Shown one piece after another: positions 1 through 64,000 of a stretch of 64,000 nt of DNA. The notes below the pieces were generated by a model. That model saw only the letters and a program-made list of their open reading frames with translations. It did no database searches and had not been told where the DNA came from. Source of the stretch: Jaapia argillacea MUCL 33604 (lineage: Eukaryota; Basidiomycota; Agaricomycetes; Jaapiales; Jaapiaceae). The stretch is from the NCBI GenBank assembly GCA_000697665.1, contig KL197733.1, positions 66,904 to 130,903 of the forward strand, given 5' to 3'. Each line of letters opens with the position of its first letter. The first letter of the stretch is position 1. The position numbers and the translations under genes were made by a program.

Positions 1-1634
1 GAAAGGGGGCCGAGGAAGCCCTCCGCGAATTTGACGGATTTGATTGGGGAGGCTCCATATTGCGAGTGGGTTGGAGTAAAGCCGTGCCAGTGGCAAGCAA
101 GGCGATGTATAGTAAGCGAATTTCCTCTTCGGTTTACCATAATGCCTCACAATGATTGCTCAGCTGTGGACAGATCTCGTTCCGTAGATAGGAGTCGCAG
201 TCACTCCCGCGAGCGTCGTAGATCTCGCTCTCATTCTCGGGATCGAGGTCATCAGCCTCGCTCATCGAGACATTCACGGAGTCGCTCTCCAAGTCGTAGC
301 CGTAGCCGTAGCCGTAGCCGGGACAGAGACCGCCGTCGACGTCATTCACGTTCAAGGTCTTATAGTCGCTCTCATCACCACCGCGACAGTCGTAGCCGAT
401 CTCACGAGCGACGCCGTTCTCGCAGTCCTCATCACAGACACAGCGACGACGAGCCGGATGTGACAGATCAGTTCGTCCGGACAGTGGCTTCAGAGATTCG
501 CGGGCACGGAGCTAAATACGAGGAGAGCCTGCGCGAGCGAGAGAAGGCCAATCCCAAATATGCGTTCATGGTGAACAAGAAGGTAGCACTCTTTTGCATT
601 TCCCTCTTCATCTCGTTGACATTTTCGCAGCACCGCAAGCATCGATATTTCAGGTCTTTAGTTCAAAGTCGTGATGAATCTGAACCTGAATTTGACGACG
701 AGGTAATGAAGGATTTCTGAAACTTTTCGCTCTTCGTTTTGTTCACCTCAAAACAGGGATATAACTCCATCTACTCTACTGATTCTGCTGAGGATTCCGA
801 GAAGGAACACGGACGCAAGAACCACTTGGGGAAACTTGCAAAGCGAAGGTTCGAAGCAATGTTACGTGCCCTCTCCGGGAGACGTGGAGACCTAGCGCGC
901 TGCATGGCCTTCAGTTTAGAGCACGCCGAAGCTGCATCGGAGGTTAGCGATCAACCAGAGTCCCTCGTCACATGTCTTCTAATATGCTCCTAACTTAGAT
1001 CTCCGATGTGATTGTTGCCTCCCTGCTGGTGGACGGTACACCGGTGCCACGCAAAGTTGCTCGCCTTTATCTTATTTGTGATATCCTTCACAACTCAGCA
1101 GTCCCAATTTCGGGGGCGTGGAGGTTCCGCCAGGAATTTCAGTCCAGGTTGGGGCTCGTCTTTGACCACCTGTCCACCATTTATCATTCCTTCCCGGGTC
1201 GGATAACTGCCGAAACATTCAAGAAACAAATTACTACTATCATCGATATTTGGGAAGATTGGATAGTCTTCCCTCCTGACTTCACTTCAGAACTCCGCGC
1301 AAGACTTGAAGGAGCAGCAGCGGAAAATGACGAATCCGCGGTAGATGTGGTGCCAGAGGTTGCTCATCTCACCGAAACCGCACACTCATCTGTTACACGC
1401 TTCAAGACCAACGCATTCAAGCCAGCAGAAGCTACAGGAGACGGAGGTGCCAACGACACAGACGGTGAACCCATGGACGAAGGTAGCGATCGTGATGGTG
1501 TGGATGGTGAGTCAGTTGAAGACGACGTGGATGGGGTTCCAGTTGATGACATGGATGGTGAACCTTTGACGGATGACATCGACGGCGAGGTCATGGCAGA
1601 GGGCGATATCGATGGCCTTCCTCTGGACAGTTAA
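1..1634 (+). CDS. U2 snRNP-associated SURP protein (U2SURP/SR140-like), 3' part
   Basis: Splicing factor expected to act with the U2 snRNP in the nucleus. The window opens inside the gene, reading from base 3. Exons read as 3-111, 164-582, 631-702, 757-942 and 999-1634. The first exon holds the end of an RRM (DWGGSILRVGWSKAVP). An Arg-Ser tract follows (164-450), then a SURP-type module (DQFVRTVASEIRGHGAKYEE) and a CID domain like those binding RNA polymerase II CTD (exons 4-5, e.g. RRGDLARCMAFSLEHA and VARLYLICDILHNS). The C-terminus is a run of acidic Asp-Gly repeats (DGEPM, DGVPV, DGEPL), as I recall for animal SR140. The order RRM, SURP, CID fits SR140, although the RS tract lies between RRM and SURP here. 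The 5' end is missing. It converges on the KH gene with a 172-bp gap. Confidence 0.85.
295..318 (+). repeat. Hexanucleotide tandem repeat in the RS domain
   Basis: Four head-to-tail copies of CGTAGC lie inside the Arg-Ser coding tract. They encode alternating Arg and Ser and could vary in length between strains without a frameshift. Confidence 0.85.
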
Positions 1635-1806
1635 ACTGCTCCCGCGGTTGATTCGGATAGATCGCTCAATAGTTGTTATTCTTCGCCTCGTAGCTGGTGC
1701 TTTGTTCACCCGAGTGATTCAGTCAAATTGATTCCTCCAGAGCCAGGTATGATGGACGTGATATACAGCAAGTCGAAAAAAAGTATCTCATCGGAGCTGC
1801 TATATC

Positions 1807-4800
1807 TTAGTCATGAGGGCGTCCCCTAGAACGAGGAGCGGTCATGTTCAAGATCGCTTCTTTGGCCGATTCAATTGCGGATTCAGAACCTACAAATTAC
1901 AGGTCAGACAAGAAGGACAATGAAGGGATAGGAGACTAACCGATGATCACGATGGTGCTGTTCTCACGGCTGACTGTGATGTCTGCACCTGTTTCCAAGC
2001 GCAAACGGGCAACATTCGAGCCTTTCGCCCCCACGATCCGAGGGAAGTTGGACCGGTCAGACATCGTCAGGAATCCGACGTGTGACATCGCTTTTGCATT
2101 CTCAATGGCCTCATTGATAGTAGCCTGGGCTTTCTCCAAACCGGCCTGATCTCGTGCACGCAGCGTCCACTCGGACTCTCCGTCTTCCGAATCCTGATAA
2201 TTAGGTACGACTTGCCATTCGACTTCCGCGGGTGTCGTATCGGCGTCGTCGATGCGGGCGGTGGCCGCTCCCGCAGGGGGAGGTCGGGAAGGGACGGCGG
2301 CTTTCTGGGGAAGCGATGATTGATCTACATGGACTCCGAACGAACGAACGTTTCTGAAGATGGCCCCTTGCTGAACGACAAAATGGTGGTATTTGAAGGG
2401 TACGCGGACGGTTGCGACGATCGCCTCGGGTGTGGGAGCGACAACCTTGACTGACCCCTGCCAACAAGAGAAATTAGCATATTGGGCAAAAATGTGAGGG
2501 TAATGACACCCACTTTCAGTTCTTCAACAGCCTTCTCGCAAGCAGCGCGAGGGCCAGAGACTTTGACAATATTAGCGGCATCTACGTCGGCGAGCTCATC
2601 GGCGTTGAGAGGTGCCCCAACTTGGTCATACGAACGGGAACCAGGGAATTGTACTTGTGCTCCAGTGCGAGATTGAAGATCATTGAGATGTTGACCACCC
2701 CGACCGATGAGGGCACGGTGTTGGGCAGCAGGGATTTCAACGCCCAGAACAACACGGTCGCGTAAAGTAGCAACAGTTTTCTCCAGCTCGGCTTTGACTT
2801 TATTCACGAGCTTGGTCTCTCCACGCAGACGGACCTCATCCGACGGTTCACCTTGACGAGGGCTACTCAACGGATTATTATTGTCGGTGGGGATGAACAA
2901 GGGCAATACTCACAATCGGATCAATCCGGCCTGCATCCTGGTGTCTGCTGGTCCACCACAACGGGCGACAAGGTCTCGTAAGCCTTGACCTCCAGCACCG
3001 ATGATCGAACGATGGAACTTGTTGTCAATTTGAAGAACAACAGTCGTCTCCTCTCCAACCTGGTTGGCGATCTCCATGATAGCTGCTTTGGCAGCGGCTA
3101 CGGCCTTCTTCGTACCACGACATTGAATGGTAGTGTTCTCGTCAGAGTCCTTCTCAACGTCGATTTGTGCCATAGTGTTGTCTTTGATCTCGTTGATGGA
3201 GGCTCCTCCCCTGCCAAGGATACGAGCAACAGCCCGAGTGGGAACACTGAAGTTGATGATGTTGTTGGATTCCTTCTCGAATTCAACAGCCTAAGAGGGA
3301 ATATTAGCTGAAGAAGAAACAGAGTAAAGGATGGTGGTACTGACATCAAGTAATTCAGATTTGGCCTGCGCGACACCCTTCTTCCCTCCTTTGACCAGGA
3401 CTTCGTCGGGCTTCAGATTTTCTCGAGTCCGCTCGCCGTCGTGACTTTCACGAGGGAAAGTGATCTTCACACCATACTTCTCTTCGAGACGTACGACGTA
3501 TTTACCGCCTTGGCCAATGAGGCCAGGATGATACTGGTTGGCAATCTTGAGGACCTCCGACGTTTCATCAGCCTGGAGAAACCATTCAGCGGTTAGTGAC
3601 ACGATATAAACGAGGGCAAAGATAGCTCACGAGTCTCTCGGCTTGAGCGAGGATACGCTTCTTAGCTTCCTCAACGTTCTCCTTGCGACCAGTGATTTTG
3701 ACCTTTGACTTTTGATGAACGACCTTCTTCTTTTTCCCTCCCTCCTTCTCCTTCTCATCAGCATCGTCATAGAAGTCGACGCGCACGCCCAGTTGGTCAC
3801 GGATCCTGTTGACTCCGGCTCCTTGCGCACCGACGATGCGACCGACGAATTCACGATCTATTTCAAAATCGACAGACTGGTTGCCCAAAAGAGGATGAGT
3901 GACCAAGCTGGGCGTAGTTTGGCAGAGACTTACGAAGCTATTGACGATTTCGTCATTCTTGGCATGGTCGACAATCTGGAGAATTTCCTTGACGGCACGG
4001 TCGACATCCCCACTGGTACCACGAATGAGGATTGCATCTTCCGAAGCATCACCACCAGCTTCAGCGCCGAACTTGATGGACAAAGTTTTGTCCTCTCCAA
4101 TAATCCTATTCGCAACCAAAATGTGAGCTCGGCTAGACAGCAAAACTGAGTCCAACTTACGCATTGAGAGTGGTTCCACCTTTACCAACAACTGCCTCAT
4201 GCCACTTCTTCTCCACAGTGATAGTTTTGCTCTTGACGTCGGCCGCGTCGCGAACCATTTTCAAGAGCTCGGCTTCCACGTCCTCAAGGTGTTTCGCCTT
4301 TTCGACCGGGTTGGGAGACGCGGATGGGGAAGCGGGATCATATACCAACAAAACCGACGATTGTTCAGCCGATTCTGGGGGGAAGAAGATGCTGACGTTG
4401 TGAACTTCGTGGAATTGTTTAATCCTACAAAGCGTTCGAAGTTAGAGTACCGTCTAATGTGGATGAAAGGAAGGAGACAAACCTCTTTGCATTCTTGCCT
4501 TGAACGATACGATGAAGAAGCCAATCAATGTTGACCTCCTTCGTAGCCCCGATAAGTTTCCCCATCAATTCCGAAACTTGCCTAACAGCTCCGTCAACTG
4601 CAGGTTTGTCCCCAATAATCTCAACGTTCAACGACTGCGCACTGGCGATCAGCGACGCTGGAGGAGTGAACACCGACACGCCGGGATGAGCCTGGTTCAA
4701 CGTCTTGGGGTAATTGACGCGGGTCATATAAGTCAACAATTGTTTGGAAAGCGAAACTGGACCGGGGAGAGGGAACTCGTGGATGTATTGCGAATTCGCC

Positions 4801-6304
4801 TTCTCCATAACAGCTTGCAAACCAGCAGGAAGGTCTGTTCCTTGGCCCCAGACAGTAACCTCCTCGCTAGCATCCTCAGGGGTAGAAACCACGACGGAGC
4901 ATTTACTCTTGGTCATAATTTCATCGATAGCCTTTCCAGCAAGAAGGCGATGCTGTCTCTTTGGCAACTGGATCTTGAGCGAGGTAAGACCTGTTTTGAA
5001 GGCTTCGATGGTTCCTTTGATAGCCTCGATAACGCGAACGACGGCTTCACGATCACCACTGACAGCGATTTCGCGAGCTTCAGAGTTGAGAGTCATGTTG
5101 ACGTCTCCTCCCTGTGCGGCTTGTTCGAACATGGCTCGGCGAGCTTTGACGAAAGGAAGGATGTGAGCTGGGATGTCACGAACGCGTTGGGTGGTGCGAG
5201 AGGTCTTGGATGCGATAATCTCGTTAAGCAAAGCCTGAGCTTCGTGTGCCATTGGTTGAGGACCGGTGATTGTGATGGGGATGGTTGGTTCCTCATCATC
5301 ATCGACTGGGGGGACGGGAGTGGTTGCACCTGATGCGGGGACGGAGGCACCGTTCGCGTGACCATTGGCGGATAGGTTGTCCCTGCGAGGAATGTCAACC
5401 TTCACACCAGTTTGATCGCGGATTTGTTTGAGGGTGGAGCCTAGAATGGGGCTGGTGAATGAGGTTACCACGAATGGAAAGCGCATATAGTCACCTTTGG
5501 GACCGATGACGGTCGCAATGGTCGAGGCAGGTGCGTTGATGACCACACTGACCTACCCAAGATTTCAGCATTCAGACAAAACTACCGCTGCGCAGTTAAC
5601 TTACGACAGGGCTGAGCAGAGCAACGAGGGTCCTTTTGGCCTTCTCCAAATCCTTCTTGGAGTCCGATTTCAAGTGAAAAGTAGTCTGTCTCGTCCTCTG
5701 ATTGGTAGAAGCCTCGACTTTGACCTTAAACTTTTGCATAACCTGTTTCATGACTTCGCCGAGACTACCAGTTTTTCCATCTTTCCCAGCTGCGGCAGTT
5801 GCGTCAACCGTGGAAAAGGTGAACGAGTCTGTGACGGTTGTCATCTTGATACGAGGACCGGCAGTCGCACCCCAGGCAGAGGTAACTGGTGCCTTAGCGG
5901 GTGCGGTGGAAGGTGCCAGGGAAGGGAAGGCATCGTGAGACTCGGTGTTGATGTCACCATTGGCGGGAGTACCAGACCCACTGGCACGAGATTCGGTTGG
6001 GACAGAATCTGCTCCCAGAGATGGAAAGGGATCCGGGGCTCCTTCAAGCTCGTGCCTCTTCTACAAAGATAGGTCAGCAGGACGGTACGTGGATGCTTCG
6101 GGTATGAGGTCAAGGAGATAAACAGATCGAGGGTTTAGGTCGCAGTGCATGCCATGGAAGCAGCAGCAACGCTAGAATCCGCATACTTCAATCGAACACT
6201 GGACTACACGCATCCTTGGAGCGATCGAGTCCCATGCCGCCACGAAACAATGCTGCATGAGAACACGTTGCACATACCTGGAGGTCTGCAGCAGAGAGGG
6301 CCAT
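1807..6304 (-). CDS. SCP160: Multi-KH-domain RNA-binding protein, vigilin/Scp160 family
   Basis: Cytoplasmic RNA-binding protein that in yeast associates with polysomes and the ER. Twelve exons join in phase to 1,253 residues, close to yeast Scp160: 6304-6278, 6060-5605, 5552-5495, 5440-4483, 4424-4161, 4132-3934, 3876-3631, 3572-3345, 3290-2914, 2862-2514, 2457-1941 and 1889-1807. Eight KH domains keep a canonical GxxG loop (GPKG, GKGG, GAQG, GQGG, GRGG, GAGG, GRGG, GAKG). Several more look degenerate (LAGKAIDEI, QGKNAKRIK, VQQGAIFRN). This mix of active and degenerate KH repeats is usual for the family. The start MALSAADLQ sits on a 27-nt first exon followed by a 215-bp intron. The first intron inside the KH array splits the GPKG loop. 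No odd features otherwise. Confidence 0.92.
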
Positions 6305-7409
6305 GATATGATTGACAACGGATGTCCCAAAGCGAAAAGCCGTTGACGAAGTAGACCTGGGCGATGAGTCGTCAATGATAGTCGAGCTCTCTCGCCGGAA
6401 AGATATTCAAGATGTGAACGATGCTGGACAGAACTTTGGACACCTGAAGCGCTGGCACTCATGTGAGCGTGGGAGTCATCGTGGGAACACGGACTTCAAA
6501 GAAATCACCGTGTGGCTGCTTGCCCCTCCAACCTTCGGTGCTGAACCAGGGTCTGTCTCTATGGTGAAAATCTCTGGAACCAGCATCCTTTCTATCTGAG
6601 TCTACAGGAAATAACGTGGTGGGAAGCATCATACATACAGTTCCGAGAACCCATGGACCTCCATGGACTCGCGCAAGTCTGGCTTCTTGCTCTGTAGCCA
6701 CTGACCTTGATTTCTCTGATGCTCGCACGGGGGGGGTGGCCTCACGTCTCATACTCATGGCCATCAAATAAAGCATCATTTGGTCGATCCTTCGTGGCGT
6801 GGGTACCGTAATTTCATACAAGCCTATCTTCGAACTCGATCTGGGCGCAGCAGCCTGCTTCCCCCTCCGATAGGTGCAAGTTGAGGGCACGACGTCGATC
6901 ATTCTGTCATAGTCTTGTACTCCGGGTTATCAGCGCAACGACAGCAAACCCTCGTTGTTGGGACCCCTACCCGATCTCTGGCGACTCTCTTGTGCCGCGC
7001 ACTCAGAGCCTTGCAAGTGGCTGGTCTAGGAACGGCGGAAACGCGACGGAGCGCCTGCCGTGTGGTTGACAACACCCCTTGGCCCGAAATACCAAAAAGT
7101 TCAACTGAGCTCAGCCTTCTCGTTCTTTTACCCTGTTCTATGCAATAAAACGCCCCGTCGTAGCACATCGTTCCATGATGAATTTCGTATACTTCACCAC
7201 GAATAAATTGTTCCTTCGGTTGCTTTGGAAGAGACGTGCTGCAACCATGCAGATATGCGGAGTTGGGGACATGATTGAATGAAAACCTGATGGCGAGCAC
7301 GATGTCGGCATCTGCCTTGTAAACCAAGACCGCATTAATGCAAAAGCCCTGCCGCAGACTGTCGTGTAGATATTAGAACCTACCACGACTTCATTTTACT
7401 CGTCGTAAG
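6305..7409. other. Intergenic: shared upstream region of the Scp160-like and Mkk genes
   Basis: About 1.1 kb between two divergently transcribed genes. The longest open frame (6459-6902, minus) shows no domain, no start context and no plausible splice partners. I see no gene, RNA or repeat here, so this is probably promoter and 5' UTR. Confidence 0.5.
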
Positions 7410-9252
7410 ATGCAGTCCGCCCACTCTCGACCTATCGGTCCTCGAAGTCTCCATCGCTCTTCATCTCCAGCTCCCCCCACAGTCCCCGTCGTTGCTCTCC
7501 CAGAAACTGCACCTCTGAATATCCGCAAAGGTCCTAGAGACCTCCCTAGCTTATCACTTTCTCCTCCTGGCCTCACACCTCCGAGATCTCGTTCTCCAGG
7601 ACCCCTTTTAAGCGTCCAAATCCCTGGAGCAGCGCGTTCACGACCAGCCACTCCAAAGGCCGGCTTGACCAAGATCAAGATCCCATTCAGCGAACCTCAG
7701 AACGGCTCAGACCAACCTGATTCACCTACGTATGCCGCTGCATTTGGGGGCGGCTACTATGGAGGCCCTATTGCAGAATCGATCGACAGTTCCAATAGCG
7801 ACGGCCCAGGGGAGGCTACCATCCGTCCACCTCTCGCCACGGATGTTGCTCGACGACCCGCTGTTGACACTATGGAAGATCTACGAAGAACCATCGATGA
7901 CATCTCCAACCCACGTACCGCCACAGGTCGAGACGACGACACGGTCACCATCACCAACGGATCCGTCGGGCACTCGGATGCTCAACGCATTCAAACTCCA
8001 GTTGCATACACGGATGAAGATCTGGTGGAACTCTCGAGGTTAGGCGAGGGTGCTGGAGGAGCTGTGCATAAAGTCCAGGACAAACGATCTGGTTTCTTGA
8101 TGGCGAGGAAAACTATCACTACACGGGAAGCTCCCATGAAACAACTACTTCGGGAATTGGGGATGATAACTAGGACGAAGCACGTCAATATCGTCAAGTT
8201 CTATGGGGCCTATATCAGTCCGAGTAGCAGTGAGGTGAAGGTGTTGATGGAGTATTGTGAGGGAGGCAGCTTGGAGGCGGTCGGTAAGAGGATCAAGGAA
8301 CGAGGCGCGAGGGTTGGAGAAAAGGTTGCTGGAAGGTTGGCAGAGGGGGTGAGTCGTATTCACACTCGTTCCCGTTGTTTCCCCCGCTGATCCTGTTGCC
8401 AGATCCTCCAAGGTCTTGCCTACCTTCATGCCCAGAAGACTATCCACAGAGATATTAAACCATCCAACGTCCTCTTATCGAAGCAGGGTATCGTGAAACT
8501 CTGTGACTTTGGTGTATCTGGGGAACTTGTCAACTCTCTCGCCGGCACTTTCACAGGCACCAGTTTCTACATGGCTGTACGCCCATCCCCTCCGTATACT
8601 TGTTCTATTAACGAAATGGTCCTATAGCCCGAACGGATATGCGGGAACGAATACACCATTCGGTCTGATGTCTGGTCAACGGGTATCTCGCTTCTGGAAC
8701 TCGTTCAGAACAAGTTCCCGTTCCCCAGCGATCTGCCGCCCATCGAGCTTATGATGTACATAACACAAAGCGACGTGAGTGGCTATCATGGATAATAAAC
8801 GTTCCTCGTCCTAATCACTATTCGCAGCCTCCTCGGTTAGAGGACGAGCCTGGTGAAGCTGAGTGGAGCGCGGAGATGAAGGATTTCATCAAGGACACGT
8901 GAGTATTCTACTCCTTCACCCTCTTTATAGATATGTTGTTCATCCAGGTACTCCCAGGTTGATTGTCTCCGCCACTGATCGCCCTGCTCCCAAGACCTTG
9001 CTCAGCCACCCGTGGATAGTCCGGAACATGCAGCAAGAAGTCAATATGGCTCGATGGATACGAGAGGTTTGGGGCTGGCCAAAGCCGCCGAAGAGGAAAG
9101 ATCAAGACAGGTGTGTATCATCCTTTCTTCCTTTTTTTACAGTCCGACCAATTCGTTCCCCTTTCTGCAATCGCATTGATATTCTTCTAAGAAGACGATT
9201 TGAATGGTTTTACACTCCCTTCCGTCGGTTTCAACTTACAAGATGGTTTTGA
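7410..9252 (+). CDS. MKK1: MAP kinase kinase, Mkk1/Mkk2 type (cell wall integrity cascade)
   Basis: Dual-specificity kinase expected to phosphorylate a Slt2/Mpk1-type MAPK. Exons are 7410-8348, 8403-8576, 8628-8774, 8828-8898, 8958-9110 and 9192-9252, giving 514 residues. A disordered Pro/Ser-rich half of about 200 residues precedes the kinase domain. Visible motifs are the glycine loop [12 protein letters not shown], the lysine in [43 protein letters not shown] with the S/T activation residues, and a GWPKPP tail. The [10 protein letters not shown] segment and PPIELMMYI loop resemble Mkk1/2 more than Ste7 or Pbs2, by recollection of the families. In the fifth exon the acceptor at 8957 was chosen because it restores the conserved P-K-T-L-L-x-H-P-W-I block. 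The last 20 codons depend on an 81-nt in-frame intron that may be retained. Confidence 0.88.
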
Positions 9253-12069
9253 CAACCATCCAACTCCCTACCTCATTCACACTTTGATTCGAACTTCATC
9301 CCACTTGAAAAAAACCCCTTCAAATTCTCTCATCGTGTACAATTGCATGCATTCAACCTACTTCGTCGCATCAAATACTATCTCTTCATTCACTTTTCTT
9401 TGCAATTGTATTCGCTGGTACCTTTGTCATCACAATTCCTGTCCCGTGAAGTCCATGCTGACGACGCTCTCTCTTCATCCAGCCTTTCCAGGCCAGGTTC
9501 AAGCCGAAGAGACCCTGGATCGCAAGACGTCTCCCCAGGAGTCGATTCGCCCGATAGTTGATCTGTCTGAACCCTGTAGACCTGTACTGTATTCCTTCCT
9601 CATCACCTGCCTCTTCCCATTCTGTCACCGCAATCTCTTATCTCTCTCAATATATAGCTCTCTCGATTTTTTTTGGAACTTGAATGATATTCCTTCGTTA
9701 ACCAAGTACATCGTCGAGTACATTAACGTAGTGTATACACACCGCAACTCTGCTTTGTTTTTCATTGTCCCACTGGGCTGGAAATTGAAACAATGAGCGC
9801 TACTAAACCATTGTTCCATTGAGAGAGTGCCCCCGAAGAGTCCGCCAACGATCTGAGATTCCACTTCGCACCGCAGGAAACCTTTGAGCCAATGTATCGG
9901 GCTCTGCCAAAACATCTAGCGTGACGAGAAATGAGAGGACTTGCGAGCTATTAGGTGTCGTACTGGGCTTGAGAGTGACGGGAGATGTCGCCAATCTGCA
10001 GGTAATGGTTGGGCGGCACTGGGGGCTGTAGGTCGCAAGCGAATTGGGTCACAGAGGCCGCTACGGGGAAGTTTTAGGAGCTGCGTGGCGCCGCATCAAA
10101 TCCATCCATCCTATCGAGCGACGCGATATGGAACGTCATGAACGATCCGTACGTTCACAATGAGCTGGCGATTCTGTAACGCTCAGTATCCCCATTCACG
10201 CTAGACCCCTGTCCCAGCGTACCTGCGCATGACCGGTCTCACCCCATGGTCACTCCATTTCCGGGATGGCGGATCCGACTAACCAGATGTGTGATGGATG
10301 AGACACTCTATGTAGCTTCCCAAGGGACAACTCGGGCAAGGGCGCTGGATATGGTACACCCAAGGAGCTTATCGGAGATGATCGCGTGAAGCCTGAAATA
10401 ATATCAGCAAGAATCGACCGTTGAGGATAAGGGGAATGAAAACTCACCCCGCAACAAACAATCAGATCCAGATGCACTTCCCATCCCGACGGGGAGAAAT
10501 GGGTTGTTGGAAGTGAAAAAAAAGTTGCCATGAAAGGAGTAGTGGAAGGAATTCGTCGTCCGTAAACATGGTGAGAGTTGGCCCTACCTGTATCGAGGTA
10601 CGCTCGCATGAGCAAGGTTCACCAGGGTTCACCGCGGCGGGTGTGTGCGTTCGGGATGACAGCAAGTGTGGGTGAACTCTCGCGCGCTATTGTGTTGATA
10701 TAAGAGTCGGACACAGTTCATCAAACCAAAAACCTGGGACTAGAGAAGAAGAAGTGGGTCAATTTCAAAACGCCCTCGGATAACAGGGATTCCAAGAACC
10801 TACCGACGAGCCAAGTGTTGAGACACCGTTGGTCACGAATGGGTTGCTGAGTTGTTGAACAGCCTTGCCAGGGAGCTTCAGGGTCGTCCTCTTCTCGGCT
10901 GATAAAGTCTACGGCTCATAGGCGTGTCGCTTCGCTTCTCAGAGCAGTAGTTCTCGCTTCTGTTCGGATTTTTCCCGAGGAAGTCTTGGGTGCTGGAAAA
11001 GTCACGATCGAGGGGGGTGACCCATGACCCACCATGGTCTCCAAAGGCGATGAGAGCCATCTCGCTGGGGAAGCGGAAGTTCGGCGAGTCAGATTAGCGT
11101 CCGGAAACCGCACCGTAAGTATCACAAACCCTTCCCTCAGAGAAGGACGAACATCGCCCACGGACCGGCCACCAGCTGAGCCATCGCTGCCTCACAGCAC
11201 GTAAGTACCTGACGGCCTTACTGCACGCAATTCTACTATGTTCTAGGTGCAAGTATGCACCGCGATAAGACGCGGGTGGTTTCTTCAGAGAGTTAAGTTT
11301 GCGGTCCCCCACCAAGACACCGGTCGAGGAACGTCGCCACGAGGTAAGTCATGGAAACCTGTGAAAGATCAGATACTGATGGGTACCCATACAGTCAACA
11401 GAAATAGTCATACCTCGTGGGTGCGAAACTTTATCAGGCAGGCAGCGGATAGAAACCCAGCATATGTATAGTCCAGGTCGAGGTAAACGCGAGGGTGGAG
11501 TTATTGTCGGTCGTTTACTTGACGCGCTCTTTTGTAAAACGCCCAAGAAGAGCAATTTCGAGGGCTCAAATTCAAACCTGAGGCGAGAGCAAAGATTCTA
11601 TTCGCAATTGAGCAAGGGTCCAACCCCCAAGATGCATGGCGAGCGATTTGGTTGGTGGATGCATCAGAACACCGGCATAAAGACAAGACAACGATGAGAA
11701 CAAGCTACCGCTGGTGGGGCACGGCATGTGTGATGAGTGATGCCTCAACATCAACAAGGAAGGCGCCAAGGTACGAGAAACTGCTCCACGACAAAATTTC
11801 TGTGCGAGAGTGTGAACCATTCGGTACATTTGCAGACTTGTCCTCATGCTTCGTACGTCAAGCCTACGGTTTAGTCATGGCGCAGATATCGAGTAGCCGG
11901 ACACTGTGATAACGGCGATAGCTAGAGTCTGCGTCGAAGGTTGATGTTGACCCAAATGGCGAAGTGCAGTGGACTCTAACTCAGGCAAGCCAGAGATTTC
12001 CGACAGGTGCCGCAGGTGGTTTGACGAAGCGAAAGGTGTAAGGATGTTGAAGCACGTTTTCCCACGACA
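9253..12069. other. Gene-poor intergenic stretch
   Basis: About 2.8 kb between the Mkk and NAA50 genes, the largest gap in the window. Open frames are short, and I could not chain them into a protein with recognisable motifs (the best is 10250-10615, minus, 121 codons). I found no paired inverted repeats or target duplications by eye. It may hold UTRs, a non-coding RNA or decayed sequence. Confidence 0.4.
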
Positions 12070-12735
12070 ATGTCTTCCACTCCTTCAACCAAGCGACGTC
12101 CAGCCGCAAAAGTTTCTTTCGCATCGCTCACACCGAACAATCTCGGGACTGTGAGGAAGTTGAATTCAGTCCTGTTCCCAATCAAATACAGCGAAAAATT
12201 CTATCAAGATATCTTGTCACCGGAAGTCGAGGACTACTGTAAACTTGGTATGAGGTTAAGCACCCGATCGATGTTGTTTCAACTCAAAAGAACTTCTTTT
12301 GGAACGCGGCAGTTTATTACAATGATATTCCTGTTGGAACAATTTGTTGCAGGATGGAAATAAAGAATGGCCAGACGAGGTTGTATCTGATGACAATGGG
12401 TGTTTTAGCAGTGAGTCTATTTTCACCCGACGCGCGAGTGTTGTTTGAACCCGACATCTGACACCACATCGAAGCCATATCGTTCATTGGGTTTAGGTTC
12501 ACAATCACTGGAAGCAGTTATGTCTGCCGCTGCTTCCACCAGCAAGCCCCAACTTGCCTCGATATACTTGCACGTTCAGGTGGGCAACGATGCCGCGAAG
12601 AGGTTCTACGAACGACACGGCTTCACGGAAGTCGCTCGACACGAAAATTATTACAAAAAGATAGAGCCTCGAGATGCGTGGATTCTTGAGCGGGTGTTTA
12701 CGCATACAGCAGAGCAGAGTACGGCGAGCGGTTGA
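12070..12735 (+). CDS. NAA50: N-alpha-acetyltransferase 50 (GNAT family)
   Basis: Acetylates protein N-termini, classically as a partner of the NatA complex. Exons are 12070-12247, 12313-12410 and 12475-12735, giving 178 residues, the usual size. The order LNSVLFPIKYSEKFYQD, then YYNDIPVGTICCRME, then RLYLMTMGVLAPYRSLGLGS (the acetyl-CoA pyrophosphate loop), then IYLHVQVGNDAAKRFYERHGF, then YYKKIEP matches NAA50 along its length. The acceptor at 12312 was preferred to an upstream AG because it joins C-K-L directly to V-Y-Y-N-D, as in homologues. It converges with the downstream C2H2 gene. Confidence 0.93.
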
Positions 12736-13053
12736 TTGTTCGTGCATTGATACCTTGGCCCGTCATTGGCCCGCCTTTCACCTGGGTAATAACAAGCTCT
12801 TTCTGGAGTCGGTTTCGCACCGCTGATAAGAAATGTCACAGGTATGGCCCTGTTCCTTCGCAAGATCTCGCAATCAGAGCTTCATGTTTGATAACCGTGC
12901 TAATGATACAAATATTAACCTTGCGGCATAAATACGACAACGATGTGCGAATCGTGTAGGCGACAAGGGGATAGACGTGATGATACACCTGGGACAGTCT
13001 AAAGGCTGGAAAATAGTATGTCAGCTTCACATGTAGGAGTGGCATTAAAGCGG
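12736..13053. other. Intergenic between convergent genes
   Basis: About 320 bp separating the 3' ends of NAA50 and the C2H2 gene. AT-rich with no open frame of note. Presumably the two 3' UTRs. Confidence 0.5.
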
Positions 13054-13897
13054 CTAACCTTCTCCTTGGATTATGCAGAAATCAATGTCCATCTTCCTGG
13101 ATGCCACAGTTTTTGACAAGCTTTGATTGACGGACATCAGCTTCTGGAAAGATTCAACGGCTTCAGAAACGTACCTGGTGCCTTTTCAACGCATCTTTCC
13201 TGGTGAAAGTCTTTCCGCATCCGCCGTTACACAGGTACGGCTTTTCTCCCGAATGCGTGTCTCGGTGGCGCTTGAGGTCATGTTGGCGATTGAAAGACAA
13301 TGCGCACATATCACACGAGAAAGGTCGCTGAGGGGACGCAGGGTATTGCTCATTGTTCCCACTCGGTGAGAACGGGGCAGGTGGAGCATACGGAGATGGG
13401 ATTGGTGTCTGATGATGTGAACGTTGAGCGGATGGCATCGTGTGCTGCGCACCGTATGCGGCTGATTGGTGAGAAAGCGCGGCAGGCGAGGAATGGGAGT
13501 GAGAATGGCTGTGCGTGTGGTTATGAGAGGGCCGAGGCTGATGGTGTTGAGCTGCAGACATTGAGTGGCTCGCAACAGAAAAGGCCTGCTGTTGTCGATT
13601 CGGTGAAGCAACGCGCCCATCTGGAGGGTAGGCGGCTGCTTGATTCATGGTCGGATAACCGGTTTGATACCCTGATACGCTCGCTGACTGCAGATGATGA
13701 GCAGTTGCAAACGACACGGGCTGCTGCTGCCCGGTAACGATTTGGTAGCCATGCGGCGGAGAGGCGGAGTAGGATGAGGATGAGGGGTACGAAGCTTGGC
13801 CGGGAGACGATACATATTCAGGTGCGTACTCGTTCCAGCTGCCACCAGCATAAGTGGCGTTTTCTGATGGATATAGATGGCGACGATGGTCGGACAT
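13054..13897 (-). CDS. C2H2 zinc-finger transcription factor
   Basis: Probable DNA-binding regulator. The main exon (13897-13175) encodes a Ser/Gln/His/Tyr-rich disordered N-terminus of about 185 residues, including an alternating His-Ser/Thr tract (HNHTHSHSHSHSS). Two adjacent zinc fingers end it: one complete (CDMC to HRDTH) and one whose first three ligands are visible (CNGGC...KRH). The exon ends at a GTACGT donor right after K-R-H-Q, where related fungal factors continue with the last ligand. The final exon is uncertain. Joining at 13143 needs a 31-nt intron, which is very short; joining further downstream gives a tail such as MDIDFCIIQGEG. All options end near the stop at 13054. Fungal C2H2 proteins of this layout are common, so no orthologue is named. 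Confidence 0.75.
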
Positions 13898-15781
13898 GAG
13901 GATGATCGAGGGAAGACGGTTGGAGTATCTAAAGGACCCTCTGCCTTCATAAGGCTTTCAGACGGAGCTAATGTCAAAGAATGGACAGACAGATCCGAAA
14001 CAGCGCAATCATCGGAGGCGGACAGAATACGACTAAAATTTCTTGCCGGGGCGATTAGATTGAGGTGTCAAGGAAATGTCCTTCAGCGGAATGAGCCTCA
14101 ATCTACTGGTGGGGGGTGCAAAGATGATTGCCGGGAAAGTGCACAAATTGAGTAAGGTGAGCTCATGACTAACGGCAGTCAGTGATTGATGCCCTTCGGA
14201 GGAAGATATCTATGACGGTGAACCGTACGTCTCGGCACGGGGCTGCATTCCGCCATACGCAGTTAGGAACCCTTTGAAAGCGCTAGTTGAGCGTGAACGA
14301 AAACTCAGGGATTTGGCGCTGTGTCAGGCACCGAGAGCTACAGATTTGGGACACCACCCCTTGGTCATTGGCCGGCCTATCTTCAGATTCATATGGCTAT
14401 ATCGGTCCCTGCATAGTTCGGTACAGTGGACAACATGGCCAGGGACAAGTACGCGCTCCCGGTGAGTTTGGTTATTCCTTGTGTCATTTTCTTAATGCAT
14501 CGGTGTGTTTGTCGCTGGGCCCAGAAGATCCATCGCACAATAAGCCTTCCACGACATAGATTACACAATTTACTGAGTACAGCATTCCCCCCCGGGTGAT
14601 CCATTTCCTCGCGAATCTCGGACCTAAGGCTATACTCTATCTTCCCTTTTTCGACCGATATCATTATCATTTCCTTAGCGCTGGAATGGGGCGTCCTTAG
14701 CACGCGATTATCGTCCAGTCGAATGAGCGTGACTCTCGGGCGCTAATGCACTGCGACCATTCGTATGGGAACGGTAGCATGAATCTCTTCTCGACGCTAG
14801 TTGAGGTAGAACGTCCGACGCTTGTGGAGTCAACAGCCGAAAGGTTTGTGGCGCATTCGGAGAAGAGGCTTTGATGCCCGGTGGATTTCCATCCCAGTTC
14901 AACTCAGACGAAGCTATCGCACAGGCACATATCTGGCTCTCCGAGTCGCTGAAAGTCATGGGGGATCCAAGCGGATCGCCAACCGGCAAGGAGCTCTGAC
15001 AGTTTCATATCCCCATCCAATTGTCGGTCTGATAAATGGAGTAGGTGCAATCTAAGGGTGATCGTTGGCTGGGCCGTATCTTACCTCTTTTGGTGAGGAC
15101 CTCCAATAATCACCATTCTCCTTGTTCTCTTCCCTGCCCGTCCCCTCTGGCCGCCCGACGAATGCTGATCCCAACTTGTTTAGATGACAGCACAGGGGCG
15201 GGATTTTTCCTGATCTCCTCGGCTCGTCAAGACAATTCAAGATGCGCAGCTTGTACTTGTAAACATAACTCGACCGGCCCTGGGGCCCGAGCCCAAGATG
15301 GAGCTGCTTGTATCATGATCGGCGCTAAATAGTGTATAAGACCATACTCTGATGGCGAAGCGGATCGTGACCGGAGCCGTTCAGCGAGCGTGAATGCTGT
15401 ACGGCAAAGCGAGAGCAAGGCGCTATCGCTAGCCTCGCACCTTTTGACTTTCATCAAATTGCACTGACAAGCTCTTGTTGTTGTTTTGGATAGTTCATCG
15501 GAAAGTATCGAGTGAGGCACGATCAAAGCCGTTCGAGAGAAGTACTTATGACTCTGGTCGTCACCTCCATGTGTTTCTGTGAACGTACTTACGGCAAAGC
15601 TTCGTTTCCACTTGTCAACTTCTTGAATTCGCAACGGCAGCACGATGCCTGTGCCGCTGTCTCGTAATTAAAAGCGGCATAGCGTCACACTGTGCTTTCC
15701 CGAACAACACCTTGACTTGCCCTCCTAAGTTCACCACAGCCGTGGCTGGATCATTTACCAGGCCGAAACGTACTCACGCAA
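13898..15781. other. Intergenic: upstream of C2H2 factor and DNA ligase
   Basis: About 1.9 kb between divergent genes. Open frames are short and unlinked (for example 14274-14559 plus and 15227-15643 minus) and show no motif I know. Long upstream regions are common for regulatory genes. I see no repeat, TIR pair or RNA gene. Confidence 0.4.
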
Positions 15782-18700
15782 ATGGCAAAACGTACACTGT
15801 CATCCACCCCGTCACCAGTCAAGCAGAACAAGAAATCCAAAATCGCTCCGGACCAACGTAGTTTGGACGCATTCTTTGGAGCATCACAACAACGCGTGAA
15901 CTCCGGAGACAACATCGTTGCTGGTGCTAGCCCGTTCAAGGATAAGGGCAAGGGCAAAGCCGATGACCATCATCCAGGTCCCGGAGACGGTCCGCTCCAG
16001 CATGCGGAACTTGTTGACGACGAAAGGTATGCGATGTGGGTCGCGAAGCAGGATGGGATCGGCTTGGACACCATGGAGAGCCTGGAGAGGGGTTTCAGGT
16101 CTGCGAGGATGCCAGGAACACCCAGGGGTGAAGGTCCCGTGGTTATAGATGTCGATCTCGTAGACGTTGAGGGGTCGTCAGCTATTCACGCGACCTCTTC
16201 GAAGCCCAGCGACCTTTCAGATAGGTCAGCTCAGCGGAGAAAGCGCGCTACACCCCCTTCATCATCAAGTGGGCAAGGTTCATCCATTTTGCCCTCCGTG
16301 GCTCGGACAGGGACCAGGAGTAACGATTCATCAGGTGCCGAGACAATCGTCAACTATCAACCCCTCGATGTTGATCTCGCTGCTTTCGATCCTGACGCGT
16401 ACGCCTGGCCGCCGAATGCACAGATCCCCTACTCATTTTTGGCTCACACACTATCCACACTTGTCTCTACTCGTTCCCGCATTGCTATTCTCAACTGTCT
16501 GACGAACACCTTACGCGTGGTCTCCAGAGTCCAACCCTCATCTCTCCTACCGACACTATATCTCCTTACGAATTCCCTGTCGCCACCTTATGAGCCCATT
16601 GAACTCGGTTTGGGTCCTTCCCTGATCACCAAAGCCATACAAAACGTGTCAGGCCTTAGCGCAGCAGCACTGAGACGTCTGTACAATGCGACAGGAGACC
16701 CTGGAGATGTTGCATTTGCCGCGAAATCTAACGTTCGCACACTCGTCCCCCATCCCCCCCTACTGATAACCTCTGTCTACGACTCGCTGTTGAAGGTCGC
16801 ACGAGTCAAAGGCCAAGGAGCGGCTAAACAAAAGCAGGCGATAGTGGAGAGGCTGCTTGTAGCGGCCAAAGGTGAGGAGGTCAGGTTCCTAGTGAGAACT
16901 TTGTGTCAGAACCTTCGTGTTGGCGCCGTCAGGACTTCGATACTCACCGCACTGGCACGTGCTATGGCTATGAGTCCTCCGATCTCCATGACTGTTGCCC
17001 CATCCGTGGATTCGGAATATCACGCAGATGCCGAGCTTTTAAGTATGGTTGAACACCTGCGGGGACCTGAAGTGAACAAGAAGAAAGCACAGGAAGGGGA
17101 TGAATCGCGAGCGAAGTTGCTTCAGATGTTTGGGCGGGCAGAGAGTCTCGTGAAGAAGGTGTTTGTTCAACATCCCAACTACGACCATATAGTTGCGGCG
17201 CTCCTGGATACTGGATTGGACGCCCTTGCCGAACGTGTTCCTCTTACCGTTGGTATGTGATCTCTTGCTTCATTCAGCTACGGTGAACTCACAAGGGCGT
17301 GAAAAGGCATGCCTCTTCACCCTACACTGGGGTCCCCCACAAAGTCTTTGGACGAGATTTACGAGCGGCTCGAAGACCTTCCCTTCACTGCTGAATTCAA
17401 GTACGATGGACAACGAGCCCAAATTCATGCTGCAAGATCGGATGGAGAGCGAACACTTGTAGGGATATTCTCTCGCAATCTCGAAGACATGACCACGAAA
17501 GTAAGACCTCGAAAATGATCTCTCTCGAAGTCGACTGACAACTTATTCTTATCGAGTATCCTGATGTTGTCCAACTAGTTCATGGCATTTTCGAGCGTTC
17601 AACAGATATAAAGTCGTTCATCATCGACGCAGAAATCGTAGGCATTCATCCGGATACTGGTGAACTGAGGACGTTTCAAGAGTTGTCAAACAGGGCAAGA
17701 AAGGACGTTCAGATGGGTGATGTGAAGGTCGCCGTTTGCGTTTTTATTTTCGACTTGATGTATCTGAATGAAGAGGTAGGCCTTCTCATCCGAATTCACT
17801 GCTTCGACAAAATGTCCCGCTCACTTCTCTCGCTTCTGGTATAGATCCTTCTTGGGCAACCTTTTCGAGAACGCCGATCAATTCTACGTACCAACTTTCC
17901 GCCCTTCGTCCCTGACCGGAAGACGGCAGCTCGTCTGGACCACGTTCAGAGCTGTGAGAGTGAGGAGGGTAGGGAGGCCGTGGAGGAATTTTGGCAGAAG
18001 GCCGTTGATAGTCGTTCTGAGGGCCTTATGATCAAGGTGATCCCCTGAGGTTCAAACTTCTGTCAAGTCGTACTCATGTTGGACAGCTTCTTGACAGCGG
18101 AGAGGTGCTTGAGACATCCTTGACCAAAAAGGAGAAACCACGGAGAAAGCCTCTGCCGGCGACGTACGAGCCAGGTGGATTCATGTTATTTCACCTCTTG
18201 AGATTCAACCCGACTTACGATAGTTGGCGGGTGATAATCCTTCCAGATAAACGGACCTCCGCATGGCTCAAACTCAAGAAGGACTACGTTACAGGCCTCG
18301 GCGATAGTTTGGACCTCGTTCCCATCGGTGCATGGCATGGTAATGGACGAAAGGCTCAGTGGTGGAGCCCAATATTGCTTGCTCTATGGGACCCCCGATC
18401 AGGAAGGCACGTTGCCGTTTGCAAGTGTATGTCAGGCAAGTTCCTTGATATTTGTCCATTGAATGAAAGTCTAACGGAAGTTTACTTCACAAGGATTCTC
18501 TGACGTATTTTACAAAGTAAGAATCTCTACTTGACTTCTTTCTCGACACTGAGTGATGAAATAAATTCATGCGTAGGCCTTGAGCGTTCGATACCCCGAA
18601 AATTCAGATACATGCTCAACACAACCTCTATGGGACTGCGATACCGGAGGTATGTCGGATCGTGGACAACTTTCTATCTCGCCTAGCTCTTACCACTGCT

Positions 18701-19096
18701 TGTTAGGACTTAAGCCGGGAGTGTATTTCAAGCCGCAGGAGGTATGGGAAATTCGAGGGGCTGAGTGCGTCTCTTCTCCGCGTCTCCTTCGCCACCGTGC
18801 TCATAGGATCATGCTTCAATGACATAAGCGTCACCATAAGCCCCGTTTCCGTCGCTGCTTTAGGATTGGTCTCACCCAACAAAGGTCTATCTCTTCGTTT
18901 CCCGCGTTTTATGAAGGTCAGGAACGACAAGGGGGTTGATGCGGCCAGCAGTCCTGAATTCCTGGCCAACATATACCATTCACAGCAGGGGAAAGGTAGG
19001 GATCGGACAGGGGTTGATGATGGGGACCTCGTGGATGTGAGCATGGAGTCCGAAGACAATGAGGACGGTTCGGACGAGGACGATGTCGCGTTATGA
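15782..19096 (+). CDS. CDC9: ATP-dependent DNA ligase I
   Basis: Seals nicks in lagging-strand replication and excision repair. Ten exons give 924 residues: 15782-17252, 17307-17500, 17557-17775, 17845-18036, 18087-18174, 18247-18435, 18494-18516, 18577-18649, 18707-18764 and 18829-19096. A PIP box for PCNA binding (QRSLDAFF, residues 25-32) lies near the N-terminus. The DNA-binding domain follows, then the adenylation motif EFKYDGQRAQ with Lys522 as nucleotide acceptor, later EGLMIK and KLKKDY (motifs IV-V), and the OB-fold region. The C-terminal tail is acidic. The intron after 18435 must use a GC donor to keep frame and conservation, and exon 7 is only 23 nt. The last intron (18765-18828) restores GADVTISPV. 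Confidence 0.95.
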
Positions 19097-19290
19097 TCCC
19101 GACGGCTCCCCCTGTATCGATTTGTAGTCTCACTCCCATGAAGGTGGCATAGACGAGGTGACCGCTTCGAGTTCAGAGTTTTCAGTGGGCCTGCTGCACG
19201 AGCCAACACCCTCTTTGCCCGGTACCCACTGCCACCGACATTGTATCCGTCAATTTACCTCGGACTGCCAGGACAACAATCGATAAGCAC

Positions 19291-19298
19291 ATCCGTAG
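19291..19298. repeat. Left target-site duplication of the TIR element
   Basis: ATCCGTAG, repeated exactly at 19713-19720 just outside the right inverted repeat. This records insertion of the element. Confidence 0.85.
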
Positions 19299-19712
19299 AG
19301 GACCCCCGATAATCGTGGTATATGTTAGTCCATGGTCCGGACAGTAATGAGCCCCGCGCAGCGGGAGGTTAGGCGCTATCCGGACACAAATCACGCCAAA
19401 ATTGGAAACATGCCAGGGTAAAAGACCGGACAAAAATGGTCCAGTGGCTGGAAGGTCAGTCCCTCACCCGGACGAAAAACGGAACTTTGACCTTGGAATG
19501 ACCCTCCCCGCCATCGCGACCAGATATAGTAATTTTACGTATCCATGGACGGGAAAAAAAACTTAGGTATGTCTCAGGACCCGGACAGAAACCAACCTAT
19601 TTCTGATGTTAGGTGCGGGTCCGGACATATTGGCGACCAAAGTTGAGACCTCCGTCCGGACAGGTCCCAAAAAAATCCCAGACTAACCTTTACCGGGATT
19701 ATCGGGGGTCCT
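19299..19712. mobile_element. Non-autonomous TIR transposon (MITE), probably hAT-like
   Basis: A 414-bp element in the intergenic space after the ligase gene. The ends are inverted copies: the outer 16 bp (AGGACCCCCGATAATC) match perfectly, and 28 of the first 32 positions match. An 8-bp direct duplication, ATCCGTAG, flanks it at 19291-19298 and 19713-19720. Inside are seven copies of CCGGAC, all on the plus strand, at 19337, 19380, 19426, 19468, 19581, 19621 and 19656, like subterminal transposase-binding repeats. No transposase frame is present. An 8-bp duplication fits hAT or P superfamilies; hAT is my inference. Confidence 0.85.
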
Positions 19713-19720
19713 ATCCGTAG
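19713..19720. repeat. Right target-site duplication of the TIR element
   Basis: ATCCGTAG in direct orientation, identical to the copy at 19291-19298. Confidence 0.85.
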
Positions 19721-19862
19721 TGTAACTTAGAGCCCGCACAATGGTACAACCACTAAACCTTCCATATCTGGACGCGGATGAAATCCCTGCCATTATGGCA
19801 GCTCCTCTTCTAGCTCTTGACCTTGAAGCGCGAAGCCCAATCGATTTCGAGTCTTCACTAAG

Positions 19863-20881
19863 ATGACTCTACTGCTATTCGTCTTACGCGCACCATCATG
19901 GTACCTAGCTACCCTCTGCTCCCTGATGATGTTGGTACAGGCCACTCTCGCATATAGCGAGACAGTAGAAGATGCAGGTCGGTTCTGCAAACGATAACGT
20001 ACCTGCAGTCCGTGAAGATTTGCCAACCTCTACCCTTCATCGCGCAGCTCGGCTTGCCAGGCAACTCGTTGACTTGTCTCCAAACTCGGTCGGAACTATG
20101 GCGACTGTGTACCCCTCCGATCATGAAGGACTACCCGGTGAGTACGAATCCCCCTTTGAAAGATCTATGACTCCAACCGTGAGCCACAGGACAACCGTTT
20201 GCGCTCCAAGAGTACTATGCTAGGTCAGTATACGCCAATGCTCAACTCTTGAATGGAATTTGACTGTTTCTTGACACGAACTTGAAGTTGCCACGCCAAT
20301 GGCTCCCTTACCTTACTATTCCTTCCAATCTCTCGGCACAGCCAGAATATTTTGAAGTCACCTTCTCATGCAGCTTCTATTTCAATTTGGTCGGAACGCC
20401 CTGCTGCCAACCGGGCGAGAGTTTCTTTGATAGGAAACGTCACGATTTATCTTGACGATGATCCGGTCCCACAAGAGGAGGATATTCGGAAGTGCTACCT
20501 CTCAAAGCATCGGGATGCTCGTTGGTGGCTACCCGGAGACGAAGATGCCCCCCATCTGGTGATTCCTTTTCGCCTTCTATTTTTGCTCCCTATCCTCATC
20601 GCCTTCTGTCAATCAGTCATATTGGGCTCGGTTCGATCCACACGTAAGCACGGTGTTCCATCCAGCGATGATCTTGGGCTGATGATCACCGTAGAGCATT
20701 TATTTTGTCGGTGGTTTTGGAGAGTATGCGTCCGCCATTGTCTAACTGGAGTGGACTATCACTGATTCTACCTTACAGTGAGCACTACATCGGATATATC
20801 CCTCTTGGTCTGTACCAAGCGTCTGGGGTATTATCGGATCTCAAAGGCATTGCGGGAAGAGTTGTCATACAGGCTGACTAG
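19863..20881 (+). CDS. Secreted CREG-like protein (FMN-binding split-barrel fold)
   Basis: Resembles CREG1 and fungal pyridoxamine-5'-phosphate-oxidase-like secreted proteins; the function is unknown in fungi. Seven exons give 235 residues: 19863-19977, 20009-20137, 20190-20223, 20288-20558, 20617-20643, 20695-20723 and 20779-20881. A hydrophobic N-terminus (MTLLLFVLRAPSWYLATLCS, continuing hydrophobic) looks like a signal peptide. Conserved stretches are GTMATVYPSDHEG, LPISRHSQNILKSP, ARVSLIGNVTIY, CYLSKH, WWLPGDEDAPH, YWARFDPH, YFVGGFGDEHYIGYIP and Y-Q-A-S. Intron 1 as drawn is only 31 nt. The alternative is a donor at 19932 joined near 19970, which changes 10-20 residues after the signal peptide. 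It is convergent with the next gene, 132 bp away. Confidence 0.85.
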
Positions 20882-21013
20882 TGACTAGAGACGATCTCCC
20901 AGGAATAGACAAGTTGTAACCGGAGCCACCGATTGGATAGGTCTCACTGTAAATTAATCAACGAAGATCACTCATCACCAATGTATCTACATGCATACTT
21001 CGTAGAACCGACA

Positions 21014-22742
21014 CTACCAGGTTCCCATCAACCCCACCAACAGTCCCTTCATACCCTCTGCCGCGGTTGTTTGGTCCTTGCTCGCCATTCCCCTTGGAAC
21101 ATCAAAGGCCACATCTAAACCATTCTTCAGCCTCCCATCTCGAAGCATAGCAGTCCAATCTTCGTCCTTATCGCCGACTGCCGCATCGTTGTAAAGGAGA
21201 CCATAGGCCATAACTAGTTCAAATTTCATTTGGAGGTCCAGTGAGCTCTTCGATGGCGAAGAAATGAGACGAAGAATTTCCGAAGCCGGCGGGAGGACGT
21301 TCTTGCTGGTGGGGTTGATGTTGGGAGGGGAGGGGACCGAGGCCAATGTTTCTGAGCTGGCAGTACGACTTAGAGAATTGACGTCGAGAGACTGCCCTGT
21401 CGCCCTCCTTCGAACAGCCGGTCGAGGTCTTGCTTGAGGTTTGGGCCTCGATGCTACAGGGTCGACGGAGGTGGTGCCGAGACATCGTCTACACAGAGCG
21501 ATCTTGAAAGTCATTATCGGCACCGTATTTGGTAGGGAAGTGAGTAATATTGTGAATATATCCGCGTGGACATATAGACGGGAGAATATGAGGTTGATGA
21601 AGAGGTTTGTGTCAAGGTAGACGGTGGAGGTGAGATTGACGAGCTACAGGTGCATTCAAGTATTCGGGCTGAAAGTGAGGAGGTGGGCAAAGGAAGGAGA
21701 TTAGGCGACCATACCAGTGTTATCAATCGCACACCGAGAGATCGTCTCCTGGGTTCTGGTTGTTGCAAACAGCACAACACTATATCAAGGGGTCCTTCAA
21801 CCTCCCAACGAGGTCCGCTTCCCGTCCGAGGTGGCGGTATCTGAGCGAGAAGAAGTGGAGAGTATTGTACTAACAGTACAAATGGCTTCAACCACGACAG
21901 ACATAGACACATGCGGGAAGGAACTTACGCTGTCCGTTCTTTGCGCTCGCTCTCTCGTCTTTCTCGAAGAGTGAGACCAGCCATTCGAGGGTGGACCAAG
22001 CGTATGGGCCAACGGGAGAAGGTATCTCCGTCGACTCTGCTTCACTCATCGCAGCCTCCTCATACAAAGGTTGTCTCTTCTTTCCCCTAGCTTTTGGTTT
22101 ATTCTCCACAACGATATCCCCTTCCTTTCGTTTGACAAACCCCTCCTTCACAATCGCCCAACACGTCTTGCATCCTTGGATAGACGCAGCCTCTCTCGCG
22201 ATGAACGAGTCATCTTCGTCTTCATCTCCCAACCTAGCCCCAGGGACCGGGGTTGAACCCGAGGCGTTGTTAGAATCAAGTGGGTAGCTGGGTAAAGCGC
22301 GAAAGAGAGAGGATGGCGAGTTGGTGAGAGCGTAGGTCGAGAGAACCCGTTGAGCAGCTTCTGTAGCAGCAGGGGTAGGGATCAAAGGAGACTTCTTCTG
22401 TTTTGCACTAATGGCAAATTTGCTTGGAGTCCCGAACTCTGCTTGAGATGCTTTCTCTTTGCCCTTGTCTTGAGCAGGTGGAGGCGGGTAAAGGGAGATA
22501 TACAACATCTGACGGATGTGAGCGCTATTGAACGCGTGTTGAGTTGATTGAAATGGTGGATTGAGTGGTTTTTTTGCTTACGGGGAAGGTTTGTACTTTG
22601 GAGAACGGAGTTGATCAAGCAAGATGATCCCAGATTCGTAGTGCCCTTCTTCGAAGCAGCTGTCTACCAATTGTCGCTGGTTTCTGCCCGTTTCGCGCTC
22701 GGACCAGGTATCATCTCCACTTTGCGTCGGTGTCGAAGACAT
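21014..22742 (-). CDS. Conserved hypothetical protein, 513 residues
   Basis: Not recognised. Four exons join in phase: 22742-22582, 22524-21929, 21869-21715 and 21643-21014. The N-terminus (RQLVDSCFEEGHYESGIILL, then the continuation KYKPSPAHIRQMLYISLYP) reads like a helical, TPR-like repeat pair. A basic, Lys-rich middle (KPKARGKKRQP) is followed by helical segments (YAWSTLEWLVSLF, VYLDTNLFINLIFSRL, IFTILLTSLPN), a CRRCL motif and a Pro/Ser-rich stretch with Arg clusters. The C-terminal region (MKFELVMAYGLLYND, VAFDVPRG) again looks structured. There is no signal peptide. The long phase-consistent model and compositional change between domains support a real gene. A helical scaffold is possible but not shown. 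Confidence 0.7.
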
Positions 22743-23050
22743 TTTCTCGGTTGGAGTGGGTTGTTGGCGAGGGTGGCAGCCAGTGACTTCAATCGAGTTG
22801 ACAGGGTCCAAGCTCAAACGTGAGGTCGACGCGTCGAGTGCACAAATGACATGGAAATAGCCTTTGCAAAGAGGTGGTAACTCTATACAAACAGGATCTA
22901 ACAAAGCAAATCATACATAGATCGTAACAAACGAGATTTGGAGAGTTTTGTAAGTGGTGTGACTGTACTACCTATATGGTACACAAACAACAAAAGAGCA
23001 ACGAAAGCAGGGTCCGCGTGCGATGAGAGACAAAGTAAAAGAGAGGCAAA

Positions 23051-23939
23051 TTACAGAGTGAAGTTGGGGAACGGGTCATTAGGACTAGTCGGCGCACTCT
23101 GATCTCCCACCAAGTTTCTGTAGTCTTTGAACCGGATGGGAGGCGGGTCGCTTATCCTTCTCCTCCTTTGTTTCTTTTCCTTCCCGTCCTCCTTCGCCTT
23201 TCCTTTATCGGCAGTTTGAGATTTATCGCGAGAGAAATGTCGACCAAAGTCCTCCTCTGAGATGTCTTTCTGCTTCAGACCCTCCCGATTGCAATAGATA
23301 CAATTGCAGGAGGAGTGGGGGCCGGATCGAGACGCACCGCCCTCCATGAGCCACTTGGCGTGTCGAGCAAATTCTTCGGGAGAGCGGAAAATACGACGGA
23401 ATCCTGAATAAACTGTCGTTAGTCTCAGGACCAGTGGTATCTGAAGACGGCGGAACTCACCAAAGAGATAGGAATCTCGCCTGGCAGCATCTTTGTGCCC
23501 TTTCTTGTGCCGAAACAGCTTGTAGCCATCGGGAAAGCTTCGAAGATAACAATTGCGAGTGTCGACTTCGTCTATGAGTCATTCAGTGAGCGTGTTCCGA
23601 TCGTTGAAAAAAACAAGACTCACAACCATCCTGCTTGAGCACTTTCCTCGCCAGATAGTTTCCAATCATCTTCCGCCACAGTTTCTCGTTCTTTTCATCA
23701 GGATGGTCGTAGAAATTGACAGACAGATCCTCCCCAACAACTTTGGTCTGCCGGTCCTGTCCCGGCCAAAGTCTGTCATCTCCGTCGGATTGGTGAATAA
23801 CGATCTCGGTGACCGAGCCTGCTTTCCAAACGTCGTAAAAAGGGCTCTTCGGAGGCTGTTTTATGGCGAGGGGTGTTCTGGACGTGGATGCTACGGGTAG
23901 TTGGTATGAGCGAGCAAAAGATGAAGCCGCAAACGACAT
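23051..23939 (-). CDS. Clr2 N-terminal-domain protein (transcriptional silencing type)
   Basis: Matches the N-terminal domain of cryptic loci regulator 2, a SHREC-complex subunit needed for heterochromatic silencing in fission yeast. Exons are 23939-23624, 23571-23461 and 23403-23051, giving 259 residues. Recognisable blocks are WRKMIGNYLARKVL, NCYLRSFPDGYKLFRHKKG, DSYLFG, and FRSPEEFARHAKWLMEGG followed by the CNCIYC cysteine motif. A basic nuclear-type tail ends it (KGKAKEDGKEKKQRRRR). It is far shorter than S. pombe Clr2 and lacks its C-terminal domain, as I recall for many basidiomycete members. The start was put at the first ATG (23939). The function here is inferred from the domain only. 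It is divergent with the BolA gene, 370 bp apart. Confidence 0.72.
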
Positions 23940-23997
23940 GGTGGATAACAATGAAATGCGGACGCGACTTGGACGCGTCGACTCATTCCAGCGCCCC

Positions 23998-24037
23998 GCT
24001 GAGGTAAGCTGGGCACTTTACCCCAGCTTACATCAGC
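23998..24037. repeat. Inverted repeat (hairpin) in the divergent Clr2-N/BolA upstream region
   Basis: Arms of 16 nt pair at 15 positions around an 8-nt loop. The core is GTAAGCTGGG (24004-24013) with its exact reverse complement at 24022-24031; the outer GCTGA pairs with TCAGC. It lies 59 bp upstream of the Clr2-N start codon. Confidence 0.75.
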
Positions 24038-24309
24038 TCGAGCTCGGTGGTTCTCCTTTGTGCCGACGGCTTCCGAGCCTAAAAGGCCAATCCACAAAAT
24101 TCACAGCACAATTATACCCTCTCCCCATCAGCTGCATCTTCCGTCATCGTAGAGCCATCCACTAACGAAAATACCACCTTCTGCTTGTATACCGACTTTT
24201 CCCGAAATTTCCGACGGCGAAACGCTGGCTTGGTCAGTGATTGTGTTCGTGGGAACTTTCTTAAGTGTCCCGAAGTCATCTCCTTCGCCGCCGCCAATGT
24301 TGTCGCCAA

Positions 24310-24907
24310 ATGTTTCGCAGCCGCTTGCCAGTGTTGCTCAGTCGTCGCACCGTCATTGTAACCCACCGTTTCCTCACTATGGCATCACCAGCAGTTAAGG
24401 TTGAATCTGGTCCCGTGGAATCCTCAATTCGCGAGAAAGTGAGCCCCTTGGTTGGACCTGACCTTCCTTTTATCCCCACCTCCCCATTTGAGTTTGGCTA
24501 ACGCTTCTGCAGTTGAACACCTTGCTTGAACCCAAGGAGCTGACCGTCACCAACGATTCGTGGCAACATCGTCACCACTCTGCGATGCGTGCCCAAGGCG
24601 GTGGGAATGGAGAAACTCGTGCGTGTCCTGTCCCTCCTCCTCCATCTTACGGAAATAGATTTCAGTGTCTCATCCGTTCTTACTCCTCGTACGGCAGACT
24701 TTTCCGTGGCGGTCATATCAGACGCCTTCAAAGGAAGGGTATGCCCCAACCTCTTTCAAATCCCCACGGCTAATAATCTTAGCTCAGACTACAATTCAAC
24801 GGCATCGAATGATCCACGAGGCACTTGCGGATGAGTTTGCTCAAGGTCTCCATGCGCTCTCGCTCAAGACAAAGACGCCGGAGGAGGTATCGAAGCAGTC
24901 CACATGA
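24310..24907 (+). CDS. BolA-like protein, probably mitochondrial
   Basis: BolA proteins work with monothiol glutaredoxins in iron-sulfur cluster delivery; Bol1-type members act in mitochondria on lipoate synthase maturation. Exons are 24310-24438, 24513-24618, 24698-24738 and 24788-24907, giving 131 residues. The first 25 residues (MFRSRLPVLLSRRTVIVTHR) are Arg-rich, without acidic residues, and look like a matrix-targeting presequence. The BolA fold follows: SIREKLNTLLEPKELTVTND, then the invariant H-F-S-V-x-V-x-S-D-A-F and RHRMIHEALADEF. The acceptor at 24697 was chosen because it makes H-F-S-V. An inner ATG at 24379 could give a cytosolic form. Confidence 0.9.
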
Positions 24908-26009
24908 TCCTCCAGTTTCAGTGTGGACGGTTATCAACGTATGCTGTCGGGCTTGTCTGAAGCTGGGACCAGAGCAAAGATACCGTTTTGTTATCTGATT
25001 GCCTCTTGGGAGAGATGACAGATCTCTTTATGGATAGTCCCAGGCATAATCATCGATCGTGTACATCAACTGTGCACAGCCAGGTGATTTACATTGGATC
25101 TACACCACAAAGGATAGGAATGCCTTCTCCGGGTTCCCATCCGAGTCCTCCTTCTGGCGTGAGTGTGGAAAGAGTCGGACGAGAGCGGGCCCTGGGGTGT
25201 CCCCTGACATCACATTCCCTCGTATTTCTCCACCTGCCTGCGGCAGGATGTTCGCAGTAAGGTCAAGGTTTTTGATGCATCTGATGATGGGGTTGGTCCC
25301 CCCGGTGTAGGTGTCTCTATCTTTGCGTCACCAGCTTGGCAAGCGTGGTCGAACATCAACATCATGATGGATAACCGTCGCTTAGTGTCGTGCAGCATAT
25401 GAGTGGATTCTAGGAGACTCTAGGTGATGTTTGGGAGTCCTTCACCGTGGTGGGCCTGCCTCCGAAAGACATATACTGCGTCTGCCATTGTGGAGGAAGC
25501 GCTTGCCACATGGTTCGGAATTCTCACGTGTCACCACTTGTACCTGACGATCCGAGTGGCAGTTGTAAGAAGTCAACCGCGCCTCTCCGAATCCATTTTG
25601 CATTCCTACATTTCAGTCTTGCTGGCCAGGGTCACTCCATTTGGGGATATGATATGCGGCCAGCAGACACACTCCGAGCTGGATACTGCCTGCGATATCC
25701 TGAACGGCAACCTTCCGGCATCAGTAATTATGGCTTGATCTGCCTAGTTTTGGTTTGCACTGCCCAACAAACCACCATCAACCGATGTTGCTCTCTGGGA
25801 GATTGGTCCTGGAAACCCCGGCCGCACGTTATAATTAGGGTAATGGTGTCAGCGGTCCGAAGATGCGCGACCGTTAGCGATTCACATCTCCTGTTGCAAT
25901 TGTGAATGATTGGCGTCCCCTCGATGATCATTGGCATGCAACCGCTGTGTCCGTTGTCCTTCACCCACGACCTGCTCAACGCCGTCGGAGCTCTCTACCT
26001 CTCTTATAT
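24908..26009. other. Intergenic with unexplained coding-like pieces
   Basis: About 1.1 kb. Plus-strand segments at 25059-25260, 25255-25400 (VKVFDASDDGVGPPG) and 25424-25740 (ESFTVVGLPPKDIYCVC) read somewhat like protein and have possible splice sites between them. I could not join them into one phase-consistent model with a start codon, and I recognise no family. They could be a pseudogene, an orphan gene or chance. Confidence 0.3.
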
Positions 26010-27603
26010 ATGCCTTCCAATCGACCTCAACGAGATGCTTCTGATTTTCTTCCGAATTCTGGCATCGGTATGCCGCTGGCTGAGTCTTCGGATGAGCAGG
26101 TCCGAAGGACGCAAGTGCGTCCAACCCTCCCTCCCATCCGAGACCTCTTCCGAAGTATGTGGATCAAACAACCTCTCCCCTGACGATTTCTGACCCTTTT
26201 TCGCAGATGAGTTGGCTCAATCCCCGGTGCCACCTCATCCTTCACTCGACCGATCTCCTTCATCATCCCGAGCACAACTCCGTCTCCCCGGTATTGAGTA
26301 CGAGGGTCAATATCATGTCCCCGCCTCGTTTTCCAACAACACATCGATGGAACCGAATTTGCAGGTCTGTTGGCTTGGCGGCTCATTCAATCACTGGTTG
26401 ATGACATTACCTACTCGTAGATGATGGAGTACGGCATGGCTGAATTGTCGCAGCAGACTCCGACCATCGCAACCCCTCTCACAGCATCTTCGTCGGCGAC
26501 ATTTCGCTCCATGACGACTTCATTGAACGCCTCCCCATCCACTCCCATCAACCGACGCCCGGCAATCACGACCACATCTTCCAATCCGCGATCGTCCGCA
26601 CTGTTGGACCACCATCGATCAAAGTCATTGTCGGACGCGAATTTCCAGGCTCCAGGTTCGCATCCATCGTCTCCTCGATATCATCACCGACATACGTCGT
26701 CTTCAGACGAGACGTTAGCATTTCTGAATGGAAACCTTAATTGGGAGCCTCCGGACGCACTTCAATTCCAACCTCATAGCCACCCACCCATGTCTCACGT
26801 TACGCATGGGCGCCCCATGGTTCCTGCAACGATCCCCCCGAGCACCGCTAGCTTCCCTTCCCCCGACCGATCGAATAGAAACCGCACCCGTCCACAGATT
26901 GAGCCACAATCTGTTTCCGGTCCCAGTGATCCGGGTAGGACAAGAAACGACGATGAACCTGCTGTTGGAGGTGACAAGAGCTTGAACGCCTCCAAGTACG
27001 AGTGCAGTTACTGCGGTAAAGGGTTTAATAGGCCCAGCAGCCTCAAGGTCTGTTTTCCCTCCCGCCTTTCATAGCTTCGCAACATTGACGATCCGTATAT
27101 GGCATAGATTCATCTAAACTCGCACACTGGGGAGAAACGTTAGTCCTTAACATGTCTACCTGCTTCTGACCCTTGATGACACTCGCGCAGCCTTTCAATG
27201 TCCGCACGAGGGTTGCGGTCGCACATTCAGTGTACTGAGCAACATGCGTCGACATGCACGGGGCCATGCACAAACCGCACTCAACAGCCAGCGCGAGAGC
27301 TCCAGCGAGGAGCCTGATGGCAGTGATGGAGAGCAATCGCAGTCCCCATCAATATCGCTCAGATCACCCGTTTTGCTACCTGCCATGGTCCCCGCCCCTG
27401 AATTGAATCGGTCGTACTCCGCTTCCGCAATGCAAGGGCAAGTAAACTATGGATTATCAACGGAATGGGCATCCTCCAGTCGCCCCCGGGATAGCCCCAG
27501 CGGTAGCTCAGGAGGAGATAGTCGTAGTCGGGGCGTTACTCCCGACGAAGACGAGGCGATGAAAGTTCGTCCCGAGAAGAGAAGCCGACACCATTGGGCG
27601 TGA
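26010..27603 (+). CDS. C2H2 zinc-finger transcription factor (two fingers)
   Basis: Probable sequence-specific regulator. Exons are 26010-26154, 26207-26364, 26421-27047, 27108-27138 and 27191-27603, giving 457 residues. About 300 residues of Ser/Thr/Pro/His-rich disordered sequence precede two fingers: CSYCGKGFNRPSSLKIHLNSH and CPHEGCGRTFSVLSNMRRHAR, joined by a TGEKP linker. Introns fall inside the first finger and in the linker; the linker Pro codon is split by an intron, and exon 4 is only 31 nt. A Ser-rich, acidic tail follows and ends with a basic KRSRHHWA. The two-finger N-S-H-T-G-E-K-P layout resembles fungal factors such as Azf1/Msn2-like proteins only in general form, so no name is given. 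Confidence 0.87.
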
Positions 27604-29119
27604 GGCAGCTTCACAATACAATCCCCCTTGATACGCCTGGGGCCTCTGGTGTGGTGAGTTCTTCTTTATTCCCATATTCGCCCCTGTTGGGTTTCCATCG
27701 TTTCTGAGGCTTCCGCGCAGGTTTTCCCCATTGTACCTCACCCAACCCTCCGATTCATCCAGTTGTTGCATTTAATGTACTCGCACACATCACGGAATAT
27801 TACTGTAGGCATGCGAGACATTCTATCAACATTCCACTGCTACGTCCTGTCTGGCCGCCTGATCCAATGAATACTGGCGAGAGGCGACCAACCAAATACC
27901 CTTATGGTTTGTTTGTTGCCCCCGAATCGAGCAGCTTTGGTGGATCTCAACTTCGTGGTATCATGGTCCCGCCGTTTATGACACATGCCTCGTCATGACC
28001 GATGACCGGCGTGACATCAGGGAGAAGTCTCTGGTACTGTCCCCACTTGGTCGGTGACCCCCTTGGAATGTCTGCTTGGGACATTTCAAGGACAACTCGA
28101 TAGAGCAGGACATGATAACGGGCGAACACAGCGACTGTTGCTGGTGATACTTTGGCCTCCCTCGGGTCGTCCCACTTCCTTCATCTTGTCTCGGATGATT
28201 CTGCCACGGATTTGAGGGAACGGTCACTCATGTAAACTTGAAGATGGTATTGACGTTGCGATGGCTCCCACTTAGTGAGGGTTGGCACAGGCAATCCTTC
28301 CGTCCCACGTGACCGCAACCGATCATAGAAGCACATGTCACGCGTTACACACCAGCGACCATTGTCACTCCACTCCCGCAACTCCGACTTTTGCATTCAC
28401 ACCACGCCCCAGAAATTGCGCTGACGCATTTACTGCCTTGAAGAATAATCACTACACCGGTTCTTCAAATATACCGTCTTTTGGCTAAGTCTGAGCAGTT
28501 CGTGGCACTGGGGGGAACTTAGATCGGACGCGAAACTCTAAATTGTGTTCTTCAACGTTCATCACAACAGCGCATTATCCTGATGTTGCGGAGTCGTCTG
28601 GTGATTTATCCAGTGCATGTCATCTCTTGTACACGAGCTCGAAGATTATTTACCCTGGCTCGGAATTTTCTCCTCTCGTCAACACTGGTTTTACATGTCT
28701 AGCACAGACCTGGCCACCAGAAATTCACTGGATGTCATGCTGACGTGTAAATATCTGCACGCCTTCCTGCAAGTCGTGTATCTTGCACTCTGACTTTTCG
28801 GCTACATGATGCGAACACGTTTCGGGGCTGTGGTGATACGGTTTGAGGTCGGAGACGCTACGATTCGATCAAGGAGCACTAGGGAGTCCGAAGGCAAGTC
28901 ATGGGTAGCTAGCACACAGATGATACAAAGGCCAAACACGAGCGGGTACAAATAAATAGCGGTCGTATTACATAGAACAGATCGGAGGATCGAGGAAGTC
29001 GTGAAGGGAATCATAAACTGGGGACAGAAGGGTACTCCAATAAGAACAAGGCAGCACATCCACGAGCAGTATTATGTGTAGATCTCGTGGGCTTACTAGT
29101 GTACGAGTCCGGGACGCGA
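27604..29119. other. Intergenic between convergent genes
   Basis: About 1.5 kb between the 3' ends of the C2H2 and NDR kinase genes. No open frame has recognisable motifs. I see no repeat or RNA gene. Confidence 0.45.
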
Positions 29120-32756
<3,637 letters not shown>

Positions 32757-34098
32757 TCCAGCGACGAGGAAAAGGAATAAGATCAAGTCAACATCGGGTG
32801 TTGCAGTCTATGCAGTACGGTGCGCTACTGAACAAACCCAAAACAGGAGATGTTCCCTCCACGTGGCTCACAGATCATGTTGTGGACACTCGCCGCCAAT
32901 CAGTCCTTATTCCGTCCGTCCAGCTACTGGAATTCTGGTCTGTTTCTTCTGCAAAGTTTATAAAATGGAGACCTTGACATCGTGCTATGATGCCACCGCC
33001 GATAGCTCATTGTCAAACTGACAAGCTTTGCAGCCGAAGTATTCCGGACGAACCTGAAGGCACTGGACCAGAGATGAAACAAGAAAGGCACCTTCTTCCT
33101 TCCGTAAATTCTCAAACGCCTCTGCTTCTTTTCTTAGTTTGCTTGTCGTATCTGGGACTGGCGATATGTCTGGGTGCTGGCTTTGTGGCGAGCTTATCGA
33201 TCAACTACCCATCAGAGCAGTGTTACTTCGTACGTGCGAGGGGATCTAGATAAGCATGTAAGACTGGGCAACATGCGACAAGTTAAAAGCTTCTCAAATC
33301 GTTTAAGCGGTGAAAGAAGCGTAGCTCGCTTAGTTGTCCGAAGACGGTAAGCTCAGGGATCGACAGTTCCTTCACAATCTTAGGCTTCTCACTGCTCAAA
33401 TCCGTTCTCGAACCAGTGTCCTGTTTACTGGCCAAGGCCAGGAGAACGCTACCGATTGCCCCCGCTTTGTGCTCGGTGCGACCTGTCCAAACTTTTGTTG
33501 CACGTTGTAATGACTCGGCCGGCCACGAGGCAGACGCGGGAATGCTGCAGAGGCGTGCCAAAGCAGTGACAATATTCCCCAAGTCCTGGCTTCGGCCTCC
33601 TTCGTTTTTTTACGGACGACTCGGTATCAAGAGATCGTCCATCCACTGTATTGGGTCTTACCCCTGCCCGATCCTCCAGCCCCGCGAAGCTTCCTTTTGC
33701 TCCGCCGGTGCCAATAATTCTTATTATGCGACGCATTCCACAATCCTTAAAAGCACTGCCTGGTGTCACACACGCATTGCATACGCCTTGCCCTCCCACC
33801 GTGTTTTGTACGTGTCAACCTATTACCCTTTGCCCACCACTAGCTCACCTCCCGCGATCTTCACAACGCGTGCCCCGCTCACTCTTGCATGCTGAAGCTG
33901 CATTGACCTCCTTAATGTCATATTCGCTCTTCCGCTGCTCCTGACGTTTGGCGGTCGTTCCGAAACTCCACACAGCCTCCATCGCCTGTAGGAGCACAGG
34001 CCTCAATCCGCAGATAGAACCTCGTTGCTCTTCATACTTAATACTGGGAGATCGAGAGGCAATTGACCAGTAATATTCTACTTCTCTATATCGTAACT
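32757..34098. other. Intergenic: shared upstream region of NDR kinase and homeodomain genes
   Basis: About 1.3 kb between divergent genes. A hydrophobic plus-strand frame near 33114-33230 has no supporting splice structure. No gene, repeat or RNA seen; likely promoters and 5' UTRs, with C/T-rich tracts near 33650-33860. Confidence 0.45.
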
Positions 34099-35563
34099 AT
34101 GTCCGACCAAAGGGACGACTATTATTATGATAGCTTCGGAAGACCGCACCGAATCACTGGAGGGGTGAATCCAGCCGGTACTTTCTCTAACATGGGACAG
34201 GGTGGGCGTCATACTGTCTTGCCTTCTCTCTCTGCAGCTTTGCAAACCTCACGTCCTTCAGGTCTGTTCTCATACAGCTGTTATCTTTAACAACTCGATG
34301 TATTAAGTTCTTTCTCAACGCAGCTCCCAATCAATATTATTACACTCAATACGGACAGCAGCCTTCTGGACGCAATGACTATAGCAACGCATCTTATGGC
34401 CAGACTGGGTGGCCATCTAATACTTGTCAGTCCCCTCCCAATGATCTACGCTGTCCGATTCCATTCTCATCCCACCGATAGCACAACAATACCAAGCATC
34501 TTCATATTCCCAGTATCCGCAGTACGATTCACGCCATGCCTCTCAGCCTGTATACTCCTCGTATCAGTCCCGCTCTTCCATCGGTTTACCTGTTGATCCC
34601 AACAATAATTCTCTAAGATTACCACCTCTTAATATTCCTAATATTCCGACCCCCACGGGTCGTGAGGACCGGACTCAGAATCCCTCCTACTCCACCGCTA
34701 CTGCCCATCACTCGACTCATCCATCGACCCATTACCCATCACATCAGACGGCAGCTTCCATCCGTTCCCCTGCGGCTTCCTATCCAGACCCTTACGCTCA
34801 TTATTCTCCTTATCAGTCTCAGACACAGGCAGCGGATGCCCGCTACATATCGCAATCCATGAATTCCCAATCACAGCGAACACCAAACCCCCCTCCTCCT
34901 CGAATCTCCTCTGCTGGGCGCGGTGCGCCTGCGAGGACAGAATCTCACGCTTATACCCCGTACCCTCGTGCACCTCCACTAGCGCAGTCGACCTCCTACA
35001 TGCCCGAACCGGAGACGCCGACAGTAGAGCCAATGATCAAGAAGAAGCGAAAGCGGGCGGACGCCGCACAGTTGAAGGTGTTGAACGAGGTCTATCAACG
35101 GACGGCCTTCCCCTCTACGGAAGAGCGACAGGAACTTGCGAGGAAGTTAGACATGTCTGCGAGGAGTGTTCAGATATGGTTAGTCATGTGTTTTCTCTTC
35201 GCGCTCAGAAAGGTGACGGTGGATGTCCGACACAGGTTTCAAAACAAACGACAAGCGATGCGGCAAAGTAGCCGCCAAGCAGCCTCGTCACCGTCTTCGA
35301 CGCATCCAGAGACGCAGACGTCCCAGCAGACTGCCGTCCTCGAAGTACCTATCTCACCAGTCGGTGCCTACAGCAGCAGTCCTACTCCTCCCACCCCTCC
35401 ATTGTCGCGACACGGACATAATCCCTCGTACATATCACGTTCCTCGGAAGGATATCATAACCTTGGCCGTAGCACTCAATCTCCTCCTGCATCATCCCAT
35501 CGGCGGGCGAGGACGCAAGAAGAAGAAAGCGAAGCCCGAAAATGGGCACCGAGAGGTTACTGA
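34099..35563 (+). CDS. Homeodomain transcription factor
   Basis: DNA-binding regulator of the typical 60-residue homeodomain class, broadly like fungal Yox1/Phx1 proteins. Exons are 34099-34261, 34324-34425, 34482-35178 and 35236-35563, giving 429 residues. The N-terminal 270 residues are rich in Tyr, Gln, Ser and Pro. The homeodomain (about residues 275-335) starts with a basic KKKRKRADAAQLKVL arm, continues FPSTEERQELARKLDMSARSV and ends with the recognition helix QIWFQNKRQAMRQ. The last intron interrupts the invariant Trp codon of that helix, a position often split in homeobox genes. A Ser/Pro-rich tail follows. Targets cannot be told from sequence. Confidence 0.9.
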
Positions 35564-35613
35564 GTTCTGCCATCTCGGACTCTGTTACGAACATTCATTT
35601 TCCATTCTGTTCC

Positions 35614-35642
35614 ATTTTGTTGACATTTTGTTGACATTTTGT
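35614..35642 (+). repeat. Short tandem repeat in the homeobox gene 3' region
   Basis: About 2.6 copies of the 11-mer ATTTTGTTGAC, 50 bp after the stop codon. T-rich, probably in the 3' UTR. Confidence 0.7.
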
Positions 35643-36216
35643 CTTCGATTTCACGTTCTCTGGACCTTGCATTATCTTATACGCTTCGTTTCTTTTCAGC
35701 CATAGCACCCGCTTATAATTCACTATAATCCATCTTAATTTTCTCTGTCATGTATCTCATCAGACTTTCAGTTTCGGAACTCCTGCATTGTACTGGACTA
35801 CGCATTCTTCATTGTATCTACCGTACACTCTACGCATTTATGTACTTTACCGCATTCCATGTCTATGATCATGTTGTTTCGTGTATGCTTCTCGAGTATG
35901 CGCCGGTGCTACACCTCTCACTGACAGTCGGTCGTCGTGGTCCAGATCAGAAGTTCGTACTAGCGGATGATTATGCGAGGGCAGGTACATGGACAGTGCC
36001 ACAAGTTAAATGAAGGCAAGAATGAGACCGATGACAGTTCATAAGAAGCCATAAATTCTAATGAATGACGATCTGGCATTATGAGTGGTCACGTTTAGAT
36101 ACACGCAGATCTACTGCTATTAGGAATCTTAGGCCATAGACATGGCGGATATCGAGGCGGTGAAAAAATAAAGTACAAAAGACAAGATCAATAGTAATAC
36201 ATGGACGCCCTCTGGG
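35643..36216. other. Intergenic between convergent genes
   Basis: About 570 bp of AT-rich sequence between the homeobox and AA9 genes. No gene seen; presumably 3' UTRs and terminators. Confidence 0.5.
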
Positions 36217-37641
36217 TTAATCGGACCGTTTAACGATGCGGTGTCGCTTTGACAGGCGTGCTTTGGACAACCCGCATGTCGTCCCGTTGGTGGGGGTTGA
36301 CGTTGACGAAGAAGCGGTCGAGGACGCTGAAGAGGGAGAAGAACCACCTCCACCAAGATTGACCACTTCGGGCCCTGGAATAGCAAAGGTACCGAAATTT
36401 GTGCTACGAAAAGGTCAATCAATGTCAGAGTACGAGTCATCGACAAAGGAAAGACGATGCCGGAATGGCATGGACGCACTAAATGTCGGGCCACTGGGTG
36501 TCGTCATAAACACCAGGGATCGCCACTAGGTCTTGACTCGCCGGCTTTCCGCTTCCGCTGCCGGTGATTTCGACTTGTCTGAGAGGGCCGGTCAAGATAC
36601 CACCTGATAATAAAGTTCCTGGAAACACGTACGTGCAGCTAGGATAAAATTGGGGGGCACCAACAGTATGCAACGCGACACTAGAGGATGTGAGAATCAT
36701 GCTAAGAATTATGCTAGCCGGAAAGCCGCACATTTCGTGGCGCATTAACTATTGCAACATAAATCAAAGCGAATATAGCAGGAGAGAGTCGGGCTCACAT
36801 ATTGCCCAGGAGCAAGCGCTTCGGGCACAGTGGAATTCCATAAGAAGTTGTCTATAGATCATTCTCTGAGTTCTACTGGCTTTACGAGAATCGGGGAGAC
36901 ATACCGGCGATCAGCTTGGCTGAAGCCCATTGCCCATTGTCATAACCAGCAGCATCAATCTTGAGATAAGAGATTCAGCGTACGTGACGGGAAGAAGCGA
37001 TAAATCAACCTTGCCTTGAACCATTTGGCGCCACTAACATCGAAACTGGAGCAATTCGAGTTGCACGAGGTCATGTAAGTCGACACTGGGCCTAGATGAT
37101 CTTTTGTTCACGCGTTACCTCGCGAAGGGTAAGCGCAATAACGTGGTGATTTACCAGAGGGCCACTGAGGATAACGAATCAGACGGAGTCACTCTCACGA
37201 GGAGGGAGACAGTGTGGGACTGACATATGACCAGTCAAAAGTGACTGTAGTGCCTGCAGCAACTTCCGCGACAACCGGGGTTCCTGTCTCCCCACCAGCA
37301 TTGCAGGAGATGTTTGCACTCTTCGCGTCCTCAACTAGATCAAACAATGAGTCAAACACACGCATTCAACACCTGTCGCACTAAAAGGGATTTACTTGGA
37401 CCGTCGCTCGGAATCTTGCGGACAATCCGCTGAGGGAGAGGGGAGGCATATCTGACCGAGCATCACGATGATATATGCTGAGAGATGCACGAATGACTCA
37501 CGGATCACTGAACGGACTCCATCCGGGGTAGTCTTTGTTACCGATGGCAACGGTGTGGACAAAGCCATGGCCGACGACGATGGGAATAAATAGCCATAGG
37601 AAAAGGATGGGGATAATACGAGAAATTTGAAACGATGTCAT
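36217..37641 (-). CDS. AA9 lytic polysaccharide monooxygenase, secreted
   Basis: Copper enzyme that cleaves cellulose oxidatively outside the cell. Eleven exons give 286 residues: 37641-37502, 37451-37396, 37334-37225, 37164-37155, 37100-37015, 36959-36905, 36851-36799, 36748-36732, 36680-36633, 36578-36480 and 36403-36217. A signal peptide (1-24) is cut before His25 (GHGFVHTVAIG), the N-terminal copper ligand. The second ligand is His107 in WPSDHLGPVSTY; RHEIVALH and PQFYPSC supply the conserved His180, Gln186 and axial Tyr188. Ser/Thr-rich linker-like sequence follows but no CBM1 is present. Exon 4 is 10 nt and exon 8 is 17 nt. The intron after exon 5 has a GC donor. Two acceptors 9 nt apart at the exon 5 start decide whether D-H-L is included. 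Confidence 0.9.
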
Positions 37642-38081
37642 GCTTAGAGTTACTTAGGAATCAAGATCGCCGAGTGGGGATTTGACTGCTTTGATGATAT
37701 TTAAAGAGCCTTCCAGGTGCAAACTGCGAGGATACAACCACTCAGGGGAGTACTCGCTGCAGCCTCATGCCCTCCCTAATAAGTACAGGACAGCGATCCT
37801 GATCTCTGATCCAGAGACAGCAAACAACCATTTGAAGGGGCGACGAGGAAACAGTAAAGGATGTGCGACGAAAGGCCTGTAATGTAACATGGTTCACCGG
37901 TCTTTTGTTTGCATGGTGGTGTTAAGCAGGTTTCGCAGGCACCGCGCGGAGTACTCGTATTGAGTTGAACGTAACTCGATCGCACTTCAAGCAAAGCGCA
38001 AGGTATCGACTTATGTATGGTGTTCGACAGGCTCACTATCAAAGGGATGACAAGAAAATTAGGCAAAGTGATGGAAAATGC
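37642..38081. other. Intergenic
   Basis: 440 bp between the AA9 start and the eEF3 stop, both on the minus strand. It should hold the AA9 promoter and the eEF3 3' UTR. No clear motif or open frame. Confidence 0.5.
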
Positions 38082-41000
38082 TCAGTCGCTGTCAGTATCT
38101 TCTGGTTTCGGGCCACCAAACGCGAGCCAGTTGACTTTCCGTATTCTCCTCCTCTCCTCTTGAGCTTTAATCTGGTTCCGGGTTAACTTCTTCTTCTTCT
38201 TGATAGCAGATGGCACCTTTACGGCGTCCTCCGCACCACTGCCTACAGGCGTGGCATGAGCTGACGCGGCAGGCGTTTGCGTCCTCGACCTGGCGGGAGT
38301 GCCCGGAGCGCTGCTCTTCGGAGATTTGGCGTCAGCAAACGCATCGTCCAGAACCGCAACCTTGCCCTTCTGTGTCATTCGTCCCGCGTCGATGTTCCAA
38401 ATCTCGGAGCCTATGACAGCGTTAGGTACCGAATGGAAGCAGTAGAGAGGGAAACATACACAGAGCGGACACAAACTCTTGATTGTGAGAGATTATAACC
38501 TGCATGGGCATTAGCTAAAGGTTAGGTCTCTTATGGCCTCAACGCACCACAGCCCCCGCCCAGTCACGGATGGCGACAGCCAATCCTCCAAGTGCCTCTC
38601 GATCCAAGAAATTACTTGGCTCGTCAAGTACACAAATCTGAGGGTTATTCCACAGACATGCCGCGATGACGAGCTTGATCTTTTGGCCTGGAGAAGGAGA
38701 TCAGACTTAAAGCCCGCGTATTCCCGAAAAAAATGATCATACCACCTGACAAGCCCGATATCTCGTTGTATTGGGCAATATCCCCGTCAAGACCGACGTC
38801 CTCTAGGTGTTTCCGAACTATGTGAGCAGCGGTATCGCGCGAACCAGCACCTTCTCGTGAGGATTCCAGATCATCGAACTGCTGCACGACTTTCCCGAAG
38901 CCTTTTGCCAGCAATTCATCTCGAGGTACCCATGTGTTGAACCGGTGATCAAGGCCACGCCACTTGATTTCGTACTGCAGCGACTTCCTGAGCTTCTGAC
39001 GGCCCATGACCAGCTAAACGGAGCGAGAAGCGGGTCAGAAATCGTCTGAAAAGTCCATGTAGGCGAGATTCGAACCTCTAATTTGCGCTTCTGGCCATTC
39101 TTGCCGACGAAGTCGGTCTCATAAAGCGCCTTCTCCTCTTCCGTCAAAGCACGAGTTGCCTTTTCCAAGATTTCACCTGAATAGCGATAAGCTGAGGCTC
39201 ATGCGTACACTATAGCGGAACCTACGATCATGTCCGTCCTGGAAGCGCCATTGGATATATTGTACAGGGGTCTTTTCTAAATGTCGCTCTGGGAAATGTG
39301 CCCGTCAATTCAACAACGGCTTATCACGGGAAAGAGTTGTTACCAATATGATGTGTCGCGTGTTGGGCAACATAACCAATTCGGAGTGAGGGATGCCTGT
39401 ACACAGTCCCTTCCTGGGGTTCTGTCTCGCCCTACACACTACTGTCAGTGTGAGCTCGCACAATAATGAAGAGGAGAGCGTACGGTCAACAGCTTGATCA
39501 TGGTTGACTTCCCAGCACCTGTAGATCAAAGTGAGGTCTAGAGGAACCCAGATAGCAGTTCGAGCCTACCGTTAGGGCCGATTACTCCAACACGGCTAAT
39601 GAAATGGCAACCAATAAGCAAAAGAACTGGTTAGGAGGGCATAAAAACCCACCTCGACAAGGATAAACCGCAGCTAACATTATACAAACTAGGTGTACAT
39701 TTACCAGGGTATGTATATGTGCAATTCGTCAACTTCAAGATGGCTCGGGTGTTGCTCCGGACACCCATAAGAGAGCCCGGAGGAGGGAATGCGAATTTGA
39801 TGGATGTCGCCGCCAAGGTATAGTATGATTTGGCTTCGGGATGTTGTTCCACGAAATGAGATAGGTTACCTGGGTAGTACACAAGCTGGGAGGGCGTTAA
39901 CAGTCGGGAAAGAGTAAAAGATTGAGGATGGCATACCTTCTTGCTCTCATAATGTATAATATCTGTTGTTACATGGTCTAAAAATCTGTGATACAGGTCA
40001 GAACAACCACGGCGGGCGCACGAATCAGACCTATACATACCCAGAGTCGTGACTGACGATTAAGCACGTTACATGATTCTGAGCGATAAGATATTTCTCC
40101 AGCCAGAGAACGGAGGCGCGGTCCAACTATACGAAACGATAAATTGAAGGGTTAGAAGAGACGAAACTAGTTGCTCCTTACGTGATTAGTAGGCTGTCAA
40201 ACGGCGTTAGCAAAGTCTTGCCCAACTATCAAATCAACAACGTACCTCGTCGAGTAGTAATAGATCTGCATTGTAAAGCATCGCTCTGGCGAGTTCCAGC
40301 TTCATCTTCCATCCCCCCGACAGGCCTCCCACCGTGTCAGCCTGTCGAGCGTCATCGAAGCCAACCTCAAGGAGCTGCTCCCTAATCTTCGATCTGGGCA
40401 AGTGAGCCAATCCCTTATCTACGCGCATTATTGGTTGACACAATAAGTCGTCGTGACCAGCCTTTGAACCCGGAGACGAAAATCCGACTGACCGGAAGCA
40501 ATGAAATCTAAGAGGGGCATTGAGGCATCTTCGCCTTGTAACGAGTGCTCCACCATGAGGCATCTCAACTGATCCTGGGGAGGGAAGTTCTCCACTTTTC
40601 CAAGGCTCAATTGTCGCATCAACGTGCTCTTCCCTAAACGCTTCGGTTAGCACACAGGGTACACAGTGAGGAGTCTTCATACCTGATCCATTGGGTCCCA
40701 GTATGCCGTATCTCCGCCCTCGGACAAGTCTGAGGGTCGTATGCGAGAGCAAGAGAAGGGCGCCGTAGGCCAAGGAGAACACGGTATCACAAAGGATTTC
40801 ACCTTCGTCGGTAGAGCCATTTTGAACTGGGGCATATTTGGCACGGTCTACTGCGAGGTAGTGAGAACGAACTTGGTCCGCGAAGGCGTTACCGGCTTCA
40901 GGAATCTCGTTGGGGAACCAAGGAGACACATAAATGCCGAGACATCTGTTCCATGCCTTTGCATCACCAAAGTTCCTCTGATGGACGAGATCTGCCAGAA

Positions 41001-42338
41001 GCGACGATGAGAACTGCAAGGACTGCACGAGTAAGGGATGTTTGGGAGAATGAGGCCCGTTCGGGGCTAGGACAAGTTCCGGGGGGAGCAATGTGAGGAG
41101 GTTCGTCATGATCTCTGCAGCCTCTGCATCGATATTGCGGGGCGTGGGAGGTGGTGCGGTGGCGGAAGCACCGGCTTTGTTCAATGTGCCGAGGGCGGTT
41201 TCAGCGAAGGCACGGACCTGGATGACGACTCGTTAGCTAAATGATATAGGATCAAGAAGATGTTAAGGGTACTTCGGGAAAAGCAGCGCCTTTCGCGATT
41301 TTGTCAACGCCTTCGACAAGGGGACTAAGATACGTAGCGGCGACGTTCTGATCTCGAACGAGCTTGACGAGATTATCGACGACGACGACAGTCCTTCGTT
41401 GGGTTTCCATGCTTCGATCATTCAGAGCACGGATAAGAAGAGGGACAAGCACGGCCAGTGCAGGAGCAGTGACTTCTGCAACGAAGGTTGTAGATGAGAG
41501 AGCCTTGATACAGGCGGCCACGGCGTCGGGGGTTTGCATGCACTTCACAAGAGCTGGAATGTGTGGCGTCAGGTCCGGGTTGGCCAAGGTTGTGCACAAT
41601 GCCGTTGCACATTTGACGGCAGCAGACGACACCTATTGCTTTTCTTCCAAAACTGAACAGATTCCGAATCTTGATGTGAAACGTACCTCGGGTTTCGTAT
41701 CATGCAGCGCAATGCCAACTTTAGGGAGCACAGCACCTAGCTCATTCGCAACCTCCTCCCTCGCGGATGTAACAAAACTCTTAAGGGCATCTAACACCCC
41801 AACTTTGGTGCGCCATTTACCATTTTCTAGGATATTCTCAAGGGCACGAAACACGACACGGGTGGATTCTGGAGGGAACAGTTTCAAGATGGCCTTCGTG
41901 GCGGCAGTGGCTGCAATGCGAACGACTTCGCCTTTGTCCATGTACAGGTCAAACAAGACAGGGAGAGACGGGAGAAGGAGAGGACCAGCCGGGGCGCCTA
42001 ATGTTGAGGCGAGGGATTGGAATCCGATCGCTGCGGACTCGCGTTCGTAGCCAGATTTTTTGTTGACTGCGAAATTATGAAGGGTAGACAGGACGTTGTC
42101 GTCGCTAAAATACATGAAGCCATCAATCAGGATTCCAGGGAAAGACGGAAAATGACGGACGTCAAGGTTTGGAGGCCAGCTTTATTGACCTGGCGAGCAA
42201 GCTTCTCCGCTGCTGCCTTGGCATCTAAAGAGGGTGAATTGGTGATTCCTGAACGGTACCCCAATGTTGCTTACCTGGGGCGGTCGGAGCAGTTCGAAGA
42301 GATGCTAAGATATCAGAGAATGGCGTATCAGATGGCAT
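38082..42338 (-). CDS. YEF3: Translation elongation factor 3 (eEF3), ABC-F ATPase
   Basis: Fungal ATPase that drives E-site tRNA release during elongation. Twenty exons join in phase to 1,075 residues (yeast 1,044): 42338-42275, 42224-42161, 42104-41687, 41632-41273, 41217-40683, 40633-40493, 40418-40246, 40193-40182, 40126-40041, 39985-39937, 39885-39653, 39595-39570, 39518-39484, 39431-39344, 39288-39226, 39176-39076, 39013-38743, 38687-38548, 38499-38460 and 38410-38082. N-terminal HEAT repeats lead into ABC1 (GPNGSGKST, LSGGWKMKLELARAML, LLLLDEPTNHLD). ABC2 follows (GPNGAGKST, LSGGQKIKLVIAACL, VLDEPSNFLD), with the chromodomain insert (YEIKWRGLDHRFNTWVPRDE) between its halves. A Lys-rich tail (KKKKKLTRNQIKAQEERRR) ends it, as in eEF3. 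The PTNH motif is a separate 12-nt exon. Confidence 0.95.
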
Positions 42339-42861
42339 GGTGACGGCAGCTGGTGACATGGAATCTAAGTTGTGAGAATCTATACGAAAGCACGAATGAA
42401 TCTAGGGAAGACAGGCGAGATACAGATTGACGCAGACAAGCGTTGGCGTCCAGGAGAAGAGTACACAGAAATCACAGAAATCACCGGATATCGATTGTGG
42501 GTCGATGGGGTGTGGGATTCTCGTCGTCGAAAAGGAGGGAAGCAAAAACTGGCGTTATCGTGGTCGCCAATAATGCTGCTCGCCCGGTGTAAGTTATAGG
42601 GCTGAAGCTGAGGATGGGTGCACGTTTGTGCAGAGTGTAGAGCACAAATTTCTAAAAATCTTGCCGATTGGCAGTGCCGACAACGGGAGTTGCCGTGTGG
42701 CGTGTCGGCGAAAGCAACAAAGCGACGAAGTGCTTTTGAATCGAGTCGGATAGAGGACAAACTCAGACGGTACAACAGCATGAGTAGATTACATAGTATA
42801 CATCAAATCAATCCAAATGCCCAGTCCATAGGATAGCTAAAACAACGACGCCCTTACTTCA
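42339..42861. other. Intergenic
   Basis: About 520 bp between the GTPBP1-like stop and the eEF3 start on the minus strand; expected to contain the eEF3 promoter and 5' UTR. Nothing else recognised. Confidence 0.5.
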
Positions 42862-45797
42862 TCAGTCTAATAATTGGGTGACAACTCCCAGACCCTTCAA
42901 CGAAAATATCAGCATCCCCCGAAGAGAGAGCCATCAGTTAGGACTCACCTTCGTCTTTCCCTCTCGAAACAACAATTTCATCCCTTGTTTGATGAACTCC
43001 GGGTGCGAGATGAACTCAAAGGTGACCGTGGCCCTGTCACCTGTTCGTAGGATACCCTGCGGATGGTTCATCTCAATTATCCGTACTGTCTGCCGAACAG
43101 CCTACAAAGAATAAGCCATTACAATTGCGAGTAATGTCAAAAGAGAAAAAGTCGACGCACGCCACAGTGGAGCATCGCCTTGGATGTGGAGTGTTAGTAC
43201 AAGTGTTAATACGAAACGCTACGACTTCGATAGTGAACATACCTGATAATTCTTCTGTAACGTCGTATTATGACTGAAAAGAAACCTCAGCAGAGGCGAC
43301 CTGCAGTAACTCTAGTACATACTATAAGATCAACACTTGTCCCTGAAATCTTCGGATGGCTAGAACGTCAAGTAAACATATCTATCCTCGGGTGCAGGTT
43401 GGGGTACCGACCTTTCGGCGGCGGCGATTCGGTCTTGTGTACAATCACCATCCCCTTCCTAACCGCCTGCTTCTTCATCCGTTTGAGAGCCAACGACACA
43501 CATTGCCCAGCCTCAGCAGAGTTAACAGGTGCCCTAACAAAAAGCCCACCCAAGTGATTGATACCAAGCGTCGCACGACCCAGAAACGACCTACCTCTTT
43601 CTTTGCATACTCTTGATGGACGTAGGGAGATAGTTCCCGTTTGCATCCGGCCCGAGGAGGACTTGATCGCCAACCCGCACGCTTCCACCATTAACAATCC
43701 CGTTGACGACTGTCCCGACATAGGGAACAGACCAAACCTCTGTTATTGAGTACTGTTGTGAACAACTACGTCAGGGAGGCATGGGACAGTGAACGGAGAC
43801 ACATACCTCTAGCGGTTGGTCCGGCATGAATTTCGAGTCATCATGTTCATCGGAAGGTAACAGGTTGAGGAAAGCCCGAACCTGATGAATTCTTCAGTCC
43901 AGAAACCGACACTACGCTGAAAAATGCTCACATGATCTAAACCCTCGCCGGTGACATTCGAGACCAGAAAAATTGGGCATAATCTAGAGATAGAACCTCA
44001 CATCGATATTCATGTGAGATCACATATAAGCGTACCGTTCTTTGGCATAAACTTGAGAAAGCTCGACGGCGATCTCAACGGACTTCACAAATACAGGAGT
44101 CTTCCTGACCAGTGATAAGATGAGTCAGAGATCTTAGGGACGCTGCAGGAGGGCACTTGCCTGCAGCCAGGGCTCTTGAGCACCTTGACGACCTGCTTGA
44201 CGGTCTCTTGTAAAATATTCGCCGGAGTCATATCAATCTTTAACAATCGTCAGCGGAAGTACAACTGGTATAAGAGAGAGAATCCTGCCTTTGTTATACA
44301 CACTACCACAGGGATGCTCAATGCGAGTGCAATCGCCAGGTGCTCCTTGGACATGCCTATCAGTCCAGCGTTGGCTCCAACCATGAGCACTACGCATGCT
44401 GGAGCACCCGATGTTAATCCGTACAACGTAGTCTTCAAATATTTCTCGTGGCCAGCCAGATCTACGTGCCGACTTTCAGAACATGGTTAGTTCCGAGTGG
44501 AACTGAATTACCGATGAATGAGACAATCTTCGCCGCTTGCGACGAAATCTCCTCCCATCCCAACTTCTCTCGCCGAATGGTGTCGGGATCCATTGAGTTG
44601 GAAGTTGTGGGGAGAATCCCTGATCCATTCAGAGCGAATCCTAGGATCTAATGGACAAGGTCAGGTCGTGTCTACGATAGGGCCATTGGGCGTGAGATAG
44701 CACAAAAACCTACCTCCATACCAACGCTAGATGTTCGCCCTGTTTCAAGTTCGTGCTTGTGTCGGAAGAGACCGACACGAGCTCGGCCCCTTCCATCATC
44801 CAACCCACCTATTCGGAAATGACTAAGGAGGAATATAATCGAGGTAGTGAAGACAAACCACGAGTAAGGACCCCAAGTGTTGTAGACTTGCCACTGTCGA
44901 CATTTCCAACGACAGCACACCGAACCTCCGGGGTCAATGAAACATTCGGAGGAGGTAGACGCAACAAGAGAGATATTCGGGGGTGATTCGTTCGTGACTC
45001 GTATGATACGGAAGCCTACCCAGATGAAATATGAGTCACAACATAGTGAAATCGACCACAAGTAAAAAACTGTGGCTGTGGTTGCTTCGCAATGGAATGT
45101 TCCAGTCAGTTCGCGCGACTAGGGACGCGAACCATCGGGACATCTCCCTCCATATCTCCATCAGTCGGTAGAACTGCCACGACCATGCATAGAGGGAGTC
45201 GTAATGTCCCATGAGACCTCATAACTCATAGGAGGAGATTTCCCAAACAATGCAAGCAACCACAACTGAAGTTCGTAGACATAGAACGCACCTGCCCTCC
45301 AACTTCCTCCGCGATCTGCGCTATTAACTGGTGTAACCGGTCCATCTCTTCCAAAGAACGATCGACGCCCAACCATTCTTCACCGTCGTTCAACGGTTGT
45401 CCGGCAAACAATTCGGAGTGAGGCGGTCGACGTCCTATCCGACAGATGTATTCGCCTCGAGAGCGGGTCAATAATTGGGCAATCAGGTCCCGGGCCTTTT
45501 CATACTTCGGAGTTTCACCGGACAGTAGGAGGGACTTGGAAAACCAGGATCAAGTCGAGGAACGTGGGTGGAATAGAGTGCACTTACTTGAACCTCCTCA
45601 TCCATGCCGTCGAGGTCTATGGAAGAGTCGGGTCGCCCAGCATCACTCTCGACAACGTCTCGCTTCACTTCCACAACCTTCGAACCAACCTTCTTATTTT
45701 CCTTCTCCCGTTCAGCGATACCAAGTGCGCGCTGCTTCGCAAGCTCACGAGCATGAATCTCGTTCATCTCGTGCTGAAAACCACGTAGTGTTGCCAT
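42862..45797 (-). CDS. GTPBP1/GTPBP2-like translational GTPase
   Basis: EF-Tu-like GTPase of the GTPBP1 group, linked in animals to ribosome rescue and mRNA turnover. About 18 exons. Well-supported ones are 45797-45588, 45534-45292, 45015-44858, 44808-44714, 44647-44512, 44461-44289, 44237-44161, 44104-44036, 43983-43932, 43881-43807, 43752-43595 and 43533-43412; the last ends at 42862. Motifs are P-loop GNVDSGKST, switch I region [19 protein letters not shown]3 [13 protein letters not shown]4 [23 protein letters not shown], domain 2 [11 protein letters not shown] and domain 3 [11 protein letters not shown] to [16 protein letters not shown]. Two introns have GC donors (44288 and 44160). The stretch 45016-45291 between exons 2 and 4 is unresolved; a short exon coding [13 protein letters not shown] is likely. 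Confidence 0.88.
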
Positions 45798-46269
45798 GAT
45801 TGGCGATATAGAGAGTCTCTAAGTAACTGAGGATTTATATACCAGTCAACCGAGTCAGAAGTGAGGCTATGGGTATCCAAGGGATGAGTGGGAAGGGTCA
45901 GGGCTGAGGATCAGAGTCACCTTGATGACTCGTCACATTCATCACATTTCACACATTCCTCATTCGGAAGTTGTTGGGTAGTTGGGCCCACCAACAAGAA
46001 TGAAGTTCAAAAATCATTGTTTTCCATCTGGTTCCCCTCAAGCCTGTCTCATTCTCCTCGCTGGACGACATAGCTTGATTACCTCTCGACGTCCTTATAT
46101 CTGAAGGAATTCCGGTCTGCAAGATCCACACAACTTTCTCCCACCGCACACTGTGACCTGCCCCTCCAGCAGACCCTGCTCTTTGCATAGATCCCCCAAA
46201 AATCTGACCGCCCACCTCACATCAAAATTATAAGCCGAGACCTTAGAGGGGCTCCTTATCTGTCCCTCC
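45798..46269. other. Intergenic: divergent promoter region
   Basis: About 470 bp between the divergent GTPBP1-like and NFKBIL1-like genes. No open frame of note. Confidence 0.5.
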
Positions 46270-48358
46270 ATGTCGTTCTCGATCCGCTCTCTCAGGGGGT
46301 CCGTTCCTGGCCAACTGGATCCATCACAACCAACCCGACTCCTCCGTCTCCCAGGTTCCACCCTCTCATTCGCGTCGTTCCACCCCCAAACCGCGTCATC
46401 TTTACGAGAAGATGTCCTCGACCTCCAAAAACTTTCTTTAAACGAAGAGTTGTACCGACCCAAACGTGTCGTCATCGAAACCACACCGGATGGTCGTAGC
46501 TTTTGGAGATTTGTTCCAAAAGCAAAGAGAGAACCTGGCGTAGAGGATGAGGGTATATGGCCAAGAGTAATCGACATATGCGGGTAAGTGATCCTTTTCA
46601 TCAAGGAAGAACACGTGTCAGACTAATGGTCTTGAGCCCTCAGTATTGCAGTAGAGTGCTCGCAAGACCAGTGGGATATTTACAAACTAGACTCGGAGTA
46701 TGAATGCCTTGTCCAGCTCCCTCCCAAACCCACAATCATCACCCGTCGAGTCACCAAAGAGGATTCCCTCCCCAGCTCTTCCTCGCAAGGGACGAAAACC
46801 ACCTCACGAGCCCAATCAATATCCGCTTCGAAACGTCGTTTCTCATCGCCTTCACTCGATCCTGATCACGGGTTACCTCACCCCGACTCAAAGAAAATGC
46901 GAAAAGGGGAAGAGTCATCAGAATCCGACTTTGACTCGGAGGACGAATTTGAGAGTGCAGAGGAGGAACAGGTGGAAGAAATGATTGTAGATGAGATCCG
47001 CCGAGGGAGGCATGATGGCGAACGAACGAAGGCTTGGAGGGCGGAAACAGCTGCAAATCGTAAGGAGAGAAGGGAAAGAACTGCAAGAAAACGACAAAAT
47101 TCGGCTCGGGATGGCGACTTCCCACAAGACACTGTTGATATGGTAGACTTGACGCATGATGACGATGGTATTCACGAAGTGTCTCCTGCTCCGCGGACGA
47201 GCAACAAACCCGAAAGTGCAGCGAAACGGAAGAGTGCGTATTGCAGACATTCTCTCCTGGGAGCCCTCATGACAATTCTTGCCTCCCTTGTTTTAGACTC
47301 GAGCGAGTGCGAGTCCTTACGACCGGATAGCGGGTTTTCTTTTACTGGCCTATTTGGAGAGGCCCGTTCTCAAGGGAATAAGCGTGCTCGAACACGGTCC
47401 CCTGCGTCTACTAAACGACATTTGGACGGGAAACGGTCTGAGCGTCAACGGAAGAGAAGAGAAGAATTGGAGGAAAGGAAGAAGGGGTGGAGGCAGAAAA
47501 AGTTTCAGGCGTTTATGGATGAGATCCTAAAGGAAGTCCCAGAATCCGTGCATAACAATGGTAAGCCTCTCATCCTATTGTTAGCGCTCATTTGAGATTC
47601 ATTACTTCCCAGGTGAACGACCAACTGAAGGGGTGCCACCAGAAAGTGGTCCACCAGCTCCGGAACCGGACGACGAAGCTAAACGACAAGCAGTCATTGA
47701 GGAATCCCGTCGTAAACTGGCAGACCTGGAGCGAGATCGACCCATCTGGGAACAAGCCCAGCGTGAACGGGTTGCTGCTGCCGAGCGAGCCCTAGCCGAG
47801 GAGCGGAGAAAGCTTGCCGAGCGTCAACGGCAAGCTCAGCTTGAACGGGAGAAAGCAGAACGAGAGCAGAAACGGCGTGAACAAGAACAAGAAGCTGCGC
47901 GGAGACGAGAGCAGCAGGAACGGGAGGAAAGATCCCGACGGATGAGGCAGCAGAAGGAGCGGTGGTCCTATGGTCTTTGGACTACTCAGCGAGCCTTGGA
48001 GCGTTACAAAGTGCTTGCAGAAGCCTTCGACTCCACCAAATTTACGAGGAGTTCGGAGCCCCTCTCGTTCGACTTGGTTCCCTGGCCTGTTTTGCACTCG
48101 CCTGTCACCTTCACGGTCGAAGACATTGACTGGACTTCGGTGGAAAACTTCTTTGCAGAGGTTAAGAGGCATATGAGGGGACAGGATTACAAGACCTTCG
48201 TGGAGAAGAGTCATCGTAGGTTCCATCCTGATCGGTGGCGAGGGAGAGGGCTGTTTGACGCTGTGTTGAAGGAAGACCATCGCAGTGAATTGGAGGTTGC
48301 TGCTAATACTGTCGCACAGGCTATTACGCCTATATGGAGGGAAGCAAAGGGACGCTGA
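46270..48358 (+). CDS. Coiled-coil protein with NFKBIL1-like C-terminal HPD motif
   Basis: Exons are 46270-46583, 46644-47233, 47297-47560 and 47613-48358, giving 637 residues. The N-terminal 130 residues look folded (SFWRFVPKAKREPG, IAVECSQDQWDIYKL). A charged nuclear-type region with KRK clusters and acidic tracts follows. Then comes a long Arg/Glu/Gln coiled coil (about residues 405-510). The C-terminus has DIDWTSVENFFAEVKRHM, KSHRRFHPDRWRGRGLF and ANTVAQAITPIWRE. That block resembles the J-like end of NFKBIL1 (IkB-L), which also keeps R-F-H-P-D-R. No ankyrin repeats are seen, unlike the animal protein. Nuclear localisation and an mRNA-processing role are guesses from the animal homologue. 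The gene itself is well supported by phase. Confidence 0.75.
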
Positions 48359-48913
48359 GTGTCGAGCACCCAGCTTTTTGCATATCATTGTTGTAATTTC
48401 TTCAATCCGACTACGTTCTGGATCGGTCAAGGCGCTGTGATCATTTCCGAAGAAACAGACACTGAGGCCTGAATGAGGGTCGTGTTACAGTAAAATATCA
48501 GGCGTTTTGTGGTCGTAGAACTTGACATGATTCCGAAACCCTGGAATTAGCCTGTCTAATTATAATACGCTCATGAGCGTTGGGAGCGGGGGATGGCCTC
48601 CGCGTGACCAAACCCATTGAGCGGCACGCAGCCAAGCCTGTGCTGTGCTGGCTCATGATCACATCGCACGGCACTGGGCGCTCGAACCAAGAACTTTGTC
48701 ATTCCACTGCCAACGCAGCTCATTTGCGGTTGTCTCCTTGGGCGCTATCTTGTCTTACAGTAATCTCTGGACTGTTGACCAAGGCCTTTACCATAAGCAG
48801 TGTCCACGCGGCCTCTACTTAAACCGCACGACTCTGGCGCCCGTGCCTGGCACCCACCAAGCCCCTACGAACGTACTTATCCTCGTGCTTTCAACCCTCC
48901 ACCCTTGCATGAC
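48359..48913. other. Intergenic / 5' region of the RING gene
   Basis: About 550 bp. The reading frame of the RING gene stays open upstream to 48800 but without an ATG, so an upstream exon cannot be excluded. Nothing else recognised. Confidence 0.4.
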
Positions 48914-51213
48914 ATGGCGGCAGTGAACGATTTCGACTCTGGTACTCGTTCACTTCGCAGAGCAAGGTCTACTGGGGATCTTCAAATCCATGATGGCGAA
49001 CGATCCTTGGCTCGAGCGTCATCGTCTCAAGTGCACGGGCCAGGTCGAATACGGATCTCCACCGATGGCGTCGTTTTTCTCGACAACCCAGGTCAGCCGT
49101 CCGTACAGACCGACCTCAACTTGGAGGAGGATGCCGCCCAAATTAGGGAACTTAACGAGTTACTGAATCTGCGGAGAAATCGCCGCCGTGGGTCTCACCG
49201 ACTTGGGCAGTCGGAAGGAGGGAGGCCCTTCGACTATCCTGGCTCCACAACTGGTCCTGAATCCTGGGATCCACGGCACGATGTCCTGCCGGGAAATAGA
49301 GACGCTGGGTCGAGCGTCCCCATTGCAGGCCCATCGAGGGCACTGGTTTCACCCCATCGTGAGCGTACATGGTCGCCACCTCCTCTAGTAGCCGAGCGAC
49401 CTGAGCACGAGGCTTTTGTCGACCTACCACCACCACGCAATCCACCTCCAACCACCCCGACGTCTCGATACCAAAAACTTATGGCTTCCTTCGGAAGAGG
49501 ACGTCATGCGCCAAGAGGCCGCAAGGCGCTTGTGGCTTTGATATGGAATCTCTCGTTTGGCATCACTCAGGTTCGCCATTTCCTGGCTATCCACCTCAGA
49601 CCCGGCCAAGACGGATGCTAAGCCTTTATTAGATCATTGCGATTGTCGCGATCCTTGCATATGGATCTGGCCGCCGGAGCCCAACAACACCAGGAAAGAA
49701 TGAATGGCAAGCCTGCGCACGACCTTTGGGTGTGTGGGACATTCTTTGGGTTTTGAAGGTTGGGTTAGGTTGTTGCTTAGCATTCTGGGGATGGTCTCGC
49801 GATAGAGCTATCCGTTTGACTACTGAAGCGTGAGTTACCTTCCTCGACTTCAGTCGTGTATGCACTTGTTGACACGCACAGAAGCGATGGCCAGGGCTCT
49901 TCCACCGACGCAGAATCAGGCACCCGCTCAGGCAATGCGAGAACTGCTGCAAGAAGGCAAAGAAACACCACTGTTAACGGCACGTCGGTGTCTGCCATTG
50001 ATACACCAGCCATCACGGCGGCTAACAGACCTCACTCTCGTCTTTACTCTCGGTTCGTCGCATCTTCACCCCCACATGACGTTAAACTGAGCTCCCAACA
50101 GACTATCACTCCTGTCGTCGATGATGACTCTGACCTGGTTCCTAACCGCTCATATCCTCGAATATACATCCGTGAACACATGCCGGCATTCCAGTCCCCA
50201 CCTCTGGTGGCTAACATTTGGCATTTTGTGCATCATGTACTTCGCCGTGCTGGAAGTCGTCATCCTCGGTCTTGTCGTCTTTATCATTGGACCCATCATC
50301 TTCGTGAGGCCCCTACCCCTCTCTAATTCTTATCATTTCAATGAGCTGATGGCATTTGTATTTGAAGCTTCTATGGAACATACTTCTTGTTATCATGGGG
50401 CGTCATCCCCTCCAAAACCCTCATTACATCAAGCCCGAAATCGGGAAACTGCCCAAATCAGTCGTCGAACGCATTCCTTTAGTTTTGTATATACCACCAC
50501 CACCGGACGAGCCCGTGCAAAGTCCAATCACGTTCCCTCCAGCTACCTACACTTACCCGCCCAAACCCCAACAGAAGTCTGCCACTCCTACAAAGAAGAG
50601 ATTCAGGTGGTTACGAAAGCCACGGAAGGCAGATGCAAACGGGGGCAGTGGCGGTGGGATCGATGGGAAGGAGAAGGGGGAGAAGGGAGAACCTGTTACT
50701 TGGGAGGATAATTGGGAGCAGGGAGAGTATCCCTTTGTGAGGTTAGAGGGGAATAGGGCTGTGTGTGCGATTTGTTTGATGGATTTCGAGGAGCCAAAAC
50801 GGATAAAGGAAGCGAAGAAAGCTGAAGAAGCCAACGAGACTGAAGGAGGTAAGGATAAGACGGACGACTCAAAGGGTGCATCGGAAGAGGAACATCGGGT
50901 GAACGAGATTTCTGTGGTCGAGAATGTGACCGAGGAGCAGCGGGATGAGATTTTGAAACTTGCAGATGCCGGGGAAGGTGCACAACCTCTCAGATTGTTG
51001 GCTTGCGGGCATGTCTTCCATGTGAGTGTTTTCAATCATACTTACCATTGGCCATCGCTGACATGTATGGACCGAATGTAGAAAACATGCTTAGACCCTT
51101 GGTTAACCGATGTCTCTGGTCGATGTCCAGTGTGTCAACGCGCTGTCGAACTGCCTGAGAATGAGGACAAGAAAGAGAGTCGTCGGCGACGTAGACGGGG
51201 CGATTCTCCTTGA
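48914..51213 (+). CDS. Membrane-anchored RING-H2 E3 ubiquitin ligase
   Basis: Exons are 48914-49570, 49633-49829, 49882-50052, 50195-50303, 50368-51021 and 51082-51213, giving 639 residues. The N-terminal 215 residues are disordered. Hydrophobic segments follow: IIAIVAILAYG with WVLKVGLGCCLAFWGW in exon 2, and FGILCIMYFAVLEVVILGLV plus LLWNILLVIMG in exons 4-5. These look like three or four membrane passes. The cytosolic C-terminus carries a split RING-H2 finger: CAICLMDFEEP, a long charged insert of about 75 residues, then CGHVFHKTCLDPWL and CPVCQRAVELP. The last intron falls inside CGHVFH/KTC. A basic end (SRRRRRRGDSP) closes it. The long insert between the second and third zinc ligands is unusual for RING domains. 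Exon 3's donor was chosen for phase and is less certain. Confidence 0.85.
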
Positions 51214-52731
51214 GTTTTGACTTTGGATGACGATTCTAATTCGCACCTTCTTTTACATTTTCGTTCTTACTTGGTTTCGATCCTATGCAGCTATATCAGT
51301 AGTCATTAGTACCGCAGTTGTATCTAGAAGGACATTGTGTATGATAGGCAATCAATCCCAACCCCAACCACTCGATTATGAAGTGCACACGAGAGCCCCT
51401 TGACCAGTGGGGATTTTTTGGGTGCGGAGTGCCAGATGCCTGCCCTAATTAGGTCGCCCTGCCCTAAACTCTCAAGAAAGTATAAAATTCCTTCCTCCAC
51501 ATAGTTGTTTCCTTAGAACATACTCAGCTAGGATCTATTTTATAGGTACTAACTCGAGTCTCGCATGTTTACACATGCCGCATCCTTCAAATCCACTCGA
51601 TGACACCCACGCTCTCTCGTATAACAGAGAACATGTCTTTTCGGAGACTCGATGAAGTTTGGTGATCCTTTTCTGCTCGTGCTCTTCGGAGTCGGGTGGA
51701 GGGTTGCCAGCGAGCTGAGCATTTGTCTGATGGATTTCCGTTTGCTAATGTTTGTAGTGGGTTTCGATAGTGCAATAAATATTTGATTTGACTCACCCCT
51801 TCCCGTTGTGATTTTTGAAGTGATCTACCTTCTACCGTGACCACTATGGAAGCCATTCATTGACTGTGTTGAGGCAATTAGATGTTTCTTAATGCATCCT
51901 GCACTTACAATATGGGATGCTGAACCATTGTGATCGCAGCTCGCTTGTTCACCTGGAGCAAGTTGCAGGAACTTGGGACATTTCTCAAACTCAGACAACC
52001 CCCATCCTCCGAAGACCCTGTAGCTACGTATACAATGGCTTAGCAACATTGGGATTGTGTTGGGGTAGAGCCAAGGCAAGGCCCCGGGTTCCAGAAACCA
52101 ATAGCCTAGGGAGGGTTCGGGCGAGTGAGGGATGGTGAAGTGGTCCGACGACATGTACACCGATGTAGTGGCTGAGATGACAATGTGCGCGCATTGATAG
52201 CGTCTCTTCCAAGTTACCCGCCTTGATCGACGTGGTCCAATGGAAGTCGACCGATGTGCGCTTGTTTCCGCAGAGTTGAAGAGGAAGCGATAGCTTGAGA
52301 GGTTTTCGTGGATATCAATGGAAGAGGTAACGCAGACGCACCTATTCGTGTCGGTAGTCACGGGAGATGTGGCGTCCAACGAGGAGTGGTAATCCCACCC
52401 TCGTCTTGGTCCTGCCAGCTCGCCCCATAAATTCGACTGGAGAGAATGTATCGTCCTCACAATACACAGCAAAAACTATGTTCAAAGGTAAATCGAACCT
52501 CCCTTGTTGATAAGAAAGAGCTGGCTGGTTTAAGAATCGACACACTGGGTGCAAAAAGGTCACCTAAAACCGAACGCGGGGAAAGGGTACCCAAAGGGGA
52601 AGAAAAATACAATTAATGTTAGGTGGATAAAATAGGCAGGAGACGCAGAAACTTGAAAAATATAACAGGGTAACTGCGGTCAATTCTCGACCAGATGAAC
52701 TGGATTCACGGGCGATCCTTTAATACCACTC
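51214..52731. other. Intergenic between convergent genes
   Basis: About 1.5 kb. It contains one long minus-strand open frame (51825-52472, 215 codons) without recognisable motifs or gene-like neighbours. I give it no gene call. No repeat or RNA gene seen. Confidence 0.4.
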
Positions 52732-54466
52732 CTACCGGGAGGAGGGAGTCGCTCCGACGGGAAACGATCCGGAGGAAGAAATATACACAAAGGACCTCGA
52801 GCGGCGAGTCCAGTGGCGATCACTCGGGGAAGGGATATCGATGATTTGTGGTGGTTGATTTGGAGAGGATGGGAGATATATGATCTGCGACTGGGGTGAG
52901 TAAGGTAACTGGAGGAAGTTGCTGTATGGTGAAGGGAAGGGATCATAAGATGACGACGGCGGGAAAGGAATGAAATGGGGTTCGGAAAGTGAGGGAGGCG
53001 CGTATACGATTTGTGGGCCGAAGTCTGAGATTGAGGGACTCGCGGAAGGTTTGGGAGGACGATTAACTTCAACCGGCGAGTTGGGTGATGTGGAAGGTAT
53101 GGGTGAAGGAGATTTGGAGCGTTTGCCGGACGCCTTGGTGGTCATCTCTTGATTCTCCCTGGACCTCTTCGGACCCGAGTTGCCGGGGGAACTCTTGTTC
53201 GTATCCCTTCTTTCCCTTGATTTCGGCCTATCCTCAGAACGCCCGTGAGGAGTTTTCGGATGGTTGTTCCGTTCCTCTGGTTTGGAACCTTCTCCAGAGT
53301 TCCTCGAGTTCGCCTTCTCCTTCACATCCTTCGGCTTTGAGCTCTCCCCAGAATTTCTTGTCATGCTCCTTTTTGGGGGGGCCTTTGCATCCTTCCACTT
53401 CGATCTCTGCAGTGTATGCTTTCCCGGATCCTCCTTCACATCCTTGGGCACCCAAGACTTCCCGTTCTCGCCCTGTTTAGGACCCTGCCTCACGTCCTTC
53501 TGCTTCCAACTGTCTTGTGGGTGACTATTCCGACCATCCTGTGGCTTGGTGGCGTCCTTAAGGCTTCCCCTCACTTCGTGCTTCTGTTGGGGTTCAGCAC
53601 TGAAAGCTCCACCCGAGTCGTTCTTCACAGGTTTCTTCCACGACTGCTTTGAACCCTCAGCCTCGCTCTGTTTGGGAAGTCCTGGGGATTGTTGTTGAGA
53701 ACCCTGATTGTGCGCCGTTGGTTTTGCCTTCCCTGGGGCACCACGGCCATCGTGAGCATTCTTAAAGGGGGGAGGACTTGTGACACGGGGTTTCTCGTTT
53801 TCTGCTCTCTGCCGCTCTTCTATTCTCTTGAGAGCAGCCTTGATTTGTGCGTTATCTTTGTTTGTGCGATCTTCACTGCTCAAGGCAACAAAGAGACCAC
53901 GGGACACCACAATTGCCTGGAACATGTGAATTCGCATCTCAGGATGGGGTCGGGCGGAGACATACCGTGAAACTCTGATACTTATTCGCGACTTTCCACT
54001 TGACCTTTTCGATCTGCTTCGCCACGTCATCTGCCCACATACTGGAAATGAGGCGTGAAAACCAGCCTCCTCTCTCAATCATATTCTCGCAGCGAGCGCA
54101 GATGAGTTGTAGATCTCTAAAGGTGACAATTAGGAACGAAGTAGGCGATGGAAGATCAGATGTGACGTACGATTGAAGAGCCACCAGGTCTTCAAGATGT
54201 TCCTTTACGACTTGTTCACCAAAACTTGCTTTGATGAGACGCTCCAAATTCCCATGACTCCGAGCCAGCCTTTCCAGATCTGAGACGGACGAAAGTAATT
54301 CTAATGCTAGATCCCCAGCGGTTTCATCGTTTGCTTTCAACTGCAATGGGACAATTATGAGCACTACAACCATAGCAGACCACGAACAATATCATACCTG
54401 ATCGAATGCTCCTTTGATCGCAATAGCAAGCTTCAAAAGCGAAGACGCTGTGCCTGCGATATCCAT
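52732..54466 (-). CDS. N-terminal helical-bundle protein with long disordered tail
   Basis: Exons are 54466-54398, 54340-54171, 54116-53966 and 53916-52732, giving 524 residues. The N-terminal 150 residues are strongly helical: MDIAGTASSLLKLAIAIKGA, LKANDETAGDLALELLSSV, then GWFSRLISSMWADDVAKQIE and KVKWKVANKYQSFTV. This layout resembles the four-helix N-terminal domains (MLKL-NTD/HeLo-like) that precede NACHT or kinase modules in many basidiomycete proteins. Here no such module follows. Instead come about 370 residues rich in Lys, Ser, Pro, Gly and Asn with loose repeats (NSGESSKPKDVKE, NSGEGSKPEERNN). The end is Pro/Tyr/Ser-rich. The assignment to a cell-death-type bundle is by pattern only. 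It is divergent from NAR1. Confidence 0.7.
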
Positions 54467-55052
54467 GGAGAGTGTCGGGTACGGAAGAGAGAACGAGTAC
54501 GAGATAAGAGTGTCAACTTCTTGACCTTCAAGTACAACACTGCAACGGTGCCACTTGAGTCATCTGCAGGGTGGAGTTCGAGGCGTTTATCTGCGGGTAT
54601 ATCAGCAGACTGGATAGCATGGGTTCTCGTTCCCAATATACCTTCAATGCTGTGCTTTAACGAGAACGCGCGAACAGCTGGACAGCCTGTAATGTGAGGA
54701 TCGTCTGTGGGGAAGGGAGCATAGCAACGCCATGAGCAGAACCCAAGTCTCTCATAGTCCTAATTGCTGTGGAATGGGCCCGTGGACTGGGCAAACGCAT
54801 AGCATCAAGAAGCGGGAACTCCAACGAACTCGAATGTTCAACCTCAACTGCATAGCTTGTCACGAGTAGATGTACGTTTCCAGTCGATCCACCGTTGATG
54901 ATTATATCAAGAACCTTGTCGTTGGAGGGTTATTGCCGATGGGCCGACATAGAACGACGGAGAAACATATCCGGCCCAATTCGCACGCAACTTTTCCGAC
55001 AGTATCCACTCCACTCCATGTCAAAACCAGGTTTGTTTTCTTCCCTCCCATC
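54467..55052. other. Intergenic: divergent promoter region
   Basis: About 590 bp between the helical-bundle gene and NAR1. Minus-strand frames here (54657-54863) have no clear link to the downstream start. Nothing else recognised. Confidence 0.45.
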
Positions 55053-57392
55053 ATGGCTTTCTCTGGTGCCCTCGTACGTTTCTAGCTGTACTTGTACTAG
55101 TCATGCGATCAGACAAATTGACGCTCGCCTCAGACCTTGACGGATCTGAATGACTACATTACACCTGCGCAGGCATGCATCAAGCCAGTCGAACAAACCA
55201 ACCGAATTGAACAGGATCCAGGAGCTGCATCCGTACGTACCATTCCCTCAGCAGGTTGACCCATTTGATATGGTTAGCTGATTGATTGATCATGCTGGAT
55301 AGACTCAGATTCATATCGATTCTAGTGGGTCGTACTACGAGGTCTCAACTGATACCAAGTCAGTCGCTACCACCGTCAAGAAACTAGAGCAGGCTCAAAT
55401 AAGTCTTAATGATTGCCTGGCATGCAGGTGCGTGTGGGCGCTTCTCTGAAACTCAATCCCCCCTATTCAAGTCGGGACTTGTTTCTTCCCGAACGTCGAC
55501 ATCTAACGCACCATGCTTGATCAGCGGTTGCATCACGTCCGCCGAATCGGTCCTCATTACCATGCAATCACACACCGAAGTCCTGAATTTTCTTAGTTCC
55601 AACCCGTCACCCCTATGTTCGTCTCACAAGTCCCCAGTGCTATCGATAGCACCCCAGAGTCTCGCCTCCCTGGCGACCTCGGTATCTTCCACTTCTTCGG
55701 CCCCCACGACCACACTGCACCAAATCCTACGTCGTGTCCAAGCTTTTTGTACCAGCGTTCTAGGTTTCGACCATGTGTTCGATACTACTTTTGCAAGACA
55801 CATCGTTTTGTTGGAACATACCCAAGAATTCATGGAACGAAGAAGTGGAGATAACAGTGATGGTGGTAAATTGCCAATGCTTGCAAGTGCATGCCCAGGC
55901 TGGGTCTGCTACGCCGAAAAAACACACTCCGAGATGTTGCCATTTATCAGTCGAACTAAAAGTCCGCAGCAAGTGATGGGCACTCTGGTCAAGAATTGGA
56001 TGGGGAGAAACTGGGGTAAGAAGTGCGTATTTGTCCTCCTGCCTTTCTGCCTTCCAACCCTTTACCTTTTTTCGTCGTGCTCTATCTTTGCTGTCTCTCG
56101 CCTTCGTCCCACTATATCATATATGACACACACGCCCTAATCCGATCCGCATCCCGATAACAATACTGACGATCTTCGCTTTCTGTTTATGGTGACCACC
56201 ACTTAGACTGAGCGAGATCTACCATGTGACAGTCATGCCATGCTACGACAAGAAACTCGAGGCATCCCGTCAAGATTTCTATTCCGAACTCTATTCGACT
56301 CGAGACGTCGATTGCGTTATCACAACCGGTGAATTGGAGCTTCTAATGCGCGAGAAGGGATGGGACCTGTCTATCCCTGTTCCTGGTGAAGAGGGCGAAG
56401 TTTCACCGTCGATCTATCCCTCTTCACCTCCACCCCCACTTTACCCCGGAAGTGCAGATCTGCACCCTCCTCGAGGCGGTGAAACGTTCGGTTTGAACGG
56501 AGAAGAACCTCCTGCACATACATCTTCCGCAGTCCAGATTCCTGAGTTGCTTTCTCACCCCGGGACCTCGTCTGGATCGTATCTCCATTCTATCATCTCG
56601 GCTTTAACCCTTTCACACCCGTTCCCACTCGAACTTTCCACTCGGACGGTGCGTGGTGCCGATTATGAAGAATATGTTTTGACAAATCCGGAGACGGGCG
56701 AGGTGGTATTCAAGGGTGCGAAATGCTATGGATTTAGGAATTTGCAGAACGTGGTGAGGAAGGTTGGACGTGAGGCTGGGGTGCAGGTTGGGAGGGGAGC
56801 TGCAGGGAGGATGGTGGGAGGTAGGGTTAGGAAGGTGGGCCAGAAAGGAGGGGTAAATGGAGTAAATGGTGAGAGGGAGAGAGGGTATGATTATGTGGAG
56901 GTTATGGCTTGTCCCGGTGGGTGTGTGAATGGAGGAGGACAATTGCGACCGTCGGTCCGCGCCCAGGTAGAGAAGAAGACGGATGAAGAGGGTTACGAGA
57001 GGGATTGGAGTGGAAGTGGTGTGAAGGTGGGAGTTGGGATGGACGATGGAGAAACAAATGTGCAGGGATATGCAGGGAAGTGGGGGGATAAAGATTGGAC
57101 GAAGAAGGTTGAGAGCGCGTACTGGCATGATCTGCCGACGCCTCCTGCATCACCGGCTTTGGAGTCATCCGAGGTGAAAATCAATGGACACGGGCGGTCG
57201 ACGAGAGAGGCCGATCGATATGCCGCTATTGTGCTGAGAGATCTTTGTGAGCCGGAAATTTTGAGTGGTGGAGAAGGCTTGACGTGGGAGACACACATGG
57301 GTGCAATTGCTGAAGAGAAACGTCGACTACATTTCCGAACTCAATACCGTGCCGTCGAGGGTGAGGTCATTGGGCTTGCGGTCAAGTGGTAG
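55053..57392 (+). CDS. NAR1: Cytosolic iron-sulfur cluster assembly factor Nar1
   Basis: Iron-only-hydrogenase-like protein that carries 4Fe-4S clusters and links the early and late steps of cytosolic Fe-S assembly. Exons are 55053-55073, 55134-55232, 55303-55427, 55525-56022 and 56207-57392, giving 642 residues. The start MAFSGALTLTDLNDYITPAQ matches Nar1. The N-terminal cluster ligands include Cys in ACIKP and CLACSGCITS. Later motifs are ACPGWVCYAEKTH, YHVTVMPCYDKKLEASR and VMACPGGCVNGGGQ. It is longer than yeast Nar1 (491) because of Gly/Val-rich and charged inserts near residues 430-560. Exon 1 is 21 nt. The donor at 56023 gives GKKLSEIYHV; a nearer GTAAG at 56015 would break frame. Confidence 0.93.
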
Positions 57393-57693
57393 TTAGCCAC
57401 GTCCTTGCGCACGTACACAGAATGTCGAATGTAGGATTTTATTATCAATTAGACGGTACAGGAATGGAAGAGGATACAGGCAGAGTTCTTCTGTGTAAGG
57501 ATAAATAGGCGTGGATAGCGTGTAAAGCGATGATACAGCATAGCAATGGCGATGGAACATTAGCACAGCGGATACGCGTCGATTATAATGCCAGCTGATA
57601 AACTAGGCGTGAACGAAGTCGAAGGTGATGAGATGGAGGGGGTGATGGTGATGTAGCAAACGGAAAGCTGTGTTCCAGCCACGGGAACTGTCG
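57393..57693. other. Intergenic between convergent genes
   Basis: 300 bp separating the NAR1 stop from the stop of the Cys-rich gene. AT-rich, no open frame of note. Confidence 0.5.
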
Positions 57694-58172
57694 CTACCGG
57701 CGCTGCGCACCAGCGCCGCGATACCAATAGTGGCATTGATCGCAATATTCTTTGGAGACAGCGGTGACTGTTTCTTTAGCGTCAGGGCCAAAATACTTTG
57801 CTCAATAATGTCAGAAAATAGAACAAGGACAAGCGATAACAAACGTACACGTTCACACTGGCAACCAGGACAAGGGTTGGAATGTTTGACGGAATTTATG
57901 CAGTACTGGCTGCGACAGTCTATCTTCCTGACCTTTCTCGTCTTGAAGCTGGTCAGTCCGATGATGATGGAGGAATGTCGGTGCTACTCACCACGACGTA
58001 GTGCTACACGTTGGATGACGTCAGCATCTAGTCCCCAGCATGCATCATCGAAGCAGGGAAGAACTTACCCCGCATCCGTACTTGGTACCTTCTCTGAGTG
58101 AAAGGACCGACGTCAGCTTCTGTTACGACCCGCAGAAGACTCGGACTCGACGTACGTTTCGAGGTTGCACAT
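57694..58172 (-). CDS. Small Cys/His-rich protein, five tiny exons
   Basis: An 82-residue protein assembled from exons 58172-58156 (17 nt), 58093-58069 (25 nt), 58003-57992 (12 nt), 57941-57849 (93 nt) and 57795-57694 (102 nt). All junctions are GT-AG and in phase. It begins MCNLETEGTKYGCGHYVV, continues KIDCRSQYCINSVKHS and CPGCQCERYFGP, and ends with YCDQCHYWYRGAG. The spacing of nine Cys and the C-G-H motif recall a family of short proteins that I remember as common and unnamed in Agaricomycetes (typical start M-C followed by C-G-H and D-C-x-C). Zinc binding is plausible. No signal peptide is seen. Function unknown. Confidence 0.78.
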
Positions 58173-59043
58173 TTCTGGGGTCGGTGCAAATGTGGAAAAG
58201 GTCGAAGTTTAGATGGCGGCTGAGTCAGAATCAAACTTTTAGACTCCCGTGACGAGATCCGATATGGGAGGTGGGATGTACAAGGCAAGTGAGTCCAATT
58301 GTTTGTCGGTGGACGGGATGATTAGCGTTGTCGTCGATCAAGGGTGTTGTGGGGAAGGACGGAGGATGTAGTGTCAAGTTGGAGCAGGGAAGGGTAGATT
58401 GATGGTGAGGTTCGTGAACAAGCGAGGCCGGCTTTATAGTAAGATGCAACAAAGAATCCAGATATAGCTTATTCAGTATGGTCGCGGTGACATACTCTAT
58501 CGTATGAAGGGGAGCAGTGCGAGTCACAAGACGGGTGGAAGGAACGAGATGAAGATGCGATAGCGGAGGCAGAATTTCTGCCGGGTCGGGAGATGTGCTG
58601 ATTGCAAGCACGATAAAGCCAGGAGGAGATCTGATGTGGGTGAGGGTGATGGGTTCGATGCAAAAGTTACTCACCAAGTCGCTCGTTGCCAGCACGGTCA
58701 CAAGGGGTTAAGCCGTGCACCGAAAGCGCAGCCTTCGATCGTCCGGAACTTTCACCCGCGTTTTCAAAGCGTGTCGTCACAGAAACACAATTCGTTTCAC
58801 CTTGACAATAAAATTCTGCAAATAAAGGAGTGTGAAAGAGCCTGCCGGGACTTGAGAGTTGCGGACACATATGGGTACATACCGTCGGGACGGAGACGGA
58901 GGATGGAAACCTTTATTGTTTTTCACCGTCACACGTAACCGAAGTGATTGGCATTTTTAAGCCCACATGACGTAATATTTCTTTTGGGAATTAGGTTTGT
59001 GCAATAATCCCAACAACGCTGTCGCCCAGGGCTGCGGCCCAAA
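58173..59043. other. Intergenic: upstream of the Cys-rich and TLG2 genes
   Basis: About 870 bp between divergent genes. A minus-strand open frame at 58231-58701 (157 codons) lacks motifs and lies directly upstream of the Cys-rich gene. It is probably chance. Confidence 0.4.
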
Positions 59044-60862
59044 ATGTCGTTGCTCTCAACCTCGACGTCCTCCGTTTCGAAAGGCTCTGCGTTCGAGCCC
59101 ACCACACGATCGCGAACCTTGCTTTTTAGATCTTACCGCGACTCTTTACCCCGGTCTTCTCGCTTTTCTCGTTCTCGGCCTAGCTTTCAATACGACGAAA
59201 CTTCTTTCAACGCAGGCGATGAGCGTGAAGGTCTCATTCACTCTGACCCAGGTCATGTCTCTCTCAACATAGACACTTTACCGCCGAAATGGTGCCGTCT
59301 TAATCTCCGGTTTGTTCCATCTATCGAGCTCTGAAGCTCAATTTGTATTAGGGTGGATATAGCAGAGCATGTTGAAGAGATCATAGCTGATACAAGGGCG
59401 AAGAGTACGTCTTACCTTCTCGCCATGTGTTCCCTTTCTAGCGCTTATTTGATCTTTCGTTCCCGTGGTCTCGGGCTGAATACGCCTCTCTGCAGTCGCT
59501 GCTCTCGATAAACTCCACGCCAAACACGTTTTGCCGGGCTTCTCGGACCGATCAGCAGAGGAGAGAGAGATTGAGGCGGCAACCACCGACATAACCAAGG
59601 TATGCAGAATACCAGCTCCATCCGTTCTTCGTCCGAGGTTTATCACGTTTCTGAGCTCGACACGACCCGGTATCAACTGTGAACCGATGCTGATCATCCC
59701 TTTCACATCTCCACTAGAATTTCCGACAATGTCAGATGCTGATACAGCAGATCGGATCGAGAGGAGAACATTCTTTTCCACCGTCATCTTCGTCATCTAC
59801 ATCACGCCACGAAGGTCTAGCTGCAAAGAATGTACAACGAGGTCTGGCAGCTAAGGTTCAGGAGCTAAGCGCCACGTTTCGAAAGAAGCAGAGAGTGTAT
59901 ATGGAAAGTGAGTCTTCATCCCAAGGCTCCGACTTCCAATCGGTGCCTCGCTTTCGTTAATCGATTTCATGCTTGCTGACCATGTCCGATGGTATTTCCA
60001 GAATTACAAGGTCACGCGATCAGGAACCAGGATCTCTTGGTCGCTTCAGGAACTATCTCTCCGCCACTCAAAGGCTCAGAAGGACTATATGCCGTCGACG
60101 AAGATGTCGAAGCAGCAGCGGCTGTGAGTTATCCCTCGCTCCATTTCACTGCGTCACACCTCGCTCAAAGCAGGTCTATCTGTGGCATCGTTATTCTCGT
60201 CCCTTTCGCTGGCACTCTTCTAGTCTAGAAACCAAGCTACCGCACAGGACATGGTCGAGCCTGACTTTCGCCAGCGGGATCGTGAACTCACTGAGATTGC
60301 AAAGTCGATATCCCAATTAGCTGAGCTGTTTAAGGACCTCTCCGCGCTAGTCATCGATCAAGGCACCCTGTTGGACAGTATCGAGTACAATATTGAACAA
60401 ACTGCGGTCCACGTTTCCGAGGCTGTGACCGAGCTCAACGTTGCACAACGGTGAGTTGCGCGTAATTCCTGCTATTTTTTACGTCCTCGTCCGTTGAAAC
60501 ACAGCTGACGATAAACGGATCTGTTCCGTCCCCTTTGGAATCCTTGGTGCTTCCCTCTCCCTCAACTCATGTCTGTTCTTTGTTCTCCCTATGTGTCGGT
60601 TCCTGCATCATCCGATTTTACGTATGGTGCTGGTAGGTATCAGAAAAATACGGGCAGACGGAAATGCATGTTCCTCTTGCTGCTTATCATCTTTGGCCTC
60701 ATTCTTGTCCTCATATTCAAACCCCGTCGATCCTCTTCATCTTCCACTTCACCCTCCCAGAATACGGATACCCTTCCATCTATACCTGATGACTTTCATT
60801 TAGACAAAGTAGCGGAGCTTGTGATTCGAGGTAGACGGACATCTCTGTTTATCGTCACGTAG
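59044..60862 (+). CDS. TLG2: Syntaxin Tlg2 (syntaxin-16 type Qa-SNARE)
   Basis: t-SNARE for endosome-to-trans-Golgi fusion. Exons are 59044-59291, 59352-59404, 59496-59599, 59718-59907, 60002-60123, 60224-60450 and 60637-60862, giving 389 residues. The N-terminus (residues 22-35, RSRTLLFRSYRDSL) matches the Sly1/Vps45-binding peptide region of Tlg2. The Habc bundle follows (LDKLHAKHVLPGF, FRQCQMLIQQIG, NVQRGLAAKVQELSATFRKK). The SNARE motif contains RDRELTEIAKSISQLAELFK and the zero-layer Gln in VIDQGTLLDSIEYNIEQ. A single C-terminal anchor (CMFLLLLIIFGLILVLIF) is followed by a 45-residue Ser-rich tail, longer than usual for a SNARE. The acceptor at 60223, not the nearby 60228, keeps the frame. 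Confidence 0.92.
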
Positions 60863-62013
60863 ATAGATAGAGTAATGTCTTCTTTTATTCTATCGTAACC
60901 TAGTTTGTTGGAGCCTACTGCCGCCTACATACATACCCATTGCGATTACCTCGAGATACCAAGACCGGGCTACAGATCTTTGATGAGATCGCCGTCGCCT
61001 GCTGGTTCGTCTCGACTTGCCCTTGGGTGAGGGAAGGGAAGTTGATTGCTCCCTTTGATATCTTGGAGAGCCAGAACTTCAACCAACAGCTCCCGTAATG
61101 TGATTAAGGTCGTATCCGAACGTTGATTGGCAGCACCTCGGTAAGTCTAGATGAACGAATCACTGCATGGATGGGATGTCAAATCCCCGATGTTGCTATG
61201 CTTAAAGATAGGTGCAGCGAACGATCTTCAGCGATACCAAATTTTTTTGACAAGTATAATCAACGTGGGTGCGGCCAGGATGGGGAAGATCAGCGTGTTC
61301 GGAGGTGAGATGCGGATGATCCGTTGTCGCGACAGGATCGCGAACGTTGAGAGGAGGGCCATGAGGATGAGGTCCGTTGACCGACCAAGCGACGTCCAGG
61401 GATGAAACAAAGATCACCCAGATATACGGGTAGGTGTAGTATCAGATGGTATTCTGGGTATGCAAGAGAGAAATATTCTTAGGAAATCGTCCGGGGAATC
61501 GGTCTGATTTCTCGGGACTGACAGTCTCGACGAGGGGGAGGGAGAATTCCGAATTGTCCTTTGGACCCCTCACGGCTACGGGAAGGTCCTTTTGGTTCAC
61601 ATGGGCTACAAGCGATGGTTGTCGGCTAGGCGTAGCGGAACGCCCTCCGCGCAGGGCTCTGCTAAAGGGAATGTATGAATTTGAGAAGTGACACGCATAA
61701 TAGTAATTGAGCTACCTCTCTTCAGTAGATATATCGAGTCTCAACCCGAAAATGACTGGTTGATGCGGGAGGTTGCATGGCACGGGATATGCCCGAAATT
61801 TGGCTCAGAGGTAAGTATTGAGGACTTTCGCCCCCCTGAGGAGTTGAAGCAAAAGACGCCACATTGTCGCGGGCACGCGCGCGATGTTGATCTTTTGCCT
61901 ATTTTTGATGTTTCGGGCTCTAGTGCTCCATCTTTGAAATAATATACACTCCTTTCCCCTGCCCCTCATTGCTTTCTTCCCCACGTTTGCTTCTCCTGGT
62001 CGAAGTGCACAAG
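60863..62013. other. Intergenic region holding the doubtful small gene
   Basis: About 1.15 kb between TLG2 and the MscS gene. Apart from the minus-strand pieces at 60970-61362 and 61430-61650, nothing is recognised. Confidence 0.4.
60970..61362 (-). CDS. Possible small gene with a hydrophobic N-terminus (doubtful)
   Basis: An apparent last exon (61146-60970) reads TYRGAANQRSDTTLITLREL and on to a stop, with an amphipathic helix (LITLRELLVEVLALQDI). Upstream on the same strand, 61362 starts MALLSTFAILSRQRIIRI, a hydrophobic frame of about 45 residues (TLIFPILAAPTLIILVKKIW). Only a weak donor after ...LIIL would join them in phase. A further minus-strand open stretch (about 61430-61650) may be more of the gene or chance. 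No family recognised. Confidence 0.3.
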
Positions 62014-64000
62014 ATGGCCGGTCGCCCACCACAGCCCTACGATCCAGTAGAGCTGTATCGCCCAGGTCCGAGCCTGGACCTTGGACACGATGGGGGCCAA
62101 GGGACTTCATCGGGATACCCTCAGAGTATGCATGCTGGTTCTGATTTTGATGACAACGATACTTCATCTGAATGCTCGACTCATCCCTTGCAAGGCCCTC
62201 CTATGCCTTCGGCAGAACACCCACTGCAAAACAACGCGGGTTCTTCTCAAGTACGGATCGCTGACATGAATTACGATGCTGAGAATGGAGGGAGTGCGAA
62301 GAAACGCAGCCCTTACTTTCAAGCCCCTGCACATAATCGGGGGTCGAGTTGGGATGTGCTAGCTGGGATCAAGACTCAATACGAGGAGTTTGATTCAAGA
62401 AATGCAAGTCAGGCCCATCTGGCCTTCGCGGAAGGCGACATACCAAAGGACAAGGTGCGATTGAACAGAAGTTATACCTTCGTTTGCTAATTGGCCTTGT
62501 ACACGCCAGTTTTCAAAGTTGTACAATTATCTATTGAACGTGTCAATCGTCACCCGTTGGATCCTATTCATCGTTCCTGTCATGGCAATTCTTTGGATAC
62601 CTGGTATTCTTGGTCTCACCACATTTCCCCATGCAGAAGTGAGTGGTTTGTTGTGTTATCTCAATCCGAGCAATGCCCTACTTCTGATGTCGTAGGTATG
62701 GGGTGTGAAGCTCCTCTGGTGGAGCATCTGGTTTAGCGTTCTCTGGGGAGGTGAGTCGCGCTCTGCCAGAACACACTTGATCGTAGGAAGTTGATGAGAT
62801 TGAATAGGATGGTGGGCAGCACTGGCCACAGCGTGAGTGGGCTTTCAGCATTCTAGAGTTCCGGACACTCAACACGATTACCCTTCAGACGAATCTTGCC
62901 CACCGTTGCCCGTAGTACCCTTGGTTTGGTAGCAGTGGGAAGTCGACGTTACATCGATTGGTTGACTGTCTTACACCGGTACGCTTCCTCCCTTACCTGA
63001 CGTATCCCCATACTCATTGACGCAATTACAGATATGTAGCCCTGTTTGCGTGGACCCTGGCCATCTGGATCGCCTACAATCCTCTCATCGATCGACGACA
63101 AGACGCCAATGCTAGCACCAATAGCAAATCCATTGTTCAGCTGATAGCCAAGCTTTTGTTTGCCCTCTACCTCTGCGCAGCCCTCCTTGCATTTGAGAAA
63201 TTCTCTATTCAGTGGATTGCAGGGAAATTCCATGAACGTTCATATGCAGGTAATTTGGTCGTTAATTTCCATTCACCCAGCTCCACAACCTAACTTCTGG
63301 CTGATCTTCTTTCCCAAACAAGAGCGTATCACAGACCAGAAATTCGCTATCAAAGTACTCACAATACTCTATACCCACTCAAGTGATATCCCAGGGCGCT
63401 CTGATACCCTTCGCGATCGTGATGGGCTTAGCATGAAACGAGCGTCCATGAACCCTAAACTTCTACTCAAGAAAGCTATCAGGGGTGTCCGAAATGCTGC
63501 CACCACAACTACCACAGTCCTGGGAAATGTGGCGTCTGAGATGGCTGGAAGGTCAGACCATTTTCCGAACGTTTTCGAACTTCTCAATTGATATCAATCT
63601 TGATAGTTCGGTGTTACAACCCAATTCGCCTGAAGCGAAGGTCAAGACTGCTTTGGCCTCTGCTAATAAATCTCGACTGGTTTGTTTCATATCTTGGGTT
63701 TTCATGGTAAGAAGTTCTGACGCGGTTCCGAACGCGTAGCTTGCTCGCCGTCTCTTCTACTCCTTCGTAAAGCCAGGACACGAATGCCTCTTCGTCGATG
63801 ATATTGCAAAATTCTTTCCCACGCGCGATGAAGCCGACGCTGCTTTTGCCCTCTTCGATAAGGACGGCAACGGAGATGCGACCCGTGATGAAGTTGATCT
63901 TGCTTGCATGTCCGTCAACACGCGATGGTCTTTCCTTGTGATTATACAACTTACCCCGCGTGTACTTCCAGGGAATGTCACCGCGAACAGTTATCGATCG
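62014..64000 (+). CDS. MscS-family mechanosensitive channel with EF-hand, 5' part
   Basis: Resembles fungal Msy1/Msy2, ER-membrane MscS channels that affect calcium responses to osmotic shock. Ten exons are visible: 62014-62454, 62510-62638, 62696-62750, 62808-62832, 62889-62978, 63032-63249, 63323-63551, 63607-63679, 63740-63909 and 63972 to the window end (about 486 codons). A disordered N-terminus of about 140 residues precedes membrane segments (WILFIVPVMAILWIPGILGL, WWSIWFSVLWGG, YVALFAWTLAIWIAYNPL, LLFALYLCAALLAF). A canonical EF-hand loop follows (DKDGNGDATRDE). The intron after 63909 restores ECHREQLSI. The pore helix and beta domain lie beyond the window. Exon 4 is only 25 nt. Confidence 0.9.

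What the first reader, a model, noticed from the sequence alone, without database searches (positions are those of the whole stretch)
19291..19720. Intact-looking MITE with 8-bp target duplication and seven CCGGAC repeats
The sequence shows matching 32-bp inverted ends (28 of 32 positions, outer 16 perfect), a perfect 8-bp flanking duplication ATCCGTAG, and seven same-strand CCGGAC motifs in 325 bp. Established knowledge: 8-bp duplications with subterminal repeats are typical of hAT elements. Inference: a non-autonomous hAT-like family mobilised by a transposase elsewhere in the genome. The ends do not start with the usual CAG of hAT, so it may be an undescribed family.
Basis: partly seen in the sequence, partly recalled or inferred. 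Interest (0 to 1): 0.7.

Follow-up and report, generated by a model that had tools for sequence, protein, structure and literature searches.

The report
Short passenger transposon in fungal genome
The finding is a real 414-base non-coding "passenger" transposon that landed between two fungal genes and belongs to a group of related small elements, at least one of which seems to have moved recently; it is an ordinary kind of mobile element, but which enzyme moves it is still unsettled.

Summary
A 414-bp element (19299-19712) has 32-bp inverted ends (28/32, outer 16 perfect), an exact 8-bp duplication ATCCGTAG on both sides, and seven same-strand CCGGAC. Five further families share the AGGACCCC end; one has two 424-bp copies identical at different sites, so it moved recently. 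All seven CCGGAC sites are unchanged between the window copy and a copy differing at 54 of 371 other aligned positions. So it is a non-autonomous cut-and-paste element (MITE) with repeated internal sites, most likely transposase-binding sites. It sits 202 bp after a DNA ligase 1 stop codon. Membership of hAT is not shown: the ends break the usual hAT end rule, the target preference recalled for Ac-type hATs is absent, and no hAT or BED domain was found between paired ends (part of one long copy is withheld). KDZ transposons of basidiomycetes also make 8-bp duplications and are the main rival. Verdict: a new family of a known kind, superfamily unsettled.

The parts
19291..19298 (.). left copy of the 8-bp target-site duplication, ATCCGTAG
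19299..19712 (.). 414-bp non-autonomous element (MITE), family A, window copy
   Evidence: full-length relatives of 446 and 444 bp and an 880-bp copy with an insert elsewhere in the genome
19299..19330 (+). left terminal inverted repeat, AGGACCCCCGATAATC then 16 more bases
   Evidence: 28 of 32 matched with the right end
19681..19712 (-). right terminal inverted repeat
19337..19342 (+). CCGGAC site 1
19380..19385 (+). CCGGAC site 2
19426..19431 (+). CCGGAC site 3
19468..19473 (+). CCGGAC site 4
19581..19586 (+). CCGGAC site 5 (CCGGAT in copy A_C36)
19621..19626 (+). CCGGAC site 6
19656..19661 (+). CCGGAC site 7
19713..19720 (.). right copy of the 8-bp target-site duplication, ATCCGTAG

Best explanation
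A miniature non-autonomous DNA transposon (MITE). Shown: inverted ends, exact 8-bp duplication of the target, relatives at other sites with other duplications, a repeated CCGGAC(A) motif that is conserved in place. Inferred: a transposase made by an autonomous partner elsewhere in the genome (or lost since) binds the CCGGAC(A) sites between the ends as well as the ends, cuts the element out, and inserts it at a staggered cut of 8 bases, whose repair gives the duplication. Superfamily: hAT more likely than KDZ (my estimate about 0.5 against 0.25); another or undescribed superfamily keeps the rest. The confidence given is for the MITE mechanism, not for hAT.
For: Perfect 8-bp duplications, different in each copy, at the window copy and at C24, C36 and C17 of the same family. 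Over all families, 12 of 17 inverted end pairs whose flanks were read carry a perfect 8-bp duplication, one 7/8, one 6/8, three none; two of the 12 (E_C23, E_C53) had their second end found by looking for the duplication and are not independent. Recent mobility: C_C1 and C_C11 are identical over 424 bp, their flanks not being alike, with duplications TGGCAGGT and CCAACATC; A_C24 and A_C36 are 98.4% identical. Motif: 42 of 42 site columns unchanged against A_C24, 317 of 371 elsewhere, Fisher p 0.003. Against 1000 shuffles each, both motif forms (CCGGAC, CGGACA) reach the observed count in 0 for A_win, A_C24, A_C36, B_C22, E_C23 and E_C53, in 1 and 2 for E_C74, in 0 and 4 for B_C24b; CGGACA in 0 for both C copies. 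Kat1, an hAT-derived nuclease, acts on a non-autonomous element with inverted ends 385 bp apart and a hexamer repeated six times between them (PMC4763223, passages).
Against: No transposase gene could be tied to these ends. The motif is not universal: in both D copies it is absent or at chance, in C only the CGGACA form is enriched (CCGGAC reached in 155-160 of 1000 shuffles), and the decayed A_C17 copy is near chance (51 and 38 of 1000). In A and C the CGGACA sites all point the same way through the whole element (6 or 7 against 0, except in A_C17 with 2 against 0) rather than mirroring at the two ends. Site conservation is weaker against A_C36 (41 of 42, p 0.03) and has no effect in A_C17 (31 of 36 against 243 of 298, p 0.65). 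No empty site from a related strain was available.
Confidence: 0.85

Rival explanations
1. Same element, but moved by a KDZ (Zisupton-like) transposase rather than an hAT one.
For: KDZ elements of basidiomycetes make 8-bp duplications (PMC12730594 and PMC12810828, passages). This genome has 71 KDZ-domain hits against 31 for the hAT dimerisation domain; hits are exon pieces of profiles of unequal length, so these are not element counts. The long copy here with a perfect duplication (F_C21) is 6457 bp, above the 2.5-5 kb given for hAT (PMC3942097, passages). The ends break the hAT end rule (recalled).
Against: 0 of 71 KDZ hits lies inside a pair of AGGACCCC-like ends; one lies 5.6-5.9 kb inward of two single AGGACCCCAGA matches on C1. 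The Cryptococcus KDZ ends are 139-241 bp long, against 32-37 bp in the elements measured here. No subterminal-repeat precedent for KDZ was seen in the passages read.
Confidence: 0.25
2. An hAT MITE in the strict sense, with a divergent end sequence.
For: 8-bp duplication, short inverted ends, many internal hexamers, 31 hAT-domain hits in the genome. In the mushroom Marasmius oreades, short hAT elements of 597-631 bp are active beside a 3.4-kb autonomous one (PMC9674265, passages).
Against: Ends start AGGAC, not YARNG (rule recalled): 26 of 26 ends. The nTnnnnAn target preference recalled for Ac-type hATs is absent: T at position 2 in 7 of 28 readings of 14 duplications. 0 of 31 hAT-domain hits lies inside a pair of ends; no DUF659 hit anywhere (where the controls rang nowhere either, so it proves little); 3 BED hits in the genome at E up to 0.1, none in the long copies.
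Confidence: 0.5
3. Chance inverted repeat with chance flanking 8-mers in ordinary intergenic DNA.
For: At exactly this spacing, 2 positions in the window (this one included) have an 8-bp direct repeat, so the duplication alone is weak.
Against: Full-length relatives elsewhere with their own duplications and the same end points.
Confidence: 0.01

Closest known systems
MarorhAT-4/-11/-12 non-autonomous hAT elements of Marasmius oreades (PMC9674265, passages read)
   Same: short elements of a mushroom sharing inverted ends with a longer relative; recent mobility
   Different: 597-631 bp; an autonomous 3,396-bp partner with DUF659 and hAT dimerisation domain was found there, none here; end sequences are in a figure not held, so not compared
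Kat1 target element of Kluyveromyces lactis (PMC4763223, passages read)
   Same: non-autonomous, inverted ends 385 bp apart, hexamer repeated between the ends
   Different: hexamer is AATTCA/TGAATT, ends GTATAC, transposase domesticated for mating-type switching
KDZ1/KDZ2/KDZ3 of Cryptococcus neoformans (PMC12810828, passages read)
   Same: basidiomycete transposons, 8-bp duplications (4-8 bp for KDZ2/3)
   Different: 9-11 kb, coding, inverted ends 139-241 bp
Zisupton, Dileera, Kyakuja families of fungi (PMC12730594: abstract, passages and section 3.2 read)
   Same: Zisupton and the Dileera-lineage Zisupton-1_PGr make 8-bp duplications
   Different: the two Laccaria Kyakuja families make 7-bp ones, have CA..TG termini and no inverted ends; no MITEs described in the parts read

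Membership tests
MITE (any superfamily) | inverted ends plus target-site duplication | tested here: met
   28/32 ends, exact 8-bp duplication
MITE (any superfamily) | short and without coding capacity | tested here: met
   414 bp; the only ORF of 80 aa or more that touches it (83 aa, 19182-19433, -) starts inside and runs out past its left end; no Rfam match in 18500-20500
MITE (any superfamily) | several copies at different sites | tested here: met
   family A: window, C24, C36, C17, plus a one-ended match on C15; the number is low, and a lower bound by the tool's own note
MITE (any superfamily) | ends shared with an autonomous element | tested here: inconclusive
   long relatives F_C21 (6457 bp) and F_C8 (8946 bp) have AGGACCCCTGAAAATA ends but their coding content was not read
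hAT superfamily | 8-bp target-site duplication | tested here: met
   12 of 17 end pairs perfect at 8 bp, extension to a ninth base only occasional
hAT superfamily | ends beginning YARNG, typically CAG (recalled) | tested here: not met
   26 of 26 ends of the 13 elements and 4 of 4 F ends start AGGAC; one L058 end starts GGGAC
hAT superfamily | target preference nTnnnnAn (recalled for Ac-type hATs) | tested here: not met
   T at position 2 in 7 of 28 readings of 14 duplications, both strands; small sample, and other hAT groups differ (recalled)
hAT superfamily | hAT transposase in a complete relative | tested here: inconclusive
   0 of 31 PF05699 hits inside a pair of ends; no PF04937 or PF02892 hit in the F intervals; part of F_C21 is withheld and reads N
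KDZ superfamily | 8-bp target-site duplication | tested here: met
   as for hAT
KDZ superfamily | KDZ transposase in a complete relative | tested here: inconclusive
   0 of 71 PF18758 hits inside a pair of ends; part of F_C21 withheld
KDZ superfamily | long inverted ends (139-241 bp in Cryptococcus) | tested here: not met
   32-37 bp; I do not know this to be a defining feature of all KDZ

The most novel reading that the evidence does not exclude
The AGGACCCC elements form a separate clan of fungal cut-and-paste transposons with 8-bp duplications whose transposase is neither hAT nor KDZ, served by a 6.5-kb autonomous family (F) and using a CGGACA subterminal code.
Probability: 0.15. Interest if true: 0.55.

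Novelty: new member of a known kind. Interest (0 to 1): 0.3.

Why it matters
MITEs are a common kind, so the element itself is ordinary. Its use lies in three points: a related family with identical copies at different sites suggests recent movement in this fungal genome; the conserved one-way row of CCGGAC(A) sites is a concrete prediction of a transposase-binding code; and the ends do not fit the usual hAT rule although the 8-bp duplication invites that label. It also stands between two genes, probably upstream of the second, where it may change expression.

Tried and rejected
Chance inverted repeat: rejected by the other copies. Structured RNA: no Rfam match; the strong single-strand DNA fold (z -5.4) is what paired ends give. 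hAT element at C14 (end at 813984, hAT hit at 819387): an 80-base query of that end finds no partner on C14, so the link was dropped; a like case on C10 (986805, two mismatches; hAT hit 992192) was not followed. MULE: not tested by domain; the constant 8-bp duplication speaks against it (inference). Coding remnants: 5 ORFs of the 1494-bp family E element and 5 of the insert in B_C22, none with a Pfam match at E up to 0.1; the other ORFs were not tried. Pairs at L057 (386 bp) and L058 (942 bp): no matching duplication. AGGACCTCCAATAATC at window 15096-15111: no match of the families beyond the end. A pair of matches on C3 (1055518 and 1061931, 6414 bp apart) was not read. DUF659 search: nothing, controls included. 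Literature: the string AGGACCCC with MITE and fung gave 47 papers, of which the ten listed are off topic by title; searches with MITE/hAT and basidiomycete or Agaricomycete terms gave 51 and 175 papers, of which 15 and 12 are listed, none describing these ends by title or start of abstract. Repbase was not available, so absence from it is untested.

Full report
What is there. The coordinates given are right to the base. The element is 19299-19712, 414 bp, flanked by ATCCGTAG at 19291-19298 and 19713-19720. The ends match at 28 of 32 positions with the outer 16 perfect. Seven CCGGAC lie on the + strand within 325 bp; three of them are part of GTCCGGAC and are read on both strands. The window has 19 + strand CCGGAC in all, 12 outside the element; a Poisson estimate gives 6e-13 for seven in 326 bp, not corrected for picking the motif after the fact, and no shuffle of 1000 reaches the count.

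Copies in the genome. The window is part of a 43.7-Mb, 95-contig assembly without a name; the many KDZ hits suggest a basidiomycete (inference). A search with the 414 bp gave 13 matches: the copy itself, a 446-bp copy on C24, a 444-bp copy on C36, an 880-bp copy on C17 in two pieces (an A copy with about 440 bp inserted), the two ends of a 2253-bp relative on C22, partial matches on C15, C24 (463520) and C33, and three self-inverted matches of the ends. Gaps left out, A_win is 87.4% identical to A_C24, 88.7% to A_C36 and 85.8% to A_C17; A_C24 and A_C36 are 98.4% identical. Each has its own perfect 8-bp duplication: GTCGAACT, GAGATACC, TCCTATTC.

A wider group. A pattern search for AGGACCCCCGATNATC with up to two mismatches gave 96 places against 23 for the reversed control; AGGACCCCNGANNA without mismatch gave 46 against 17, AGGACCCCNGA 83 against 59. 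So a good part of the looser matches are chance. Reading 20 regions and four end pieces showed further families with AGGACCCC ends: B (422 bp, and 2253 bp with a nested insert), C (424 bp), D (350, 362 bp; three of their four ends are slightly or not altered, one reads AGGACCTC, one AGGACCCT), E (1431, 1440, 1494 bp) and F (6457 and 8946 bp). Of 17 inverted end pairs whose flanks were read, 12 have a perfect 8-bp duplication, one 7 of 8 (B_C24b), one 6 of 8 (D_C8), and three none (L057, L058, F_C8). For E_C23 and E_C53 the second end was located by its duplication. Six single ends (L046, L047, L059, L061, L062, L063) had no partner found in the bases held. C_C1 and C_C11 are 100% identical over 424 bp at different targets; a third C copy on C13 is 97% identical and a further E copy lies on C56 (the flanks of these two were not read). 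Identical copies with different duplications mean movement in the recent past.

The repeated motif. The seven sites of the window copy sit at the same aligned positions as the seven of A_C24; 42 of 42 site columns are unchanged against 317 of 371 others (p 0.003), with A_C36 41 of 42 against 317 of 369 (p 0.03), and with the more decayed A_C17, of which only the first 371 bases were aligned, 31 of 36 against 243 of 298 (p 0.65). Each site holds a CpG. Of the window CpGs aligned without a gap, 14 of 21 are no longer CG in A_C17, against 10 of 26 in A_C24 and 9 of 26 in A_C36, which fits CpG decay in an idle copy (inference). Shuffle tests (1000 each, both strands): A_win, A_C24, A_C36, B_C22, E_C23 and E_C53 exceed all for CCGGAC and CGGACA; E_C74 is reached by 1 and 2, B_C24b by 0 and 4 (on 3 and 2 sites only); both C copies exceed all for CGGACA (6 on one strand) but not for CCGGAC (155-160 of 1000); A_C17 is reached by 51 and 38; D_C8 and D_C44 are at chance. 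I read the motif as the binding site of the transposase, by analogy with hAT subterminal repeats; Kat1 of K. lactis works on a non-autonomous element with a hexamer repeated six times between ends 385 bp apart (PMC4763223, passages). That the sites point one way through the whole of A and C is not explained by this.

Which transposase. The genome has 31 hits of the hAT dimerisation domain and 71 of the KDZ domain (exon pieces, and lower bounds by the tool's note). Laid against 79 + and 70 - end matches typed, none of the 31 and none of the 71 lies inside any of the 14 inverted pairs closer than 15 kb; two hAT hits (C14, C10) and one KDZ hit (C1) lie within 8 kb inward of single matches. The C14 end has no partner; C10 and C1 were not followed. 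The best candidates for an autonomous partner are the F copies: C21:331774-338230, 6457 bp with duplication GCACCTCC, and C8:1249528-1258473, 8946 bp with unlike flanks (GCTCCAAG, GCCTCGAC); single ends of the same family on C10 and C20 are 100% identical to the C8 ends. No hAT, KDZ, DUF659 or BED hit falls in the two intervals, but the 501 bases read from the C21 copy are withheld by the operators, as are stretches of about 600 bases in L049, L050, L051 and L058, so the negative is not informative there, and I did not pursue it. F may be autonomous, or a short element with something nested in it; I cannot tell.

For hAT speak the 8-bp duplication, short inverted ends and hexamer repeats. Against it: ends AGGAC instead of YARNG (recalled), no nTnnnnAn target preference (T at position 2 in 7 of 28; rule recalled), and a long copy of 6.5 kb where hAT is given as 2.5-5 kb (PMC3942097, passages). 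For KDZ speak the 8-bp duplications documented in basidiomycetes (PMC12730594, PMC12810828, passages) and the many KDZ hits; against it the short ends. I put hAT at about 0.5 and KDZ at about 0.25. These are judgements, not computed.

Surroundings. The element lies 202 bp after the stop codon (19094-19096) of a gene whose last 99-aa reading frame matches the C-terminus of DNA ligase 1 (best E 1.6e-9); a DNA ligase N-terminal domain (PF04675) lies upstream at 15716-17257. Downstream, a frame at 20352-20762 has a sub-threshold match to the CREG beta-barrel (24.9 bits, cut-off 27). An ATG at 19863 opens a signal-peptide-like first exon in the same direction, MTLLLFVLRAPSWYLATLCSLMMLVQATLA; if this is the start of that gene (inference), the element ends 150 bp before it. 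So it stands in a short intergenic stretch, possibly in a promoter.

Conclusion. An ordinary kind of element, well preserved, in a genome where a relative moved recently. New family as far as could be tested (Repbase not available), superfamily open. 

Noticed in passing
L044:2194-4033 (C22): Inside the family B copy sits a nested element (2203-4024) with inverted arms of 232 bp (98% alike) beginning CAGGCTCCTTAAACC, flanked by a 9-bp duplication TTTAAAACC; no Pfam match in five ORFs tried. Looks like a non-autonomous element of another, long-ended kind.
   Followed up: partly
L051:4231-4670 (C17): About 440 bp inserted in the family A copy, in place of about 10 bases; begins TGCCTTGCAG, nature unknown.
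   Followed up: no
G000 C8:1249528-1258473, C21:331774-338230, C10:610133, C20:730272: Family F: long copies with ends 98-100% identical, one with a perfect 8-bp duplication; candidate autonomous partners.
   Followed up: partly
G000 C3:1055518-1061931: Another inverted pair of AGGACCCCNGA matches 6414 bp apart, not read; may be chance.
   Followed up: no
whole genome G000: 71 KDZ and 31 hAT domain hits, many in open frames: a genome rich in cut-and-paste transposons.
   Followed up: no
window 34445-35560: Homeodomain protein (PF00046, E 4e-11); whether it belongs to a mating-type locus was not tested.
   Followed up: no
window 2519-2578: 60 bp at 75% identity to family E copy C53 (E 4e-5); possibly a remnant or a shared simple sequence.
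   Followed up: no
window 56196-57389: Fe-only hydrogenase large-subunit C-terminal domain (PF02906, E 1.9e-24), presumably a Nar1-type iron-sulfur assembly protein (name recalled).
   Followed up: no
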